Assembly: GCF_007671685.1 (NCBI RefSeq)
Contig: NZ_VCNL01000001.1
Location: 434,001 to 498,000, forward strand
DNA length: 64,000 bases
Origin: Halorubrum salsamenti
GTDB taxonomy: Archaea > Halobacteriota > Halobacteria > Halobacteriales > Haloferacaceae
Reading direction: 5' to 3'
In this document: positions 1 through 64,000 of the stretch, one piece after another
Numbering within the stretch: position 1 is the first letter of the stretch
Layout of the letters: each line of letters opens with the position of its first letter
Position numbers and translations under genes: made by a program
Notes under the pieces: model-generated
Seen by the model: the letters and a program-made list of their open reading frames with translations, nothing else
Told to the model about the DNA's origin: nothing
The model's database searches: none

Positions 1-1258
1 CGCGGAGCGCGTCGCCCTCGTGGAAGGGGAGGGGATCGTCGGCGTCGTCGGCCGAGACCTCCGCGTCTCCCTCTCGGTCGTGAATCTCTCGGGCGGCCCG
101 GTCGGCTTCCTCCCACTGCGCGCGCCAGTCGGCGTCGCCGTCACCCCCGACGACGAGCCGGGAGAGGCGGGCACAGAGGCGGCTCGGCTCGGCGACGACG
201 AGGTCGGTCGCCGCGAACTCCGCCTCGCGCCAGCGGCCGGCGGGATCGACCTGATACTGGTCGGCGCCGGTAGCGGCGAGGTACTTCCGGAGGCGCTTGG
301 AGGTGGGCGACGCCCCGAGGCGGAGGACGATTTCGGGATCGTTCCAGCCGGCGGCGTCGTCTGCGGCGTCGGCGTCCCCCTCCCCGGCGACCGCCGCCGA
401 GAGGTACGCGTCGTACGCGCCGATCACGGGCGCGACCCGGGTGTGACCGCCGAACCGGACGCCGGAGAGCGGGTCGGCGAGGATCGGGAATCCGGTCGCG
501 TGCGACAGCGCCGTCACGGCCTCGGCGTCGAGCCCGGGCGGGTCCGCCGGCCCGGCGACGATCAGCCCGCGGTCGGTCGTCGCCAGCTCGTTGGCGAGCC
601 GCTGGAGCTCCTCGTCTCCCGGCTCAGGGGATCCGGGCGTCACGCCGACGTAGGGCCCGTCTCGACCGCTCTCGGCGGTCGGATCGAGGTCGACGGGTAC
701 GTCGTCGGGGACCCGGGTCGGCTCCAACGGCTTTTTAAAGGGAACGTTGAGGTGGACCGGCCCGGGGTCGGAGCCCTCGGCGGTCCCGACGGCGCGAGCG
801 ACGGTGGTCCGGAGCGAGCGGAGCGCGCGGTCGTTCGACGCGGGCTCCGGCAGGTCTTTATAAAACCGAACGGCGTCGCCGTACAGTTTCTCCTGGTCGG
901 CGGTCTGGTTCGCGCCCGAGTCGCGGAGCTCCGGGGGACGGTCGGCCGTGAGCGCGAGCAGGGGGACGCGGGCCTCGCTCGCCTCCATCACGGCGGGGTG
1001 GTAGTTGGCGGCGGCGGTGCCGGAGGTGCAGATCAGCGGCGTCACCTCCCCGGTCCGACGCGCGCGGCCCAGCGCGAAGTAGGCGGCCGAGCGCTCGTCC
1101 AACTGGGAGAAGACGCGCAGCTCGTCGTTTCGCGCGGCGGCCATCGTCAGCGGCGTCGAGCGGCTCCCGGGCGAGGCCACGACGGCGTCGACGCCCGCGG
1201 CGACGAGCTCGCCGACGAGGGCGCGCGCCCACAGCGTGTTCCGGTTCGGCGCGGTCAT
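1..1258 (-). CDS. menD: 2-succinyl-5-enolpyruvyl-6-hydroxy-3-cyclohexene-1-carboxylate synthase (MenD), C-terminus outside window
   Basis: This thiamine-diphosphate enzyme makes SEPHCHC from isochorismate and 2-oxoglutarate in menaquinone synthesis. The frame opens at ATG 1258 on the minus strand and stays open to base 1, so about 419 N-terminal residues are present and the rest, roughly a quarter to a third of a typical 580-600-residue protein, lies outside. The pyrimidine-binding domain is clear: SPGSRSTPLT near residue 29, ICTSGTAAANYHPAVMEA near 75, LTADRPPEL near 100 and GANQTADQ just after. The start is supported by a TATA-like box about 27 bases upstream, implying a leaderless transcript. 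grpE lies divergently on the other side. The enzyme is cytosolic and feeds the quinone pool that GlpABC, encoded later in the window, would reduce. Confidence 0.95.
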   Translation of the reverse strand, partial: MTAPNRNTLWARALVGELVAAGVDAVVASPGSRSTPLTMAAARNDELRVFSQLDERSAAYFALGRARRTGEVTPLICTSGTAAANYHPAVMEASEARVPLLALTADRPPELRDSGANQTADQEKLYGDAVRFYKDLPEPASNDRALRSLRTTVARAVGTAEGSDPGPVHLNVPFKKPLEPTRVPDDVPVDLDPTAESGRDGPYVGVTPGSPEPGDEELQRLANELATTDRGLIVAGPADPPGLDAEAVTALSHATGFPILADPLSGVRFGGHTRVAPVIGAYDAYLSAAVAGEGDADAADDAAGWNDPEIVLRLGASPTSKRLRKYLAATGADQYQVDPAGRWREAEFAATDLVVAEPSRLCARLSRLVVGGDGDADWRAQWEEADRAAREIHDREGDAEVSADDADDPLPFHEGDALR

Positions 1259-1280
1259 TACGACCGTTTGGGAGTCGCGA

Positions 1281-1288
1281 TTTAAATA
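1281..1288 (-). promoter_or_regulatory. TATA box of menD
   Basis: TTTAAATA reads as an A/T-rich TATA box on both strands and is centred about 27 bases from the menD ATG. This is the spacing expected of a leaderless haloarchaeal transcript. Confidence 0.6.
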
Positions 1289-1456
1289 CTCCCGCGAGTC
1301 GGGCGCGGCGGAGTTCTGCGACACTCGGTCGGGCCGCGAGAGCCCGTGTCACACCGCGTCGACGAGGCGGTCCTCCCCCTCGCCCTCGGCGTCTCCCCAC
1401 CCGCTCGCTCGTCGCGTTCTGCAACGCTTATGCACGCTGACCGACTTCGATCGGAC

Positions 1457-2137
1457 ATGAGCGACGACGACGCCGTCGACGTCGAGGTCGAGTCCCCCGA
1501 CGACGCCGCGGCCGACGCGGCGAGGACGAACGGCACCGCGGACGCGACCGCCCGAGCAACGAGCGGCGAGTCGGCCGACGCGAACGGTGACGCCCGAGCC
1601 GACGCCGAGGCGCTCGCCGCCGCCGTCGCCGAGCACGACGAGGCGCTCGCCCGGGAGGTCGCGGCGCTGGAGGCGGAGCTCGACGAGACGCGCGGCGAGC
1701 TCCTCGAGGCCGAGGAGGAGGTCGAGGAGCTGACGAGCAAGCTCGCCCGCGTCAAGGCCGACTTCAGCAACTACAAGCAGCGCGCCAAGCGCAAGCAGGA
1801 CGAGATCCGCGAGCGGGCCTCCGAGGACCTCGTCGAGCGCATCACGCCGGTCCGCAACGACCTCCTGCGCGCGCTCGATCAGGAGGACGGGAGCGACCTC
1901 CGGCCCGGCGTCGAGTCGACGCTGGAGAAGTTCGACGAGGTGCTCGCCGACGAGGGCGTCGAGCCCATCGATCCCGATCCCGGCGAGGAAGTCGATCCCG
2001 CCCGCCATCAGGTGATGCTGCGCGTCGAGAGCGACCGGCCTGAGGGGACCGTCCACGAGGTGTACGAGCCCGGCTACGAGATGGGCGACCGCGTGGTCAG
2101 CGAGGCGAAGGTCACCGTCAGCGCCGCCGAGGAGTAG
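1457..2137 (+). CDS. grpE: GrpE nucleotide exchange factor
   Basis: GrpE releases ADP from DnaK in the cytosolic Hsp70 chaperone cycle. The 226-residue product has an acidic, low-complexity N-terminus (about residues 1-55), a long coiled coil (about 60-110, heptads around EAELDETRGELLEAEEEVEELTS), then the GrpE core with KADFSNYKQRAKRK and the four-helix/beta-wing region containing PARHQVMLRVES and a YEMGDRVVSEAKVTVS end typical of GrpE. ATG 1457 is chosen over an upstream in-frame ATG (1346) because a TATA-like GCTTATG sits about 26 bases before it and the acidic MSDDD start is normal for haloarchaea. dnaK and dnaJ are not adjacent: the next gene is surE, convergent. Confidence 0.95.
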   Translation: MSDDDAVDVEVESPDDAAADAARTNGTADATARATSGESADANGDARADAEALAAAVAEHDEALAREVAALEAELDETRGELLEAEEEVEELTSKLARVKADFSNYKQRAKRKQDEIRERASEDLVERITPVRNDLLRALDQEDGSDLRPGVESTLEKFDEVLADEGVEPIDPDPGEEVDPARHQVMLRVESDRPEGTVHEVYEPGYEMGDRVVSEAKVTVSAAEE

Positions 2138-2188
2138 CTCGGCCGGCCCGTCACCGGACGTTCCTCGGCCGGCCCGTCACCGGACGTT
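2138..2188. repeat. 26-base tandem duplication between grpE and surE
   Basis: A 25-base sequence beginning CTCGGCCGGCCCG starts directly after the grpE stop codon and is repeated identically one base later (2138-2162 and 2164-2188). The second copy contains the surE stop codon (TGA read at 2179-2177 on the minus strand). The unit contains the palindrome GGCCGGCC. It occupies the whole gap between the convergent genes. Confidence 0.9.
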
Positions 2189-2998
2189 CTCAGTCGCACG
2201 ACCGTACGCCGCCGCCAGTTCGTCGAGCCCCGCGTCCGGCTCCGCGGCGTGCGGAACCGACAGCGGCGAGACGGAGACCTCCCCGTCGATGACCGCCCGG
2301 CGGTCGGTGCCGACCGGGTCCGGCACGTCGCCCGCGTTCATCCGCCCCCAGATCGGGTCGGAGAAGGTGACGCGGCCGTTGCCGTCGTGCGCCGCCTCCA
2401 TCCCGTACCACGGGGAGGGCGCTGTGACCCGCATCGGCGCCGGGGAGTCGCGCGCGCCGTCTCCGTCCGCCCCCGCGATCGGGGCGTTGACGTTGAGGTA
2501 GTCGGCGCGGTCGAACGCCCCCGACGCGGTCGCCTCCGCGACGAGGTACCGAGTCGCGTGGGTCGCGTTCGCGAAGTCCGCCGGCTCCAGCTCCCGCTTC
2601 CACCAGTCGTCCCCGCCCGGGACGTACATGGAGGTCGCCACCGCGGGCACGTCGAAGAAGGCGGCCTCGACCGCGGCGGAGACGGTCCCCGACCGCCCGA
2701 GCGTGTACGCGCCGAGGTTCGCCCCTTCGTTACAGCCCGCGACCACGACCTCGGCGTCCGGGACCAAGGCGTCGAGCCCCGCGACGACGCAGTCGACCGG
2801 GGTGCCGTCGACGGCGTATCCGAGCTCGTGGTCCGCGACGTCGACCCCGTCCGACAGGGTGCGCCCAGACGACGACCGGTCGTCGGTCGGGGCGACCGCA
2901 ACCACGTCGTAGTCGACCGCGAGCGCGTCGTAGAGGGCTCTGAGGCCGGCGGCGTCGATCCCGTCGTCGTTGGTCAACAGGACGCGTTCGACGCTCAT
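2177..2998 (-). CDS. surE: 5'/3'-nucleotidase SurE
   Basis: SurE is a metal-dependent phosphatase acting on nucleoside 5'- and 3'-monophosphates. The 273-residue product starts with the diagnostic LLTNDDGIDAAGL (metal-binding D11-D12). It continues with APTDDRSSSGRTLSDG, which holds the conserved Ser, VDGTPVDCV, and VAGCNEGANLG with the conserved Asn and a Gly-rich loop. Length is normal for archaeal SurE. It is convergent with grpE, and its last codons lie inside the tandem duplication described at 2138-2188. The family assignment is firm; the physiological substrate cannot be read from the sequence. Confidence 0.95.
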   Translation of the reverse strand: MSVERVLLTNDDGIDAAGLRALYDALAVDYDVVAVAPTDDRSSSGRTLSDGVDVADHELGYAVDGTPVDCVVAGLDALVPDAEVVVAGCNEGANLGAYTLGRSGTVSAAVEAAFFDVPAVATSMYVPGGDDWWKRELEPADFANATHATRYLVAEATASGAFDRADYLNVNAPIAGADGDGARDSPAPMRVTAPSPWYGMEAAHDGNGRVTFSDPIWGRMNAGDVPDPVGTDRRAVIDGEVSVSPLSVPHAAEPDAGLDELAAAYGRATENVR

Positions 2999-3129
2999 AC
3001 CGTTACCTGGAACGGTTCGGCCAAAAGTCCACCGTCGCGGGCAGGGAGGGCGGGCGGAGACCGCCGAGAGACCGTGGCCCCGGCGCGCCGAACGGAAAGG
3101 CCCACGTATCCCGGGGGCGATCGACCGGT

Positions 3130-3477
3130 ATGGGATTCGGCGACACGGCGAAGAAGATCCAGACGCTCGCCGACAAGGCGGAGCGCACGTACCAGAAGAT
3201 CAACGAGCTCCGCACCGAGGTCGAGGAGACGCAGACGACCGTGCTCGACACCTCCGAGCGCGTCCAGCGGCTCGAAAACGAGATGGCCGAACAGCGGGCC
3301 GTCCTCGACGCCGTCGCGACGGAAGTCGGCGTCGACCTGGAGAGCGTGAGCACCGAGGCGCACATCACCGACGCCGAGGAGGCGGCGGCAGCCGACGACA
3401 CCGACGACACCGACGACGCGGAGAACGGCGACGCGGAAGCCGGCGCCGACGGGTCGGCTGACGGCGCCGAGAAGTAG
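3130..3477 (+). CDS. DUF5798-type small coiled-coil protein
   Basis: This 115-residue protein is probably cytosolic. The first 75 residues are helical with heptad character (KKIQTLADKAERTYQKINEL, then VLDTSERVQRLENEMAEQRAVL). The last 35 residues are a disordered acidic tail with repeated DDTDD. There are no cysteines, membrane segments or catalytic motifs. It resembles the haloarchaeal DUF5798 family by length and by the MGFGDTAKKIQ start (from memory, not searched). Function is unknown; a coiled-coil scaffold or oligomer is the only structural inference. Confidence 0.8.
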   Translation: MGFGDTAKKIQTLADKAERTYQKINELRTEVEETQTTVLDTSERVQRLENEMAEQRAVLDAVATEVGVDLESVSTEAHITDAEEAAAADDTDDTDDAENGDAEAGADGSADGAEK

Positions 3478-3490
3478 TTCGAGGATCCGA

Positions 3491-4129
3491 TCAGTCGTCC
3501 GATAGGTCCTTCTCACCGCCCTCTCTTCCCTCTCCGCCCTCCTCGCCCGCCCGCGAGACGACCTCGGCCGGCACGCCGGCGACCGTCGTCCCGGGCGGCG
3601 CGTCCTCGGCGACGAGCGAGTTGGCGGCGACGCGCGCGCCCTCCCCGATCGTGACGCCCGGGAGGACGATCGCGCCCGCGCCGATCATCGCGCCGTCTTC
3701 GACGACCACGTCGCCGAGGCGGTACTCGTCCTGGAGGAACTCGTGGCAGAGCAGCGTGGCGTCGTAGCCGACGATGGCGTCGTCCCCGACCGCGATCCGC
3801 TCGGGCCAGAACACGTCCGGGGTCGACTCCAACCCCCACGAGGCCCCGGCGCCGACGGTGACGCCGATCCGGCGCAACAGCCAGTTCTTCAGCCGGAGGC
3901 TCGGGCAGATACGCGCTAACACGATCACGACGTAGTTGCGGACGACCGCGAGCGGGGACTTCGCGTCGGGCCACGACCACAGCGAGTTCCGCACCCCGCC
4001 GGTCGGGTGGCGCTCCAGTCGGTCGGTGCGGGGGCCGGCGGATGTCGTGGAGTCGGTCTCCGCGGCGCCGGTCTCTGCACCCGCCGCGGGACCCGTTCCG
4101 CCCGTCGCGCGCTCGTCCTCGTGAGTCAC
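3491..4129 (-). CDS. Left-handed beta-helix (hexapeptide repeat) acyltransferase
   Basis: A 212-residue O- or N-acyltransferase of the LacA/WecB-like LbH superfamily, which usually acetylates sugars using acetyl-CoA as a trimer. About 45 N-terminal residues are disordered and acidic. The middle has a hydrophobic segment (VVRNYVVIVLARICPSLRLKNWLLRRIG) common in membrane-associated members, followed by imperfect hexapeptide repeats (IAVGDDAIVGYDATLLCHEF, VVVEDGAMIGAGAIVLPGVT, IGEGARVAANSLV) and the closing GVPAEVVSR motif. The start is GTG. The substrate is unknown. Its neighbours (coiled-coil protein, purD) do not suggest a pathway. Confidence 0.85.
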   Translation of the reverse strand: MTHEDERATGGTGPAAGAETGAAETDSTTSAGPRTDRLERHPTGGVRNSLWSWPDAKSPLAVVRNYVVIVLARICPSLRLKNWLLRRIGVTVGAGASWGLESTPDVFWPERIAVGDDAIVGYDATLLCHEFLQDEYRLGDVVVEDGAMIGAGAIVLPGVTIGEGARVAANSLVAEDAPPGTTVAGVPAEVVSRAGEEGGEGREGGEKDLSDD

Positions 4130-4177
4130 GAGCGGCCGTTCGGGCGGCTCCGGTAAAAGGGTCGCTGACGGGACGCG

Positions 4178-5461
4178 CTACTCGCGGAGCTCCGCCATGT
4201 GCTCGATCCGACGCTCGACGAGGTCGGCTTTCCCGATGTCGTGGCGGATGCGGACCCGGTCGCCGGCGGCGGCGAGCGCGTCCTCGGCCTGCGCCTCCGC
4301 GGCCGCGACGGAGTCGCCGCGGCCGACCACCGCGAACGACCGGGAGGTGGTGGTGTAGATCCCGTCGTCGCGCTCGTCGACGCTGGCGTAGTAGAGGAGC
4401 GCGTCGCCGACGCTCTCCTCGTCGACGGCGACCTTCGCGCCCGCGTCGGGGTCGGTCGGATACCCCTCCGGCACGGCGTACTTACAGACCGTCGCCTCGC
4501 CGGTAAAGGCCAGCTCAGGAAGCGGGCCGCCGTCGCGCGCGGCCGTGAGCACGTCGATGAAGGGCGTCTCCAAGACCGGGAGCGTGTTCATCGCCTCCGG
4601 GTCGCCGAAGCGCGCGTTGAACTCGACGACCTTCGGTCCCTCGTCGGTGAGCATGAACTGGCCGTAGAGCACGCCCTTGTAGTCGGGGAGCGCCTCGACG
4701 ACGGCGTCGAGCACGTCGACGGCGGCCTCGTAGTCGCCCTCGGCCATGAACGGCAGCGAGAGGCCCGTGTCCGAGTACGAGCCCATCCCGCCCGTGTTCG
4801 GCCCCTCGTCGCCCTCGTAGGCGCGCTTGTGGTCCTGCACCGCGGGGGTCGTGCGGAGGTCGCCGTTCGCGACGAACGCCTGCACCGTGAACTCCTCGCC
4901 GACGAGCCGCTCCTCCAACACGACCCGGTCGTAGTCGGAGTCGCGGAGGTACGCCTTCGCCTCCTCGCTCGTCACCTGATCGCCGATCACCTTCACGCCC
5001 TTGCCGCCGGTGAGCCCGACCGGCTTCACCGCGAGGTCGCCGTCGTAGCCGTCGATGTAGTCGCAGGCGGCCTCGATGTCGTCGAACACCGCGTAGTCCG
5101 GGCAGCCGGGGATGTCGGCCTCGTCCATGAACTCGCGCTGGTACGCCTTGTCCGTCTCCAACCGTGCCTCCTCCGCCTGCGGCCCGAACGCGTACACGCC
5201 AATCTCGTCGAGCGCGTCGGCGACGCCCGCCGCGAGCGCGGACTCGGGGCCGATCACCGCGAGGTCCGCGCCGACCGCGGTCGCGTAGTCCGCGACGGCC
5301 TCGGCGTCGGTCTCGTCGATCGTCTCGAACCCGTCGGCGAGCCGTCGGATCCCCGGGTTCCGGTTGCTCGCGCAGGCGTACAGCGCGCAGTCGTCCGCGA
5401 CGGCGCGGGCGATCGCGTGTTCGCGTCCGCCGCCCCCCACCAGGAGTACGGTCTCCGTCAT
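4178..5461 (-). CDS. purD: Phosphoribosylamine-glycine ligase (GARS)
   Basis: PurD ligates glycine to 5-phosphoribosylamine with ATP hydrolysis, the second step of de novo purine synthesis. The 427-residue protein has the PurD N domain (VLLVGGGGREHAIARAV at residues 5-20), then the ATP-grasp fold with VKPVGLTGGKGVKVI and LVGEEFTVQAF, the metal-binding region VVEFNARFGDPEAMNTLP, and the C-terminal domain. Length is normal. It is divergent from the DUF255 gene across a 130-base gap. A second purine gene, purA, lies at 36.4 kb and hpt at 56.3 kb, so the pathway is scattered. Confidence 0.97.
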   Translation of the reverse strand: MTETVLLVGGGGREHAIARAVADDCALYACASNRNPGIRRLADGFETIDETDAEAVADYATAVGADLAVIGPESALAAGVADALDEIGVYAFGPQAEEARLETDKAYQREFMDEADIPGCPDYAVFDDIEAACDYIDGYDGDLAVKPVGLTGGKGVKVIGDQVTSEEAKAYLRDSDYDRVVLEERLVGEEFTVQAFVANGDLRTTPAVQDHKRAYEGDEGPNTGGMGSYSDTGLSLPFMAEGDYEAAVDVLDAVVEALPDYKGVLYGQFMLTDEGPKVVEFNARFGDPEAMNTLPVLETPFIDVLTAARDGGPLPELAFTGEATVCKYAVPEGYPTDPDAGAKVAVDEESVGDALLYYASVDERDDGIYTTTSRSFAVVGRGDSVAAAEAQAEDALAAAGDRVRIRHDIGKADLVERRIEHMAELRE

Positions 5462-5591
5462 GTGCGACCGATCACTGCACGGTAGTGTAAGCTTTACTCT
5501 CTATCTGCGCTCGGATATGCATGTATGTGGTATGATCTCCTCGGCGACGCTCGTGTGACGGGTTTTTGCCGCGTCGGGCCGAACCGGACGT

Positions 5592-7838
5592 ATGTCACAG
5601 CCGACCGAGCGGAACCGCCTCGACGGGGAGGCGAGCCCGTACCTCCAGCAGCACGCCGACAACCCCGTCAACTGGCAGCCGTGGGGAGAGGAGGCGTTCG
5701 AGCGCGCCCGCGAACACGACGTGCCGGTGTTCGTCTCGATCGGCTACTCCTCGTGTCACTGGTGTCACGTGATGGCCGAGGAGAGCTTCGAGGACGAGTC
5801 GGTCGCCGCGGTGCTCAACGAGGAGTTCGTCCCCGTCAAGGTCGACCGCGAGGAGCGCCCCGACGTCGACAGCACCTTCATGACGGTCTCGCAGCTCGTC
5901 ACGGGCGGGGGCGGGTGGCCCCTCTCCGCGTGGTGTACGCCCGAGGGCGAGCCGTTCTACGTGGGGACCTACTTCCCGCCGGAGCCGCGGCAGAACCAGC
6001 CGGGGTTCCGCGATCTGTGCGAGCGCATCGCCGACTCGTGGAGCGACCCGGAGCAGCGCGAGGAGATGAAGCGGCGCGCCGACCAGTGGACGACGAGCGC
6101 CCGCGACGAGCTGGAGTCGGTGCCGGAGCCCGCCGCGGACCCTGCAGGGGACCCGAACGGCGCCGAGGCGCCCGGCCCCGACCTCCTCGAGGAGGCCGCG
6201 GCCGCGGCGATCCGCGGGTACGACGACGAGTACGGCGGGTTCGGGAGCGGGGGCGCGAAGTTCCCGATGCCCGGCCGGATCGACGTGCTCATGCGGGCGT
6301 ACGCGCGGACGGGCCGCGACGCCGCCCTCACGGCCGCGACGGGCACCCTCGACGGGATGGCCCGCGGCGGGATGTACGACCAGATCGGCGGGGGGTTCCA
6401 CCGGTACGCGGTCGACCGGCGGTGGACGGTGCCGCACTTCGAGAAGATGCTGTACGACAACGCGGAGCTCCCGATGGCGTTCCTCGACGCGTCCCGGCTC
6501 ACCGGCGACGCCTCGTACGCCCGCGTCGCGAGCGAGACCCTCGGCTTTATCGACCGGGAGCTCCGCCACGACGACGGCGGCTTCTTCAGCACGCTCGACG
6601 CCCGGAGCCGACCGCCCGAGAGTCGGCGCGGAGACGCGGGCTCCGACGGGAGCGACGGGGGCGATCACGCCGCCGACGTGGAGGGGGCCTTCTACGTCTG
6701 GACGCCCGGGGAGGTCGACGCGGTCCTCGACGAGCCCGCGGCGTCGCTCGCGAAGGACCGATACGGGATCGAGTCCGGCGGGAACTTCGAGCGCGGCACC
6801 ACCGTCCCGACGATCGCGGCGTCGGTCGAGGAACTCGCCGACGAGCACGACATGTCGACGGAGGCCGTCAGAGAGACCTTGACTGAAGCCCGCGTCGCGC
6901 TGTTCGAGGCGCGCGAGTCGCGGCCGCGGCCCGCCCGCGACGAGAAGGTGCTCGCGTCGTGGAACGGCCGGGCGATCTCCGCGTTCGCCGCCGCCGGACA
7001 GGTCCTCGGGGAGCCGTACGCCGAGATCGCGGCCGACGCGCTCGCGTTCTGCCGCGAGCGACTGTACGACGCGGAGACCGGGACCCTCGCGCGGCGCTGG
7101 CTCGACGGCGACGTGCGCGGACCGGGCTACCTCGACGACCACGCGTTCCTCGCGCGCGGCGCGCTCGACGCCTACGCCGCCACCGGCGATCCGGACGCGC
7201 TCGGGTTCGCGCTCGATCTGGCGGAGACGATCGGTTCGGACTTCTACGACGACGAGGACGGGACGATCTACTTCACCCGGGATCCGGACGGGACCGGCGA
7301 TCAGGCCGGCGACGGGGCGGCCGGCGACGACACCCTCTTCGCCCGGCCGCAGGAGTTCACCGACCGGTCGACGCCGTCGAGCCTCGGCGTGGCGGCGGAG
7401 ACGCTCGCGCTCCTCGACGGCTTCCGGACCGACCGCGAGTTCGCCGAGGTCGCGGAGCGGGTCGTGACGACCCACGCGGACCGGATCCGCGCGAGCCCGC
7501 TGGAACACGTCTCGCTGGTGCGCGCGGCCGACCGCGTCGCGTCCGGCGGGATCGAGGTGACCGTCGCCGCCGAGTCGGTGCCGGACGCGTGGCGCGAGAC
7601 GCTCGGGGAGCGCTACCTGCCGGGCGCGCTCGTCGCCCCGCGCCCCCCGACGGAAGACGGGCTGGCGGCGTGGCTCGACCGACTCGGCATGGACGAGGCC
7701 CCGCCGATCTGGGCCGACCGCGACGCGGTCGACGGCGAGCCGACCGCCTACGTCTGCGAGGGCCGGACGTGCTCGCCGCCGGAGACGGACCTCGACGCGG
7801 CGCTGGAGTGGTTGGCCGCGCGGGAGCGGTCGGAGTAG
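5592..7838 (+). CDS. DUF255 / spermatogenesis-associated protein 20-like thioredoxin-domain protein (YyaL family)
   Basis: The 748-residue cytosolic protein has an N-terminal thioredoxin-like domain ([21 protein letters not shown], then [11 protein letters not shown] with the CxxC pair C55/C58) and a long alpha/alpha-barrel (six-hairpin glycosidase-like) part. The barrel contains the conserved [46 protein letters not shown] and [10 protein letters not shown] motifs of this universally distributed family. The biochemical role of the family is unproven. A low-complexity acidic insertion lies around residues 175-200 and another near 335-360, as expected for halophiles. It stands alone, divergent from purD. 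Confidence 0.95.
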
Positions 7839-7923
7839 CGGCGCGAATCGGAGCGGCGACGCCGGCCGCCGCCCACCGCAGGAGAGACGGCACGCTTTAC
7901 GGACCGCGGCTCGGAGGGCGACC

Positions 7924-9297
7924 ATGGAGCGGCACGATATTCTCTATCGCCTGTACGACGAGTTCGACGCGGAGACGCTCCGGGAACACCAGTCGTTCGT
8001 GGACCTCTTCCCTCCGGTCGACTCGCGGGTGGCGCTGGAACACTGGGAGGACGCGGGCGAGGAGCTCGACCGGCTGAAGCGCGGAATCCGCGAGTCGCTG
8101 CCCGCGGGCGCCACCTTCGCGGAAGTCGCCGCCTACGCCGACCGCGAGGCGGCGTTCACCGCGCTCGACCTGCACGCGCGCTACGACCGCGCCGTCAACG
8201 CCCTGGTGTTGGACGTCGACGAGACGCTCCGGTCCGCGGGGGGCACGGACAACGAGATCCCACGCGAGACGCTCCACATGCTGACGGAGCTGCACGACAC
8301 CGGCGTGCCGGTCGTCATCTGCACAGGCCAGACGCTGGAGAACGTGAAGGGGTTCATGATCCAGGGACTCGGCAACGAGCTCGTCCACTCCGGGCGCTTC
8401 TCGATTGTCTACGAGGCCGGCAACGGCGTGTTCACGCCGGGGCACGGCTCCCGGACGAAGCGCCTGCTGTACGAGGACCTCGACGAGTCGGTCCGGGCGG
8501 TCTTCGACGCGGTTCGCTCGCGCGTCCTCCCCGGCGCGCCAGAGAACGTGCGCCGCGGCTGCCACCTCCAGGGCAACGAGTTCAACGTCACGCTGAAGCC
8601 GAACTTCGAGACCGGCGGCGCGGACGCCGAGGCCGTGATCGACGACGGGCTCGTTCACCTGATCGACCTGCTCGGCGAGGTGGTCGTGGATCGGGTCGCC
8701 AACGACCTCGACGCCGGCGATATCGGCGCGGCTGATCTCGACGCGAGCGACCTCGACGAGACCGACGCCGATCTCGCGGACCGCGGCGCCGCGTGGGCGC
8801 GCGCTCACTACGCGGCGGCCGACCCCGAAATTCGGGAGGTGATCGAGGCGACCGCGGCCGACGGCGACGCCGATTCCGCGGTCGCCGGCGATGGCGGTTC
8901 CGTGGTCGACGACCCGATGGACGATCCGGCCGAAGCGGAGGACGTCCCGGAGCCGGTCGCGTCGCTGTTCGACCGGATAGACGTCGGCTACTACCGCGCC
9001 GACGCCGCGGAGATCAGCTCGCTGGAGCTGAACAAGGTCGCGGGCGTCGAGGCGGCGCTCGACGTGCTCGACGTGCGGGACCCGTTCCTGCTCGTGATGG
9101 GCGACAGCAAGTCCGACCTCCGGGTGATGGAGTGGGTCGCCGAGCGGGAAACCGGGATTTCGGCGGCCCCGGAACACGCCTCCGCGGACGTGCTCTCGCA
9201 CGTGCTCGACCGCGACGAGCTGGTGTTCGCGCGCGGCCAGTCCGCGACGATGCTCCGGACGGTCTACGTTCTCAACCTGCTCGCTCGCCTCGAGTAA
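7924..9297 (+). CDS. HAD-superfamily hydrolase with large acidic insertion
   Basis: A 457-residue predicted phosphatase. HAD motif I is LVLDVDET (nucleophile D97, acid D99), motif II is VICTGQT, and motif IV is LLVMGDSKSDLRVMEW near residue 395. The cap between motifs II and IV holds VNVTLK-like strands and a roughly 110-residue acidic, alanine-rich insertion (about 240-345) that looks disordered. The first 90 residues form an extra helical region (MERHDILYRLYDEFDAETLREHQ) without a recognisable family. Substrate is unknown; the GQT and GDSxxD arrangement resembles Cof/sugar-phosphate phosphatases. It lies 85 bases after the DUF255 gene on the same strand. Confidence 0.85.
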   Translation: MERHDILYRLYDEFDAETLREHQSFVDLFPPVDSRVALEHWEDAGEELDRLKRGIRESLPAGATFAEVAAYADREAAFTALDLHARYDRAVNALVLDVDETLRSAGGTDNEIPRETLHMLTELHDTGVPVVICTGQTLENVKGFMIQGLGNELVHSGRFSIVYEAGNGVFTPGHGSRTKRLLYEDLDESVRAVFDAVRSRVLPGAPENVRRGCHLQGNEFNVTLKPNFETGGADAEAVIDDGLVHLIDLLGEVVVDRVANDLDAGDIGAADLDASDLDETDADLADRGAAWARAHYAAADPEIREVIEATAADGDADSAVAGDGGSVVDDPMDDPAEAEDVPEPVASLFDRIDVGYYRADAAEISSLELNKVAGVEAALDVLDVRDPFLLVMGDSKSDLRVMEWVAERETGISAAPEHASADVLSHVLDRDELVFARGQSATMLRTVYVLNLLARLE

Positions 9298-9309
9298 GCC
9301 GCGTCGTAA

Positions 9310-9318
9310 TTATATATC
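9310..9318 (+). promoter_or_regulatory. TATA box of the geranylgeranyl-reductase-family gene
   Basis: TTATATATC is centred 25 bases before the ATG at 9339 in otherwise GC-rich DNA, fitting leaderless initiation. Confidence 0.7.
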
Positions 9319-9338
9319 CCCAGCACCACGCTCCCTTC

Positions 9339-10448
9339 ATGCACGATTTCGTCGTCGTGGGCGCGGGGCCGCCGGGGTCGCGCTTCGCTCGGCGCGCCGC
9401 CGCCGCCGGCCGCGATGTCGTCGTCTTCGAGAAGGGTTCGGTCGGGACTCCGCTGGCCTGCTCAGGACACGTCTCCGACGACGTGTGGGAGTACGTCCCG
9501 GACGACGCCCGCGACGAACTCCTCCAGAACCGGGTGTACGGCGCGCGCTTCCGCGTCGGCGGACCGGGCTCTCAGGCCTACCCGTTTTATAAGTCCGAGC
9601 CCGTCTCGAACGTGATCGACCGCGTCGGCCTCGACCGCGCCCTCGCCGACTGCGCGCGAGAGGCCGGCGCCGACGTGCGAGAGGACCACACGGTCGTCGG
9701 CGTCGAGGAGCGTTCCGACCGGGTCGTCGTCGAGGTCCGGACGGCCGCGGGCGACGTGGAGGAGGTCGAGGCGCGGATGATCGCCGGCTGCGACGGCCCG
9801 ACCTCTCGCGTCCGGCGGTCGCTCGACCTCCCGGAGCCGGACGAGCTGCTCCACGGCGTGCTCGCGTTCGACGAGGCCCCCGACGACGGCGACCTCGTCG
9901 ACGTCCACCTCACCGCGCCCACGTTCTTCGCGTGGCGGATCCCCCGCGGCGACGCGGGCGTGGAGTACGGGCTCGCGGCGCCGCCGAGCGACGACGTGTC
10001 CGCGATGTTCGACCGGCTCACCGGCGCCTACGACGTGACGACGGACCGCTTCTGCTCGGGGGCGATCCCCGTCGGCCCGCCGGACCGCGTGACGACGGAC
10101 CGGGCGTTCCTCATCGGCGACGCCGCCGCCCAGACGAAGCCGTTCACCGGCGGCGGGATCCTCTACGGGATGACCGCGGCCGACGTGGCGGCCGAGGCGA
10201 TCGACCCGCGGGACCCGGCGACGCTCGCCGACTACGAGTCGGGGTGGCGAGACGCGATCGGCACCGAAATTCGGCTCGGCTCGGCGATCCGCCGGTGTTA
10301 CTCCCTCCCCGAGCCGGTCCAGCGGGCCGGGCTGTGGGCGCTGTCGGGCGAGATCGGCGTTCACATGGACCGGCCGAGCACCTTCTTCTCGCCGGCGCAC
10401 CTCACGAAGCTGTTCTCGCGGAGCGACCCCGAGGACGCGCCGCGGTAG
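9339..10448 (+). CDS. Geranylgeranyl reductase family FAD-dependent oxidoreductase
   Basis: A 369-residue flavoprotein of the family that saturates geranylgeranyl chains of archaeal lipids or quinones. It shows an FAD dinucleotide-binding start (VVVGAGPPGSRFARRAAAAG), an active-site Cys motif LACSGHVSDD near residue 45, FFAWRIPRGDAGVEYGLA matching the family's YxWxFPxG substrate-side motif, and the second FAD motif FLIGDAAAQTKPFTGGGILYG. ATG 9339 is preferred to longer in-frame starts because the FAD motif must lie at the N-terminus and the TATA spacing fits. Whether it acts on membrane lipid or on a menaquinone side chain is open. Confidence 0.92.
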   Translation: MHDFVVVGAGPPGSRFARRAAAAGRDVVVFEKGSVGTPLACSGHVSDDVWEYVPDDARDELLQNRVYGARFRVGGPGSQAYPFYKSEPVSNVIDRVGLDRALADCAREAGADVREDHTVVGVEERSDRVVVEVRTAAGDVEEVEARMIAGCDGPTSRVRRSLDLPEPDELLHGVLAFDEAPDDGDLVDVHLTAPTFFAWRIPRGDAGVEYGLAAPPSDDVSAMFDRLTGAYDVTTDRFCSGAIPVGPPDRVTTDRAFLIGDAAAQTKPFTGGGILYGMTAADVAAEAIDPRDPATLADYESGWRDAIGTEIRLGSAIRRCYSLPEPVQRAGLWALSGEIGVHMDRPSTFFSPAHLTKLFSRSDPEDAPR

Positions 10449-10467
10449 CCGGCGTCAGAGAGGAGAG

Positions 10468-10935
10468 CTACTCCTCGACGACTTCCGCGAACGAGACGTT
10501 CTCGCGGACGCTCGTGATCTCGACGGTCGGCTCGTCGCCCGGCTCGGAGTCCGGGACGATGACGACGTAGCCGCGCTCGATCTTCGCGATCCCGTCGCCC
10601 TTGTCGCCGAGCGTCTCGATCGTCACCTCTCGCACGTCGCCCTCGGAGACGGGCGGGCCGGATACCCCGGCGTCGCTCGACGGCCGCGTCGCCGTCGACG
10701 CCGGACTTCCCCCCGCGCCGTTGCCGGCGACGGATTGGTCCGCGGCGCCGTCGGTTGTGACAGTCGTGTCCTCGCTCTCCCCCTCGCGTTTGATGAGCGC
10801 CACGCGGTACGACTCGCCCGCCTCGACCGTGCCGTGTTCGATCTCGGTGGCGGGGATCGTGACGACGTGCTCACCGCCTCGCTCCTCGACAGTTCCGGTA
10901 AAGAGACACTTCAGCGAATCCGTGAGTTCGACCAT
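10468..10935 (-). CDS. TRAM domain protein with N-terminal beta domain
   Basis: The 155-residue protein ends in a TRAM domain (about 95-150: VSEGDVREVTIETLGDKGDGIAKIERGYVVIVPDSEPGD), an OB-like RNA-binding fold found in tRNA-modifying enzymes and, alone, in archaeal RNA chaperone-like proteins. Residues 1-52 form a second beta-rich segment, and a serine/threonine/acidic linker joins the two. It is convergent with the flavoprotein gene (19-base gap) and divergent from gnaD. Predicted role: RNA binding (family knowledge); target unknown. Confidence 0.9.
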   Translation of the reverse strand: MVELTDSLKCLFTGTVEERGGEHVVTIPATEIEHGTVEAGESYRVALIKREGESEDTTVTTDGAADQSVAGNGAGGSPASTATRPSSDAGVSGPPVSEGDVREVTIETLGDKGDGIAKIERGYVVIVPDSEPGDEPTVEITSVRENVSFAEVVEE

Positions 10936-11063
10936 GCGGCCAGTTGCGGGTACGTCAATGAAAAACTCCCTATTTGTACGGGGCGGAACGCGACGGTCGC
11001 GCCGAGCGAACCCCTCCCCAGAGGAACATAAACGTTTACCCTGTTCCGAATGAATCGAGAGCC

Positions 11064-12302
11064 ATGGGCCGAAACTACGAGTCGCTTCACGACCCGAACG
11101 CGGAGTACACGATGCGGGAACTCTCCGCCGAGACGATGGGGACGACGGGGTCGCGCGGCGGCGGGCGCGACGTCGAGATCACGGACGTCCAGACGACGAT
11201 GGTCGACGGGAACTTCCCGTGGACGCTGGTCCGCGTGTACACGGACGCGGGCGTCGTTGGGACGGGCGAAGCGTACTGGGGCGCCGGCGTGCCGGAGCTC
11301 ATCGAGCGCATGAAGCCGTTCGTGATCGGCGAGAACCCGCTCGACATCGACCGCCTCTACGAGCACCTCATCCAGAAGATGTCGGGCGAGGGCTCCATCG
11401 AGGGCGTCACCGTCACCGCCATCTCCGGTATCGAGGTCGCGCTGCACGACGTGGCCGGCAAGATCCTCGACGTGCCCGCCTACCAGCTGCTCGGCGGCAA
11501 GTACCGCGACAAGATGCGCGTCTACTGCGACTGCCACACCGAGGAGGAGGCGGACCCCGAGGCGTGCGCCGACGAGGCCGAGCGCGTCGTCGACGAACTC
11601 GGCTACGACGCGCTGAAGTTCGACCTCGACGTGCCGAGCGGCTTCGAGAAGGACCGCGCGAACCGCCACCTGCGCCCCGGTGAGATCCGTCACAAGGCGG
11701 AGATCGTCGAGAAGGTCACCGAGCGCGTGAAGGACAAGGCCGACGTGGCCTTCGACTGTCACTGGACGTTCTCGGGCGGCTCCGCGAAGCGCCTCGCGGA
11801 CGCCATCGAGGAGTACGACGTGTGGTGGCTCGAGGACCCCGTCCCGCCGGAGAACCTCGAGGTGCAGGAGGAAGTGACGAAGAACACGATCACGCCGATC
11901 ACGGTCGGCGAGAACCGCTACCGCGTCACGGAGCTCCGCCGCCTCATCGAGAACCAGGCGGTCGACATCGTCGCGCCCGACCTGCCGAAGGTCGGCGGGA
12001 TGCGCGAGACCCGCAAGATCGCGGACGTGGCGAACCAGTACTACGTCCCGGTCGCGATGCACAACGTCGCCTCCCCGATCGCGACGATGGCGGCGGCCCA
12101 CGTCGGCACCTCCGTCCCGAACTCCCTCGCGATCGAGTACCACTCCTACGAGCTCGGCTGGTGGGAGGACCTCGTCGAGGAGGACGTCATCGAGGACGGC
12201 TACATCGAGGTGCCGGAGAAGCCCGGAATCGGCCTCACGCTCGACATGGACACCGTCGAGGAGCACATGGTCGAGGGCGAGACGCTGTTCGATCCGGCGT
12301 AA
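11064..12302 (+). CDS. gnaD: D-gluconate dehydratase (enolase superfamily)
   Basis: This enzyme is predicted to dehydrate D-gluconate to 2-keto-3-deoxygluconate, the first committed step of the semi-phosphorylative Entner-Doudoroff route of haloarchaea. The 412-residue protein is of the mandelate racemase/muconate lactonizing type. It has an N-terminal capping domain (VEITDVQTTMVDGNFPWTLV), a catalytic barrel with LKFDLDV and the metal ligands in DCHW, WLEDPVPPE and TVGENRYR, followed by HNVASPIATMAAAH. ATG 11064 gives the usual family length; an ATG at 11050 is out of frame. Related sugar-acid dehydratases (e.g. xylonate) cannot be excluded from sequence alone. Its stop codon lies in the loop of a hairpin (see 12291-12360). 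Confidence 0.85.
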   Translation: MGRNYESLHDPNAEYTMRELSAETMGTTGSRGGGRDVEITDVQTTMVDGNFPWTLVRVYTDAGVVGTGEAYWGAGVPELIERMKPFVIGENPLDIDRLYEHLIQKMSGEGSIEGVTVTAISGIEVALHDVAGKILDVPAYQLLGGKYRDKMRVYCDCHTEEEADPEACADEAERVVDELGYDALKFDLDVPSGFEKDRANRHLRPGEIRHKAEIVEKVTERVKDKADVAFDCHWTFSGGSAKRLADAIEEYDVWWLEDPVPPENLEVQEEVTKNTITPITVGENRYRVTELRRLIENQAVDIVAPDLPKVGGMRETRKIADVANQYYVPVAMHNVASPIATMAAAHVGTSVPNSLAIEYHSYELGWWEDLVEEDVIEDGYIEVPEKPGIGLTLDMDTVEEHMVEGETLFDPA

Positions 12303-12360
12303 GCCGGGTCAGGCTCGCCTGACTCCGTCAGGCGTTGTTCGACGAGGCGTAAGCCTCGTC
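12291..12360 (+). terminator. Tandem hairpin array at the gnaD stop codon
   Basis: Four short stem-loops follow one another. GATCCGGC-GTAA-GCCGGGTC (12291-12310; one G.U pair) has the TAA stop in its loop. GTCAGG-CTCG-CCTGAC (12308-12323) and CCTGAC-TCC-GTCAGG (12318-12332) are mutually exclusive. GACGAGGC-GTAA-GCCTCGTC (12341-12360) is perfect. The first and last share the preceding TTC and a GTAA loop but have different, base-paired stems. A 3'-end or terminator role is inferred from position. Confidence 0.6.
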
Positions 12361-12408
12361 GGGCTCGATAGACGAGCGGAGCGAAGCCGAACCGGCAGCG
12401 CGGACTCA

Positions 12409-12450
12409 TTTATAAGCGATCGTCGCAATCCGCGATTCCTTTTAAATACT
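12409..12450. repeat. Two-TATA module, copy A
   Basis: TTTATAAGCGATCGTCGC followed 14 bases later by TTTAAATACT. The same two blocks in the same order occur at 33516-33558 with a 15-base spacer. Both blocks look like haloarchaeal TATA boxes; here they precede the DUF2209-hflX pair. Confidence 0.65.
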
Positions 12451-12504
12451 TCTTCGCCGTCGACCACGGAAACGTTCAATTTGTCAGGGAATCTACCGGA
12501 GCGT

Positions 12505-12940
12505 ATGGACACGACAGCCGCGGAAACCGATCCGCGCCCCGGCCGAACCGAGGTGGCGGGCGCCCGTCCCTGAGGTCGTCGGCGTCGACATCAGCGGCCG
12601 CCACGAGGAGGCGGGCGGGTACCTGATGGTCGCGGCCGCGGTCCACGCCCGGATCGATTCGACCCGTATCCGCTCGGTCGAGGGGTTGGGCTTCGCCGCG
12701 GTGCGCGAGGGGCCGACCCTCGACGCGACCGTCGCGCTCACGGCCGAGGCGGTCGGGAACCTCCCGGAGCCGCCCGACGGACCGATCGTCGCCGAGGGCG
12801 GCGAGTTCTACGAGGAGCCCGCGGAGCGGGTGGGGCTGAGCTTCCAACCCGAGTTTAAATACGTCGAGAGCATAGGGGAACGCGAGACAGTGCAGGCAGC
12901 ACACCACGCCGCGTACGCCGCCCGCGACCTCCTGTTATGA
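12505..12940 (+). CDS. DUF2209 family protein with apparent +1 frameshift
   Basis: Two frames are needed to recover this archaeal family of unknown function (RNase H-like in appearance). ATG 12505 reads MDTTAAETDPRPGRTEVAGARP and hits TGA at 12571. The frame +1 then continues EVVGVDISGRHEEAGGYLMV through FQPEFKYVESIGERETVQAA to a TGA at 12938-12940. Skipping base 12571 gives a 144-residue product of normal family length. Without the shift, the second frame's first ATG (12626) would lose VVGVDISG, the conserved Asp-containing first strand. The junction is CCC-TGA, a known type of +1-slippery context in other organisms. A real frameshift mutation or an assembly error is equally possible. The end overlaps hflX as ATGA, so the two are probably translationally coupled. 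Confidence 0.7.
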
Positions 12941-14286
12941 TCGGGAGCGCCGAGGGGACGAGCACCGACACCGAACCGACCGCCGCCGAGCGGCGCGCGG
13001 TCGTCGCCAAGCGCGTCGAGTCCGGATCGGCGGACCTGACGGAGATCACTCAGCTCGCGGCCGCCGCGGGCTACGACGTGGTCGGCGAACTCACCCAGAC
13101 CCGCACCGAGGACGCCGCGTTCATGTTCGGGAAGGGGAAGGTCGCGGAGCTCCGCGACCTGGTTCGCCGAACCGACGCGAACGCCGTGATCGTCGACAAC
13201 GACGTGGGTCCGTACCAGACGTTCAACATCGGGGGCGAGCTCCCCGAGGGCGTCGAGGTGATCGACCGATTCGCGCTTATCCTCGAAATCTTCGGCCAGC
13301 GCGCGAACACCCGAAAGGCCCAGCTGCAGGTCGAACTCGCGGAGCTGCGGTACGAGCTTCCGCGCGCGGAGGCGAAGGCGAGCCTCGCGAAGCGCGACGA
13401 GCGCCCGGGGTTCATGGGGCTCGGCGAGTACGACGAGAGCGTCGAGCGCGACATCAAACGCCAGATCTCCGAGATCCGCGACGAGCTGGAGTCGATCGCG
13501 GAGAAGGAGGAGGCGCGCCGAGAGCAGCGCCGCGACTCCGGCTTCGATCTGGTCGCGCTCGCGGGCTACACCAACGCCGGCAAGTCGACGCTGATGCGCC
13601 GGCTCGCGGCCGAGATCGATGTCGACGAGAACGCCGAGCGCCACCCCGACCTCGACACGACCGCCGAGTCGCAGGACATGCTGTTCACCACCCTCGGCAC
13701 CACCACCCGCCGGGCCGAGATGGAGAAGCGCGACGTGCTCCTGACCGACACGGTCGGATTCATCGCGGACCTCCCCCACTGGCTCGTGGAGTCGTTCGAG
13801 TCGACGCTCGACTCGGTGTATCACGCCGACCTCGTGCTGCTCGTCGTCGACGCCAGCGAGTCCGTCGAGGAGATGCGCGAGAAGCTCGTCACGAGCCACG
13901 ACACCCTCTACGAGCGCAACGAGGCCCCGATCGTCACCGTGTTCAACAAGGTCGACCGGCTGGCGCCGGGCGAACTGGCGGACAAACGCGCCGCGCTCTC
14001 GGGGGTCGCGCCGGACCCGGTCGCCGTCTCGGCGAAGACGGGCGCGGGCGTCGCGGAGCTCCGCGACCGCGTCGAGTCAGAGCTGCCGGACTGGGAGCGC
14101 GAGCGGCTCGTCCTCCCCCTCTCCGACGACGCGATGAGCCTCGTCTCGTGGGTCCACGACCACGGCCACGTCGAGGCGGAGACGTACGCGGACGACCAGG
14201 TCACGCTCGCATTCGAGGCGAAGCCGTCGATCGTCGCCCGCGCCCGGTCGAAGGCGGCCGGGCTCGCGCCCGCCGAGTCGACGTAG
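12937..14286 (+). CDS. hflX: GTPase HflX
   Basis: HflX is a ribosome-associated GTPase that binds the large subunit and, in bacteria, splits stalled ribosomes. The 449-residue protein has the HflX N-terminal domain (MFGKGKVAELRDLV, VEVIDRFALILEIFGQRA), a coiled linker, then the G domain: LAGYTNAGKST (G1), the TTLGTTTR switch region (G2), LTDTVGFI (G3), VFNKVD (G4) and VSAKTG (G5). A C-terminal domain (residues 370-449) completes it. ATG 12937 overlaps the stop of the upstream DUF2209 frame by four bases. The last codons, AGLAPAEST, and the stop lie in a 33-base tandem repeat. Confidence 0.97.
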   Translation: MIGSAEGTSTDTEPTAAERRAVVAKRVESGSADLTEITQLAAAAGYDVVGELTQTRTEDAAFMFGKGKVAELRDLVRRTDANAVIVDNDVGPYQTFNIGGELPEGVEVIDRFALILEIFGQRANTRKAQLQVELAELRYELPRAEAKASLAKRDERPGFMGLGEYDESVERDIKRQISEIRDELESIAEKEEARREQRRDSGFDLVALAGYTNAGKSTLMRRLAAEIDVDENAERHPDLDTTAESQDMLFTTLGTTTRRAEMEKRDVLLTDTVGFIADLPHWLVESFESTLDSVYHADLVLLVVDASESVEEMREKLVTSHDTLYERNEAPIVTVFNKVDRLAPGELADKRAALSGVAPDPVAVSAKTGAGVAELRDRVESELPDWERERLVLPLSDDAMSLVSWVHDHGHVEAETYADDQVTLAFEAKPSIVARARSKAAGLAPAEST

Positions 14287-14354
14287 ACGGCCGGGCTCGC
14301 GCCCGCCGAGTCGACGTAGACGGCCGGGCTCGCGCCCGCCGAGTCGACGTTGGT
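14256..14354 (+). repeat. 33-base tandem repeat spanning the hflX stop codon
   Basis: Units start at 14256, 14289 and 14322. The first two are identical over 33 bases and the third differs only in its last five. Copy 1 encodes the HflX C-terminus and holds the TAG stop (14284-14286); copies 2 and 3 are untranslated. Each unit contains CGGGC-TCGC-GCCCG, a five-pair hairpin. The length is a multiple of three, so loss of the stop would add whole copies in frame. Confidence 0.92.
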
Positions 14355-14407
14355 TCGGCCCGGGTCGCCGCAGTTCGATCCCTCCCACGTGCGGGACGTT
14401 CGGACAA

Positions 14408-14416
14408 AGTATACAT
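14408..14416 (+). promoter_or_regulatory. TATA box of acs1
   Basis: AGTATACAT is centred 28 bases before ATG 14440, in an AT-rich pocket downstream of the hflX repeat. Confidence 0.6.
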
Positions 14417-14439
14417 TCCTTCGATTGTGAGGTAGTATC

Positions 14440-16404
14440 ATGGATTACGCCGGAGTCGACGGCCGGCGGACGGACGAAAGCGCCGCCGGCGAGGACGACG
14501 ACGTCGTCGAACCGCCCACCGCGTTCAGCGACCGGGCCGTCGCGAGCGACTCGGGGATATACGAGGCCTTCGTCGAGGAGGGGCCGGCGGCGTGGCGCCG
14601 CGCCGCCGACCTGCTCGACTGGGAGCGTCCCTACGAGACGGTGTTGGACGACGGGAACCCGCCCTTCTACGAGTGGTTCCCGGACGGGCGGCTCAACGCC
14701 GCGGCCAACTGCATCGACCGCCACCTCGACGAACGCCGGAACCAGCTCGCGATCCGCTGGTTCGGCAAGCGCGGAGAGCGCCGGTCGTACACCTACCTCG
14801 ACCTCCACCGCGAGGTGAACGCGCTCGCGGCCGGGCTCCGCGATCTGGGGGTCGAGGAGGACGACGTGGTGACGCTGTACCTCCCGATGGTCCCGGAGCT
14901 GCCGATCGCGATGCTGGCCTGTGCTCGGATCGGCGCGCCCCACAACGTCGTCTTCGCGGGGCTGTCCGCGGAGGCGCTCGCGACTCGGATCGACGCCGCA
15001 GACTCGGAGTACCTCGTCACCTGCGACGGCTACTACCGGCGGGAGGACGCGTTCAACCAGAAGTCGAAGGCGGACAACGCCAGGCTTCGGGCCGACGCCG
15101 ACCTGTCGGCGACGGTGGTCGTCGACCGGCTCGGCGACGCGCTCGACGTGCCCCTCGGCGACGACGAACACGAGTACGAGGCGATCGTGGAGGCGCACGA
15201 CGGGGAGACGGTCGAGCCGGTCGCGCGCGACGCCACCGACCTCCTCTTCGTGATGTACACCTCCGGGACGACGGGGCGCCCGAAGGGCGTCGAGCACGCG
15301 ACCGGCGGCTACCTCTCGCACGTCGCGTGGACGACCCGGAACGTGCTCGACGTGCGCCCCGACGACACCTACTGGTGCGCGGCCGACATCGGCTGGATCA
15401 CGGGCCACTCCTACGGCGTGTACGGCCCCCTCTCCGTCGGGACCACGAGCGTCCTCTACGAGGGGTCGCCCGACTACCCCGACCGCGACCGCGTGTGGGA
15501 CCTGATCGAGCGCAACGCCGTCAGCGTCTTCTACACCTCGCCGACCGCGATCCGGTCGTTCATGAAGTGGGGCGCGGAGTACCCCGACGCCCACGACCTG
15601 TCGTCGATCCGCCTGCTGGGAACCGTCGGCGAGTCGATCACCCCGAAGGCGTGGCGCTGGTATCGAGAACACGTCGGCGGCGGCGAGGCGCCGATCGTCG
15701 ACACGTGGTGGCAGACCGAGACGGGCGCCATCTCCCTCGCGACGCTGCCGGGGATCACCCCGATGAAGCCCGGGAAGGTCGGCCCGCCGCTGCCGGGGAT
15801 CGACGCGCGCGTCGTCGACGAGGACGGCGAGCCCGTCGACCCCGGCGAGCCGGGGTACCTCACGATCGCCGCGCCGTGGCCCGGGATGCTTCGCGGGCTC
15901 CGCGAGGGCGACGAGCGGTACCGGCGAGAGTACTGGCTGGAGGGCGAGGACGGCTGGCGGTACCGCACCGGCGACGGCGCCACCGTCGACGAGGACGGCT
16001 ACGTGACGATCCTCGGCCGCGTCGACGACGTGATCAACGTCCGAACCCATCGCTTTAACACCGCGGGGCTGGAGTCGGCCATCGTCGAGGCCGACGGGGT
16101 CACCGAGGCCGCGGTCGTCGGGGACGGCGACGGGCAGATCGTCGCGTACGTGACGACCCGGGGCGACGTCGAACCCGACGGGACCCTCCGCGACGCGATC
16201 GGCGAGCGGCTGGCGCGGGCGGTCGGCGACGTGGCGCGCCCCGATCGGATCGTGTTCACCCCTGACCTCCCGAAAACCCGTTCCGGAAAGATCATGCGCC
16301 GGCTGCTGGAGGACATCGCGCGGGGCAACGAGTTCGGCGACGTGAGCGCTCTCCGCAATCCCGAGGTCGTCGGCGAGATCGAGTCGGCAGTTCGCAAAGA
16401 GTAA
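14440..16404 (+). CDS. Acetyl-CoA synthetase-like protein (paralogue 1, altered A8 motif)
   Basis: An AMP-forming acyl-CoA synthetase, 654 residues, with the Acs-specific N-terminus (PPFYEWFPDGRLNAAANCIDRH), P-loop YTSGTTGRPKG, the acetate-pocket motif VDTWWQTETG and the C-terminal lysine site PKTRSGKIMRR. It is very similar to the second copy at 18976 through the N-terminal domain. The A8 hinge region differs: after R527-V-D-D it reads INVRTHRFNT instead of the canonical INVSGHRLGT kept in paralogue 2, changing the Ser-Gly and Leu-Gly positions at the CoA-facing site. The first half-reaction looks intact; substrate or CoA handling may differ. Followed by two hairpins and a DUF2061 gene. Confidence 0.9.
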   Translation: MDYAGVDGRRTDESAAGEDDDVVEPPTAFSDRAVASDSGIYEAFVEEGPAAWRRAADLLDWERPYETVLDDGNPPFYEWFPDGRLNAAANCIDRHLDERRNQLAIRWFGKRGERRSYTYLDLHREVNALAAGLRDLGVEEDDVVTLYLPMVPELPIAMLACARIGAPHNVVFAGLSAEALATRIDAADSEYLVTCDGYYRREDAFNQKSKADNARLRADADLSATVVVDRLGDALDVPLGDDEHEYEAIVEAHDGETVEPVARDATDLLFVMYTSGTTGRPKGVEHATGGYLSHVAWTTRNVLDVRPDDTYWCAADIGWITGHSYGVYGPLSVGTTSVLYEGSPDYPDRDRVWDLIERNAVSVFYTSPTAIRSFMKWGAEYPDAHDLSSIRLLGTVGESITPKAWRWYREHVGGGEAPIVDTWWQTETGAISLATLPGITPMKPGKVGPPLPGIDARVVDEDGEPVDPGEPGYLTIAAPWPGMLRGLREGDERYRREYWLEGEDGWRYRTGDGATVDEDGYVTILGRVDDVINVRTHRFNTAGLESAIVEADGVTEAAVVGDGDGQIVAYVTTRGDVEPDGTLRDAIGERLARAVGDVARPDRIVFTPDLPKTRSGKIMRRLLEDIARGNEFGDVSALRNPEVVGEIESAVRKE

Positions 16405-16436
16405 CTGTTAATAGTTACTTTCTACATTTTTAGAAA
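16400..16436 (+). terminator. Double hairpin at the acs1 stop codon
   Basis: AGTAACT-GTTAAT-AGTTACT (16400-16419), a perfect seven-pair stem containing the TAA stop, is followed directly by TTTCTA-CATTTT-TAGAAA (16419-16436). The AT-rich composition and T-runs fit an archaeal transcription termination site. Confidence 0.6.
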
Positions 16437-16477
16437 CGCCTATTAGTTTCTTAACGCTGTGGGCCGTCTCACGCCCC

Positions 16478-16714
16478 ATGAGCTCTCTCGTCTCGCGCTC
16501 GGCGCTCCACGCGCGGAAGCGGGCGCTCGCGAAGACCCTCTGCTACCGGGCGCTCATGGTGGCTATCACCGTTCTGGTGGCGTGGGCCGTCGTCGGCGAC
16601 GTCAGCGACGCCGTGAACATCGGACTGGTCGCCAACGTGGTGAAGACGATAACCTACTACAGTTACGAGCGACTGTGGGACCACGTGACGTGGGGCGTCG
16701 CCGAAGCGGCCTGA
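16478..16714 (+). CDS. DUF2061 small membrane protein
   Basis: The 78-residue protein matches the DUF2061 pattern: a basic N-terminus (HARKRALAKTLCYR), a hydrophobic helix (ALMVAITVLVAWAVVG), a second helix (AVNIGLVANVVKTITYYSYE), and the ending YERLWDHVTWG. It should span the membrane twice. The family occurs as stand-alone proteins and fused to sulfate adenylylation enzymes; its role is unknown. It sits between acs1 and the Bat-like regulator on the same strand with its own AT-rich promoter region (16420-16455). Confidence 0.9.
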   Translation: MSSLVSRSALHARKRALAKTLCYRALMVAITVLVAWAVVGDVSDAVNIGLVANVVKTITYYSYERLWDHVTWGVAEAA

Positions 16715-17086
16715 ACCGGTGGGCGAAACGCGAGCGGAACCGAATCGCCACAGGCAGATCGAACCGGCACTGCCGATCGAACCGTCACCGGCCGGTCGGT
16801 TACGGAGAATCGAGGAGAAAGCCTCGCGCTTCAGCGCGGGGATGAATCCGACACTTCCTTTCACACTCCACCGGTCGATGGCACAGCTGGATATTCCACG
16901 CTGACGGCGACAGTCGCGTCGGACCGTTATTTCGGATACAGATGTATACCCGAAATAGATCGTCGGTTGATTCAGTGATAGTCGACCGATAAACGAGATT
17001 GAGAAACCGAACAGCGGTCGAACGCTCGACTAACGGTGTTTCTCAGGGAAAGACTTACTTCGCTTTCTCGTGTGTAAACGAAACGA
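16715..17086. other. Gene-free stretch with IS605-like hairpin and AT-rich promoter region
   Basis: No convincing coding frame. The left half has degenerate repeats of CGATCGAACC/GATCGAACCG type, then the hairpin listed at 16822-16841. The right half (16925-17085) is markedly AT-richer, with several TATA-like stretches (TTATTTCGG, GATAAACGAG, GACTTACTTC), and should contain the promoter and possibly operators of the Bat-like regulator. Confidence 0.6.
16822..16841 (+). mobile_element. Orphan hairpin resembling an IS200/IS605 (TnpB) right end
   Basis: CCTCGCGC-TTCA-GCGCGGGG forms an eight-pair stem (one U.G). With the flanks GAGAAAG before and ATGAATCCGACAC after, it resembles the right end that follows tnpB in haloarchaeal IS200/IS605 elements, which also forms the 3' part of the TnpB guide RNA. 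No tnpB or tnpA frame lies nearby, so this is at most a solo end or PATE-like remnant. Recognised from memory of the motif, not by search. Confidence 0.6.
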
Positions 17087-18877
17087 ATGGTCGAGGGACT
17101 GGACGCAGACGCGTACGAGGCGGTCGTGACCGCGGCGGAGACGTACCGCGCCGCGCTGGTCGTCCGCCTCGGCGGAGAGGCGGGGCTCCGGACCGGTGAG
17201 ATCACGCGTGTCTCCCCGCGACACCTCAGCGAGACGGACGGCGAGGCGGACCTCTCACTCCTCGCCGTCCCGTCGGACAGCGCGGAGGCGGAGGCCGGAA
17301 CGGACGACGACCCTGAAACGGAGACGGCTCTGCGAGACCGAAGCACGATCGACCGCGAGACGGTGATTCCGGCGTCGCTGGCGGCGGAAATGCGGCGGTA
17401 CGCGGAGAGCGCCGACCTTGCCGACTCGGAGCCGTTCGTCGACGTGTCGCCCCGGCGCGTTCAGATGATCGTGAACGAGACCGCGGAGCGCGCGGCGGCG
17501 CGGACCGACGGTCTCGTCGACCCAGACGTGACGCCCCGGGACCTCCGGCGGACCTTCGCGCGGCGGCTCCTCGCCGACCGGGGTGTCGACCCGCACGCCG
17601 TCCGCGAGGCCGGGGGCTGGGAGACGATGGCGACGCTCGACGACTACCTCGGACCGCTCGACGGGGAGGCGATCGCCGAGGCGATCGCCGGCGATCGGGC
17701 CGGTTCGTCTCGCGGACCCGAGGGCGGCTCGGCATCGACTGCGCTCGAAGGGTTCGAGGCGCTCACCGACGGTGACGGCCGTCAGACGCCTCTCGAAACG
17801 GTTCCAGAGGGCGTGGTCGCGTCCGACCGCTGGGCCGAGGCGTGGGTCGTCCGCGGGACGGGGGACCGCGACCGCGTCGAGATCGCGGGCACCGCCGGGA
17901 CCGACCGAGAGGCGCTCATCGATCGCGGCGTCACCGGCGATGGCCCGTGGCGCGACGCGGTCGAGGAGGCGGAACCGGTCGCGACCGAGGGATCGCCGGC
18001 GACCGCGGGCCGGCCGGCGATCGCGGTCCCCCTCCGGTACCGCGACGTAACGCACGGCGCGCTGTGTGTCGTCTCGGGAGAGGATATTCCCGTTTCACCG
18101 GTCGAACGCCGCGAAATAGCGGCCCTCGGACGGTGTCTCGGGTGGGCGGTAACCGCCGGGCGCTGGCGCGACCTGCTTCACTCCGACGCGGTGACTGAAG
18201 TGGAGTTTCACACCGGCGACGAGGGGGCGTTCCTCGCCCGCGCGAGCGCGGCGCTCGGCTGTCGGATCGAACTGGCCTCCACCGTGGCGGTCGACGACGC
18301 CTCCCGCTTCTACCTCTCTGTCGAAGGAACGCGCCCGCAGGCGCTGGCCGACGCGGTCGCCGGCGCGTCCGGGGTCTCGGACCTCCGCGTGATCGAGACC
18401 CGCGAGGACGGCTGTGACGTGTCCGCGCGCGTGGAGGGAGGCTCGGCGGTCCGGACGCTTACCGAACACGGCGCGACCGTCCGCGACGCGACCGCGGAGG
18501 ACGGGCGGGTCCGGGTCGTCGCGGACCTCCCGGAGGGCGCCGACGTCCGCCCCGTCGCCGACGGGTTCCGAGCCGCCTTCGCCGACGCGCGGCTCGCGAG
18601 CAAGGAGTCGGTCCCGCGGTCGCCCCGGAGCGAAGACTCGCTGCGGGAAGGGGTCGCGGACCGGTTCACCGACCGCCAGTGGGCCGCGCTGTCGGCCGCG
18701 TACCACGGCGGGTACTTCGACTGGCCGCGGGGGAGCACCGCCGAGGAGGTCGCCGACGCCATGGGCGTCTCCTCGCCGACGTTCCACAACCACCTCCGGA
18801 AGGCCCAACGCGGGCTGCTCGACGAGCTCTTCGAGGACGGACGGCGGGCTCGACGCCGGGGGGAATCGGCTCCGTAG
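17087..18877 (+). CDS. HTH-10 (bacterio-opsin activator-type) regulator with tyrosine-recombinase-like N-terminus
   Basis: The 596-residue product joins three parts. Residues 10-195 resemble a phage-integrase catalytic domain: AGLRTGEIT (R35), then R151-D-L-R154-R-T-F, W178 in AGGWETMATL and Y187 in DDYLG. This gives the R-[H>R]xxR-W-Y order, with only the box II His replaced by Arg. Residues about 225-380 look like a GAF sensor domain. The end is the Bat/HTH-10 DNA-binding domain (about 535-590: FTDRQWAALSAAYHGGYFDW, then PRGSTAEEVADAMGVSSPTFHNHLRKA). It lies between two acs genes and before the acetate symporter, so control of acetate metabolism is inferred. Whether the recombinase part retains any DNA cleavage or serves only DNA binding is unknown. 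Confidence 0.9.
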   Translation: MVEGLDADAYEAVVTAAETYRAALVVRLGGEAGLRTGEITRVSPRHLSETDGEADLSLLAVPSDSAEAEAGTDDDPETETALRDRSTIDRETVIPASLAAEMRRYAESADLADSEPFVDVSPRRVQMIVNETAERAAARTDGLVDPDVTPRDLRRTFARRLLADRGVDPHAVREAGGWETMATLDDYLGPLDGEAIAEAIAGDRAGSSRGPEGGSASTALEGFEALTDGDGRQTPLETVPEGVVASDRWAEAWVVRGTGDRDRVEIAGTAGTDREALIDRGVTGDGPWRDAVEEAEPVATEGSPATAGRPAIAVPLRYRDVTHGALCVVSGEDIPVSPVERREIAALGRCLGWAVTAGRWRDLLHSDAVTEVEFHTGDEGAFLARASAALGCRIELASTVAVDDASRFYLSVEGTRPQALADAVAGASGVSDLRVIETREDGCDVSARVEGGSAVRTLTEHGATVRDATAEDGRVRVVADLPEGADVRPVADGFRAAFADARLASKESVPRSPRSEDSLREGVADRFTDRQWAALSAAYHGGYFDWPRGSTAEEVADAMGVSSPTFHNHLRKAQRGLLDELFEDGRRARRRGESAP

Positions 18878-18975
18878 CGGCGCGAGCGCTCCGACTCACG
18901 GGGCGGATCTATCACGATTTTTCGTATTTAGCGCCATCGTTTAAGGGGCGAGATCGGTTTGCTACAGAGCGTACC

Positions 18976-20970
18976 ATGACAGAGGGAGACGGTCAACTGG
19001 AAGCGAGATTAGCAGAGCAGGAGGTGTTCGAACCGCCGGAGTCGTTCGTCGATCAGGCGAACGTGTCGGATCCCGGGGTCTACGACGAGTTCGACGAGAA
19101 CTGGCCGGAGTGCTGGGAGACGGCCGCCGATCTGCTCGACTGGGAGACGGACTACGACCAGGTACTCGACGACAGCAACCCTCCCTTCTACGAGTGGTTC
19201 ACGGGCGGCGAGCTGAACGCGTCGGCCAACTGCATCGACCGCCACCTCGACGAGCGCGGCGACGAGGTCGCGATCGAGTGGGTCGGCGAGCCCGTCGACG
19301 AGGACGACCGGTCGTACACCTACGAGGAACTCCACCGCGAGGTGAACGAGTTCGCGGCCGCGCTCCGCGATCGGGGCGTCGAGGAGGACGACGTGGTGAC
19401 GCTGTACATGCCGATGATCCCGGAGCTGCCGATCGCGATGCTGGCGTGCGCCCGGCTCGGCGCGCCCCACAGCGTCGTCTTCGCCGGGTTCTCGGCGGAC
19501 GCGCTCGCGACGCGGATGAACTCCGCGGACTCCGAGTACCTCGTCACCTGCGACGGCTACTACCGGCGCGGCGACCCCCTCGACCACCTCGACAAGGCGA
19601 ACGAGGGGCTTTCGGGCGTCGACCACGAGACGACGACGGTCGTCGTCGACCGGCTCGGCCCGAACGGCGACGACTTCGACCACGACCTCGGCGACGACCA
19701 GATCGACTACGGCGACCTCGTCGCGGACCACGAGGGCGCCGAGGTCGAGCCGGTCACTCGCGACGCCGAGGACATGCTGTTCCTGATGTACACATCGGGG
19801 ACGACCGGGAAGCCGAAGGGGGTGAAACACACCACCGGCGGCTACCTCTCGTGGGTGTCGTGGACCTCGCAGTCCGTCCTCGACATCAAGCCGGATGACA
19901 CGTACTTCTGCTCGGCCGACATCGGCTGGATCACGGGTCACTCCTACATCGTCTACGGGCCGCTCGCGCTCGGAACGACGACGATGATGTACGAGGGGAC
20001 GCCCGATCACCCGGAGCGCGACCGACTCTGGGAGATCGTCGAGGAGCACGACGCGACCCAACTGTACACCGCGCCCACCGCGATCCGCGCGTTCATGAAG
20101 TGGGGCTCGGAGTACCCGGACCGCCACGACCTCTCTTCGCTGCGGCTGCTCGGCACGGTCGGCGAGCCGATCAACCCGCGCGCGTGGAAGTGGTACTACC
20201 AGCACATCGGTGACGAGGAGTGCCCGATCGTCGACACGTGGTGGCAGACCGAGACCGGCGGGATGATGATCACGACGCTGCCCGGGGTGAAAGACATGAA
20301 GCCCGGCGCGGCCGGACCGCCGCTCCCGGGGCTCGACGTGCAGATCCTCGACACGCTCGGCGACGAGGTAGAGCCCGGAAAGGCCGGCTACCTCACGGTA
20401 CAGAAGCCGTGGCCCGGCATGCTCCGGACGCTGTACAAGAACGACGAGCGCTACATCGAGGAGTACTGGGCGGAGTACTCCGACACCGACAGCGACGACC
20501 CAGACGACTGGGTCTACTTCCCGGAGGACGGGGCGAAGATCGACGAGGACGGCTACATCACCGTCCTCGGGCGCGTCGACGACGTTCTCAACGTCTCGGG
20601 CCACCGGCTCGGGACGATGGAGATCGAGTCAGCCATCGTCGGCGTCGAGGGCGTCGCCGAGGCCGCCGTGGTCGGCGGCGACCACGACATCAAAGGCGAG
20701 GCCGTCTACGCGTACGTGACGACCGAAGACGGGTACGAGGGCAACGACGAGCTCCGCGACGCGATCGTCGCGGGCGTCGAGGACGCTATCGGCCCGATCG
20801 CCCGACCGGAACAGGTCGTGTTCACGCCCGACCTGCCGAAGACCCGGTCCGGGAAGATCATGCGCCGCCTGCTCGAGAACATCGCCGACGGCAAGGAGCT
20901 GGGTAACACCAGCACGCTCCGCAACCCGGAGATCGTCGAAGAGATCCAGCAGAAAGCGAAGGACGAGTAG
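18976..20970 (+). CDS. acs: Acetyl-CoA synthetase (paralogue 2, canonical)
   Basis: Activates acetate to acetyl-CoA with ATP via acetyl-AMP. The 664-residue protein has YTSGTTGKPKGVKH, WITGHSYIVYGPL, VDTWWQTETGGMM (acetate-pocket Trp), the hinge RVDDVLNVSGHRLGT starting at R533, and the regulatory lysine motif PKTRSGKIMRRLL. All key motifs are canonical, unlike paralogue 1. ATG 18976 is chosen because the longer in-frame start would run into the preceding gene and because MTEGDGQLEARLAEQEVFEPP resembles haloarchaeal Acs starts. A TATA-like GTTTAAGG lies about 36 bases upstream. The symporter operon follows, consistent with acetate uptake and use. Confidence 0.96.
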   Translation: MTEGDGQLEARLAEQEVFEPPESFVDQANVSDPGVYDEFDENWPECWETAADLLDWETDYDQVLDDSNPPFYEWFTGGELNASANCIDRHLDERGDEVAIEWVGEPVDEDDRSYTYEELHREVNEFAAALRDRGVEEDDVVTLYMPMIPELPIAMLACARLGAPHSVVFAGFSADALATRMNSADSEYLVTCDGYYRRGDPLDHLDKANEGLSGVDHETTTVVVDRLGPNGDDFDHDLGDDQIDYGDLVADHEGAEVEPVTRDAEDMLFLMYTSGTTGKPKGVKHTTGGYLSWVSWTSQSVLDIKPDDTYFCSADIGWITGHSYIVYGPLALGTTTMMYEGTPDHPERDRLWEIVEEHDATQLYTAPTAIRAFMKWGSEYPDRHDLSSLRLLGTVGEPINPRAWKWYYQHIGDEECPIVDTWWQTETGGMMITTLPGVKDMKPGAAGPPLPGLDVQILDTLGDEVEPGKAGYLTVQKPWPGMLRTLYKNDERYIEEYWAEYSDTDSDDPDDWVYFPEDGAKIDEDGYITVLGRVDDVLNVSGHRLGTMEIESAIVGVEGVAEAAVVGGDHDIKGEAVYAYVTTEDGYEGNDELRDAIVAGVEDAIGPIARPEQVVFTPDLPKTRSGKIMRRLLENIADGKELGNTSTLRNPEIVEEIQQKAKDE

Positions 20971-21027
20971 CCGTCGACGGCTCCGTTTTCGAGACACCAG
21001 ACGAGAGACAACGCGTGCGACTCCACG

Positions 21028-21037
21028 AATAAATATC
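21028..21037 (+). promoter_or_regulatory. TATA box of the acetate symporter operon
   Basis: AATAAATATC lies about 50 bases before ATG 21084 in an AT-rich gap, predicting a leader of about 25 bases. Confidence 0.55.
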
Positions 21038-21083
21038 ACGATAAAATCGCACAAACGGACCACGACAATACACACCACAACAC

Positions 21084-21566
21084 ATGACAGACAATAGCTC
21101 ACGGAATTCGGACGACGCGGCGACCGATGGGGGCCGCGCAGCGAACGACGCGGCGACCGATGGGGGCCGCGCAGCGGACGACGCGGCCACCGACGGCGGC
21201 GTCGCCACGGGCGCGGCACAGACGCACAACGACACCGACTACCTCGGAGCGGAGGTGAACATCCTGAATCCGAGCACGCCGTACATGCGCGATCACCTGC
21301 GGATCGTCTGGTCGGGGTTCGCCATCTGGGTCCTCGCGGTGTGGGGACCGGTGACCCTGACGCGGCTCGCACCGGGCCCGATGACGAGCCAGATGCCGAT
21401 CCTTCAGTTCCCGCTCCACTACTTCCTCGTCGCGTTCGGCGCGCCGACCAGCGCGCTAATCTTAGCGTTCTGGTACTCGCGCAAGCGGGACGCACTCGAC
21501 GAGAAGTACGGTATCGATCACGGCACCGCTGACGTCGCAGCGACCGACGGAGGGGCAGACGAATGA
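21084..21566 (+). CDS. DUF4212 symporter small subunit
   Basis: Partner subunit of the VC_2705-type sodium/substrate symporter. The core (about residues 60-145) has two membrane helices (IVWSGFAIWVLAVWGPVTL and LHYFLVAFGAPTSALILAFW) and ends with YSRKRDALDEKYGID, all typical of DUF4212. Unusually, residues 10-42 are three 11-residue repeats ([33 protein letters not shown]), and the C-terminus ends in another AATDGG. The same peptide repeat occurs at the C-terminus of its partner and of GlpA. The stop overlaps the ATG of the large subunit (ATGA), so translation is coupled. Confidence 0.93.
   Translation: MTDNSSRNSDDAATDGGRAANDAATDGGRAADDAATDGGVATGAAQTHNDTDYLGAEVNILNPSTPYMRDHLRIVWSGFAIWVLAVWGPVTLTRLAPGPMTSQMPILQFPLHYFLVAFGAPTSALILAFWYSRKRDALDEKYGIDHGTADVAATDGGADE
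21111..21209 (+). repeat. 33-base TDGG-coding repeat, three units
   Basis: Units begin at 21111, 21144 and 21177. The first two differ at the first base only; the third keeps GACGACGCGG and diverges afterwards. The 33-base period and the reading frame match the repeats at 23231-23296 and 48617-48736. Confidence 0.9.
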
Positions 21567-23326
21567 CGGGGAGTTCGATCCTCCTGCAGAGCGACCTCCT
21601 TCCGGAGGCGCTCGACATCTCGTTCAAGCTGGCGCCGTCGATCCTCGTGATCGCGATGTTGGGGCTGTTCCTCACGATCGGCTTCGTCTTCCGCGTCGCC
21701 GACACCGAGAACATGTGGGTCGCCGGTCGGTCCATCGGGAACGTCGAGAACGGGATGGCGATCGGGGCGAACTGGATGTCCGCCGCCTCGTACCTCGGCA
21801 TGGCGGCGTCCATCGCGCTCGCGGGGTTCTACGGGCTCGTGTACGTCGTCGGCTGGACGACGGGGTACTTCATCCTGCTCATCTTCCTCGCCGCGCAGCT
21901 GCGCCGGTTCGGGAAGTACACGGCGCCGGACTTCGTCGGCGACCGATTCAACTCCGACACCGCGCGCGCAATCGCGGCAGTGACGACGTTCCTCATCGGC
22001 TTCGTCTACGCCATCGGGCAGGCGAAGGGGATGGCGCTCGTCGGCCTGTACATCTTCGGTGATTACGGGGGTCTCATCCCCGGTCTCGACGGGTACCAGG
22101 TGATGGTCGTCGCCATGATGGTCGTCACCGTCGGCTACCTGACGCTGTCCGGGATGCTGGGCGCCACGAAGAACCAGGCGGTCCAGTACGTCATTCTCAT
22201 CCTCGCGTTCGTCGTCGGGCTGTTCGTCGTCGGCTACACGAACGGCTACTCCACGGTGTTGCCGCAGCTCGAGTACGGTGCGCTGATCAGTCAGCTCGGG
22301 ACCGAGTTCTCCGAACCGTTCGCGTCCTCGAGCTACTACCTCTGGGTCGCCACGACGTTCTCGCTGATCGTCGGCACCTGCGGACTGCCGCACGTGCTCG
22401 TCCGGTTCTACACTGTGGAAAGCGAACGGACGGCCCGCTGGTCGACGGTCTGGGGGCTGTTCTTCATCTGTATCCTCTACTGGAGCGCTCCGGCGTTCGC
22501 GGCGTTCGGGACCGACCTCTACACGCAGAACGTCGGTGCGACGTACGGCGATCCCGGGATGACGGGCGCGGCCAGCGAGGTCATCGTCGTGCTGGCGGCG
22601 CAGCTGTCCGGGCTCCCGGACTGGTTCGTCGGCATCGTCGCGGCGGGCGGTATCGCCGCGGCCATCGCGACCGTCGCCGGGCTGTTCATCGCCGGTTCGT
22701 CGGCGATCAGCCACGACATCTACACGAACATCATCAACGAGGACGCGACGCAGCGCCAGCAGATCCTCGTCGGCCGCCTCTCGATCGTCGCGCTGGGCGC
22801 GCTGACCACGCTGGCCGCGCTCAATCCCGCGTCGTCGATCGCGGCGCTCGTGGGATACGCGTTCTCGCTCGCCGGCTCCGTGCTGTTCCCGATGTTCTTC
22901 CTCGGCATGTGGTGGGAGAACGCCAACCGGCAGGGAGCGCTCGCCGGCATGACGACCGGACTGACCCTCTGGTCTATCCCGATGATCAACCAGATCGTCC
23001 CGACGTACATCGGCTCGCTCGAGGCGCCGCTGTCGGCGGGGCTGGCCCAGTGGATGCCCGCCATCGGCTCGGCGCTCATCACGCTCCCGATCGTGTTCGT
23101 CGTCACCATCGCCGTCTCGATGGCGACCGACGAGCCGTCGCTCGAAACGAAGCGGATCGTCCGGCAGTGTCACAGCCCCGAACCGATGGGGCAACAGGAG
23201 ACCGCCGAGGACGTCGTCGCCGACGGCGGCGAGGACGTTGCGACTGACGGTGGCCGCGCAGTTGACGACGCGGGCGCCGACGGTGGCCGCGCAGTTGACG
23301 ACGACGAAACCACGGAGGAGAGATAA
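21563..23326 (+). CDS. Sodium:solute symporter, acetate permease-like (VC_2705 family)
   Basis: A 587-residue SSS-family transporter with about 13 membrane helices, predicted to import acetate or a similar short monocarboxylate with sodium. Typical features include a first helix (ISFKLAPSILVIAMLGLFLTIGF), the WVAGRSIGNVENGMAIGANWMSAASYLGM segment of ActP-like members, GMALVGLYIFGDYGG, and LPHVLVRFYTVES. The cytoplasmic tail ends with two 11-residue repeats (EDVATDGGRAV, DDAGADGGRAV; about residues 557-578). It is in one operon with DUF4212 upstream (4-base overlap) and uspA downstream (stop and ATG overlapping). Adjacent acs genes support acetate as substrate (inference). Confidence 0.92.
   Translation: MTGSSILLQSDLLPEALDISFKLAPSILVIAMLGLFLTIGFVFRVADTENMWVAGRSIGNVENGMAIGANWMSAASYLGMAASIALAGFYGLVYVVGWTTGYFILLIFLAAQLRRFGKYTAPDFVGDRFNSDTARAIAAVTTFLIGFVYAIGQAKGMALVGLYIFGDYGGLIPGLDGYQVMVVAMMVVTVGYLTLSGMLGATKNQAVQYVILILAFVVGLFVVGYTNGYSTVLPQLEYGALISQLGTEFSEPFASSSYYLWVATTFSLIVGTCGLPHVLVRFYTVESERTARWSTVWGLFFICILYWSAPAFAAFGTDLYTQNVGATYGDPGMTGAASEVIVVLAAQLSGLPDWFVGIVAAGGIAAAIATVAGLFIAGSSAISHDIYTNIINEDATQRQQILVGRLSIVALGALTTLAALNPASSIAALVGYAFSLAGSVLFPMFFLGMWWENANRQGALAGMTTGLTLWSIPMINQIVPTYIGSLEAPLSAGLAQWMPAIGSALITLPIVFVVTIAVSMATDEPSLETKRIVRQCHSPEPMGQQETAEDVVADGGEDVATDGGRAVDDAGADGGRAVDDDETTEER
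23231..23296 (+). repeat. 33-base TDGG-coding repeat, two units
   Basis: Units at 23231-23263 and 23264-23296 share GACGGTGGCCGCGCAGTT and encode EDVATDGGRAV and DDAGADGGRAV at the symporter C-terminus. Confidence 0.88.
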
Positions 23327-23787
23327 TGTACGAACGAATCCTCGTTCCCACGGACGGAAGCGACGTCGCAGAGGCCGCCGTCGACCACGCGCTCGACCTC
23401 GCGGAGAAGTACGACGCCGAGGTCCACGCGCTGTACGTGGTCGATATCGACTCCGTGAACTTCAGTCTCGGGACCGAACAGGTCGACCGGCTCAAACAGG
23501 GCCGGTTCGACGAGATGGGAGAGCTGAAAGAGCGGGCGGACGAGGCGACCGGCGTGGTCGCCGAACGCGGAGCCGAACGCGGCGTTGATATCGTCGAACA
23601 CGTCTCGGGCGGTCGGCCGCACAAAGTGATCGGCGACTACGCCGAGAACCACGATATCGACCTCATCGTGATGGGGAGCCACGGGCGCGCGGGCGTCCGG
23701 CGAGCGCTGCTCGGGAGCGTCACCGAGCGGACGCTGCGTTCGACACACGTCCCCGTCCTCGTCGTCGACTACCTCGACGAGGACTGA
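23326..23787 (+). CDS. Universal stress protein (UspA family)
   Basis: A 153-residue single-domain Usp. It starts MYERILVPTDGSDVAEAA and ends with GSHGRAGVRRALLGSVTERTLR and HVPVLVVD, i.e. the G-2x-G-9x-G(S/T) ATP-binding pattern. Its ATG overlaps the symporter stop (TAATG), so it is co-translated with the transporter. Usp proteins encoded directly after transporters are common in archaea and are thought to modulate them; that role here is inference. Confidence 0.95.
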   Translation: MYERILVPTDGSDVAEAAVDHALDLAEKYDAEVHALYVVDIDSVNFSLGTEQVDRLKQGRFDEMGELKERADEATGVVAERGAERGVDIVEHVSGGRPHKVIGDYAENHDIDLIVMGSHGRAGVRRALLGSVTERTLRSTHVPVLVVDYLDED

Positions 23788-23874
23788 ATCCCGCCGAGCG
23801 CGACCCCACCCGAGGGTCGCTCGGACGCTGGACCGTTCCGGAACACCGACGTATTTCGACACCGACCTTCACCC

Positions 23875-24135
23875 ATGACCGACGCCGATCAGCTCGACGA
23901 GCCAGACGCAGACGAGAGCCTCGCCGACCGGGTTCGGTCTCACGTCAAGGGGAACCGAACCGGGATGGTACAGGATCTCGCGTTCGCGGTCGTCTGGGTG
24001 ACCCTCGTGTCGCTGCTGTACGATTTCGCGTTTTCCGCCTCGCCACGATGGGTGTTGTACATGTTCATGCTCGCGGGCATCCCGGCGTACTTCGGCTTCT
24101 TCATCTCCCTGGAGATGGCGAGAGCACAGCAGTGA
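23875..24135 (+). CDS. Small two-helix membrane protein
   Basis: An 86-residue protein with an acidic N-terminus (about residues 1-22), an amphipathic basic stretch (ADRVRSHVKGNRTG), then two predicted membrane helices (LAFAVVWVTLVSLLYDFAF and VLYMFMLAGIPAYFGFFISL). I do not recognise the family. It lies 87 bases after uspA on the same strand and may belong to the acetate operon. Confidence 0.75.
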   Translation: MTDADQLDEPDADESLADRVRSHVKGNRTGMVQDLAFAVVWVTLVSLLYDFAFSASPRWVLYMFMLAGIPAYFGFFISLEMARAQQ

Positions 24136-24154
24136 GCTGACGCGTATCGGTGGT

Positions 24155-24811
24155 TCACCGACCGAGTTGCCGAATGTCCTCGACATCGAGCAGCGGTTCT
24201 CCCGGATCGATTGCCGCCCGGTACGCGGCCCGTGCGACCGTCTCGACGGGGAGCGGCCGCGACTCGCCGAGGCGATCCGCGATCGGGGAGACGGAGTCGA
24301 CGAGTCGGAGCCCGGCGTTCAACAGCCGAGAGCCGTGGGGGCGATCGGCGCCGTACACCGGTCCCGGACGGAGCGTGACCTGCTCGAACGCCAGATCGGC
24401 GATCGCCGCCTCAGCGCGTCGCTTGGCGCTCAGGTACGCGTGGCGGGCTCGCGGCGGCGCCACCGCCGCCGAGAGAAACACGTACGTCTCGACGCCCGCG
24501 CGTTCGGCTTCCAGCGCGGTGAGAATGGCGCTGTCGCCGTTGAGTCGCTCGAAGGTGACCCCCGAGGACGGCGTTTCGTCCGTCGTGCCGACCGCGTGGA
24601 TGACGGCGTCGACACCGTCCAGCCGGTCGCGCCAGGCGTTCGGTCGGAACAGGTCGGCGCTGGTCCACGAGACGCGATCGACCCACGGCGCGTCGGTGGC
24701 GGGACGACCGCCCCGAGAGACGCTCCGGACATCGTGTCCGTCGCGAACCCCGATCCGACAGGTCTCGCGACCGATGAATCCGCTACCGCCGACGACGAGG
24801 AGGGTCGACAT
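24155..24811 (-). CDS. Atypical SDR, NAD(P)-dependent epimerase/NDUFA9-like
   Basis: A 218-residue Rossmann protein. It begins STLLVVGGSGFIGRETCRIG (nucleotide-binding GGxGFIG) and continues VIHAVGTTD, a lysine in AYLSAKRRAEAAI replacing a full YxxxK, and LRPGPVYG. This pattern fits the complex I NDUFA9/NAD(P)H-binding group of atypical SDRs, often involved in quinone or lipid chemistry. It is convergent with the small membrane protein and divergent from cspA. Substrate unknown. Confidence 0.88.
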   Translation of the reverse strand: MSTLLVVGGSGFIGRETCRIGVRDGHDVRSVSRGGRPATDAPWVDRVSWTSADLFRPNAWRDRLDGVDAVIHAVGTTDETPSSGVTFERLNGDSAILTALEAERAGVETYVFLSAAVAPPRARHAYLSAKRRAEAAIADLAFEQVTLRPGPVYGADRPHGSRLLNAGLRLVDSVSPIADRLGESRPLPVETVARAAYRAAIDPGEPLLDVEDIRQLGR

Positions 24812-24879
24812 AGTTGCGTATTCTCACGTACCGTCCTTGTCGTTTCGGTCGACGACTGCGGCCGGCGATCCGCACAACA

Positions 24880-24887
24880 CTTATAAC
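24880..24887 (+). promoter_or_regulatory. TATA box of cspA
   Basis: CTTATAAC is centred 29 bases before the cspA ATG, predicting a leaderless or nearly leaderless transcript. Confidence 0.65.
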
Positions 24888-24912
24888 CCAGTCGGGAGTC
24901 CGTTGAACTGCG

Positions 24913-25107
24913 ATGGCGACAGGTAAGGTCGACTTCTTCAACGACACCGGCGGCTACGGATTCATCGAGACTGACGACGCTGACGACGACGTGTTCTTCC
25001 ACATGGAAGACGTCGGCGGCCCGGATCTCGAGGAGGGACAGGAAGTAGAGTTCGAGATCGAGGAGTCCGAGAAGGGCCCGCGAGCGACGAATCTCACCCG
25101 ACTGTAA
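24913..25107 (+). CDS. cspA: Cold shock domain protein
   Basis: A 64-residue single cold-shock domain that binds single-stranded nucleic acids. RNP1-like GGYGFIETDD and RNP2 DVFFHM are intact, and KVDFFNDTGG replaces the bacterial KWFNxxKG start, as usual in haloarchaea. Acts as an RNA chaperone (family knowledge). Monocistronic. Confidence 0.96.
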   Translation: MATGKVDFFNDTGGYGFIETDDADDDVFFHMEDVGGPDLEEGQEVEFEIEESEKGPRATNLTRL

Positions 25108-25238
25108 CCGGTCGGCTTCGACGCCCTCGGACAGCTCTCGAAACGCGTTCCGCGTATATCACACGCCCCAGCGACGGTGCCGTCGAGCGGGATGGTACTG
25201 ATGGGGTCTAAAATCCGTTCGTGAGCGCCACCGCGTCT

Positions 25239-26207
25239 TTAAATACGGAACGACACGCCGGTGGCCTCCGTCGAGTATTCCCAGAGTTTCCGCGCGTCGT
25301 CGCGGTCGTAGGAGGCGTCGTTCGATCGGCCGACGGTCGGGTGCCCGCGCATGTTCAACAGCCCGTCGGGCTCGATGTAGGCGCCGCCGTCGACGTCGGC
25401 GGTCGCGGCGTACAGCATCGGTTCGACCCCGATCGCGGCGTCCTGACCGAGCACCGCGTTCGCCAGCCGCATACCGACCTTCATCAGGGGGTTACCGCTC
25501 TCCGCGGCGGTGCGAAACTGGAGGTTGGTGTCGGCGTAGCCCGGGTGGCAGGCCACGCTGCGGATGTCGATATCGGCGTCGGCCTCGCGGTTCGCGGCGT
25601 CGATCCGGCGCTGGAGCTCGTAGGCGAACAGCAGGTTCGCGAGCTTGCTCCGGCCGTACGCCTTCCACTTGCCGTACGACTCCTCCCAGTTGAGGTCCGA
25701 GAAGTCCATCTCGCCGCTCTCGTGGGCGCCCGACGACTGCGTGACGACGCGCGCGACGCCGTCGACCCCTTCGGCGCCTTTTAAAAGCGAGAACAGCCGA
25801 CCGGTAAGCGAGAAGTGGCCGAGGTGATTGACGCCGAGCTGCGTCTCGAAGCCGTCCTCGGTCTCGCTCCGGGGGATTGCCATCACGCCGGCGTTGTTAC
25901 AGAGGACGTCGATCGCGTCGTAGTCGTCGCTCACGCTCTCGGCGAAGGCCGCCACCGAGTCGAGCGAGGCGAGGTCGCACTCGCGCACGTCGAGTGCTCC
26001 GTCGATCCCGCCGTCGCCGCCGGCGTCGGCGCGGATCTCGCCGGCCGCCGTCTCGGCGCGCTCGACGCTTCGGCACGCCATCACGACGGTGGCCCCCTTC
26101 GCGGCGAACGCGCGCGTCCCCTCGTAGCCGAGCCCGCTGTTCGCGCCGGTGACGACCACCGTCTTCCCGTCCAGTCGCGGCATGTCCTCGGCGGTCCATT
26201 CTGCCAT
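25239..26207 (-). CDS. Short-chain dehydrogenase (retinol dehydrogenase-like SDR)
   Basis: A 322-residue NADP-preferring classical SDR. It has [20 protein letters not shown] (TGxxxGxG), [27 protein letters not shown] (catalytic Ser) and [14 protein letters not shown] (Tyr-xxx-Lys). Length and the LANLLF motif match the family that resembles retinol dehydrogenases and protochlorophyllide reductases. Substrate unknown. Divergent from top6B. Confidence 0.93.
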
Positions 26208-26376
26208 GTCTCACGGAAGGGGCGTCGCGGGGAGAAACCTGTCGACGGGCCGGACGTTTCCGTGCTGTGCGATGCGTTCCCGAATAGGGCGACGAGACGT
26301 GCCCTCACGTCGGGATTCACTTTCACCTCGCCGGCGGTGCGTTTTTAGGTGCCTCGGTGAAAGGGGAGGGTACCGA

Positions 26377-28830
26377 ATGACGTCCTTCCAGTCGACGATC
26401 GGCGACGAGGAGGGGATCGCGGAGGAGCTGGCCGAGGGCCAGCGCGAGATCTCCATCGCCGAGTTCTTCGAGAAGAACAAACACATGCTCGGGTTCGACT
26501 CGGGCGCCCGCGGGCTCGTCACCGCCGTCAAGGAGGCGGTCGACAACGCCCTAGACGCGACCGAGGAGGCCGGCGTCCTCCCCGACATTTACATCGAGAT
26601 CGAGGAGGTGGGCGACTACTACCGGCTCGTCATCGAGGACAACGGGCCGGGCATCACGAAGGAACAGCTTCCGAAGGTGTTCGGGAAGCTCCTGTACGGC
26701 AGCCGGTTCCACGCCCGCGAGCAGTCGCGCGGTCAACAGGGGATCGGGATCTCTGCGGCCGTGCTGTACTCCCAGCTGACTTCCGGCCAGCCCGCGAAGA
26801 TCACCTCGCGTCCCAAGGGGCAGTCCCGGGCGCAGTACTTCGAGCTCATCATCGACACCGACACGAACGAGCCGGAGATCAAGGCGGACGAGGAGACGAC
26901 GTGGGACCGCCCCCACGGCACGCGGATCGAGTTGGAGATGGAGGGGAACATGCGCGCTCGCCAGCAGCTCCACGACTACGTGAAACACACCGCGGTCGTC
27001 AACCCCCACGCCCGGCTCGAACTGCGCGAGCCCGGGCTCGACGAGCCGATGAAGTTCGAGCGCGCGACCGACGAGCTGCCGGCGGAGACGAAGGAGATCC
27101 GCCCGCACCCCCACGGCGTCGAGCTGGGCGCGCTGATCAAGATGCTGGAGGCGACCGAGTCGTACTCCGTCTCCGGATTCCTCCAGGAGGAGTTCACGCG
27201 GGTCGGCAAGAAGACCGCGGACAGCGTGATCGACAACTTCCGCGACGTGTACTACGGCCGCGAACTGGCGTGGTCGCCCCCGCGGGCCCACGACGACCGC
27301 GACGTCGCGGCCGCGGTCGCGAACGCGGTGGCCAACAAGGGCAAAGACGCGACGAACGCCTTCTCCGAGGGGATCGCCGAGACGGTCGCGAACAACGACC
27401 GGCTCTCTCGGTCCGAACTCGCGGCGATCGTCGACAACGTCGCGGAGGCCGTCGAAGGCGACACGGGCAAGACGTTCGGCGGGACCGTCCGCGAGAACGC
27501 GGTCGACGCCGCGTGGCGGGCGATCACCGGGGCCGCCGGCGACGAGTCGGGCGGCGGCGAGGACGGCGGCGGCGAGGACGCGAGCGAGTCGCCGCTCGTC
27601 GCCGACGCCTACGCCCTCGTCGACGACGCCACCTCGACCCGGAAGGACGACGCCGCGGTGCGGGCGATGGCCGAGGCGCTCGCGCGCCGGTTCGAGAACC
27701 TCGACGGCGAGGCGTTCCGGATCCCCCGCGACGACCTCGACCGACTCGTCGCGGACGCGGCCTCGTTCGTCGCCGAGCAGCGCGACGCGACGTTCGGCGA
27801 GACCGCCCGCGGGAACGTCGTCGAGGCGTTCTGGTCGCGGGCGCGCACGGTCCCGGACGACCCGCCGAAGGTGACGGCGATCGCGGGGAGCCGCGACGCC
27901 GCGGCCGACCTGCTCGAAGCGATGCGGACGACCGACATCCTGGCGCCGCCGACCGACTGCCTCGCGCCGATCACGGCCGACCTGGTCGAGGCGGGCCTCC
28001 GCAAGGAGTACGACGCCGACTTCTACGCGGCGGCGACCCGCGACGCCGAGGTCCACGGCGGCGACCCGTTCATCGTCGAGGCCGGCATCGCCTACGGCGG
28101 CGAGATTCCGGCGGAGGGAACGGTCGAGCTCCTCCGGTTCGCGAACCGCGTCCCGCTGGTGTACCAGCGCGGCGCCTGCGCGACGACGGACGTGATCAAG
28201 AACATCGGCTGGCGCAACTACGGGCTCGACCAGCCCGGCGGGTCGGGGCTCCCCAACGGGCCGGCCGTCATCAGTATCCACGTCGCCTCCACGAACGTCC
28301 CGTTCACGAGCGAGTCGAAGGACGCGCTCGCGAACGTCCCCGCGATCGAAGACGAGATCGAACTGGCGGTGCGCGAGGCGGCCCGCGAGCTGAAGTCGTA
28401 CCTCAACAAGCGGCGCTCGATGCAGCAGCGCCGGGAGAAACAGGACGTGCTCGGCAAGATCCTCCCGGAGATGGCCGACAAGGTCTCGGAGGTCACGGGC
28501 CGGCCGCGCCCCGACATCGACGGCGCGCTCGCGCGGATCATGAACAACGTCAGCGTCGAGCGCGAGATGAACGGCGAGACGGTGACGCTCGTCGTCGAGA
28601 ACCACTCGGACGTGAACGAGCAGCTGGAGATCACGGACATCGTCTCGACGGAGCCGACCGACCTCTCCGACGGGACGGTGGTCGACATGGACGGCGAGTG
28701 GTTCGTCCAGTGGAAGCCCGAGGTGCCCTCGGGCGACGAGCGGGAACTGACGTACGCGATCGACGGCGACGCCGACTTCGAGGTCAGCGTCGGCGGCGTG
28801 GAGACGGAGAAACTCACGGTGAACGACTAA
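26377..28830 (+). CDS. top6B: DNA topoisomerase VI subunit B
   Basis: ATPase subunit of the type IIB topoisomerase that relaxes and decatenates DNA. The 817-residue protein has a GHKL domain: [15 protein letters not shown] (N box), VIEDNGPGI (G1), LLYGSRFH and [12 protein letters not shown] (G2/lid). The transducer region holds [13 protein letters not shown] (switch lysine region) and [13 protein letters not shown]. It is larger than the ~530-residue crenarchaeal form through an alanine/acid-rich insertion at about 300-530 and a C-terminal Ig-like domain, both usual in euryarchaea. ATG 26377 follows a short purine-rich GGGGAGGG; longer in-frame starts overlap the divergent SDR gene. It directly abuts top6A. 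Confidence 0.96.
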
Positions 28831-29916
28831 ATGACGACCGAAAGCGACGCACGAGACGAGCTGATCGACCTGGCCGCGGACTTCTACGACCAGTTCGCAG
28901 ACGGGGAGATCCCGGAGATGACGCTTCCCACGCGGACGAAGAGCAACATCGAGTACGACACCGAAAGCGGCGTCTGGACCTACGGCGACCGCACGTCGAC
29001 GCGCAGCGCCAACTCGGTGCGAGGCGCGCGCAAGCTGCTGAAGGCGGCGTACACGATCGAGTTCCTCGCCGATCAGCTCGACGAGGACCGCTCGTCGACC
29101 CTGCGTGAGCTGTACTACCTCTCGGAGTCGTGGGACAACGACGAGGCGCAGTTCTCCTCACAGGACGAGTCGAACGACCTCGTGGAGGACCTGGAGATCG
29201 TCACGGGCGTCACCCGCGAGGACTTCCACATGCGCCCGGAGGAGTCGGGCGCGACCCTGATGGGGCCCCTCCTCATCCGCGAGCAGACCCGCCGCGGGGA
29301 GCGCGAGATCCACTGTCAGGAGGACGTGGGCGCGGGCGGCTATCAGATCCCGAACAACCCGGACATGATCGAGTTCCTCGACGACGACATCGACTTCGCA
29401 CTCGCCGTCGAGACCGGCGGGATGCGCGACCGGCTCGTCGAGAACGGGTTCGACGAGGACTACAACTGCCTCGTCATCCATTTAAAGGGCCAGCCGGCGC
29501 GGGCGACCCGCCGGATCACGAAGCGCGTCCACGACGAGCTCGACGTCCCCATCGCCGTCTTCGCCGACGGCGACCCGTGGTCCTACCGGATCTACGGCTC
29601 CGTGGCGTACGGCTCGATCAAGTCCGCCCACCTCTCGAAGTACCTCGCGACGCCGGAGGCGCAGTTCGTCGGGATCCAGCCGGAGGACATCGTCGAGTAC
29701 GACCTCCCCTCGGACCCGCTCGCCGACTCCGACATCAACGCCCTCGAATCCGAGCTGGAGGACCCCCGGTTCCAGACCGACTACTGGGAGGAACAGATCG
29801 AACTGCAGCTCGACATCGGGAAGAAGTCCGAACAGCAGTCGCTCGCGAGCCGCGGGCTCGACTTCGTCACCGACACGTACCTCCCCGAGCGGCTCGGAGC
29901 GATGGGCGTGCTCTGA
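28831..29916 (+). CDS. top6A: DNA topoisomerase VI subunit A
   Basis: Spo11-like DNA-cleaving subunit; 361 residues. The catalytic tyrosine lies in [11 protein letters not shown] (Y95/Y96). The Toprim domain has VETGGM and the [17 protein letters not shown] acidic motif. The ATG follows the top6B stop with no intervening base, so subunit synthesis is coupled. The pfkB-family gene follows after 12 bases, apparently in the same transcript. Confidence 0.97.
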
Positions 29917-29928
29917 GGGAAGTGGAGC

Positions 29929-30948
29929 ATGCCCTACGATCGGCTGCAGCGACGTCTCACTGAGTCGGGGTCCCCGACGGTGACGACGCTCCCCGACGGA
30001 AGCATCGACCACTTCTGTACGGTCGCCGAAGACGCCGCCGGGTCGCTCGAGACCCGTGACGCGTTCGGCCGGGAGATCCTGGGAGATCGGTCGTCGCTCT
30101 CGTTCGCCGTCGAGACGACCGAGCCCGGCGGACAAGCGGTCAACACGGCGAAACAGCTGCACGCACTCGGCGGATCGGTCACCTGTTACGGTCATCTCGA
30201 CGCGCCGATATTCGAATCGCTGCCGTTCGCCACCGTGTCGATGGGAGCCCCGGCGATCGTGTACGTGTTCGGCTTCAGCGATCGGGACGTGATGTTCGTC
30301 GAGACCTCCGAGGTCGCGGAGTGGACCCTCGCGGAGTTACGCCGAGTCGGTGACCTCTCGGACGTGTTCGGGGGAGACGCTGTCTGCTGTAGTAACTGGA
30401 GCTCCGTGAAGGGGCTCGGGAGCGCGTTTCACCGGCTGAGCGACGCGGACGCGCCGCGAGTTCCGTTCGTCTTCGATCCGGGGGATATCGTCGGGTGCCG
30501 GTCCGACGAGGTCGCTGACTTACTCGACGCAGTGACCGCTCTCCAAGACACGTTCGACGTGGTCTACTCCGCCAACCGGCAGGAAGTCCGGACGACGGCC
30601 GCACCCCTGTCCGGACCGTTCGACGACGACCTCGCCAGACTCGCCGCGATCCGAGAGGAGACGGGAATCACGGCCGCGGCGATGCACGCGAGAGACGAGG
30701 CCGTCGCCGTCACGTGCGACGATCGGCTGCGGGTCAGCAACTACGGCGTCGAGCGTCCGGTGCGGCACACCGGTGGCGGCGATCGGTTCACCGGTGGGCT
30801 CGGCCACGCGCTGGCGTGCGGGTGGGAGTGGGACGTCGCGTTGGCGTGCGGAAACGCCTGTGCGGTCTACTACGTCGAGTCCGGCAGTACTGGCGGTCCG
30901 AAAGACATCGCCGCATTCCTCGACGAACAGCCCCCCGTCGAGTCCTGA
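29929..30948 (+). CDS. PfkB-family sugar kinase
   Basis: The 339-residue protein has the ribokinase-family C-terminal signature as HTGGGDRFTGGLGHALA (residues 280-296; G282-G-G-D285, with GGGD in place of the common GAGD; the Asp is the catalytic base) and an N-terminal substrate-side region, EPGGQAVNTAKQLHALGG. It includes FVFDPGDI, and the NRQEV segment corresponds to the NxxE motif. Substrate (sugar or nucleoside) is not evident. It starts 12 bases after top6A, so it is likely co-transcribed with the topoisomerase genes. Confidence 0.88.
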   Translation: MPYDRLQRRLTESGSPTVTTLPDGSIDHFCTVAEDAAGSLETRDAFGREILGDRSSLSFAVETTEPGGQAVNTAKQLHALGGSVTCYGHLDAPIFESLPFATVSMGAPAIVYVFGFSDRDVMFVETSEVAEWTLAELRRVGDLSDVFGGDAVCCSNWSSVKGLGSAFHRLSDADAPRVPFVFDPGDIVGCRSDEVADLLDAVTALQDTFDVVYSANRQEVRTTAAPLSGPFDDDLARLAAIREETGITAAAMHARDEAVAVTCDDRLRVSNYGVERPVRHTGGGDRFTGGLGHALACGWEWDVALACGNACAVYYVESGSTGGPKDIAAFLDEQPPVES

Positions 30949-30989
30949 GCGGACGCCTCCCCGCTAACAAGAGACCGTCTCACGTCCGC

Positions 30990-31226
30990 CTACCGGTCTT
31001 CGTACGCGATCTCGTCGATCTCTCGCCGATCTCCCTCGGCGTCGTCGTTCTCGTACTTGTACACGACGCCGTCCTCTTCGTCCGCGGTCGCGTTGTGCGA
31101 GCCGTCACAGAGCGGCTTCGAGTCCGACAGGCCGCACTGACAGACGTAGATCATGCCGTCGTCGCCCATGTCGGACTCGTCGAGCTTGGCCGGTCCCCGC
31201 GCGTCGTGCGTGACTTCGCGTGCCAT
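30990..31226 (-). CDS. CDGSH iron-sulfur domain protein
   Basis: A 78-residue protein binding one [2Fe-2S] cluster through the CDGSH motif C29-Q-C31...P38-L-C40-D-G-S-H44, with three Cys and one His ligand as in mitoNEET. The N-terminus (MAREVTHDARGPAKLD) and acidic C-terminus are typical for stand-alone halophilic members. The ATG at 31226 is chosen because longer frames only add shadow sequence of the msrB promoter. Divergent from msrB; both fit redox homeostasis. Confidence 0.93.
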   Translation of the reverse strand: MAREVTHDARGPAKLDESDMGDDGMIYVCQCGLSDSKPLCDGSHNATADEEDGVVYKYENDDAEGDRREIDEIAYEDR

Positions 31227-31335
31227 GGTCGACGATGGGCGGCCACCGGAATACGGCTTGTGGGTGCGGGACGGGGAGACCGGCTTCCGGCTCGACCGCC
31301 GCAACCGCCTTGAGCGTGGACGCCGTATCGATGGT

Positions 31336-31773
31336 ATGAGCAAACCCGGCGAGTCCGGCACCGACGACGTTTCGGGGTCGACCGACCCCGACGAACTGAC
31401 CGACGCGGAGTGGCGCGAGCGGCTCTCCGAGGAGGAGTACCGCGTGCTCCGCGAGAGCGGCACGGAGGCGAAGTTCTCCGGCGAGTACGTCGACCACCAC
31501 CCCGACGACGGGGAGTACCGCTGTCGGGCCTGCGGGACGGTGCTGTTCGACGCCGAGACGAAGTACGAGTCCGGCTGCGGCTGGCCCGCCTTCTACGCCG
31601 CCGAGGAGGAGTCGGTGACGACGACGGTCGACACGAGCCACGGGATGCGCCGCACCGAGGTCCGGTGTGCGAACTGCGACTCGCATCTGGGCCACGTGTT
31701 CGACGACGGCCCCGACCCCACGGGGAAGCGGTTCTGTATCAACTCGGTCGCGATGGAGTACGACGAGGAGTGA
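31336..31773 (+). CDS. msrB: Peptide-methionine (R)-S-oxide reductase
   Basis: MsrB repairs methionine-R-sulfoxide. The 145-residue protein shows two zinc CxxC pairs (CRACG, CANCD), ESGCGWPAFYA, and the catalytic Cys in KRFCINSVAM. The spacing matches the zinc-containing MsrB class. ATG 31336 gives a normal length; upstream in-frame starts would add a basic stretch that is the shadow of the intergenic region. Confidence 0.97.
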   Translation: MSKPGESGTDDVSGSTDPDELTDAEWRERLSEEEYRVLRESGTEAKFSGEYVDHHPDDGEYRCRACGTVLFDAETKYESGCGWPAFYAAEEESVTTTVDTSHGMRRTEVRCANCDSHLGHVFDDGPDPTGKRFCINSVAMEYDEE

Positions 31774-31813
31774 GTTCGGTAGGAGCCGTCGTCGACGACG
31801 ACGGGTGACCGGC

Positions 31814-32968
31814 TTACATCCCCTCGCCGAGCAGCTCGCGGGCGATGATGTTCTTCTGGATCTCCGTGGTCCCCTCGTAGATCTGGGTGATCTTCGCGTC
31901 GCGGTAGAGCCGCTCGACGTCGTGATCGTTAACGTAGCCGGCGCCGCCGTGGACCTGGACCGCCTCGTCGGCGACGTCGACGGCGACCCGCGAGGCGAAC
32001 TCCTTGGCCATCGACGCGAGCGCGGTCAGGTCGCCGGACTCGTTGTCGACGGCCCACGCGGAGCGGTAGGTGAGCCAGCGCGCGGCCTCGGTGTTGGTGT
32101 GCATCTCCGCGAGCTTGTGTTTGATCGCCTGGAAGTCGCTGATCGGGCGGTCGAACTGCTCGCGCTCCTCCGCGTACTCCAGCGCGCGCTCGGCCGCGCC
32201 GCGGGCGATCCCGACGCCCTGCGCGGCGACCGCGGTGCGCGTCTCGTCGAAGAACTGCATGAGCTGGAGGAACCCCATCCCGCGCTGCCCGATGAGGTTC
32301 TCCTCCGGCACCCTGACGTCGTCGAACCGGAGCTCCGCGGTGTCGCTCGCGCGGATGCCGAGCTTCCCGGTGATCTTGTCGCGGGTGAGCCCGTCGCGGT
32401 CGGCCTCGACGAGGATCTGCGAGTAGCCGGAGTAGCGGTCGTCGATCTCGGGGTCGGTCTCGCAGACGACGACGAAGTAGTCGGCGACGGTGCCGTTCGT
32501 GATCCACATCTTCGAGCCGTTGATCACCCACTCGTCGCCGTCCTTCTCCGCGCGGGTGGCGACCGAGGTCACGTCCGACCCCGCCTGCGGCTCCGAGATG
32601 GCCGAGCCCATCACCGCGTCGCCGGCGGTCACCTCGGGGAGGACGCGCTCCTTCTGGTCCTCGGTGCCGAACTCCATCAGCGCCTCCGCGCCGAAGCCGG
32701 CGCTGGAGACGCAGAGGCCGATCCCGGGATCGGCGGCGAACAGCTCCTCGGTGAGGATCGCGTTCTCCAGCGACGTGTAGCCGACGCCGCCGTACTCGAC
32801 CGGGACGTGCGGCGCGAGCAGCCCCATGTCGGCCGCCTTCTCCATCACTTCGTAGGGGTACTCCTCCTCGACGTCGTACTCGGTCGCGACCGGCCGGATC
32901 TCCTCGTCCGCGAATCGGCGGACCTCGTCGCGTAGCTGCTTCTGTTCGTCCGTTAACTGGAACTCCAT
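31814..32968 (-). CDS. Acyl-CoA dehydrogenase
   Basis: A 384-residue flavoprotein oxidising acyl-CoA to enoyl-CoA in fatty acid or branched-chain amino acid breakdown. It has a helical N-terminal domain, FAD motifs [14 protein letters not shown] and [29 protein letters not shown], and the catalytic glutamate in [18 protein letters not shown]. The position of the Glu (YEGT) is that of short/medium-chain and butyryl-CoA dehydrogenases. A TATA-like box lies about 27 bases upstream of the ATG. A crotonase for the next step is encoded at 57 kb. Confidence 0.95.
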
Positions 32969-32990
32969 ACGCGACCGTTTCGGCGAATCT

Positions 32991-33002
32991 ATGATAATTA
33001 TT
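32991..33002 (-). promoter_or_regulatory. TATA box of the acyl-CoA dehydrogenase gene
   Basis: AATAATTATCAT (minus strand) is centred about 28 bases from the ATG at 32968. Confidence 0.6.
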
Positions 33003-33267
33003 CGCAAACGTTGAGGAATTCGGATCGGGTTTACAATTCTTTGATCTGGCAGCGGGAGCGATGGCGGGGATGGGTGTAGTACAACGTGAGAGTGGTCGTT
33101 TATAAGCCGGAGCGCGGTGTTGCTGTCGGCTGTTTATAAGTGTCCGGCGACGTTGGGGTGAGGACCTCCAAAGCCCCAGTCGCGACGGCTCGCGCGGCTT
33201 GCTGTGCGCTTCAGTCGCTCACTCCGTTCGCTCCTTGCAGTGCTTGCGTCGCCGTGCTTCGTCCTTC

Positions 33268-33488
33268 CGAGAGACTTTGTCTCTCGTCTTCCCGCTCGCT
33301 CCGCTCGCGGGAATCGCGACTGCCCCTTTGAGTCCCACCCGCCCGCAACCGCACAGCAGCCTCACACCTCCCCAGCCTCGTCACCGGACTGCGTCCGGTT
33401 GCAAGCGAGAGCTCCGCTCTCGCCCTGTCGCTGGCGCGGAACGCGCCAGCGACTCCCTCGCACCGGCGGTTCGCGGCCTATCGGCCGC
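33268..33488. repeat. Array of five perfect hairpins
   Basis: CGAGAGAC-TTT-GTCTCTCG (33268-33286), ACCGGAC-TGC-GTCCGGT (33383-33399), GCGAGAG-CTCCG-CTCTCGC (33405-33423), an 11-pair stem TCGCTGGCGCG-GAA-CGCGCCAGCGA (33428-33452), and GCGGCC-TATC-GGCCGC (33473-33488). All have loops of three to five bases. Whether this acts as RNA or DNA cannot be decided from the sequence. Confidence 0.8.
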
Positions 33489-33515
33489 TCACCGGGGCGC
33501 GCCACCGCACCGTTC

Positions 33516-33558
33516 TTTATAAGCGATTGTCGCTGGGGCTCACGATCGTTTAAATACT
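33516..33558. repeat. Two-TATA module, copy B
   Basis: TTTATAAGCGATTGTCGC and, 15 bases later, TTTAAATACT. It differs from copy A (12409-12450) by one base in the first block and one base of spacer length. Confidence 0.65.
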
Positions 33559-33682
33559 GAATCGTTGCTACCGATTTGCTTCACCCACTCCCGCTATCGA
33601 CCACGCGATGAGCCCGAGGGCGGACACGACGGTCGGAGGGTCTCGGAATTCCGTCGACTGATCGAACTCCGATTGAGCCCCG

Positions 33683-34825
33683 TTAGTCCCGCTCCTCGAC
33701 GAACGTCGCGATCCGGTCGGTGGCCTCCTTCAGTTCGCGCATCGAGGTCGCGTACGACACCCGGAGGTGACCCTCGCCGCCCTCGCCGAAGACGGATCCG
33801 GGGACGACGGCGACGCCCTGCGCCTCCAGCAGCTCCTCGGCGAAGACCTCGTCGTCGCCGCCGCAGTCCGGGAACGCGTAGAACGCGCCGCCGGGCTCGA
33901 AGGTGTCGAGGCCCATCTCGTTGAACCGGGAGACGACCAGCCGCCGCCGGCGGTTGTACTCGTCGACCATCTCGGTCACCTCCTCGTCGCAGCGGTCCAG
34001 CGCTTCGATCGCGGCGTACTGCGGCGTCGTCGGCGCCGACAGCATCGTGTACTGGTGGATCCGGTTCATCGCGTCGACGGCGTCCGCGGGGCCGAGGGCG
34101 TACCCCAATCGAAGACCGGTCATCGCGTACGCCTTCGAGAAGCCGTTGACGACGACGGTGCGCTCGCGCATCCCCGGCTGGGTCGCGATCGAGGCGTGGT
34201 CGGCGCCGTAGGTGAGCGCGGAGTAGATCTCGTCGGCGATCACCCGGAGGTCCTCGTCGCGGCAGAACGCCGCGACCTCCGCGTACTCCTCCTCGGTCAT
34301 GGTCGCGCCGGTCGGGTTGTTCGGGTAACAGAGGACGAGTAGGTCGGCGGCGGCGGCGCCGGCCGCCTCCAGCGACTCCCGCGTGAGCGCGAAGTCGTCC
34401 TCGGCCCGCGTGGGGACCGTCAGCTGCTCGCCGCCCGCGAGTTCGATCCCCGGGCCGTACGAGATGTACGTCGGCTCGTGGACCGCGACCGTGTCGCCGG
34501 GATCGACCAGCGCACGGAGCGCGAGGTCGACCGCCTCGCTCGCGCCGGTGGTGACGAGAATTTCGTCGGCCGGGTCGTACGACTGGTCGTAGCGCTCGTG
34601 GTGGACGGCGATCCGCTCGCGGAGCGGGGCCATCCCGCGGTTCGAGGTGTAGGAGGTCTTCCCGCGTTCGAGCGAGTCGATCGCGGCTGTGCGGGCGGCC
34701 CACGGCGCCGAGAAGTCGGGCTCGCCGACCCCCAGCGAGATCACGTCGTCGCGGGCCTCCGCGAGTTCGAAGAACTTCCGGATCCCCGACTCCGGGAGGT
34801 CGCGCGCGCGGTCCGAGAGCCTCAT
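33683..34825 (-). CDS. PLP-dependent class I/II aminotransferase
   Basis: A 380-residue fold-type I aminotransferase of the aspartate aminotransferase superfamily. It has LGVGEPDFSAPW, TTGASEAVDLALRAL, YPNNPTGATM, VIADEIYSALTYG, the PLP lysine in VNGFSKAYAMTGLRLGY, and HLRVSYATS with the carboxylate-binding Arg. Its ATG overlaps the stop of the upstream Lrp/AsnC gene by four bases, so the regulator and enzyme form a unit. Amino acid specificity (aspartate, alanine or aromatic) is not readable. Confidence 0.95.
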   Translation of the reverse strand: MRLSDRARDLPESGIRKFFELAEARDDVISLGVGEPDFSAPWAARTAAIDSLERGKTSYTSNRGMAPLRERIAVHHERYDQSYDPADEILVTTGASEAVDLALRALVDPGDTVAVHEPTYISYGPGIELAGGEQLTVPTRAEDDFALTRESLEAAGAAAADLLVLCYPNNPTGATMTEEEYAEVAAFCRDEDLRVIADEIYSALTYGADHASIATQPGMRERTVVVNGFSKAYAMTGLRLGYALGPADAVDAMNRIHQYTMLSAPTTPQYAAIEALDRCDEEVTEMVDEYNRRRRLVVSRFNEMGLDTFEPGGAFYAFPDCGGDDEVFAEELLEAQGVAVVPGSVFGEGGEGHLRVSYATSMRELKEATDRIATFVEERD

Positions 34826-35310
34826 GGCGAGACGGAGAGGCGGTCGTCGTCGTCGCCGTCCTCGAACCGGATCCCGCCGTCCTTGTAGGTCTCCATGATG
34901 TAGTGAGTCACCGTCTGGGTGACCTCGGGCATTGGCGCGACCTGCTCGGAGATGAACCGCGAGACGTCCTGCATCGTCTCGCCGAGCACCTCGACGGCGA
35001 AGTCGTAGTCGCCGGAGACGAGGTGGAGGGCGTCGACCGCGGGGAACTTCGCGATCTGGTCGGCGACCTGCTCGTAGCCGGTCTCGCGGTCGAGTTCGAC
35101 GTTGATCTCGACGATCGCCCGGATCTTCCCCTCGTCGACGCGGTCCCAGTCGACGACCGCCTGGTAGCCGTGAACCACGTTGTCCGCCTCCAGCGCGTCG
35201 ATCGCCTCCGCTACGGATTCCGCGTCGAGGCCCGTCTGGGCCGCGATGTCGTCGATGTCCTCGCGGGCGTTCCGCGCCAACACGTCGAGTACCTCGCGCT
35301 CGGCGTCCAT
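34822..35310 (-). CDS. Lrp/AsnC family transcriptional regulator
   Basis: A 162-residue regulator. The N-terminal winged helix (residues 1-50: VLARNAREDIDDIAAQTGLD, ESVAEAIDALEADNVVHGY) precedes an RAM/AsnC ligand domain (AIVEINVELDRETGYEQVADQI, LVSGDYDFAVEVLG). The acidic tail is halophilic. Co-translated with the aminotransferase, which suggests that it senses an amino acid and controls that gene (inference). Confidence 0.95.
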   Translation of the reverse strand: MDAEREVLDVLARNAREDIDDIAAQTGLDAESVAEAIDALEADNVVHGYQAVVDWDRVDEGKIRAIVEINVELDRETGYEQVADQIAKFPAVDALHLVSGDYDFAVEVLGETMQDVSRFISEQVAPMPEVTQTVTHYIMETYKDGGIRFEDGDDDDRLSVSP

Positions 35311-35463
35311 ACCCCACGATCACGCGGGAGCGGTTTATGAGTAGCGACGCGCGCAAGACGGGCGACGGACCGGGAGAGACCGGTCGAGGCGTCAGGCTGT
35401 CGGGCCGGCGCGCTCCCTTCCGCCATCCCTACGGCTTTCCGCGTGGCGCGCGATCGTACAGCT

Positions 35464-36330
35464 ATGGCTCCAGACACCACCAGCCGGAGCGACACGTTCG
35501 ACGTCGGCGGCGAACTGACCGTCAACCGCCTCGGCTTCGGCGCGATGCGGATCACGGGCGAGGACATCATCGGGCGACCGGCCGACGAGGAGGCGGCCGA
35601 GCGAGTCCTCCGACGGGCCGTCGAACTCGGCGTCGACTTCGTCGACACCGCCGACTCCTACGGGCCGGGCGTCTCGGAGCGGCTTATCGGCGAGGCGCTC
35701 GGCGACCCCGACGACGTCGTCGTCGCCTCGAAGGCCGGGCTGCTCCGCAACCGCGAGGGCGACTGGCTCCCTCACGGCGACCCGGACTTCCTGAGGAATC
35801 AGGTGCTGTGTAGCCTCGACCGACTCGACACAGACACGATCGACCTCTACCAGTACCACCGCCCGGACCCCGACAGCGACTTCGAGGAGTCGGTCCACGC
35901 GTTCGCGGAGATGAAGGACGCCGGGCAGATCGCCCACGTCGGGCTCTCGAACGTCTCCGTCGAGCAGTTGGAGACCGCGACCGATATCGTCGACGTCGCG
36001 ACCGTCCAGAACCGGTACGACGTCGGCCACCGCGACGACGAGGACGTGCTCCGCGCCTGCGAGCGCAACGACGTCGGCTTCATTCCGTGGGGACCGATGT
36101 ACGCCGTCGACGAGGAGAGCGTCGCGGCGGTGCTCACGGAGGTCGCCGACCGCCGCGACGCGACGACGCGACAAGTCGCGCTCGCGTGGCTGCTCGATCA
36201 CTCCGACGTGACGCTCCCGATCCCGGGCACGTCGAGCGTCGACCACCTCGAATCGAACCTCGCGGCCGCGGAGCTGTCGCTGACCGACGAAGACATGGCC
36301 GCGCTGAACGAGATCGATCCGCAGGAATAG
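35464..36330 (+). CDS. Aldo/keto reductase
   Basis: A 288-residue NADPH-dependent barrel oxidoreductase. The AKR tetrad is visible: Asp and Tyr in GVDFVDTADSYGPGVSE, Lys in VVASKAGLL, His in DLYQYHRPD. The C-terminal PIPGTSSVDHLESNLAAAEL binds the cofactor. ATG 35464 is preferred to an in-frame ATG at 35443 that would overlap the likely promoter. Substrate unknown. Convergent with purA. Confidence 0.93.
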   Translation: MAPDTTSRSDTFDVGGELTVNRLGFGAMRITGEDIIGRPADEEAAERVLRRAVELGVDFVDTADSYGPGVSERLIGEALGDPDDVVVASKAGLLRNREGDWLPHGDPDFLRNQVLCSLDRLDTDTIDLYQYHRPDPDSDFEESVHAFAEMKDAGQIAHVGLSNVSVEQLETATDIVDVATVQNRYDVGHRDDEDVLRACERNDVGFIPWGPMYAVDEESVAAVLTEVADRRDATTRQVALAWLLDHSDVTLPIPGTSSVDHLESNLAAAELSLTDEDMAALNEIDPQE

Positions 36331-36359
36331 ACGCCTGACGGCGTGGGTCCTCGACCGCC

Positions 36360-37712
36360 CTACTCGTCGAACGGGTTCGTCAGCTCGACCGTCTCCTCGC
36401 GGTCGGGGCCGACGCCGACCGCGTAGATCGGCGTGTCGATCTCGTCGGCGACGAACTCCAGGTACTCGCGGGCCGCCTCGGGGAGCGCGTCGTACCCCTC
36501 CTCGGCGACCGCGGCCGAGTCGAACGGCTCCCACGTGTCGAGGGTCTCATAGACGGGGTCACAGCGTTCCCACCGCTCGGTCGTGGTGGGGACGGTGTCG
36601 AGCTCCTCGCCATCGAGTTCGTACCCCGTACACACTTTCAGCTCGTCGAGACCCGCGAGCACGTCGACGTGGTTGACCGCGACGCCCGTGAAGCCGGAGA
36701 CGCGCGCGGCGTGGCGGAGCATGGGGAGGTCGAGCCAGCCGATTCTGCGGGGGCGCCCGGTGACGGTGCCGAACTCGCCGCCCTTCTCGCGGATGTCGTC
36801 GGCGAGCGACTCCTCCTCGGCGTCGCCGTCGAGTTCCGTCGGAAGCGGCCCCTCGCCGACCCGCGAGAGGTACGCCTTCACGATGCCGACGACCTCGCCG
36901 TCGCCGACCGTGGTGACGCCGAGCCCGGAGCCGACCGACGCGGCGCCGGCGGTCGGGTTCGAGGAGGTGACGAACGGGTAGTTCCCGTGGTCGACGTCGA
37001 TGTGGGTGCCCTGCGCGCCCTCGAAGAGGACCTCGTCGCCCGCCTCGCGGCGGCGGTGGAGGTAGTCGGAGCAGTTGACGGTCATCCCCTCGTCGGCGAG
37101 CCGCTCGCCGATCGCGGCGAACTCCTCGTGGATCGCGTCGACGTCGAACGCCTCGGCGCGGTCGTCACCGCCGAGATCGAGCCCGTACACGTCCTCGACG
37201 AGCGCGCGCTTCTGCGGAACGACGTACTCGAGCTTCTCGCGGAGCACGTCGGAATCCAGCAGGTCAGCGATCCGGATCCCGCGGCGTCCGGCCTTGTCCT
37301 CATAGGTCGGACCGATACCGCGGCCGGTCGTACCGACCTCGTCGCCGGCGTCGTCGTCGGCCTTGACCTCCTCCTCGATCCCGTCGAGCACGCGGTGGTA
37401 CGGGAGGATGACGTGCGCCCGGCGTGCGACCCGCACGTCGGGGTCCAGCCCGCGCTCGCGCAGGTCGTCGATCTCGGTGAACAGCGTCTTCGGGTTGACG
37501 ACGCAGCCGTTGCCGAGGACACCGGTCGTCCCCCGGACCGCGCCGCTCGGCACTAACGACAGCTTGTACTCCGCGCCGCCCTCGACGACGGTGTGGCCGG
37601 CGTTGTCGCCGCCCTGATAACGGACTACGACGTCCGCGTCCCCTCCCCACCGGTCGACGAGCGCACCCTTGCCCTCGTCTCCCAGCTGGGAGCCGACGAT
37701 GGTGAGTGTCAT
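36360..37712 (-). CDS. purA: Adenylosuccinate synthetase
   Basis: Converts IMP and aspartate to adenylosuccinate with GTP, the first step from IMP to AMP. The 450-residue protein has VGSQLGDEGKGALVDRW (GTP loop and catalytic Asp), GGDNAGHTVV (catalytic His), TTGRGIGPTYEDKAGRRGIR (IMP loop), FEGAQGTHIDVDHG and the C-terminal GTP-binding NHVDVL region. The ATG at 37712 fits MTLTIVG; longer in-frame starts are shadow sequence. Confidence 0.97.
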   Translation of the reverse strand: MTLTIVGSQLGDEGKGALVDRWGGDADVVVRYQGGDNAGHTVVEGGAEYKLSLVPSGAVRGTTGVLGNGCVVNPKTLFTEIDDLRERGLDPDVRVARRAHVILPYHRVLDGIEEEVKADDDAGDEVGTTGRGIGPTYEDKAGRRGIRIADLLDSDVLREKLEYVVPQKRALVEDVYGLDLGGDDRAEAFDVDAIHEEFAAIGERLADEGMTVNCSDYLHRRREAGDEVLFEGAQGTHIDVDHGNYPFVTSSNPTAGAASVGSGLGVTTVGDGEVVGIVKAYLSRVGEGPLPTELDGDAEEESLADDIREKGGEFGTVTGRPRRIGWLDLPMLRHAARVSGFTGVAVNHVDVLAGLDELKVCTGYELDGEELDTVPTTTERWERCDPVYETLDTWEPFDSAAVAEEGYDALPEAAREYLEFVADEIDTPIYAVGVGPDREETVELTNPFDE

Positions 37713-37946
37713 ACGACCCGGTGGTTCCGGGCGGGAGGTAAAACCGATTACGGTCCCGAGCCGAGAATACACCACGAATGTGCATTGGTCACTTGACGTG
37801 CGCCCGTAGCTATCCCCGTTCGTGTAGGTACTCCCGCGACAGGGACGGCTCGACGCGATCGATTCGGTGTCGACACGATCGAACGCGTTAACTACTGCCA
37901 CGTCAAAGCGTCGGGTCGAGCGATTTCGGGTCATCTCCGACAGCAA

Positions 37947-37955
37947 CTTTTAAAC
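37947..37955 (+). promoter_or_regulatory. TATA box of the HTH gene
   Basis: CTTTTAAAC is centred 31 bases before ATG 37982. Confidence 0.6.
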
Positions 37956-37981
37956 CGGGGCATGACGAGTTAACATGTGCC

Positions 37982-38287
37982 ATGATAGATCGACTAGAGA
38001 AGGAGGTAGACATGCTGGAACGTCACCTCCAGGTCCTGCGGATGGTCATCGAGAACGAGCCGATCGGCATCGTGAAGATGTCGAACGAGACGGGGTACCC
38101 CCATCACAAGGTCCGCTACTCGCTGCGCGTACTCGAAGAGGAGAACCTCATCGAGCCGTCCAGCCAGGGGGCGATCACGACGGAGCGCACCCACGAGTTC
38201 GTCGACGAACTCGACGAGAAGCTCGACGAGACGGTCGATAAGCTCGGCTCCATGCGGATCGACGACGCCGCAGAACTCGAGAGCTGA
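37982..38287 (+). CDS. Small winged-helix transcriptional regulator
   Basis: A 101-residue protein. An N-terminal helix (IDRLEKEVDMLERHLQVL) precedes a winged helix-turn-helix (about 20-70: NEPIGIVKMSNETGYPHHKV, RYSLRVLEEENLIEPSSQGAI), followed by a helical dimerisation tail (EFVDELDEKLDETVDKLGSM). It resembles a conserved archaeal predicted regulator family. Target genes are unknown. An 11-base phased repeat lies just downstream. Confidence 0.88.
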   Translation: MIDRLEKEVDMLERHLQVLRMVIENEPIGIVKMSNETGYPHHKVRYSLRVLEEENLIEPSSQGAITTERTHEFVDELDEKLDETVDKLGSMRIDDAAELES

Positions 38288-38319
38288 ACCGATTCGACTT
38301 CGCGCGAGGCGACGTACGG

Positions 38320-38393
38320 ATCGCGTTTGGACCGCGTTTAGGTTTCGTTTAATCGCGCTTGAATCGCATTTAAATTGCGTTCGGATCGGGCTT
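38320..38393 (+). repeat. Helically phased 11-base repeat, seven units
   Basis: Degenerate copies of ATCGCGTTT begin at 38320, 38331, 38342, 38352, 38363, 38374 and 38385, i.e. every 10-11 bases, so the T-runs fall on one face of the helix. The array lies in the 219-base gap between two convergent genes. The rest of that gap shows nothing recognisable. Confidence 0.75.
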
Positions 38394-38506
38394 TGCAGTT
38401 CGGTCCCGTACTGCTACGTCCTACCGTCTCGATCGTTCTTGACCCACTCCGATCTCGGTTCGGGGTCCGCCGATCGGCTCGGCGACAACAGGTTCGGAAC
38501 CGCCGG

Positions 38507-40810
38507 CTACAGGTCGGGGACCGTCATGTGGAAGCCGCCGTCGCGGGCCTCGACCAAACAGAGGTGATACCCCTGCTTGCGCGAGAGCTTCACGAAGCTC
38601 GCGCGCTTCGACCGGCTGAACAGCCCGCCACCGACCGCGTCGCTCGCGGTCTCTAACGCCCCCGGCTCGAAGAAGCTCTCCGTCACCGCGAACGCCGCCG
38701 CGAAGGGCTCGTTCGACCCGGCGATGTCGCGGCCGTTCTCGACGAGCGACTCCAAGGTCCCCTCGGCAGTCGGGTCGCGGCTGTCGTTGAGGTCGGCGAC
38801 GAACAGCGGGTTCCCCATCCGGTCGCGCAACACCAGATCGAACGAGCGCTGCTCGCGCGTCTCCTCGCCGTTTTCGCGGATCGCGATCGACACGGAGCCG
38901 CCGATCTCCGCGCGGTCGATCTCCGGGATGGCGTCGTACAGATCGCGGAGCACGCCCTGGTTGCCGGTGCCGCTCACCTCGAAGGGGAGGTCCTCGACGA
39001 TCCATCGGGTGAAGCCGTACTCGATCGTGTCCTCCAAGAACTCCTCGTACGGGCGGCCGTCGACGACGAGTCCCTCCGTCTCGAAGCTCGTGTGGTGCTC
39101 GATCCGGAGGTTCTCGCGGAGCGCGTCGCGGTCGACCGCCCCCTCGTGGGCGTCTTCGAGCGTCGCGCCGCCCTTGGACTCGTACCTGACGAAGAGGTTC
39201 GTCCCGCTGCGCGCCTCCGTCGGCGATATGGTCCGATCGCTCTCGGGAAGTCGATCGCGGAGCGTCGACAGCTCCGACTCCAGCCGGTCGCGCTCCTCGC
39301 GGAGCGTCGACAGCTCCGACTCCAGCCGGTCGACCTCGGCCGCCAGCTCGTCCCGCTCCCCGGCGATCTCGTCGCGGTCGGCCGCCAGCTCGTCGCGTTC
39401 CGCCGCCAGCGACGCCCGCTTCTCCTCGGCGGCTTCGAGTTCGGCTCGGAGCTGTTCGAGCCGCTCGTCGGGCGACTCGCGCGTTCCGGCGCCCGAACCC
39501 GCACGCTGCGAGACGGCCGAGCGGTTCGATCGGTTCGCCCGGTCTCGATCGTCGGTAGAGCGCGGCTCGGGAGACCGGTCGTCGCCGTTCGCGGCGGCGG
39601 AGCCCGCGTTCCCGCGTCGGCCGGCGTTCCCGGAGCGCTGACGGTCGGTCGCCTCGCGGGAGGACCGTCCGCCTCCGTTCGCATCGGCTGCCTTGCGCCT
39701 CCGACCGCCCGGCGAATCGCTCGCTTCGGACGGGTCGAGCGCGGGGATCGACTTCTGTTCGCGCCACTGCTCTTCCTCGGAGAACACGTCGTCGTCCGGT
39801 CGGTCGCCCTCGGACTCGGGGGCGTCGGCCGGATCGGGCGCGTCAGACGGTGCGTCTCCGGTCGAGGGGTCCGTTTCCGCGCTCTCGGCGACCGCTCCCT
39901 CGGTCGTCTCCGTCGGTCGGGTCTCGGTGGCTCCGTCCGCCCGCTCTCGCGACGAGGGCGTCGGATCGTCGGACAGCGTCGAGTCACGGGGCGTCGGCTC
40001 CGCGACGCTCCGGCCGGTGCGTCGCTCGTCACCGTTGCCGTCGCCGCCGTCACCGTCGTCCCGGGCGCCGGACCTCGGCTTCGCGTCTCCGTCCGTCGGC
40101 TCCGCCTCGGGGGCCGCGTCGCGAACGGGCTCTTCCTCGACGGTCTCGTCGGCGTCCCCCTCTCCTTCGCTCCCGCTTTCGGCGGCCTCGTCTTCGGCGG
40201 CCTCGTCGGCGGTCGGTTCGGTTTCGGAGACGGCTCCGGCCTCCGCGGCGGTCGCGCCGCCGGCCCAGTCGGGGTCGGGGATCTCCCGCACGTCCAGGTC
40301 GACCTCGTAGACGGTGTAGATCCCGACCTCGTCGTCGGCCAGTTCGAAGGCGTCCTCGCCGGTTTCGAGCCGGCGCGAGTTCCCGACGTACGCCGCGGCC
40401 ATCGACTCGCCCGCGGTGTACGTGACGTAGTAGTCGCCGGAGAGCACGTTCTCCGACAGCTCGACGTAGCCGGTGAACCCGCCCTGCGAGAGCTTTCGGT
40501 CGGCCTCCGAGAGCGGCGTGTCGTTCGTGTAGTACTGCGCCCGCGGCTCCCCGGCCTGTTCCTGCATAGCGAATAAGACCGGGAGGACCCCGTCGGGTGC
40601 TTTGTAAACCGTCCCAGAGGCGTCCGCGAACGCGTCGAGGTCGGCGTCGGCGGTACCGACGACGCGGCCCTCGAACACGAACAGCCACCCCGTGCCGTTC
40701 GTCACCGCGCCGGAGAACCCCCGGTCGACGAGACGCCCGAGCCCCTCGAAGCCGCCCGAGAACTCCCGGGCGTCCCACCCGGTTATCTCCGCTCTTCGCT
40801 CTGCGTCCAT
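38507..40810 (-). CDS. Large acidic coiled-coil protein (DUF7527-like) with conserved end domains
   Basis: A 767-residue protein restricted to haloarchaea as far as I can tell. The N-terminal domain (1-190) is globular and starts MDAERRAEITGWDAREFSGG with GLGRLVDRGFSGAVT, YKAPDGVLPVLFAMQ and YVTYTAGESMAAAYVGNS. Residues about 195-440 are disordered and Asp/Glu/Thr/Ser-rich. A coiled coil (about 440-530) contains a 14-residue duplication. The C-terminal domain (530-767) has FVRYESKGGATLEDAHEG, FDLVLRDRMGNPLFVADLND and KQGYHLCLVEARDGGFHM. No catalytic motif is recognised; the C-terminal Asp-x(n)-Asp/Asn strand pattern is vaguely nuclease-like, which I do not claim. Architecture suggests a cytoskeletal or scaffold role (inference). 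Confidence 0.8.
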   Translation of the reverse strand: MDAERRAEITGWDAREFSGGFEGLGRLVDRGFSGAVTNGTGWLFVFEGRVVGTADADLDAFADASGTVYKAPDGVLPVLFAMQEQAGEPRAQYYTNDTPLSEADRKLSQGGFTGYVELSENVLSGDYYVTYTAGESMAAAYVGNSRRLETGEDAFELADDEVGIYTVYEVDLDVREIPDPDWAGGATAAEAGAVSETEPTADEAAEDEAAESGSEGEGDADETVEEEPVRDAAPEAEPTDGDAKPRSGARDDGDGGDGNGDERRTGRSVAEPTPRDSTLSDDPTPSSRERADGATETRPTETTEGAVAESAETDPSTGDAPSDAPDPADAPESEGDRPDDDVFSEEEQWREQKSIPALDPSEASDSPGGRRRKAADANGGGRSSREATDRQRSGNAGRRGNAGSAAANGDDRSPEPRSTDDRDRANRSNRSAVSQRAGSGAGTRESPDERLEQLRAELEAAEEKRASLAAERDELAADRDEIAGERDELAAEVDRLESELSTLREERDRLESELSTLRDRLPESDRTISPTEARSGTNLFVRYESKGGATLEDAHEGAVDRDALRENLRIEHHTSFETEGLVVDGRPYEEFLEDTIEYGFTRWIVEDLPFEVSGTGNQGVLRDLYDAIPEIDRAEIGGSVSIAIRENGEETREQRSFDLVLRDRMGNPLFVADLNDSRDPTAEGTLESLVENGRDIAGSNEPFAAAFAVTESFFEPGALETASDAVGGGLFSRSKRASFVKLSRKQGYHLCLVEARDGGFHMTVPDL
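39256..39333 (-). repeat. 42-base duplication in the coiled-coil coding region
   Basis: An identical 36-base sequence occurs at 39256-39291 and 39298-39333. The 42-base period encodes 14 residues (core RLESELSTLR), exactly two heptads, so the duplication lengthens the coiled coil in register. Confidence 0.9.
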
Positions 40811-40923
40811 TTGCGTTTACGTCGCCTTCAACGACCCAAATACCTTCCGGAGCGTGAGACGGTCGTCTGACGCCTGCCGTCGGTCGATCCGCCCTCGATA
40901 TCGATGTTACCCCTCGCTCCCGG

Positions 40924-41397
40924 CTACGCCCCGTCGACGGCGGCGATCGCCTCGCGCCCGAGTTCGATCACGTCGCGCTGGAGGTCGCTCTCGGCCAGCT
41001 CCGCCGGCGTGTACCAGCGCCAGCCGTCCGAGTCGACCTCGTCCGCGCCGTTCGGCGCGATCTCGCGGGAGCCGACTCGGGCGTAGTAGAGGTGATCGAC
41101 GTGCTGGTGGCCCACCGACCCGTCCTCGTGGACGTTGATGTCGTGGAGCATGAGGTGGGCCGGCTCCGGGAGCCCGCGCGTGTTCGGCCCCTCGATCGAC
41201 GACTCGGTCGCGACGAGCTCCGCCTCCAGCCCCGTCTCCTCGCGGACCTCCCGGAGCGCGGCCTCGTGGGGAAGCTCGTCGCGGTCGACGTGCCCGCCCG
41301 GCGGGAGCCGGATCCCCAGGCGCTCGTGCGCGTGGAGCGCGGTCGCGCCGTCGTTGACGACGTACGTCGTCGCCGTGAAGTGGCGAGTGGTCTCCAT
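40924..41397 (-). CDS. Nudix hydrolase
   Basis: A 157-residue protein hydrolysing a nucleoside diphosphate linked to another moiety. The Nudix box is complete (G35-x5-E41-x7-R49-E-V-x-E53-E54-x-G56-L57). The N-terminal ATTYVVNDGATALHAHERLG and C-terminal WRWYTPAELAESDLQ are typical of MutT-like members. Substrate unknown. Confidence 0.95.
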   Translation of the reverse strand: METTRHFTATTYVVNDGATALHAHERLGIRLPPGGHVDRDELPHEAALREVREETGLEAELVATESSIEGPNTRGLPEPAHLMLHDINVHEDGSVGHQHVDHLYYARVGSREIAPNGADEVDSDGWRWYTPAELAESDLQRDVIELGREAIAAVDGA

Positions 41398-41513
41398 ACG
41401 CGTGGCTCGGCCCGCTGCGGCTTGGGCGTTCGGAAAAACGGCGGAGGTCGACGGCGTCCGTTCAATCGGGCCGTCTCGGGCCGTCTCGCCCCGTCTCGGT
41501 CAGGGCGGCGGCG

Positions 41514-42494
41514 TCAGTTCAGCGCGACGCCGTCTTCGGCTTCGAGCAGCTCGTGGTACCGGTTCCGGATGGTGACTTCGCTGATGTTCGCGACGTCGCT
41601 GACCTCGCTCTGGGTGACCTTCTCGTTGACGAGGAGCGAGGCGGCGTAGACCGCGGCGGCGGCGAGCCCCACGGGCGACTTCCCCGAGTGGATCCCCTGC
41701 GACTTCGCGGTGTCGAGCAGCGAGCGCGCCCGGCGCTCCGCCTCGTCGGAGAGGCCCAGGTCGGAAGCGAACCGGGGGACGTAGCTCTCGGGGTCGGCGG
41801 GCTGGATCTCCAGCTTGAGCTCGCGGACGACGTAGCGGTACGTCCGGGCGATCTCGTCCTTCTCGACGCGGGAGACCGCCGAAATCTCGTCGAGGCTCCG
41901 CGGGGTCCCGGCCTGTCGCGCGGCGGCGTACAGCGACGATGTCGACACGCCCTCGATGGAGCGGCCGGGCAGGAGGTCCTCGTCGAGCGCGCGGCGGTAG
42001 ATGACCGAGGCGGTCTCGCGGACGTTGTCCGGGAGGCCGAGCGCGCTGGCCATGCGGTCGATCTCGCCGAGCGCCTGTTTCAGGTTCCGCTCTTTGGAGT
42101 CGCGGGTGCGGAAGCGCTCGTTCCAGGTGCGGAGGCGCTGCATCTTCTCGCGCTGGCGGCTGGACAGCGACTTGCCGTAGGCGTCTTTGTCCTGCCAGCC
42201 GATGTTCGTCGAGAGCCCCTTGTCGTGCATCATGTTCGTCGTCGGGGCGCCCACGCGCGACTTGCTGTCCTTCTCCTTGGAGTCGAACGCGCGCCACTCC
42301 GGCCCGCGGTCGATCTCGTCTTCCTCGACGACGAGCCCGCAGTCGACGCAGACGGTTTCGCCGTGTTCCGTGTCGGTCGCGAGCTGGCCGCCGCACTCCG
42401 GGCAGCGCAGCTCCTCGTCGGCCGACTCGGTCTCGGCTTCGGACTCGGTCTCGTCGGTGTGCTCCGCCGTGTACGTTCGAACGTTTTCGCTCAT
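41514..42494 (-). CDS. tfb: Transcription initiation factor IIB (TFB)
   Basis: TFB recruits RNA polymerase to TBP-bound promoters. The 326-residue protein has an acidic N-terminal extension (1-29), the zinc ribbon C31-x2-C34...C49-x2-C52, the B-finger region (GPEWRAFDSKEKDSKSRVGA) and two cyclin repeats (about 130-215 and 225-315) with the HTH near the end (TQSEVSDVANISEVTIRNRY). Haloarchaea carry several TFB paralogues; which one this is cannot be told here. Confidence 0.96.
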   Translation of the reverse strand: MSENVRTYTAEHTDETESEAETESADEELRCPECGGQLATDTEHGETVCVDCGLVVEEDEIDRGPEWRAFDSKEKDSKSRVGAPTTNMMHDKGLSTNIGWQDKDAYGKSLSSRQREKMQRLRTWNERFRTRDSKERNLKQALGEIDRMASALGLPDNVRETASVIYRRALDEDLLPGRSIEGVSTSSLYAAARQAGTPRSLDEISAVSRVEKDEIARTYRYVVRELKLEIQPADPESYVPRFASDLGLSDEAERRARSLLDTAKSQGIHSGKSPVGLAAAAVYAASLLVNEKVTQSEVSDVANISEVTIRNRYHELLEAEDGVALN

Positions 42495-42807
42495 TGGTTA
42501 GTTCAAGTGGAGGGAACGAGGGGACCGAGAGACGCGTCTCGGTTGGCTTTCCTCACCGTTATGTAATCGCCGAAGATATTTAAATGTTCGGGTGAATTTC
42601 GATTTGGAAAACATCAGAGAGAGCGGTTCACAAGCCTCTATTCGACGATTATTGCCGGTTTTTCGGTCAGCCTTAACGACGGGCGGATACGATCGGCGAT
42701 CGGCGACCCCCACCTATATATCTATTTCGCGCGGCGAGCGACGTCTCGAACGCCGGGGAGAGTGCCGCGAGGACAACGGATTTGGGGGTCGCCCGAGCAG
42801 GTGTCGT
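42495..42807. promoter_or_regulatory. Divergent promoter region between tfb and the M24 peptidase gene
   Basis: GATATTTAAATG (42575-42586) is a probable TATA box for tfb, giving a leader of about 60 bases. CCTATATATCTATTT (42713-42727) is a probable TATA region for the peptidase gene. The stretch between them (42590-42700) is unusually AT-rich for this chromosome and may hold regulator sites. No coding frame is convincing. Confidence 0.55.
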
Positions 42808-43989
42808 ATGAACCGCGCGCGACTCGACGACCGGCTCGCCGACCTCGAGACCGACGGCTACCTGATCGACGCCTCGCAGGACGACGCCAACCAGCTGTAC
42901 CTCTCCGGGTTCACCGGTCCCGACCCGTTCCTCACGCTGTACGCCGACGGCGAGATCCACCTCCTCGTCGGCGGACTGGAGTACGGTCGCGCCCGCAAGG
43001 AGGCGACCGCCGACACGGTCGAGCGCCACGCCGACTACGACTACGAGTACGGCGACCGCGAGGCCCGCAACGACATGTACGCCCGGTTCGTTCGCGACAA
43101 GGGCGTCGACTCCGTCTCGATGCCGCCGCGCGGGCCGGTCGGCACCGCGGACGCGCTCCGCGAGCGCGGGATCGAGGTCGCGGTCGACACCGACGACCGG
43201 ATCCGCGAGGTCCGGGCGGTGAAGACCGACGAGGAGGTCGACGCGATCCGCGAGGCCCAGCGCGCCAACGAGGCGGCGATGCGGGCCGCCGAGGAGCTGA
43301 TCGCCGGCGCCGACGTGGCCGGCGAGGACGCCGCCGACGGCGTTATCGAACCCGGCACCCTCCTCCACGAGGGCGAGCCGCTCACCAGCGAACGGGTGAC
43401 CCAGGAGATCGAGGTGACGCTGCTGCGGCACGGCTGCGCGCTCGACCAGACGATCGTCGCCGGCGGCGCGCAGGCCGCGGACCCTCACGACCGCGGGTCG
43501 GGGCCGCTCCGGGCGAACGAGGCGATCATCGTCGACATCTTCCCGCGGTCGAAGGCGACGAAGTACAACGCCGACATGACCCGGACGTTCTGCGTCGGCG
43601 AGCCGAGCGAGACGCTCCGCGAGTGGTACGACCTCACCGAGCGCGCGCTCGACGCCGCGCTCGACGCGGTCGAGCCGGGCGCGACCGGCGAGGACGTCCA
43701 CGCGGCGGCCTGCGAGGTGTACGAGGACGCGGGCGAGCCGACGTTCCGAACCGACCCCGAGACGGAGACGGGGTTCATCCACTCCACCGGCCACGGCGTC
43801 GGCCTCGACGTCCACGAGTCCCCCCGGCTCGCGAGCGGCGGGGGCGAGTTGGAGCCCGGCCACGTGATCACCGTCGAGCCCGGGCTCTACGACCCCGACG
43901 TGGGCGGCGTCCGGATCGAGGACATCGCCGTCGTCACCGAGGACGGCTACGAGAACCTCACCGAGTACCCGATCGAGTTCGTGGTCTGA
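42808..43989 (+). CDS. M24 family metallopeptidase (Xaa-Pro dipeptidase-like)
   Basis: A 393-residue cytosolic peptidase of the pita-bread fold with a creatinase-like N-terminal domain (1-150). The five metal ligands are recognisable in IIVDIFPRS, YNADMTRTFCV, HSTGHGVGLDVHES, VITVEPGLYD and GVRIEDIAVV. Likely cleaves dipeptides with C-terminal proline (family inference). The start follows a GGTGTCGT without Shine-Dalgarno. Confidence 0.95.
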   Translation: MNRARLDDRLADLETDGYLIDASQDDANQLYLSGFTGPDPFLTLYADGEIHLLVGGLEYGRARKEATADTVERHADYDYEYGDREARNDMYARFVRDKGVDSVSMPPRGPVGTADALRERGIEVAVDTDDRIREVRAVKTDEEVDAIREAQRANEAAMRAAEELIAGADVAGEDAADGVIEPGTLLHEGEPLTSERVTQEIEVTLLRHGCALDQTIVAGGAQAADPHDRGSGPLRANEAIIVDIFPRSKATKYNADMTRTFCVGEPSETLREWYDLTERALDAALDAVEPGATGEDVHAAACEVYEDAGEPTFRTDPETETGFIHSTGHGVGLDVHESPRLASGGGELEPGHVITVEPGLYDPDVGGVRIEDIAVVTEDGYENLTEYPIEFVV

Positions 43990-44058
43990 CCGCACACCAC
44001 ACCCGGTCCGGCTGGCCGCGATCGGAACCCGCTTTGACCCGGGTCGAGAACGGCGACC

Positions 44059-45243
44059 GTGAACTGGCGGTACAAACACACCGCGCTCGCGCTCTGTACG
44101 CTCGCGTTCACCGCGACGATGGTCGCGCGCTTGGTGATCAGCCCGCTGATCCCCCAGATCCGCGTCGAGTTCGGCGTCACGAACGCGACCGTCGGCCTGG
44201 GGCTGTCGGGAATGTGGCTGGCGTACGCGCTCGCGCAGTTCCCCTCCGGCGTGCTCGGCGACCGGTACGGCGAGCGAACCGTCATCCTGACCGCCGTCGG
44301 CGCCACCGCGGTCGCCTCCCTGCTCATCGCCGTCTCCCCGTCGATCGTCGCGTTCATCGTCTTCGCCGTCGTCCTCGGCGCCGGTGCGGGGCTCCACTAC
44401 TCGGTGGCGACCACCTTCCTCACCCGGCAGTTCGACGACATCGGCCGCGCCATCGGGGTCCACGTCGCCGGGGGGCCGGTCGCGGGACTCGCCGCTCCGC
44501 CGCTGGCCGCGCTCGTCGGGTCGCGGTACGGCTGGCGCGCCGGCATCGCCCTCGGCGTCGCCGTCGCAGTCCCCGTGTTCGCCCTGTTCGCGTGGCGGGT
44601 GCGACCCACCGAGCCGCTCCGCCCCGATCAGGCGATACGCGAGCGGTTCGCGCTCGGACCGCTCGTCGAGCTGCTCTCCCGGCCTCGGATCCTCTACACG
44701 ACCGCGCTGGCGACGATGGGGGCGTTCACGTGGCAGGCCACCGCCTCCTTCCTCCCGAGCTTCCTGGAGTTCGGAACGGGGCTGTCTACCGGGGTGTCGG
44801 CGCTTCTGTTCTCGCTGTACTTTCTCGTCCACGGCGCGACGCAGCCGGTGACGGGGTCGGTCTCCGACCGGGTCGGCCGCGACGCGACCGTGATGGCGAC
44901 GATGGCCGCCGGGATCGTCGGCTACGGGCTGCTCGTCGCGGCGGCTGAGTTCGGGTTCGGGCTCTCCGCCACCGTCGTCGGCGTCGGGTTCGTCGGCCTC
45001 GCGATGTCGTGGGGCGCGCCGCTGCAGTCGCGGTTCATGGACCTCCTCTCAGACGCCGAGCGCGGCGCGGGATTCGGGCTCGTCCGGACCGCCTACATGG
45101 TCGTCGGCGCGTCGGGGAGCGTCGTCGTCGGCGCGGTCTCCGACGCCGCCGGCTGGACGGCCGCGTTCGGACTGCTCGCCGGGGTGATGGGGATCGCGCT
45201 GGCTGCGCTGCTCGCGAACCGGGTGCTACGGCTCGGGTATTAG
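44059..45243 (+). CDS. Major facilitator superfamily transporter
   Basis: A 394-residue permease with 12 predicted membrane helices. The MFS loop 2-3 signature appears as GVLGDRYGERTVI and again in the second half as GSVSDRVGRDATVM. GTG 44059 is the start because the first helix (HTALALCTLAFTATMVARLV) follows at once and no ATG is available upstream. It lies 69 bases after the peptidase gene on the same strand; peptide or amino acid movement is possible but unproven. Confidence 0.93.
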   Translation: MNWRYKHTALALCTLAFTATMVARLVISPLIPQIRVEFGVTNATVGLGLSGMWLAYALAQFPSGVLGDRYGERTVILTAVGATAVASLLIAVSPSIVAFIVFAVVLGAGAGLHYSVATTFLTRQFDDIGRAIGVHVAGGPVAGLAAPPLAALVGSRYGWRAGIALGVAVAVPVFALFAWRVRPTEPLRPDQAIRERFALGPLVELLSRPRILYTTALATMGAFTWQATASFLPSFLEFGTGLSTGVSALLFSLYFLVHGATQPVTGSVSDRVGRDATVMATMAAGIVGYGLLVAAAEFGFGLSATVVGVGFVGLAMSWGAPLQSRFMDLLSDAERGAGFGLVRTAYMVVGASGSVVVGAVSDAAGWTAAFGLLAGVMGIALAALLANRVLRLGY

Positions 45244-45291
45244 CGGATTGTCGTCCGTTTAAAAGGCGTCGTCGTTCGAAGGGGAATCCGA

Positions 45292-45528
45292 CTACAGCCG
45301 GTCGTCTTCGAGGCTTCCCGGGTCCTCCGCCGTGTCGAACATGTTGTTCTCGGCGCCGTCGAGCATCTCGTCGCGGGGGTCGTCGTCGACGACGCTCACG
45401 TTGTACGCCTCGATTCCGGACGCGATCAGGTCCTCGGCGGCCTGCTCCTCGGAGACGAACTCCTGTTCGGCAAGCTGCTGGAACTCCGCGTACACGTCGT
45501 CTGACAGGTTCAGCTCGAAGGTCGGCAT
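45292..45528 (-). CDS. Small ribbon-helix-helix-like protein (DUF7120-type)
   Basis: A 78-residue protein. MPTFELNLSDDVYAEFQQLAEQEFVSEEQAAEDLI looks like a ribbon-helix-helix DNA-binding fold (strand, two helices), followed by an acidic tail (DDDPRDEMLDGAENN). ATG 45528 is preferred over an in-frame GTG six bases upstream. A possible regulator, but it has no basic strand residues, so DNA binding is uncertain. It lies between the MFS gene and glpC. Confidence 0.78.
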   Translation of the reverse strand: MPTFELNLSDDVYAEFQQLAEQEFVSEEQAAEDLIASGIEAYNVSVVDDDPRDEMLDGAENNMFDTAEDPGSLEDDRL

Positions 45529-45688
45529 ACCCACCCGTTCCGGCCGGACGCTTTTAAGCGTTCCCTCGCCGGCGACAGCGCGGCGCGTCGCCGCCGCGGC
45601 CCCGTTGCTTCGGGGTCGTTCGCTCGCGGCTGTCCGGTTTAAAAAAACGGGGGCGATCTGGGGAGATCGTCGGCCCGCAGTCGAGCGC

Positions 45689-47239
45689 TTACGCGCCGAC
45701 CGCGTCTTCGAGCAGCTGAAGCGGGTGTTCGACCTCGTAGCCGGTGCCGTGTTCCATCTGCATCGCGCAGGTCGGGCACTCGGTCATCCCCACGTCGCCC
45801 TCGGCGTCCTCCATGTGATCGAACATCTCCGCGCCGATCTCCATCGACGTCTCGTACTTCTCCTCCTTCCACCCGTAGGTGCCGGAGATCCCCGAACAGG
45901 AGTCGCCGACGTCCTCCATGGTGACGCCGTCGACGTCGCGGAACGTCTCGACGGCCTGTCGGGAGAGCCCCTGATTGCGGGCGTGACACGGCGCGTGGTA
46001 GGCGAACGCCTGCTCGTCGGCGAGCTCGGTCTCGGCCAGTTCGCCCTCCAGGTCCTCGTTGATCCGGAGGTACTCCAGCGCCTCGTAGGTGTGCTCGGAG
46101 ACGTCCTCGATCCCGTGGATGTCGAACAGCTCGGGGTACTCCTGCCGGAGCGACAGCGAACAGGAGGTACAGGAGGCGATCACGTCGGCGCCCTCGCCGA
46201 TGGCCTCGACGAGATTCTCGACGTTCGTCTCGGCGTGCCGGCGCGCGTCCTTCAGCATGCCGTTGGCGAACATCGGCGTGCCCGAGCACTTCTGCGGGGG
46301 CACCAGCACCTCGTAGCCGAAGTGCTCGTACACCCGCACCATCGCCTTGCCGACCTCGGGCGTGTTGTAGTTGGAGTAGCAGCCGTGGAAGTAGGCGACG
46401 CGCTTGTCGGGGTTCTCCACCTGCGCGCCGCCGCGGGCCTTCCACCACTCGCGGAACGTCTGGGTGGCGAAGTCCGGGAACTCGCGGTCGCCCGCGATCC
46501 CGAGCACCTTCTCGCCGAGCTTCATCGCGCCCGGGATCTTCGTCGCGGCGTTCGCCAGCCGCGGCACCTTGCTCGCGATGGCCGCGAAGAAGCGGTAGTT
46601 CGAGAGGATGCGGTTCCGGATGTACTCCCGCGAGAGCTTCTCCATCTGCGACTCGACGAACTGCCCGCGCGCCTCGTTGTGCATCTGCGAGAGGGGCACG
46701 GAGGAGGGGCAGGCGTCGTCACAGCGCATGCAGTTCGAACAGGAGGTGATCGACTCGTCGATGTCGTGGTCCTCCTTGCGCTTGAGCCGCCACTGCTCCG
46801 GGCCCTGAAACTTCGGGCCCGGGAACTCCTCGTCGACCTCGGCGACCGGACAGGAGGTGTCACAGCTCGTGCACTTGTAACAGGAGTCGGCGCCCTCCCG
46901 GAGGTCGAGGTCGCCGCCCGGGAACACGTCGACCGGGTCGTACGCGTCCGGGTCGAGATCGGTCGAGTCGCTCCCGCCGGTCGCGCTCTCGACGCCGCCG
47001 TCGGTGGCGGCGGTGGCGGCGCGGTCCGCGGCGGGAGCGTCGCCCGCGGCGAGGTCGCCTCCGGCGTCCGCCGCCGTCCCGTCGTCGGGGACGAAGATCG
47101 GCGGCTGCTCGTCCCGGCCCGCCTCGGGGACGCCGGGGCTGGGCGTCGACCGGTCCGTGTCGGCCGCCGGCCCGTCGCCGCGCTCTCCGTCCGTTCCGTT
47201 CCCCTCCTCCGCGTCTCCGTCGTCCGTGTGTCGTGTCAT
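45689..47239 (-). CDS. glpC: Anaerobic glycerol-3-phosphate dehydrogenase subunit C
   Basis: Membrane-anchoring iron-sulfur subunit that passes electrons from GlpAB to quinone. The 516-residue protein begins with about 105 disordered acidic residues (including ATAATDGG), then two [4Fe-4S] motifs (CYKCTSCDTSCPV and CSNCMRCDDACPS) and two cysteine-rich CCG-type regions (KCSGTPMF, CTSCSLSLRQEYPEL; SCSGISGTYGWK, ECPTCAMQMEHG). ATG 47239 overlaps the glpB stop (ATGA), so the three subunits are co-translated in the order A-B-C. Confidence 0.95.
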   Translation of the reverse strand: MTRHTDDGDAEEGNGTDGERGDGPAADTDRSTPSPGVPEAGRDEQPPIFVPDDGTAADAGGDLAAGDAPAADRAATAATDGGVESATGGSDSTDLDPDAYDPVDVFPGGDLDLREGADSCYKCTSCDTSCPVAEVDEEFPGPKFQGPEQWRLKRKEDHDIDESITSCSNCMRCDDACPSSVPLSQMHNEARGQFVESQMEKLSREYIRNRILSNYRFFAAIASKVPRLANAATKIPGAMKLGEKVLGIAGDREFPDFATQTFREWWKARGGAQVENPDKRVAYFHGCYSNYNTPEVGKAMVRVYEHFGYEVLVPPQKCSGTPMFANGMLKDARRHAETNVENLVEAIGEGADVIASCTSCSLSLRQEYPELFDIHGIEDVSEHTYEALEYLRINEDLEGELAETELADEQAFAYHAPCHARNQGLSRQAVETFRDVDGVTMEDVGDSCSGISGTYGWKEEKYETSMEIGAEMFDHMEDAEGDVGMTECPTCAMQMEHGTGYEVEHPLQLLEDAVGA

Positions 47240-48615
47240 TGGGTTGCCTCCGTCGCCGCCTGCCGCCCCGCCACGATCGCGGTCGCGAGCGACACCCCGC
47301 TCGCGGACTTCTCCCGCGCCACGTCCGCGCCGCCGACGACCCCGCCGGCCGCGAAGACGTTGTCGTACGCCGCCTCTCCGTCCGCGTCCAGCGCGCGCCC
47401 GTCCTCGCCGATCCGGACGCCGAACCGCGCGTACGGTTGGTCGCCGAACGCGTCGTCGACGAACCACTCGTAGCGGTCCGCCGGCTGCTCGACGTGCAGG
47501 TCGAAGACGGGCTCGCGGACGCCCTCGCGGTCCGAGTCGAGTCCCTTGCCGACGAGCCCTCCGGTCGCGAGCACGAAGGCGTCGGCGCCGTACGGCGTCT
47601 CGCGTCCCTTCCGATCGACCGCGACCGTCTCGACCCGGCCGTCCGCCTCGGTCTCGACGCCGACGACCGGGTTGCCGGTCTCGAACCGGACGCCCTCCTC
47701 GTCGAGCGCGTCGTACAGCCGGTCCTCTAACCTGAGTCCCGGGAGGCTCGGCGGTCCCATCGGGATCTCGAAGACGTCGGCGCCGAGCCGGTCGGCCAGT
47801 TCGGCGCGCACCGCGTCGCCCTCCTGATCGCCGAGGAACGCCGGGAAGCCGACGCGCTCGACGCGGTCGACGCCGCCCGTCTCGTCGACCACGTCGTGGA
47901 GGTGCGGCGCGACCGCCTTCGCCAGCGCCTCGCGGGCGGGGTCGCCGTCGATCGCCTCGTCGTGGTCGAGCGCCTTCGCGAGCCGGGTGACCTTCGTGTC
48001 GGCCCGGAACGCCTCGGCGAACTCCACCTCCGCGCCGGCGACGTCGAAGGGGACGCCGGCGGCCGCCAGCCGCTCGGCGAAGGCGCGCGCGTCGTACTCC
48101 GTGAGCGACCGGAACCCGACGATCAGCGTGGGCCGGTCGTCGCTCGCGAGCCCGGCCTCGGCGGCGGCCGGGTAGCGTGCAGCCGGCTTCACGCTCCCGC
48201 CGAACGTCGGCACGAGCGCGTTGCTGTCGGTGTGCCCCCCGCGGTACGCGTCGCCCGCGAGGTCGTCGAACAGGCCCAACCCCTCGCGGAGCGCGTCGGC
48301 GCCGAGGACCCGATAGGGGTGGGTCTCCGGGAGCCGATCGATCGCCTCGAAGGGGTCGGCGAGCGGTCCCTCCGGCTCGGGCCACTCGTCGCGGTCGAGC
48401 TCGCGGCCGGCCGTCGGCGGCCCCTCGCGCAGCGGCTCCGCGGGGTCGGTGGCCGGCACGTACCCGAGCGCGTCGATCAGTCCGGAGGCCTGTCGGAGCG
48501 TGCTCGCCTTGTGGGAGACTAAGCGCACGTCGGCGCCCTCGCGGGCCGCCGCGACCGCCGAGGTGATCGCCGCCAGCCCGCCGCCGACGACGAGCACGTC
48601 GCTATCGATCGCCAT
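47236..48615 (-). CDS. glpB: Anaerobic glycerol-3-phosphate dehydrogenase subunit B
   Basis: FAD/FMN-type subunit of the GlpABC complex; 459 residues. The start [27 protein letters not shown] is an FAD-binding motif, so ATG 48615 is the right start. A longer in-frame reading would translate the glpA repeat region in another frame. Later motifs: [15 protein letters not shown] and [20 protein letters not shown]. It overlaps the end of glpA by 14 bases and glpC by 4. Confidence 0.93.
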
Positions 48616-50455
48616 CGGCCCCTCCGTCTGCGGTCGCGTCGTCGCCTGCGCGCCCACCGTCTGCGGTCGCGTCGTCGCCTGCGCGACCGCCGTCTGTGGT
48701 CGCGTCGTCGCCTGCGCGACCACCGTCGGTGGCCGCCGTCCCGGATTCGCCGCCGCTGCCCCCACCGGACCCGGCCGATTCGGTTTCGGCACCCGAGTCG
48801 AACGCCCCGAAGTCGACCTCGCTATCGAGGTTCGCCGGGTCGCCGTCGCGGTTCATCGTCGTCGCGTGCAGCAGGTGGTTCAACATCGCCTGCGAGAGCT
48901 GGCGCCCCCACAGCGCGTGGCGCTGGCCCTTCCAGCGCTCCTGGTACAGCTCGTCTTCCGCGTCGCGGACGACCGGTTCCGGGTACTCCTGCGCGAGTTC
49001 CGCGGCGATCCGGTGCGAGCAGAACCCGCCCTGACAGTTCCCCATCGAGGCGCGAGTGCGCAGGCGGACCGCGTTGAGGTCGCTGCCCGCCTCGCCGATG
49101 GCGTCCTGTACCTCGGCGCGGGTGACGCCCTCGCACTCGCAGACGACGGGATTGGGGTCGGACGAGGAGAGCACGTCGTCGGCGCGCGAACCGAGGCGCT
49201 GGCCGGAGCGGCGGGCGACCGGGGACCGGAGCCCGAACTCGTCCATCAGCTCCTCCATGCGCGCGGGGTTCTCCGATCCCGGCAGCGGCGCGTCGGCGGT
49301 GTCGCAGGTCGCCTCGTGGCCGAGCAGGTCGCAGACGTGGTCGGAGATGGACTCTGCCATCATGCGGTAGGTGGTGAGCTTCCCGCCGACGATGGTGGTC
49401 ATCCCCGGGAGGTCGTCGCGGTCGCCGTGGTCCAACAGGAAGTAGTCGCGCGTGATGTCGGTCGGGTCCTCGGTGCCGGTTCCGGGCGGTTCGTAGAGGG
49501 GACGGACGCCCCAGAAGGAGCGGAGCGTCCGGGCGTCCTTCAGCGCGGGCACCAGCTCCGAGAGCGTCTCGATCACGAGGTCGACCTCCCACTCCTCCTC
49601 GGGGTAGTCCTCGGGGTCGTCCACCTCTTCGTCGGTCGTGCCCAGGATACAGGCGGTCTCGTGGGGGACGACGATGTCGGCGTCACCCTTCGGCCGACAC
49701 CGGTTGATCACGGTGTCGACCTGCCGGGTGTTCATCACCGTCATCACGCCCTTCGAGGGGCGTACCTCCACGTCGACGCCGGCCATCTCGCCGACGTTGC
49801 CCGCCCACGCGCCGGTCGCGTTGACGACGTGGCGCGCGCGGATCTCCTCGGTCGCGCCGGGCTCGCGGTGGACCCGCTCGCCGGGACCCGTCTCGTGTTC
49901 GACCTCGACGCCGACGACCTCGCCGTCCTCGACTAGCACGTCGGTCACCGGGGCGTGGGTCTCGACCCGGGCGCCGTGCTCGCGGGCGTCGGCCGCGTTG
50001 GCGACGCAGAGCCGGAAGGGGTCGATCGCGGCGTCCGGCAGGGCGATCGCCTTCTCCACGTCGCGCGCGAGGTACGGCTCGCGGCGACGCGCCTCCTCTC
50101 CGTCGATCACCTCGACGGGGATGTCGCAGGCGCGACACCCCTCCAGCTTCTCCTGGAAGTACTCCTCGGAGTCCTCCGGGCGCTTGACGAACAGCCCGCC
50201 GGTCTCCTCGACGCAGTGGCCCGCGATGTCGCGGAGCACCATGTTCTCCTCGATGCACTCCCTCGCGCTCTTCTGGTCGGAGACCGCGTATCGCCCCCCG
50301 CTGTGTAAGAGCCCGTGCATTCGCCCCGTTGTGCCGTGCGTCAGGTTCCCCTTCTCGACGAGCACCGCGTCGAGTCCCCGCCGCGCGAGGTCCCTGACGA
50401 CGCCGCACCCCGTCGACCCCCCGCCGACGACGACGACGTCCACCTGTTGGTCCAT
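48602..50455 (-). CDS. glpA: Anaerobic glycerol-3-phosphate dehydrogenase subunit A
   Basis: Catalytic flavoprotein oxidising glycerol-3-phosphate to dihydroxyacetone phosphate. The 617-residue protein has the FAD motif [40 protein letters not shown], the DAO fold with [12 protein letters not shown], and a BFD-like [2Fe-2S] domain with [11 protein letters not shown] and [11 protein letters not shown]. The last 45 residues are low complexity and include TDGG repeats like those in the acetate symporter. ATG 50455 is used; a longer frame adds non-family sequence. Divergent from glpK. Confidence 0.95.
48617..48736 (-). repeat. 33-base TDGG-coding repeat, about 3.5 units
   Basis: On the minus strand, GACGACG recurs with a 33-base period (its complement at 48638, 48671 and 48704). 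It encodes [22 protein letters not shown] and [11 protein letters not shown] at the GlpA C-terminus. Period, register and core (GACGGTGG-CGCGCAG) match the repeats in the acetate symporter genes. Confidence 0.9.
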
Positions 50456-50535
50456 GTCGATCCGGTCGGACCCCGCCCACTTTACTTTACCTCCTAGTGA
50501 GGGGTACCCATAATTATCAGGGACGTTCAAGTAGT

Positions 50536-50546
50536 ACAATCGTTGT
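50536..50546. promoter_or_regulatory. Palindrome in the glp control region
   Basis: ACAA-TCG-TTGT is a perfect inverted repeat located between the likely glpA and glpK TATA boxes, a plausible operator position. Protein partner unknown. Confidence 0.4.
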
Positions 50547-50833
50547 CGACGCCGGTTCATTTATATACTCATTTTTTCGATCCCGGCGTATCCCGGATTT
50601 TAACACGAAGATTATTATGGTAGTACATTATGTTCACGAGTGGCGTGGTAGCTTCCGTGAAGATATATCGCGACGCCGCGTCGACACCGTCTCATCGGCC
50701 GAGACGCGGACGGTGGCTCGGCCGGTTTCGAGGCAGACGCGGCGTCGCGATCGACGGTCCGGGGGACGAACGGCTCTCCCGGCCAGCGCCCGTCGTGCGG
50801 TCGGCGCCGACGCCGCGAGCGGACCAGCGCCAC

Positions 50834-50840
50834 AGGAGGG
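50834..50840 (+). promoter_or_regulatory. Shine-Dalgarno sequence of glpK
   Basis: AGGAGGG nine bases before ATG 50850 is a near-perfect ribosome binding site, which is unusual in this window where most genes look leaderless. It confirms the start codon and a leadered mRNA. Confidence 0.75.
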
Positions 50841-50849
50841 ATCCAACAC

Positions 50850-52391
50850 ATGACACAGTATGTCGGTGCGATAGACCAGGGGACGACCGGGACCCGATTC
50901 ATGGTTTTCGACCATGAGGGCCAGGTCGTCGCGAACGCGTACGAACAGCACGAACAGATCTACCCCAACCCGGGTTGGGTCGAGCACGATCCCATCGAGA
51001 TATGGGAGAACACCCAACAGGTCGTCCTCGACGGGCTCGCCGACGCGGGGCTGGACGCGGACCAGCTCGAAGCGATCGGGATCACGAACCAGCGCGAGAC
51101 GACGATCGTCTGGGACAAAGACTCCGGACGGCCGGTCCACAACGCCCTCGTGTGGCAGGACCGCCGGACGACCGATCGCGTCGAAGAACTTCAGGAGGCC
51201 GATAAAGTCGAAGAGATCCGCGAGAAGACCGGGCTCGAGGCCGACGCGTACTTCTCCGCGACCAAGACCGAGTGGATCCTCGACAACGCCGAGCCGCTCA
51301 AGATGCAGAGCTCTCGGGGTGGCGACCTCCGCGACCGCGCCCGCGACGGCGAACTCGTCATGGGGACGATCGACGCGTGGCTCATCTACAACCTGACGGG
51401 CAACCACATCACCGACGTCACCAACGCCTCCCGGACGATGCTGTACAACATCCGGGAGCTAGAGTGGGACGACGGGCTTCTCGAGGAGTTCGGCGTCCCG
51501 AAGGAGATGGTTCCCGAGGTACGACCCTCCTCCGACGAGGACTACTACGGGCACACCGACGCCGACGGCTTCCTCGGCGAGGAGGTCCCGGTCGCCGGCG
51601 CCCTGGGCGACCAGCAGGCCGCGCTGTTCGGCCAGACCTGCTTCGACGAGGGCGACGCGAAGAACACCTACGGCACCGGGTCGTTCTACCTGATGAACAC
51701 GGGCAACGAGGCCGTCGAGTCCGACCACGGGCTCCTGACGACCATCGGGTTCCAGATGTCCGGCGAGCCCGTCCAGTACGCGCTGGAGGGGTCCATCTTC
51801 ATCACCGGCGCCGCGATCGAGTGGCTCGAGGACGTCGACCTCATTAACAACGCCGCCCAGACCGCGGAGCTGGCCCGCTCGGTCGACTCGACCGACGGCG
51901 TCTACATGGTTCCGGCGTTCACCGGGCTCGGCGCCCCGCACTGGGACGGACGCGCACGCGGCACCATCGTCGGGATGACCCGCGGGACGAGCAAAGAGCA
52001 CATCGTCCGGGCGACGCTGGAGAGCATCGCCTACCAGACCCGCGACGTCGCCGAGGCCATGGAGGCCGACTCCGGCGTCGAGACGACCAGCCTCCGCGTC
52101 GACGGCGGCGCGGTCAAGAACAACTTCCTCTGCCAGCTTCAGTCGGACATCATCCAGACGGAGATCGCCCGACCGGAGGTGGACGAGACGACCGCCCTCG
52201 GCTCGGCGTACGCCGCCGGCCTCGCCGTCGGCTACTGGGACACCGTCGACGAGCTCCGCGACAACTGGCAGGTGGACCGCGAGTTCACCCCCGAGAAGGA
52301 CCAGGCGGAGGTCGACAAGCTGTACAGCCGGTGGGACGACGCGGTGGAACGGTCCCTCAACTGGGCGCAGGACGACGAGGAGGACGAGTAA
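50850..52391 (+). CDS. glpK: Glycerol kinase
   Basis: Phosphorylates glycerol to sn-glycerol-3-phosphate, the substrate of GlpABC. The 513-residue FGGY kinase shows YVGAIDQGTTGTRFMVFD, TNQRETTIVWDKDSGRPVHN, ATKTEWILDN, FGQTCFDEGDAKNTYGTG, and SLRVDGGAVKNNFLCQLQSD. All positions typical for glycerol kinases are present. The next gene starts immediately after the stop codon, so they are co-translated. Confidence 0.97.
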   Translation: MTQYVGAIDQGTTGTRFMVFDHEGQVVANAYEQHEQIYPNPGWVEHDPIEIWENTQQVVLDGLADAGLDADQLEAIGITNQRETTIVWDKDSGRPVHNALVWQDRRTTDRVEELQEADKVEEIREKTGLEADAYFSATKTEWILDNAEPLKMQSSRGGDLRDRARDGELVMGTIDAWLIYNLTGNHITDVTNASRTMLYNIRELEWDDGLLEEFGVPKEMVPEVRPSSDEDYYGHTDADGFLGEEVPVAGALGDQQAALFGQTCFDEGDAKNTYGTGSFYLMNTGNEAVESDHGLLTTIGFQMSGEPVQYALEGSIFITGAAIEWLEDVDLINNAAQTAELARSVDSTDGVYMVPAFTGLGAPHWDGRARGTIVGMTRGTSKEHIVRATLESIAYQTRDVAEAMEADSGVETTSLRVDGGAVKNNFLCQLQSDIIQTEIARPEVDETTALGSAYAAGLAVGYWDTVDELRDNWQVDREFTPEKDQAEVDKLYSRWDDAVERSLNWAQDDEEDE

Positions 52392-53498
52392 ATGAGCGTC
52401 GAGGCTTCGGCGTTGCTCGCGTCGGGCGACCTGCTCGCGCAGTCGGGCGGGGCGCTCGCACAGTGGAACGCGGGCTCGATCGGCGCGGTGCTCGACATCC
52501 TGCTCGATCCGACCATCTGGCTCGGCGCGGCGGCCGGCGGGGCGTTCGGCGCCGCGCTCGGTGCGCTCCCGGCGTTCATCTTCACCGGCTTCCTCGTCGT
52601 CGCCGGCGTGTGGGGCGGCGACGCCGCCATGGGGTCGGGCGTCGGCGTCGGGTTCGGTCCGGTCTTCGGGCCGCACATCTCCTTCGCGGGCGGTGCGGCG
52701 GCGGCGGCGTACGCGGCGAAGAACGGCGCGATGGAGTCCGGCTTCGACTACCACAACGGGAAGGACATCGGCTTCGCGCTAGGGAGCCGGCCGGACATCC
52801 TCGCGGTCGGTGCGGCGTTCGGCGTCTTCGGCATCGTGCTCGAGCAGACGCTCCGGAACCTGGCGATCCCGACGGACCCGATCGCGTTCACGGTCGTCGC
52901 CAGCGCGCTGGTCCACCGGGCGGTGTTCGGTTACTCCGTGATCGGTAACGTCAGCGACAAGGCGAGCGGCTTCTTCGACATGGGACCGTTCGAGCGCGGT
53001 GAGATGCGCGAGCCGAACGAGGTGCCCAGCGACGGCGACAAGTCCAGCGAGGACCGGCTCGCGGTCGAGCCGTGGCTGCCGAACATGTACAAGTGGTCAC
53101 ACGTCGCCGCGATCGGGGTGGCCGCCGGGGTGGCGGCGTCGTACGCCGCGATCCAGACCGGGAACGTGTTCCTCGGGTTCGGTATCAGTGCGGCGACGCT
53201 GCTGTTCCTGAACCTCGGCGTCGACCGGATCCCGGTCACGCACCACATGACGCTTCCGGGCGCGACGGCGTGGGCGGCGTTCACCGGCGCGGGCTTCAGC
53301 GGCACCGTCGGACTGATCGCCGGGGGCGCGTTCGGCCTGCTCGGCGCGGTGATCGGCGAGGCCTTCCAGCGCGTCTTCTACGCGCACGGTGACACGCACG
53401 TGGACCCGCCGGCGGCGGCGATCTTCATCACGGCCTCGATCCTGGCGGTCCTGTCGATCCTGGGCGTTCTCGGGTCGATCTGGGTGCCGGGCACCTGA
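52392..53498 (+). CDS. Polytopic membrane protein in the glycerol operon, possible glycerol uptake protein
   Basis: A 368-residue protein with about eight hydrophobic segments (for example LGAAAGGAFGAALGALPAFIF, ILAVGAAFGVFGIVL, TVGLIAGGAFGLLGAVIGEAF, IFITASILAVLSILGVLGSIW) and a soluble acidic loop (about 200-230). Gly/Ala-rich helices recur. There are no NPA motifs, so it is not an aquaglyceroporin, and no recognised transporter signature is seen. Its ATG follows the glpK stop with no gap. A role in glycerol entry or facilitation is inferred only from this context. Confidence 0.85.
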   Translation: MSVEASALLASGDLLAQSGGALAQWNAGSIGAVLDILLDPTIWLGAAAGGAFGAALGALPAFIFTGFLVVAGVWGGDAAMGSGVGVGFGPVFGPHISFAGGAAAAAYAAKNGAMESGFDYHNGKDIGFALGSRPDILAVGAAFGVFGIVLEQTLRNLAIPTDPIAFTVVASALVHRAVFGYSVIGNVSDKASGFFDMGPFERGEMREPNEVPSDGDKSSEDRLAVEPWLPNMYKWSHVAAIGVAAGVAASYAAIQTGNVFLGFGISAATLLFLNLGVDRIPVTHHMTLPGATAWAAFTGAGFSGTVGLIAGGAFGLLGAVIGEAFQRVFYAHGDTHVDPPAAAIFITASILAVLSILGVLGSIWVPGT

Positions 53499-53502
53499 AC
53501 CG

Positions 53503-53527
53503 CCGGCTCGGTTTTTTATTGAGCCGG
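53503..53527. terminator. Bidirectional terminator between convergent genes
   Basis: CCGGCTC and GAGCCGG form a perfect seven-pair stem around an 11-base loop containing T6 (53512-53517). The T-run is what archaeal RNA polymerase needs to terminate. It ends the glpK operon and contains the TAA stop of the opposite gene. Confidence 0.65.
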
Positions 53528-53917
53528 AAGCACCGAGGCGAGCACCACATACGAGACGACACCAGCGATGATCCCGACACCAACCGAGGTGACGAACCCT
53601 TGAGTGAACGCGAACGCGGCGACGGCGACGACCGACAGCACGGCCAGCCCGACGCCGGCGGCGCCGTGGTGATACGCGCCGACCGTCGGGTGTTCGCCGA
53701 GCGACGTCCGATCCGACTCCGGAACCCGTACGCTCGCGTGGTACGGGATGTACAGCCGAGCGCCGACGCCGGCGGCCGCCGCGACGATCGAGGCGAACTG
53801 GACGTCGACGACGAGCTCGCGGGCGAGGAGGAACGCGGCGATCGCGACGATCAACGCGACCGCCTTGCTCCGCTTGTCGGCCCTGACGACCGACTCGTCG
53901 AACTCTGGTTCGGACAT
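53516..53917 (-). CDS. Membrane protein of unknown function
   Basis: A 133-residue protein with four predicted helices (AVALIVAIAAFLLARELVV, FASIVAAAAGVGARLYI, GAAGVGLAVLSVVAVAAFAFT and VGVGIIAGVVSYVVLASVL) and an acidic N-terminal tail (SEPEFDESVV). Family not recognised. Convergent with the glycerol operon. Confidence 0.78.
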   Translation of the reverse strand: MSEPEFDESVVRADKRSKAVALIVAIAAFLLARELVVDVQFASIVAAAAGVGARLYIPYHASVRVPESDRTSLGEHPTVGAYHHGAAGVGLAVLSVVAVAAFAFTQGFVTSVGVGIIAGVVSYVVLASVLPAQ

Positions 53918-54005
53918 ACCCCGCGAGAAGCGGGCGGACCGGTTAAATTTGTGGACGACGGGGCGACCGGGGTGGATTTAACGTCGCTCGACGTGAGTCC
54001 CGGGT

Positions 54006-54212
54006 ATGGACGTGGGCACGCTGGGACTCGAGAGACGGGACGGTCGCAACATGCTCGTGGTCGCGGGGATCGTCGCGCTCGTCGTGACGGTGACCGCGGA
54101 GGGTCCGGTCGGCGCACGCGTCGTCGCCGGCGCGATCGTCGGCGGCGTCGCCGCCGTCGTCTTCGCCGTCTCAACGCTGCTCATCAATCGGTACAAGCCC
54201 GATCACTGGTGA
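54006..54212 (+). CDS. Small two-helix membrane protein
   Basis: A 68-residue protein. A short polar N-terminus (MDVGTLGLERRDGRN) is followed by two hydrophobic helices (MLVVAGIVALVVTVTA and VVAGAIVGGVAAVVFAVSTLLI) and the basic end NRYKPDHW. Family not recognised. It precedes the Orc1/Cdc6-like gene by 88 bases on the same strand. Confidence 0.72.
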   Translation: MDVGTLGLERRDGRNMLVVAGIVALVVTVTAEGPVGARVVAGAIVGGVAAVVFAVSTLLINRYKPDHW

Positions 54213-54300
54213 GGCCGCGTCGGTCGCTCACCCGGGACCCCCGGCGACTGCGCCGGCGAGCTTCGCACCGGTTTTATCGGAGCACCGTGGAGGGCCGCCC

Positions 54301-55473
54301 GTGAACATCGACGACCGGATCGAGCGGCGGCTCGGCTACGATGTGGGGGCCGGCGTCATCGTGGACATCGACGCCGTCTCACCGGTGTCACACACCAGGT
54401 CACCGGTCGGTCGAGGGCCGGCGATCGAGCGGCTCCTCGACGTGTTCGAGCCGGCCTTCGCCGGATCGCTCCCCCCGAACGCTTACGTTCACGGGCCGAA
54501 GGGAAGCGGGAAGTCGGCGATCGTCACCGAGCTGTTCCGGCGTCTCGCGTCCCACAGCGGCCCGCGGCGAGCGATCCAGACGTCGACGCGCGCGGTCGAG
54601 CCGACGCTTCCCGGGTTCGTCTACGTCGACGCCCGCCGCGCGTCGACGCGGTTCCGGCTCTGTCACGCCGCGCTCGACGCGGTCAGCGACGACGCAGTCC
54701 CCGAACACGGGGTCGGTACGGACGAGCTGGCCGAGTCGCTGCGGGACGCCGTCGACACCGGCCCCGACCTGGTCGTCGCGGTCGACCACGTCAACGAGCC
54801 GGAGACGCCGACCGCGACGACGGTCGTCGAATGGCTCACGGCCGTCAGCGACCGGGTGGTCCCGGTGTGTCTCGGCCGCGAGGAGCCGACAGCGATCGAG
54901 TGGGAACCGGAGGAGGCGGTGACATTCGAGCCGTACCGCCGGCACGTGCTCGTCGAGCTGCTGACGAGCCGATGTTCTACCGGGCTCGGACGCGACGCGC
55001 TCACCCACGACCAGATCCGCGAGGTCAGCGAGTGGGCCGAGGGCGACGCGCACGACGCGCTCGCCGCGGTCGTCGGCGGGGCCGTCACCGCGGAGCGCGC
55101 GGGCGCCTCGACGGTGCGGCCGGCGGATCTCGACGCGGGGATCGAGGCGGTCCCGCGACCGGGAGTCGCGCTCGGACGGGTCCTCGCGCTCTCGGAGAGC
55201 CGACGGCGACTCCTCTACGAGCTCGTGAGCCTGACCGACGACGACCGGGCGTCGGTGAGCGCCGCGACCGAGACGATCGCCTCGCGGGAGGCGGTCGACC
55301 TGTCTGCCTCCACGGTGCGGCGCGTGCTCTACGAGCTCGCGGACGCGGGCCTGCTCGATCGGGTGACGGCCCGCCAGAGCGCCGGAAAGGGGCGGCCGCC
55401 GAGCCGACTCGTCCCGCGGTTCCCGACGCTCGTGTTCCGCGAGCTGTTCGATCGGCTCTCGTGGTCGGTCTGA
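54301..55473 (+). CDS. Divergent Orc1/Cdc6-type AAA+ ATPase
   Basis: A 390-residue protein with the Orc1/Cdc6 layout: AAA+ domain, lid and a C-terminal winged helix (about 295-385: LLYELVSLTDDDRASVSA, STVRRVLYELADAGLLDRV). Walker A is intact (GPKGSGKS, 65-72). Walker B reads LVVAVDHVNE (157-166): Asp162 is present but the catalytic Glu is His163, so ATP binding without normal hydrolysis is possible. The start is GTG. No origin-recognition-box pairs or AT-rich origin are visible on either side, so this is probably not an origin-linked initiator. It may act as a regulator or a replication accessory protein (inference). Confidence 0.82.
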   Translation: MNIDDRIERRLGYDVGAGVIVDIDAVSPVSHTRSPVGRGPAIERLLDVFEPAFAGSLPPNAYVHGPKGSGKSAIVTELFRRLASHSGPRRAIQTSTRAVEPTLPGFVYVDARRASTRFRLCHAALDAVSDDAVPEHGVGTDELAESLRDAVDTGPDLVVAVDHVNEPETPTATTVVEWLTAVSDRVVPVCLGREEPTAIEWEPEEAVTFEPYRRHVLVELLTSRCSTGLGRDALTHDQIREVSEWAEGDAHDALAAVVGGAVTAERAGASTVRPADLDAGIEAVPRPGVALGRVLALSESRRRLLYELVSLTDDDRASVSAATETIASREAVDLSASTVRRVLYELADAGLLDRVTARQSAGKGRPPSRLVPRFPTLVFRELFDRLSWSV

Positions 55474-55564
55474 GGCGCCTCCATCGCCTCTTCTCGCCTT
55501 TTCCGTCTCCCGCCCGGTCGTTCGCGAACGCAAGACAGTTGCGCGTCGTCGCCGCACGTCCGGT

Positions 55565-56248
55565 ATGGTTCCGCCTCTCGCGTTGGACATCGACGGGACG
55601 CTGACGACGGCGAGCGGCCGGATCGACGCGCGCGTCTTCGAGCTGTTGCCGCACTGGGATGCTCCGGTGGTGCTCGCGACCGGGAAGGCGTTCCCGTACC
55701 CGGTCGCGCTGGCGCACTTCCTCGGTCGCGCCGAGACCGTCATCGCCGAGAACGGCGGCGTCGTGCACGTCGACGGCGAGACGGCGGTCCTCGGCGACCC
55801 CGAGGCCCCGCGGGCCGTCGTCGAGGCGTTCCGGGAGCGCGGCGGCGACCCCGGCTGGGGCGACCGCGACACGGTGAACCGCTGGCGCGAGACGGAGGTC
55901 GCGCTGTCGCTCGACGCCGACGAGACCCTGCTGCGCGAGGTCGCCGCGGCCGCCGGCGGCGACGTGGAGGTCGTCGACACCGGCTACGCGTACCACGTCA
56001 AATCGACGGGCGTGAGCAAGGGCCGGGGGCTCGAACGCGTCGCCGACGCGCTCGGTATCGACCCCGGCGAGTTCGTCGCGATCGGCGACAGCGAGAACGA
56101 CGTGTCAACCTTCGCGGTCGCCGGCGAGTCGTACGCGGTCGCCAACGCCGACGGGGCCGCGCGCGACGCGGCCGACATCGTGTTAGCGGAGTCGTACACG
56201 GACGGCACCGCCGGCGTGCTCGCCGACCTTCGGAAGCGGAGTGAGTAG
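55565..56248 (+). CDS. pgp: Phosphoglycolate phosphatase (archaeal, HAD superfamily)
   Basis: A 227-residue phosphatase of the archaeal TA0175-like type, hydrolysing 2-phosphoglycolate in the cytosol. HAD motif I is PLALDIDGTLTT (D8/D10), motif II is VVLATGK, and the C-terminal GVSKGRGLERV and FVAIGDSENDVSTF motifs are complete. The C2-type cap lies between. Length is normal. Other sugar phosphates are possible substrates. Confidence 0.92.
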   Translation: MVPPLALDIDGTLTTASGRIDARVFELLPHWDAPVVLATGKAFPYPVALAHFLGRAETVIAENGGVVHVDGETAVLGDPEAPRAVVEAFRERGGDPGWGDRDTVNRWRETEVALSLDADETLLREVAAAAGGDVEVVDTGYAYHVKSTGVSKGRGLERVADALGIDPGEFVAIGDSENDVSTFAVAGESYAVANADGAARDAADIVLAESYTDGTAGVLADLRKRSE

Positions 56249-56273
56249 GGGTAGGTTCGGGAAGGAGCGGCGT

Positions 56274-56843
56274 CTAGTCGTCTCCCTGCGCGTCGACGAT
56301 CACGACCTCGCCGTCCTCGACGGTGACGTTGATCAGCGTCTTCACGTTGTAGTCGGTCTGGTCCAGCTCGTTCTCGCCCGCCTTCTTGATCACGGCGACG
56401 ACGTCGACGACGTCCGCGCCGACCTCGTTGGTGAGCGCGTCGAGGATCGCCTTCATCGTGCCGCCCGTCGAGAGCACGTCGTCGAGGACGAGGACGCGGT
56501 CGCCCTCCTCGACGTCGTTGATGTACATCTCCGACTCGGAGTAGCCGGTCTCCTGGAACAGCGGGACCTCGCCGTCGAGGCCGTACTGGCGCTTGCGGAT
56601 GACCACGAGCGGGATGTCGGTCATCAGAGAGAGCGCGGTGGAGATGTGGATCCCCATCGCCGCGGGGGTAACGATCTTGTCGACGTTCTCCAGCTCCGCC
56701 TTCCGGATGATCCGGATGACGATCTCCCGGAGGAGCTCCGGTTTGAGCATGGGAACGCCGTCGCTGATCGGGTGGACGAAGTACTGGTACTCGCCTTTCT
56801 CGATGATCGGCGCGTCGAGGAGCGACTGCCGCAACTGGTCCAT
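56274..56843 (-). CDS. hpt: Hypoxanthine/guanine phosphoribosyltransferase (archaeal HPRTase)
   Basis: Salvages purine bases by transfer of phosphoribose from PRPP. The 189-residue protein starts [20 protein letters not shown], typical of archaeal Hpt, and carries [24 protein letters not shown] and the PRPP motif [17 protein letters not shown]. It fits with purA and purD elsewhere in the window. Confidence 0.95.
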
Positions 56844-56863
56844 GTCGCCGGTACTCGGGCGGA

Positions 56864-56872
56864 TTAATAAAG
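56864..56872 (-). promoter_or_regulatory. TATA box of hpt
   Basis: CTTTATTAA (minus strand) is centred 25 bases before the hpt ATG, fitting a leaderless transcript. Confidence 0.65.
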
Positions 56873-56947
56873 CGTGGCGATCCCCCGGTTCCGTGGACCC
56901 CGATCGCACGGGGCGTGACGGGCGCTCCGCGAGCGACTCGCGCCGCT

Positions 56948-57045
56948 CGAACACCGGGCGCGCTACCGGAACTCCGGGCGTGCGGCTCGAACACCGGGCG
57001 CGCTACCGGAACTCCGGGCGTGCGGCTCGAACACCGGGCGCGCTA
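56948..57045 (-). repeat. 40-base tandem repeat starting at the echA stop codon
   Basis: Two identical 40-base units (56948-56987 and 56988-57027) and a third partial copy (57028-57045). Read along the minus strand the unit begins TAGCGCGCCCGG, and its first TAG is the echA stop. Each unit is itself two related 20-base halves (CGAACACCGGGCGCGC and GGAACTCCGGGCGTGC on the plus strand). Confidence 0.92.
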
Positions 57046-57822
57046 CTCGAAGTCGGGATCGCGCTTCTCCAAGAACGCCGCCATCCCCTCGCGCTGGTCG
57101 TGCGTGCCGAAAATTCCGGACCACGCTCGTCGTTCCAAGGCGAGCCCGCCCGCCTTCGACCCGTCGCGGGCGGCGTTGATCGCCTCCTTCGCCGCGCGCA
57201 TCGCGAACGCCGGCTTCGCGGCCAGCTCCCCCGCCAGATCGTCGATCCGGGCGTCGAAGGCGTCGTCCGGAACGACCTCGCCGACGAGTCCGATCTCGGC
57301 CGCATCGCTCGCGTCGATCCGCTCGCCGAGGAAGACGAGCCGCTTCGCGGTCTCGTCGCCGACCAGCCGCGAGAGTCGCTGAGTCCCGCCCCAGCCGGGG
57401 ATTATCCCGAGGTCGATCTCCGTCTGCCCGATCACGGCGCGCTCGGCGGCGACGCGGAGGTCACACGCCAACGCCATCTCACAGCCGCCGCCGAACGCGT
57501 AGCCGTCGATCGCCGCGACCGTCGGCGCCGGGAACGACTCGATCGCGTCCGCGACGCGGTGGCCGAGTTCCGCGTACGCCTGCGCCTCCGGCGTCGACAG
57601 CTCGACCATGTAGGAGATGTCCGCGCCCGCGACGAACGCCTCGTCGCCCGCGCCGGCCAGCACGAGCGCGCGGGCGTCGGCCGCCTCGGCCTCCGCGAGC
57701 GCCTCCTCGATCGCTTCGAGCGTGTCGACGGTGAGGGCGTTGAGCTGCTCCGGGCGGTCGACGGTGATCGTCGCGGCGTCGCTGTCGTCGTCGATGTCGA
57801 GCGTGATCGTGTCCCACGTCAT
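57043..57822 (-). CDS. Enoyl-CoA hydratase/isomerase (crotonase family)
   Basis: A 259-residue crotonase that hydrates trans-2-enoyl-CoA in beta-oxidation-type pathways. It has RPEQLNALTVDTLEAIEEAL, FVAGADISYM (oxyanion hole), IDGYAFGGGCEMALACDLRV (oxyanion glycine pair), and the Glu-containing EIDLGIIPGWGGTQRLSR. Substrate chain length is not evident. It would act after acyl-CoA dehydrogenases such as the one at 31.8 kb. The stop codon lies at the edge of the 40-base repeat. Confidence 0.95.
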   Translation of the reverse strand: MTWDTITLDIDDDSDAATITVDRPEQLNALTVDTLEAIEEALAEAEAADARALVLAGAGDEAFVAGADISYMVELSTPEAQAYAELGHRVADAIESFPAPTVAAIDGYAFGGGCEMALACDLRVAAERAVIGQTEIDLGIIPGWGGTQRLSRLVGDETAKRLVFLGERIDASDAAEIGLVGEVVPDDAFDARIDDLAGELAAKPAFAMRAAKEAINAARDGSKAGGLALERRAWSGIFGTHDQREGMAAFLEKRDPDFE

Positions 57823-57881
57823 ACCGACCCCTCGCTCGCCGACGTGAAAGTCGTTCGGCAGGCGGAACCCGAGTGAACCCC

Positions 57882-58109
57882 TCAGATCTCTTCGCGGCTA
57901 TCGATCTCCGTGTAGATGTACCACGCCGTGGTGTACGCGCCGATAAACAGCAGGTATCCGAACACGAGTCCGACGAGCTGGCGGGAGCCGAGCCCGTCCG
58001 GCAGTGTCCGCGAGAGGATCCCCAGCGCCACGGCGAACACAACCAACGAGAACAGGCCAGACAGGGCGTACACGCCCAGATCGGAGGTGAGACGATCGCG
58101 CACGCTCAC
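57882..58109 (-). CDS. Small two-helix membrane protein
   Basis: A 75-residue protein starting at GTG 58109. Predicted membrane helices are VYALSGLFSLVVFAVALGIL and QLVGLVFGYLLFIGAYTTAWYI, followed by the acidic end TEIDSREEI. Family not recognised. It is the first gene upstream of echA on the same strand (60-base gap). Confidence 0.75.
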   Translation of the reverse strand: MSVRDRLTSDLGVYALSGLFSLVVFAVALGILSRTLPDGLGSRQLVGLVFGYLLFIGAYTTAWYIYTEIDSREEI

Positions 58110-58154
58110 GCCAACGCGGGCCGCTGATAAACCATCTCCGGTCCCGTCCGGCGG

Positions 58155-58162
58155 CTTAAATC
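58155..58162 (+). promoter_or_regulatory. TATA box of the HtrA-like gene
   Basis: CTTAAATC centred about 27 bases before ATG 58186. Confidence 0.55.
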
Positions 58163-58185
58163 GATCAAATCCGTTAGTGGAAGTG

Positions 58186-59334
58186 ATGACGCGAACCCGA
58201 CGCGAAGTCCTCGGAATCGGCGCGGCGCTCGCGGGCGCATCGGCCGCCGGCTGTCTCGGGCGGATCCGCGGCTCGGCGAACGGCCGGAGCGACGCCGGAG
58301 GGACCGACCGAGGGGGCGACCAACAGATCGATCCGCCGCTCGACGACGCCGAGAGCGGGACCGGCTACGACGAGGTGTACGACGCGGTCGCCCCCTCCGT
58401 CGCCCGCGTGCAGACGTACGTGGAGAGCCGCGAGACGGTCTTCGGCCCGAGCGAGGGCGGCGAGGCCGGACAGGGCTCGGGATTCCTGTACGACGAGGCC
58501 CACCTTATCACGAACGACCACGTCATCGGCGATCCGGACACGGTCCGCGTGCAGGGCGCCGACGAGGCGTGGCTCGACGCTACCGTCGTCGGCCGCGACC
58601 CGTACAGCGACCTCGCGGTCGTCGAGCTCGACGGTGACCTCCCCGGCGATCCGCTCCCGGTCGCGTCCGAACTCCCCGCAATCGGCACAGAGGTGCTCGT
58701 CGTCGGCGCGCCCCTCGGACTGGAGGGGTCGGCGACGCAGGGGATCGTCAGCGGCCGGAACCGGACGATTCCTGCGTCGTCGACCGCGCGTGGGCGGTTC
58801 TCGATCGCCGACGCGATCCAGACCGACGCGGCGCTGAACCCCGGCAACAGCGGGGGACCGGTCGTCACTCTCGACGGCACCGTGATCGCGGTCGCGACCG
58901 CGACGCAGGGTGAGAACCTCGGGTTCGGCGTCTCGGCGCGGCTCGTGAACGAGGTGGTGCCCGCGTTGATCGAAACCGGAAGTTACGAGCACTCCTACCT
59001 CGGCGTGAGCGTCTTGCCGGTCGAGCCGCTGCTCGCGGCGGGCAACGACCTCGACGAGGCGCGCGGCGTGTACGTCGCCGAGGTCGTCGACGGCGGCCCC
59101 GCCGACGGCGCCCTCCGCGGCTCGACCGGCGAGACGACCGTCGAGGGCGCGGCGGTCCCGACCGGCGGCGACACCATCGTCGCGCTCGACAACACGCCGA
59201 TCGCCGAGAACGCCGACCTCTCACAGTTCCTCGCCCTCGAGACGCGTCCCGGCGACACGGTCGGCGTCACGGTCGTGCGCGACGGGAGCGAGGAGGCGGT
59301 CGAAGTGGAGCTGGGCGCCCGCCCGGAACCCTGA
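58186..59334 (+). CDS. HtrA/DegP-type serine protease, Tat lipoprotein
   Basis: A 382-residue trypsin-like protease with one PDZ domain. The N-terminus is a twin-arginine signal (R5-R6) with a lipobox ending ASAAGC (lipidated C23), so it should be exported folded and anchored outside the cell. The catalytic triad is visible in LITNDHVIG (His), PYSDLAVVEL (Asp) and LNPGNSGGPVV (Ser). The PDZ region is about 270-375 (YLGVSVLPVEPL, GDTIVALDNTPIAENADLSQ). Quality control of extracytoplasmic proteins is the family role. Confidence 0.95.
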   Translation: MTRTRREVLGIGAALAGASAAGCLGRIRGSANGRSDAGGTDRGGDQQIDPPLDDAESGTGYDEVYDAVAPSVARVQTYVESRETVFGPSEGGEAGQGSGFLYDEAHLITNDHVIGDPDTVRVQGADEAWLDATVVGRDPYSDLAVVELDGDLPGDPLPVASELPAIGTEVLVVGAPLGLEGSATQGIVSGRNRTIPASSTARGRFSIADAIQTDAALNPGNSGGPVVTLDGTVIAVATATQGENLGFGVSARLVNEVVPALIETGSYEHSYLGVSVLPVEPLLAAGNDLDEARGVYVAEVVDGGPADGALRGSTGETTVEGAAVPTGGDTIVALDNTPIAENADLSQFLALETRPGDTVGVTVVRDGSEEAVEVELGARPEP

Positions 59335-59396
59335 TTCGGGGGAGGGACAGACGCGGAGCGTCCCGCCCCGCCGTCCGGTTGCGCGGATTGCAACCA

Positions 59397-59404
59397 CTAT
59401 ATGC
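59397..59404 (+). promoter_or_regulatory. TATA box of aroC
   Basis: CTATATGC lies about 25 bases before ATG 59425. An in-frame ATG at 59401 falls within the box and is therefore unlikely to be the start. Confidence 0.65.
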
Positions 59405-59424
59405 CCTCGGACATACGGTCGCGT

Positions 59425-60612
59425 ATGAACGGGAACCGGTTCGGTCGGCTCTTCCAGGTGACGACGTACGGCGAGAGCCACGGCGACGCGATGGGCGTGA
59501 CGGTCTCGGGCGTGCCCGCCGGCGTCGAGCTCGACGAGGAAGCCATTCAGGCGCAGCTCGACCGGCGCAAGCCGGGGCAGTCGATGATCACGACCTCCCG
59601 GGGCGAGCCCGACGAGGTCGTCGTCAACTCCGGCGTGCAGGACGGCTACACCACCGGGACGCCGATCGGCATGGTGATCCAGAACAAGGACGCGCGCTCG
59701 GGGAAGTACGAGCCGTACGTCACCGCGCCGCGTCCCTCGCACGGCGACTACACCTACTCCGCGAAGTTCGGCACGCGCAACTGGGGCGGCGGCGGGCGCT
59801 CCTCCGCGCGCGAGACGGTGAACTGGGTCGCGGCCGGCGCGGTCGCCGAGCAGGTGCTCGACGCCTCGGAGTACGACGTGGAGATCAAAGCGCACGTCAA
59901 CCGCATCGGCGACGTGGAGGCCGACGGGGTGAGCTTCGAGCAGCTTCTGGAAAACTCGGAGGAGAACGACGTGCGCTGTGCCGACCCCGAGGCCGCCGCC
60001 GAGATGCAGGAGCTGATCGAGGAGTACCAGGAGGAAGGCGACTCCATCGGCGGCTCCATCTACTTCGAGTGTCGGGGCGTCCCGCGCGGGCTCGGCGCGC
60101 CGCGCTTCGACGGCTTCCCGTCCCGGCTCGGGCAGGCGATGTTCTCCATCCCGGCGACCACGGGCGTCGAGTTCGGGCTCGGGACGGACGCCGTGAACGT
60201 GTCGGGCAGCGAGCGCAACGAGGACTGGACGTTCGACGACGGCGAGTCGTTCGACCACGTCGAGAGCGACGAGGGCGACCCCGTCCCGGTCGGCAACGAC
60301 CACGGCGGGCTTCAGGGCGGGATCACGACCGGTGAACCGATCTACGGCGAGGCGACGTGGCACGCGCCCACCTCGATCCCCAAGAAGCAGCGCTCCGCGG
60401 ACTGGGAGACGGGCGAGGAGAAGGAGGTGCAGGTCGTCGGCCGCCACGACCCCGTCCTCCCGCCGCGGGCCGTCCCCGTCGTCGAGGCGATGCTGTACTG
60501 CACCGTCCTCGACTTCATGCTGCTCGCCGGCCGGATCAACCCCGACCGCGTCGACGGCAACCCGGGCCAGTACGACACCGACTACCACCCGAGCAGCCCG
60601 GACAACGAGTAG
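59425..60612 (+). CDS. aroC: Chorismate synthase
   Basis: Forms chorismate from EPSP with reduced FMN, the last step of the shikimate pathway and the entry to aromatic amino acids and menaquinone. The 395-residue protein has FGRLFQVTTYGESHGDAMGV, RRKPGQSMITTSRGEPDEV, RPSHGDYTYSAKFGTRNWGG, GGRSSARET, FDGFPSRLGQAMFSIPA and GNDHGGLQGGITTGEPI. The chorismate made here would supply MenD (first gene of the window) via isochorismate. Confidence 0.97.
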   Translation: MNGNRFGRLFQVTTYGESHGDAMGVTVSGVPAGVELDEEAIQAQLDRRKPGQSMITTSRGEPDEVVVNSGVQDGYTTGTPIGMVIQNKDARSGKYEPYVTAPRPSHGDYTYSAKFGTRNWGGGGRSSARETVNWVAAGAVAEQVLDASEYDVEIKAHVNRIGDVEADGVSFEQLLENSEENDVRCADPEAAAEMQELIEEYQEEGDSIGGSIYFECRGVPRGLGAPRFDGFPSRLGQAMFSIPATTGVEFGLGTDAVNVSGSERNEDWTFDDGESFDHVESDEGDPVPVGNDHGGLQGGITTGEPIYGEATWHAPTSIPKKQRSADWETGEEKEVQVVGRHDPVLPPRAVPVVEAMLYCTVLDFMLLAGRINPDRVDGNPGQYDTDYHPSSPDNE

Positions 60613-60652
60613 CGAATCGCCTCGCCTCTCGGGACCGATCGTTCGACTCGCC

Positions 60653-60862
60653 TTATTCTCCCGGCGACCACTCACAGGCGTCGCCAGCAGTCAGATCGTT
60701 CTCGTCGACGTGCGCCGAGAGGCACGCGTAGTTACAGAAGTAGGCGGGCGAGCCGCAGTCGTCGTCGCAGTCGCGCACGCAGATCGGGTCGTGCTCGAAG
60801 ATCCGCGAGCCGCAGTAGGCGCACGTCTGGTCGGCGTCGGGCGCGGCGACGGTCGTGGACAT
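60653..60862 (-). CDS. Small cysteine-rich zinc-binding protein
   Basis: A 69-residue protein with CAYCGSRIF, PICVRDCDDDCGSPAYFCNYACLSAHV: eight cysteines plus a histidine, enough for two zinc sites of treble-clef or MYND-like type. It resembles small haloarchaeal zinc-finger proteins of unknown role. ATG 60862 is chosen over an in-frame ATG 12 bases upstream because MSTTVAAP is the common type of start. Confidence 0.82.
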   Translation of the reverse strand: MSTTVAAPDADQTCAYCGSRIFEHDPICVRDCDDDCGSPAYFCNYACLSAHVDENDLTAGDACEWSPGE

Positions 60863-60913
60863 ACCCGGAGCCACGGCGTATCGGCTTGAAAAGGCGTCGC
60901 GCGTCTGTGCGGC

Positions 60914-61822
60914 TCACACCACGACGACCGCGTCGACGACGACGAGCAGCACGAAGCCGACGAGGAACGCCCCGGTCGCGGCGTCGGCGTGACCGTGGCC
61001 GTGCGAGGAGGGGATCAGCTCCCGGAACACCACCGCGAGCATCGCGCCGGCGGCGAACCCGGAGGCGACGGGGAACAGCCCGGCCGCGAACCCGACGAGC
61101 AGGAAGCCGAACACGGAGGCGACGACCTGGGGGACGACTCCCGAGAGGGTGGTGTACCAGAGCACTCGGAGGTTCGACATCCCGGTGTCCGCCATCGGCA
61201 CCGCGAAGGCGAACCCGTCGGGCACGTTCTGGAGGCCGATCACGACCGCCAGCAGCAGCGCGACCTCCTCTAACCCCGACGCGAACGCGACGCCGATCGC
61301 CAGCCCCTCCGGAGCGTTGTGAAGGGTGATCGCCCCGCCGATCAACAGCGCCTTTCGGAGCGTTACCTCCCTCTCTGCGGCGGCGTCGGCTGCGTCGGCG
61401 GCATCGCCTGCGTTGGCGGCGTTTGCGGACTCGACCGGGTCGGCGAACTCCGAGAGCTCGCGGTCCGGCCTCTCGCCCTCGTCCGATATCGCCATCGCCG
61501 CGGCGTCGTCGCCGGTCGCGCCCCCCTCGGGGAGCCACTCGCGGTACTGCGCGTGGAGGTGCGGAATGGCGTAGTTCCCGGCGAGCAGGCCGATGCCACC
61601 GAGGAGCAACCCCGTCATCACCGCCGAGAGCGTCCCCTCCTCCATCCCGGGGATGATCAGGCCGAAGACGCTGGCCGCGACCATCAGCCCGGCCGCGAGT
61701 CCCAGCGCGGCGTCGTAGGCGCGGTGCGTGACGCGAGCCCGGAAGAACACCGGGAGCGCACCGAGTCCCGTCGCGATCCCCGCCACGCCGCTCACCGTCA
61801 CCACCCCGACGAGATCGGTCAT
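60914..61822 (-). CDS. ZIP family metal transporter
   Basis: A 302-residue permease importing Zn2+ or related divalent metal ions. About eight membrane helices are seen. The ZIP helix 4 motif is ITLHNAPEGLAIGVAF and helix 5 has IGLQNVPDGFAFAVPM. The cytoplasmic loop is Asp/Glu/Ala-rich (120-165) instead of His-rich, while a short SSHGHGHADA lies near the C-terminus. ATG 61822 gives the best membrane topology. Confidence 0.93.
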   Translation of the reverse strand: MTDLVGVVTVSGVAGIATGLGALPVFFRARVTHRAYDAALGLAAGLMVAASVFGLIIPGMEEGTLSAVMTGLLLGGIGLLAGNYAIPHLHAQYREWLPEGGATGDDAAAMAISDEGERPDRELSEFADPVESANAANAGDAADAADAAAEREVTLRKALLIGGAITLHNAPEGLAIGVAFASGLEEVALLLAVVIGLQNVPDGFAFAVPMADTGMSNLRVLWYTTLSGVVPQVVASVFGFLLVGFAAGLFPVASGFAAGAMLAVVFRELIPSSHGHGHADAATGAFLVGFVLLVVVDAVVVV

Positions 61823-61882
61823 GGAATCGGGTTCCGCGCCCGTGTTGTTAAACACCGCCGCACCGGCGACGCGTCGTTCGGC

Positions 61883-62440
61883 TCACGCCTCGACGATTCC
61901 CCGGAGGTCGCGCCCGTAGACCGCGACGGCGACCGCGAGCGTCGCGAGCGCGCCGATCGGAATCACGGCGAGCCACCCGGACGTGGTCCCGACGCCGAAC
62001 CGGGTCGCGACGCCGACGGAGACCCAGAGGCTCGCGGCCGCGGCGAGCGCGAGGAGCCCGCCGGTGACGCGGCGGTCCTCCCGCCCGAGCGCGACGCCCG
62101 CCGTCGCGCTGGCCGCCGCGAGGAGGTAAAACCCGATCGCGAGCGGCCACGCCCGGATCGACGCCGGAAGCGTCCCGAACGGGCGCGGCTGTTCGAGGAA
62201 GTACGCCCACACGGGGTAGCCGCCGGCGGTGACCCCCGGGCCGGACGTGCTCAGGAAGCCCCACAGGCTCACGACCGTGAGGTCGTCGCCGGGTATCACG
62301 GCCATCGGCACCGCGAGGAGAGCGAGAACGAGGAGCCAGCCGTTCCGGCGAGTGACGCGTGCGACGCGGCAACCGCGGTCGTCCGACCGCGCTGGCCGCG
62401 TGTTCCTCGCCTCCGATCCTGGCCCCGATCCCTCGGACAT
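61883..62440 (-). CDS. TIGR04206-type haloarchaeal membrane protein
   Basis: A 185-residue protein with an N-terminal polar stretch (1-30) and about five hydrophobic helices ([30 protein letters not shown] region, [56 protein letters not shown]). The order and the [22 protein letters not shown] segment resemble TIGR04206 (from memory). Function unknown. Divergent from the UDP-glucose dehydrogenase gene. Confidence 0.75.
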
Positions 62441-62538
62441 ATCGTCGCCTGGGTGGGCCGCGGGTAAGTATCGTCCGAAGGCGGTCTCGCGTTCGGGGAC
62501 GCGCAACGTTCTTTGAGTCGGGGGTCGCTTGCTTCGGT

Positions 62539-63855
62539 ATGCGAGTCACCGTCGTCGGAAGCGGTTACGTCGGAACGACCCTCGCGGCCTGCCTCGCGGA
62601 CGCGGGTCACGACGTGACCGCCGTCGACATCGATCCGGACGTGGTCGCGGCGATCAACGACGGGCACGCCGCCATCCACGAACCCGGCCTCGACGACCTG
62701 CTGTCCGAGCACGCGGGCGACCGGCTCCGAGCCACGACCGAGTACGAGAGCGTCCCCGACGCCGACGTGACGTTCCTCGCGATCGGCACCCCGTCGAACG
62801 AGGACGGGAGCATCGACCTCGGGGCGCTCACCGCGGCCGCGGAGATGACCGGCGAGGCGCTGGCGGGAGAGGGGAACGGCTCGGGGGCGACCCCGGACGA
62901 CCGCCACCTCGTCGTCGTCAAGAGTACGATCACGCCGCCGGGGGTCGGGGCGGTGCGCGAGGCGCTCCACGCGGGCGCGGGCGACGCCGCGGACCGCGTC
63001 GAACTCGCGACCAACCCGGAGTTCCTCCGCGAGGGAACCGCCGTCGACGACTTCCGGCACCCGGACAAGATCGTCTTCGGGACCGAGTCCGAGTGGGCCA
63101 CGGAGCGGTTGGAGACGCTGTACGAGCCGCTCGTCGCGGCGACCGACGCGGACGTGCCGGTCATCCGGACCGACCCCGAGACGGCGGTGATGATCAAGTA
63201 CGCCAACAACGCCTTCCTCGCGTCGAAGATCTCGCTGTCGAACGACCTCGGAAACATCTGCAAGCGGTTCGGGATCGACGCCTACGAGGTGATGGACGCG
63301 GTCGGACTCGACGACCGGATCGGGGCGAAGTTCCTACGCTCGGGGGTGGGTTGGGGCGGATCGTGCTTCCCCAAAGACGTCGACGCCATCCGCGCCGCGG
63401 CCCGCGAGGCGGGCTACGAGCCCGCGCTCCTCGACGCCGCGGTCGCGGTGAACGACGGCCAGCCGGAGCGCATGCTCGAACTGCTCGACGCCCACGCCGA
63501 CGTCGCGGGCGGGCGCGTCGCGGTGCTCGGGCTCGCCTTTAAACCCGGCACCGACGACGTCCGGAACTCCCGCGCGATCCCGATCATCGAGGGGCTGCAA
63601 GACCGGAGCGCAGACGTAGTGGGCTACGACCCCGTCGCTGCCGAGAACACCCGCGAGCGGTTCCCCGACATCGAGTACGCGGACTCGGCCGCGGCCGCGC
63701 TCGACGGGGCGAGCGCGGCGCTCGTCGTCACCGACTGGGACGAGTTCGCGGCGCTCGACGACGCGTTCGACGCGATGGCGGATCCGGTCGTGATCGACGG
63801 CCGGCGGGTGATCGAGCGGCGAGCGGGGCTCACCTACGAGGGACTCACCTGGTAG
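62539..63855 (+). CDS. aglM: UDP-glucose 6-dehydrogenase (AglM-like)
   Basis: Oxidises UDP-glucose to UDP-glucuronate, a precursor for haloarchaeal S-layer N-glycans. The 438-residue protein has [21 protein letters not shown] (NAD), [50 protein letters not shown] and the catalytic Cys276 in [10 protein letters not shown], and finally [17 protein letters not shown]. Other UDP-hexose dehydrogenases of the same fold cannot be excluded. An insertion ([12 protein letters not shown]) near residue 115 is low complexity. Confidence 0.93.
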
Positions 63856-63913
63856 CCGGGGCCTCTCGCGCCTCTCCCTCTTGATTTATGTGCCCCGGGA
63901 GAGATACCCGAAT

Positions 63914-64000
63914 ATGGCGGCCCTCCAATCCCTCCGCCCGGCAGCCAGTGGCGTCGTTCGCAACCCGATACTCGTGCTCATCACGGCGCTGTACGGGCTC
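63914..64000 (+). CDS. N-terminus of a membrane protein (DUF7847-like), runs off the window
   Basis: Only 29 residues are present: MAALQSLRPAASGVVRNPIL and VLITALYGL, the start of a first hydrophobic helix. It resembles the beginning of haloarchaeal DUF7847 membrane proteins (from memory). A TATA-like GATTTATG lies about 28 bases upstream. Confidence 0.6.
   Translation, partial: MAALQSLRPAASGVVRNPILVLITALYGL

Follow-up and report, generated by a model that had tools for sequence, protein, structure and literature searches.

The stretch of DNA analysed here (64 kb, called the window below) comes from the genus Halorubrum and carries, on its plus strand, a set of genes related to acetate use. 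An AMP-forming acetyl-CoA synthetase paralogue (acsA, 14440-16404; assigned from its ACAS_N and AMP-binding Pfam domains and from synteny) is followed by the gene of a regulator (17087-18877; ORF confirmed, 596 amino acids) that joins an integrase-like domain to GAF, BAT, and HTH_10 domains, as judged from the ORF and Pfam. Next comes a putative acetate operon, in which acsB (18976-20970; assigned from Pfam and its leader) encodes an acetyl-CoA synthetase and is gene 1; a DUF4212 protein (21084-21566; Pfam), a sodium:solute (acetate) symporter (21563-23326; Pfam, and the ActP orthologue cluster of PMC7746861), and a universal stress protein (Usp; 23326-23787; Pfam and synteny), the final gene, follow. 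The Pfam matches of the neighbors bear out the description in an earlier note on this DNA, which had placed the regulator between two acs paralogues and ahead of a symporter. An ORF for a DUF2061 membrane protein (78 amino acids, 16478-16714) lies between acsA and the regulator gene, and DUF2061-related sequence was seen at the matching position in several other Halorubrum species.

The N-terminal domain of the regulator (residues 5-188; 17099-17650, plus strand) matched the Pfam family Phage_integrase (PF00589) with 31.4 bits against a cutoff of 27.1, and the NCBIfam model of archaeal XerA matched residues 82-188, far under its own cutoff. Tyrosine recombinases usually, though not universally, also have a SAM-like core-binding domain; Pfam found none at the N terminus of the regulator, where the integrase match begins at residue 5. 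A GAF-like sensor domain (GAF_2, residues 247-348; 17825-18130, plus strand) scored under the Pfam cutoff, while the BAT domain (residues 367-520; 18185-18646, plus strand; 136.5 bits) and the HTH_10 DNA-binding domain (residues 527-578; 18665-18820, plus strand; 69.6 bits) scored far over theirs. BAT followed by a C-terminal HTH_10 is the arrangement that defines bacterio-opsin-activator-like regulators, and HTH_10 is the best-conserved part of the protein (97-94% identity). Some fused relatives from other families carry a PAS domain besides GAF. The fusion of an integrase-like domain to GAF and HTH-10 modules described earlier is therefore upheld by Pfam, with GAF_2 under the cutoff. It is not a chance event, because almost every Halorubrum genome searched has a full-length orthologue (54 to 87% identity) and the profile of the integrase domain has matches in 217 of 293 genomes from the order. 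Several genomes contain more than one match to that domain. In L086 (Halorubrum kocurii), L136, and L128, the regulator ORF is either broken into separate integrase and GAF/BAT/HTH portions or truncated by a contig end.

An AlphaFold2 model of residues 1-212, built with 29 Halorubrum sequences, had a mean pLDDT of 73.8 and was weaker past residue 140, with the C-terminal third of the integrase-like domain modelled at low confidence (pLDDT 50-69). The top Foldseek matches of this model were to Cre (E value 0.0096, probability 0.95-0.97), so that Foldseek alone gave no match with an E value below 0.001. In VIA-align, the top 37 entries all had the recombinase/topoisomerase IB fold (Cre, XerH, XerA, XerD, integron or phage integrases, topoisomerase IB, and MrpR), with Z scores from 7.2 down to 5.3, and clearly unrelated structures started at Z 3.0; the best Z of only 7.2 lies in the range below 8 that is weak when taken alone and may reflect a common arrangement. 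The structural matches agree with the sequence profile and with the order in which conserved residues occur, and we therefore conclude that the N-terminal domain is predicted to have a tyrosine-recombinase fold. The integrase-like fold that the earlier note anticipated for residues 1-200 was thus recovered in the model, through matches to Cre, Xer, and topoisomerase IB proteins.

Five residues of this domain, R35, R151, R154, W178, and Y187, align to the catalytic columns of integrases (R173, H289, R292, W315, and Y324 in Cre). The catalytic set had been read as intact except for the box II His; R35, R154, W178, and Y187 do stand in catalytic columns, but the catalytic Lys is missing as well. 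We compared 94 fused homologues, 41 from Halorubrum and 53 loci from other genera. The conservation expected of the four residues held for R154 (94/94), W178 (91/94), and R35 (87/94) but not for Tyr187, which is retained in 69, gives way to F, H, L, D, S, or A in the other 25, and changed state 11 times or more on the tree, including 3 changes within Halorubrum. R90 is present in all 94, and R123 and R124 are near-invariant. The box II His survives in 3 of the 94, and no conserved beta-hairpin catalytic Lys was found across the fused homologues, which have a variable linker (residues ~63-87) instead; the complete R-K-H-R-(H/W)-Y set occurs in none of them. The stand-alone haloarchaeal sister integrases of about 200 amino acids have the complete set of six (R, K, H, R, W, and Y) in 12 of 12 cases, and on the tree a single branch with full support separates them from the fused proteins. 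These comparisons indicate that the fused family has most likely lost catalysis and is no longer an enzyme. Members of the stand-alone family, which is without a core-binding domain, are found at L127:4726-5379 and L129-L140 (G000:C1:784821-785327 in the window's genome), L127 being an example from the window's genome.

Degenerate catalytic residues would also be expected if a former integrase had been fused by chance and were now decaying. We consider this very improbable: the domain is retained in the islands examined, with R154, R90, and W178 kept as above, and its core is under purifying selection (pN/pS of 0.25-0.41), about as strong as that on GAF (0.31-0.48), which argues against decay. 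The corresponding values are 0.10-0.31 for BAT and 0.13 for HTH_10; the hairpin linker at the former Lys site is nearly neutral (0.75-1.21).

The association of the regulator with acetate genes extends beyond Halorubrum. The order acs, regulator, acs, DUF4212, symporter, Usp is found in Halorubrum and at eight loci of other families, one of which lacks the second acs match, and the island is present also in Haloferax, Haladaptatus, Halococcus, and Halocatena plasmids, with the Usp gene missing in all but Haloferax. An acs gene adjoins the regulator in every one of 39 more fused loci from the order, where the genes downstream were often, though not always, in view or detected. Altogether, 51 of 51 non-Halorubrum fused loci examined adjoin acs genes, most with the whole island, so the pairing of acs and regulator is retained class-wide. 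In Haloferax volcanii, the operon acs7-HVO_A0155-ssf-uspA28, which has the same genes in the same order as the putative operon of the window, is described as a 4.6-kb transcript seen on acetate only (PMC7746861); a term search of that paper found no regulator named for it. The fused protein of Haloferax alexandrinus is encoded directly ahead of the acs gene of an acs7-type operon, and the H. volcanii orthologue of the regulator is for this reason expected, from gene position, to be HVO_A0157, on which our literature search found no paper.

Two kinds of candidate regulatory site were found in the island. The first is an element upstream of the acsB operon, TCACGATTTTTCGTATTTAGCG (18912-18933, plus strand), which lies 8 nt upstream of a TATA box (TATA-like TTTAAG, 18940-18945, plus strand; TTTATAT in most relatives). 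It is almost invariant in about 42 Halorubrum leaders amid otherwise unconserved DNA, and its core is found in other families at a fixed spacing from TATA. A weight matrix trained on other genera only (consensus TTtG.AtA.TTAG - spacer - TTAt) recovered the same site in 42 of 42 Halorubrum leaders with a median of 19.6 bits, against 11.1 bits for the best of 840 shuffles. Pattern searches gave a single occurrence in the genome, and searches ahead of acsA and of the regulator gene did not find the motif. A position directly upstream of TATA fits an archaeal activator site. Bat, the HTH_10 bacterio-opsin activator of Halobacterium, has a PAS/GAF sensor, a C-terminal HTH, and an activator site upstream of the promoter, and controls bop and related genes; we take the position of the acsB element to be that of the Bat site in the bop promoter. 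The regulator resembles Bat in combining a sensor with a C-terminal HTH, whereas Bat is without an integrase-like domain and does not act on acetate genes. Bat and its upstream activator sequence are mentioned in PMC3184054. The leader between element and gene differs among species: in the window (18934-18975) and in L059, L064, and L086, four Halorubrum species in all, it reads GTTTAAGGGGCGAGATCGGTTTGCTACAGAGCGTACC or is one base off, while other Halorubrum species have a leader beginning GTTTATAT in its place, and the former is perhaps a transferred promoter allele. Three distant acs islands (L170, L174, and L176) keep the repeat pair described below with a weak or absent acsB element and perhaps serve another short-chain acid.

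The second kind of site is a pair of 26-bp inverted repeats flanking the regulator's own promoter, neither assigned to a strand. The distal repeat, TTTCGGATACAGATGTATACCCGAAA (operator candidate 1, 16930-16955), is an exact copy of TTTCG-N16-CGAAA, a pattern found class-wide; the proximal repeat, CTTCGCTTTCTCGTGTGTAAACGAAA (operator candidate 2, 17058-17083), has one mismatch to this consensus and ends 3 bp before the start codon. They are 128 bp apart, or 12.2 turns, and are the only matches with at most one mismatch in the 64-kb window. The proximal repeat stands at -31/-32 in 39 of 40 Halorubrum and at -28 to -69 in other genera, and the distal one at about -140 to -180 in Halorubrum. Exact TTTCG-N16-CGAAA occurs 59 times in the 40 Halorubrum upstream regions, with zero copies at most neighboring spacers, and 51 upstream regions of other genera hold 30 exact N16 copies and 16 at N15; shuffles led us to expect 0.1 N16 copies per group. 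Among all 5-mer inverted repeats with spacers of 6 to 24, TTTCG-N16 ranks first in both groups independently. The half-sites extend outward and inward, roughly as ATTYGTTTCGKATTT, giving arms of about 13-15 bp, which match a recombinase arm in size.

Both repeats were detected in 67 of 91 upstream regions (39/40 in Halorubrum and 28/51 elsewhere), the second being undetected in the other 24. The distances between them cluster at 85-87, 95-98, 105-110, 115-118, and 127-130 bp, with further clusters at 135-141, 148-150, 171, and 212 bp, and the best-fitting period is 10.5 bp, the helical repeat (R 0.67 over 32 distinct values, Rayleigh p 5e-7; p 7e-4 for Halorubrum and 1e-4 for the other genera; jitter control on the whole set, p 5e-5). 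Proteins on the two repeats would therefore share one face of the helix, as a loop requires. It is conceivable that these repeats serve another transcription factor and that the fused protein regulates the acsB operon only. We judge this unlikely, because the pair is confined to the regulator promoter: in an exact scan of 12 genomes, with 1 to 7 repeat matches each, close-set matches lay solely at the regulator gene. The repeat also follows that gene class-wide, and the N15/N16 geometry follows the regulator tree (3 changes versus 15.8 when shuffled), a pattern that could reflect shared species history. We infer that it is this regulator that would bind both the acsB element and the repeats.

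The presence of two recombinase-like inverted repeats ahead of a gene with a Pfam integrase match, whose copy in the window has R35, R154, W178, and Y187, might point to an active recombinase that cleaves or inverts a nearby site, at its own promoter or around the acs genes, and so switches the acetate genes, as the earlier note had speculated. We find such a role scarcely credible, and that part of the note is not sustained. The Lys and His are absent and the Tyr has been lost repeatedly. The repeat pair persists in 19 of 22 loci without Tyr187 and in 6 of 7 without R35, which argues that the repeats are not kept for catalysis. No inverted gene order was seen in any of the ~90 loci compared. 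As a candidate invertible element we considered the inverted repeats of the 14.3-21.7 kb region and rejected it; the 25 longest are merely imperfect GC-rich coding matches, and no recombination-type pair surrounds the acs genes in that region.

A different possibility is that the recombinase-like domain stays off the DNA, as a scaffold for dimerization or signal binding, while HTH_10 alone reads both the repeats and the acsB element. The superior conservation of HTH_10 and the Bat-like placing of the acsB element would suit such a division of labor. R35, R154, and the near-invariant R90, R123, and R124 are conserved as for a DNA-binding surface, however, and the equivalents of R35 and R154 in active relatives grip the scissile phosphate. 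Moreover, in the genomes scanned the TTTCG pair is found only at this gene despite other BAT/HTH_10 proteins in the genome. For these reasons, we regard a domain held off the DNA as somewhat unlikely. DNA binding through two modules, which had been proposed for the protein, remains in keeping with an integrase-like fold and HTH_10 in one acetate-island regulator.

The reading that we favor, and hold to be probable on balance, is that the protein is a dedicated, locally encoded regulator of the acetate island in which a dead recombinase domain has been retained for DNA binding and assembly. The assignment of domains to sites, the sign of regulation, the looping, and the signal are what we infer from the arrangement as follows. 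GAF, with PAS in some relatives, probably senses a signal that gates the regulator, BAT would be the transmission domain, and HTH_10 would read promoters, probably the acsB element. When acetate is present, the regulator would activate acsB-DUF4212-symporter-Usp from the element just upstream of TATA. The recombinase domain is probably a looping module; its fold suits this role, since recombinases occupy inverted repeats as dimers and bring two such sites together. Dimers on both phased 26-bp repeats may meet in a small DNA loop, in a manner resembling a recombinase synapse without cutting, and the loop at its own promoter may limit the regulator's expression. The phased, recombinase-like sites suggest a recombinase that has been disarmed and now switches genes by folding DNA. 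A class-wide frozen synapse, in which dead-recombinase dimers bridge the two promoter-flanking repeats into a phased loop and thereby reuse synaptic geometry, is possible, and we advance it tentatively.

The fusion itself has already been catalogued. Family fam30-04, listed in 2021 as an archaeal tyrosine recombinase family, is described there as Phage_integrase, BAT, and HTH_10, with GAF_2 in some members (Badel et al. 2021, PMC8371274). The regulator has the identical domain set, its fit being judged by the family description; the lost catalytic set, acetate synteny, and cis elements reported here go beyond that listing, in which a term search found nothing about loss of catalysis, acetate genes, or operators. 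MrpR, the master repressor of the SPbeta prophage, also has the recombinase fold without recombinase function (PMC10516654; PDB 8A0A). It shares degenerate catalytic residues with the regulator and is among its structural matches (Z 5.6), but it differs in standing alone as a phage repressor and in having a core-binding as well as a catalytic domain; the regulator has only the catalytic domain, joined to GAF-BAT-HTH_10 and encoded in a metabolic island of cellular archaea. Cre, XerA, XerH, and topoisomerase IB are likewise similar in the fold of the N-terminal domain; unlike them, the regulator is missing Lys and His, has a dispensable Tyr, and has no core-binding domain. In relation to the H. 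volcanii operon, what differs from the account in PMC7746861 is our proposal that the adjoining fused protein is its regulator. Lost catalysis in this archaeal family, the class-wide acetate link, the acsB element, and the phased operators thus appear to be new, no earlier report of these four points having been found in a search drawn mostly from papers available without subscription.

Our combined results suggest that the members of a listed archaeal tyrosine recombinase family are most likely dedicated acetate regulators, not recombinases, and that the fused protein is the probable missing regulator of a known haloarchaeal acetate operon. The family would thereby offer a class-wide case, besides the phage protein MrpR, of a recombinase fold turned regulator. 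With exact candidate operators and a helical-phase signature, looping by a dead recombinase can be tested directly in the genetically tractable Haloferax volcanii.
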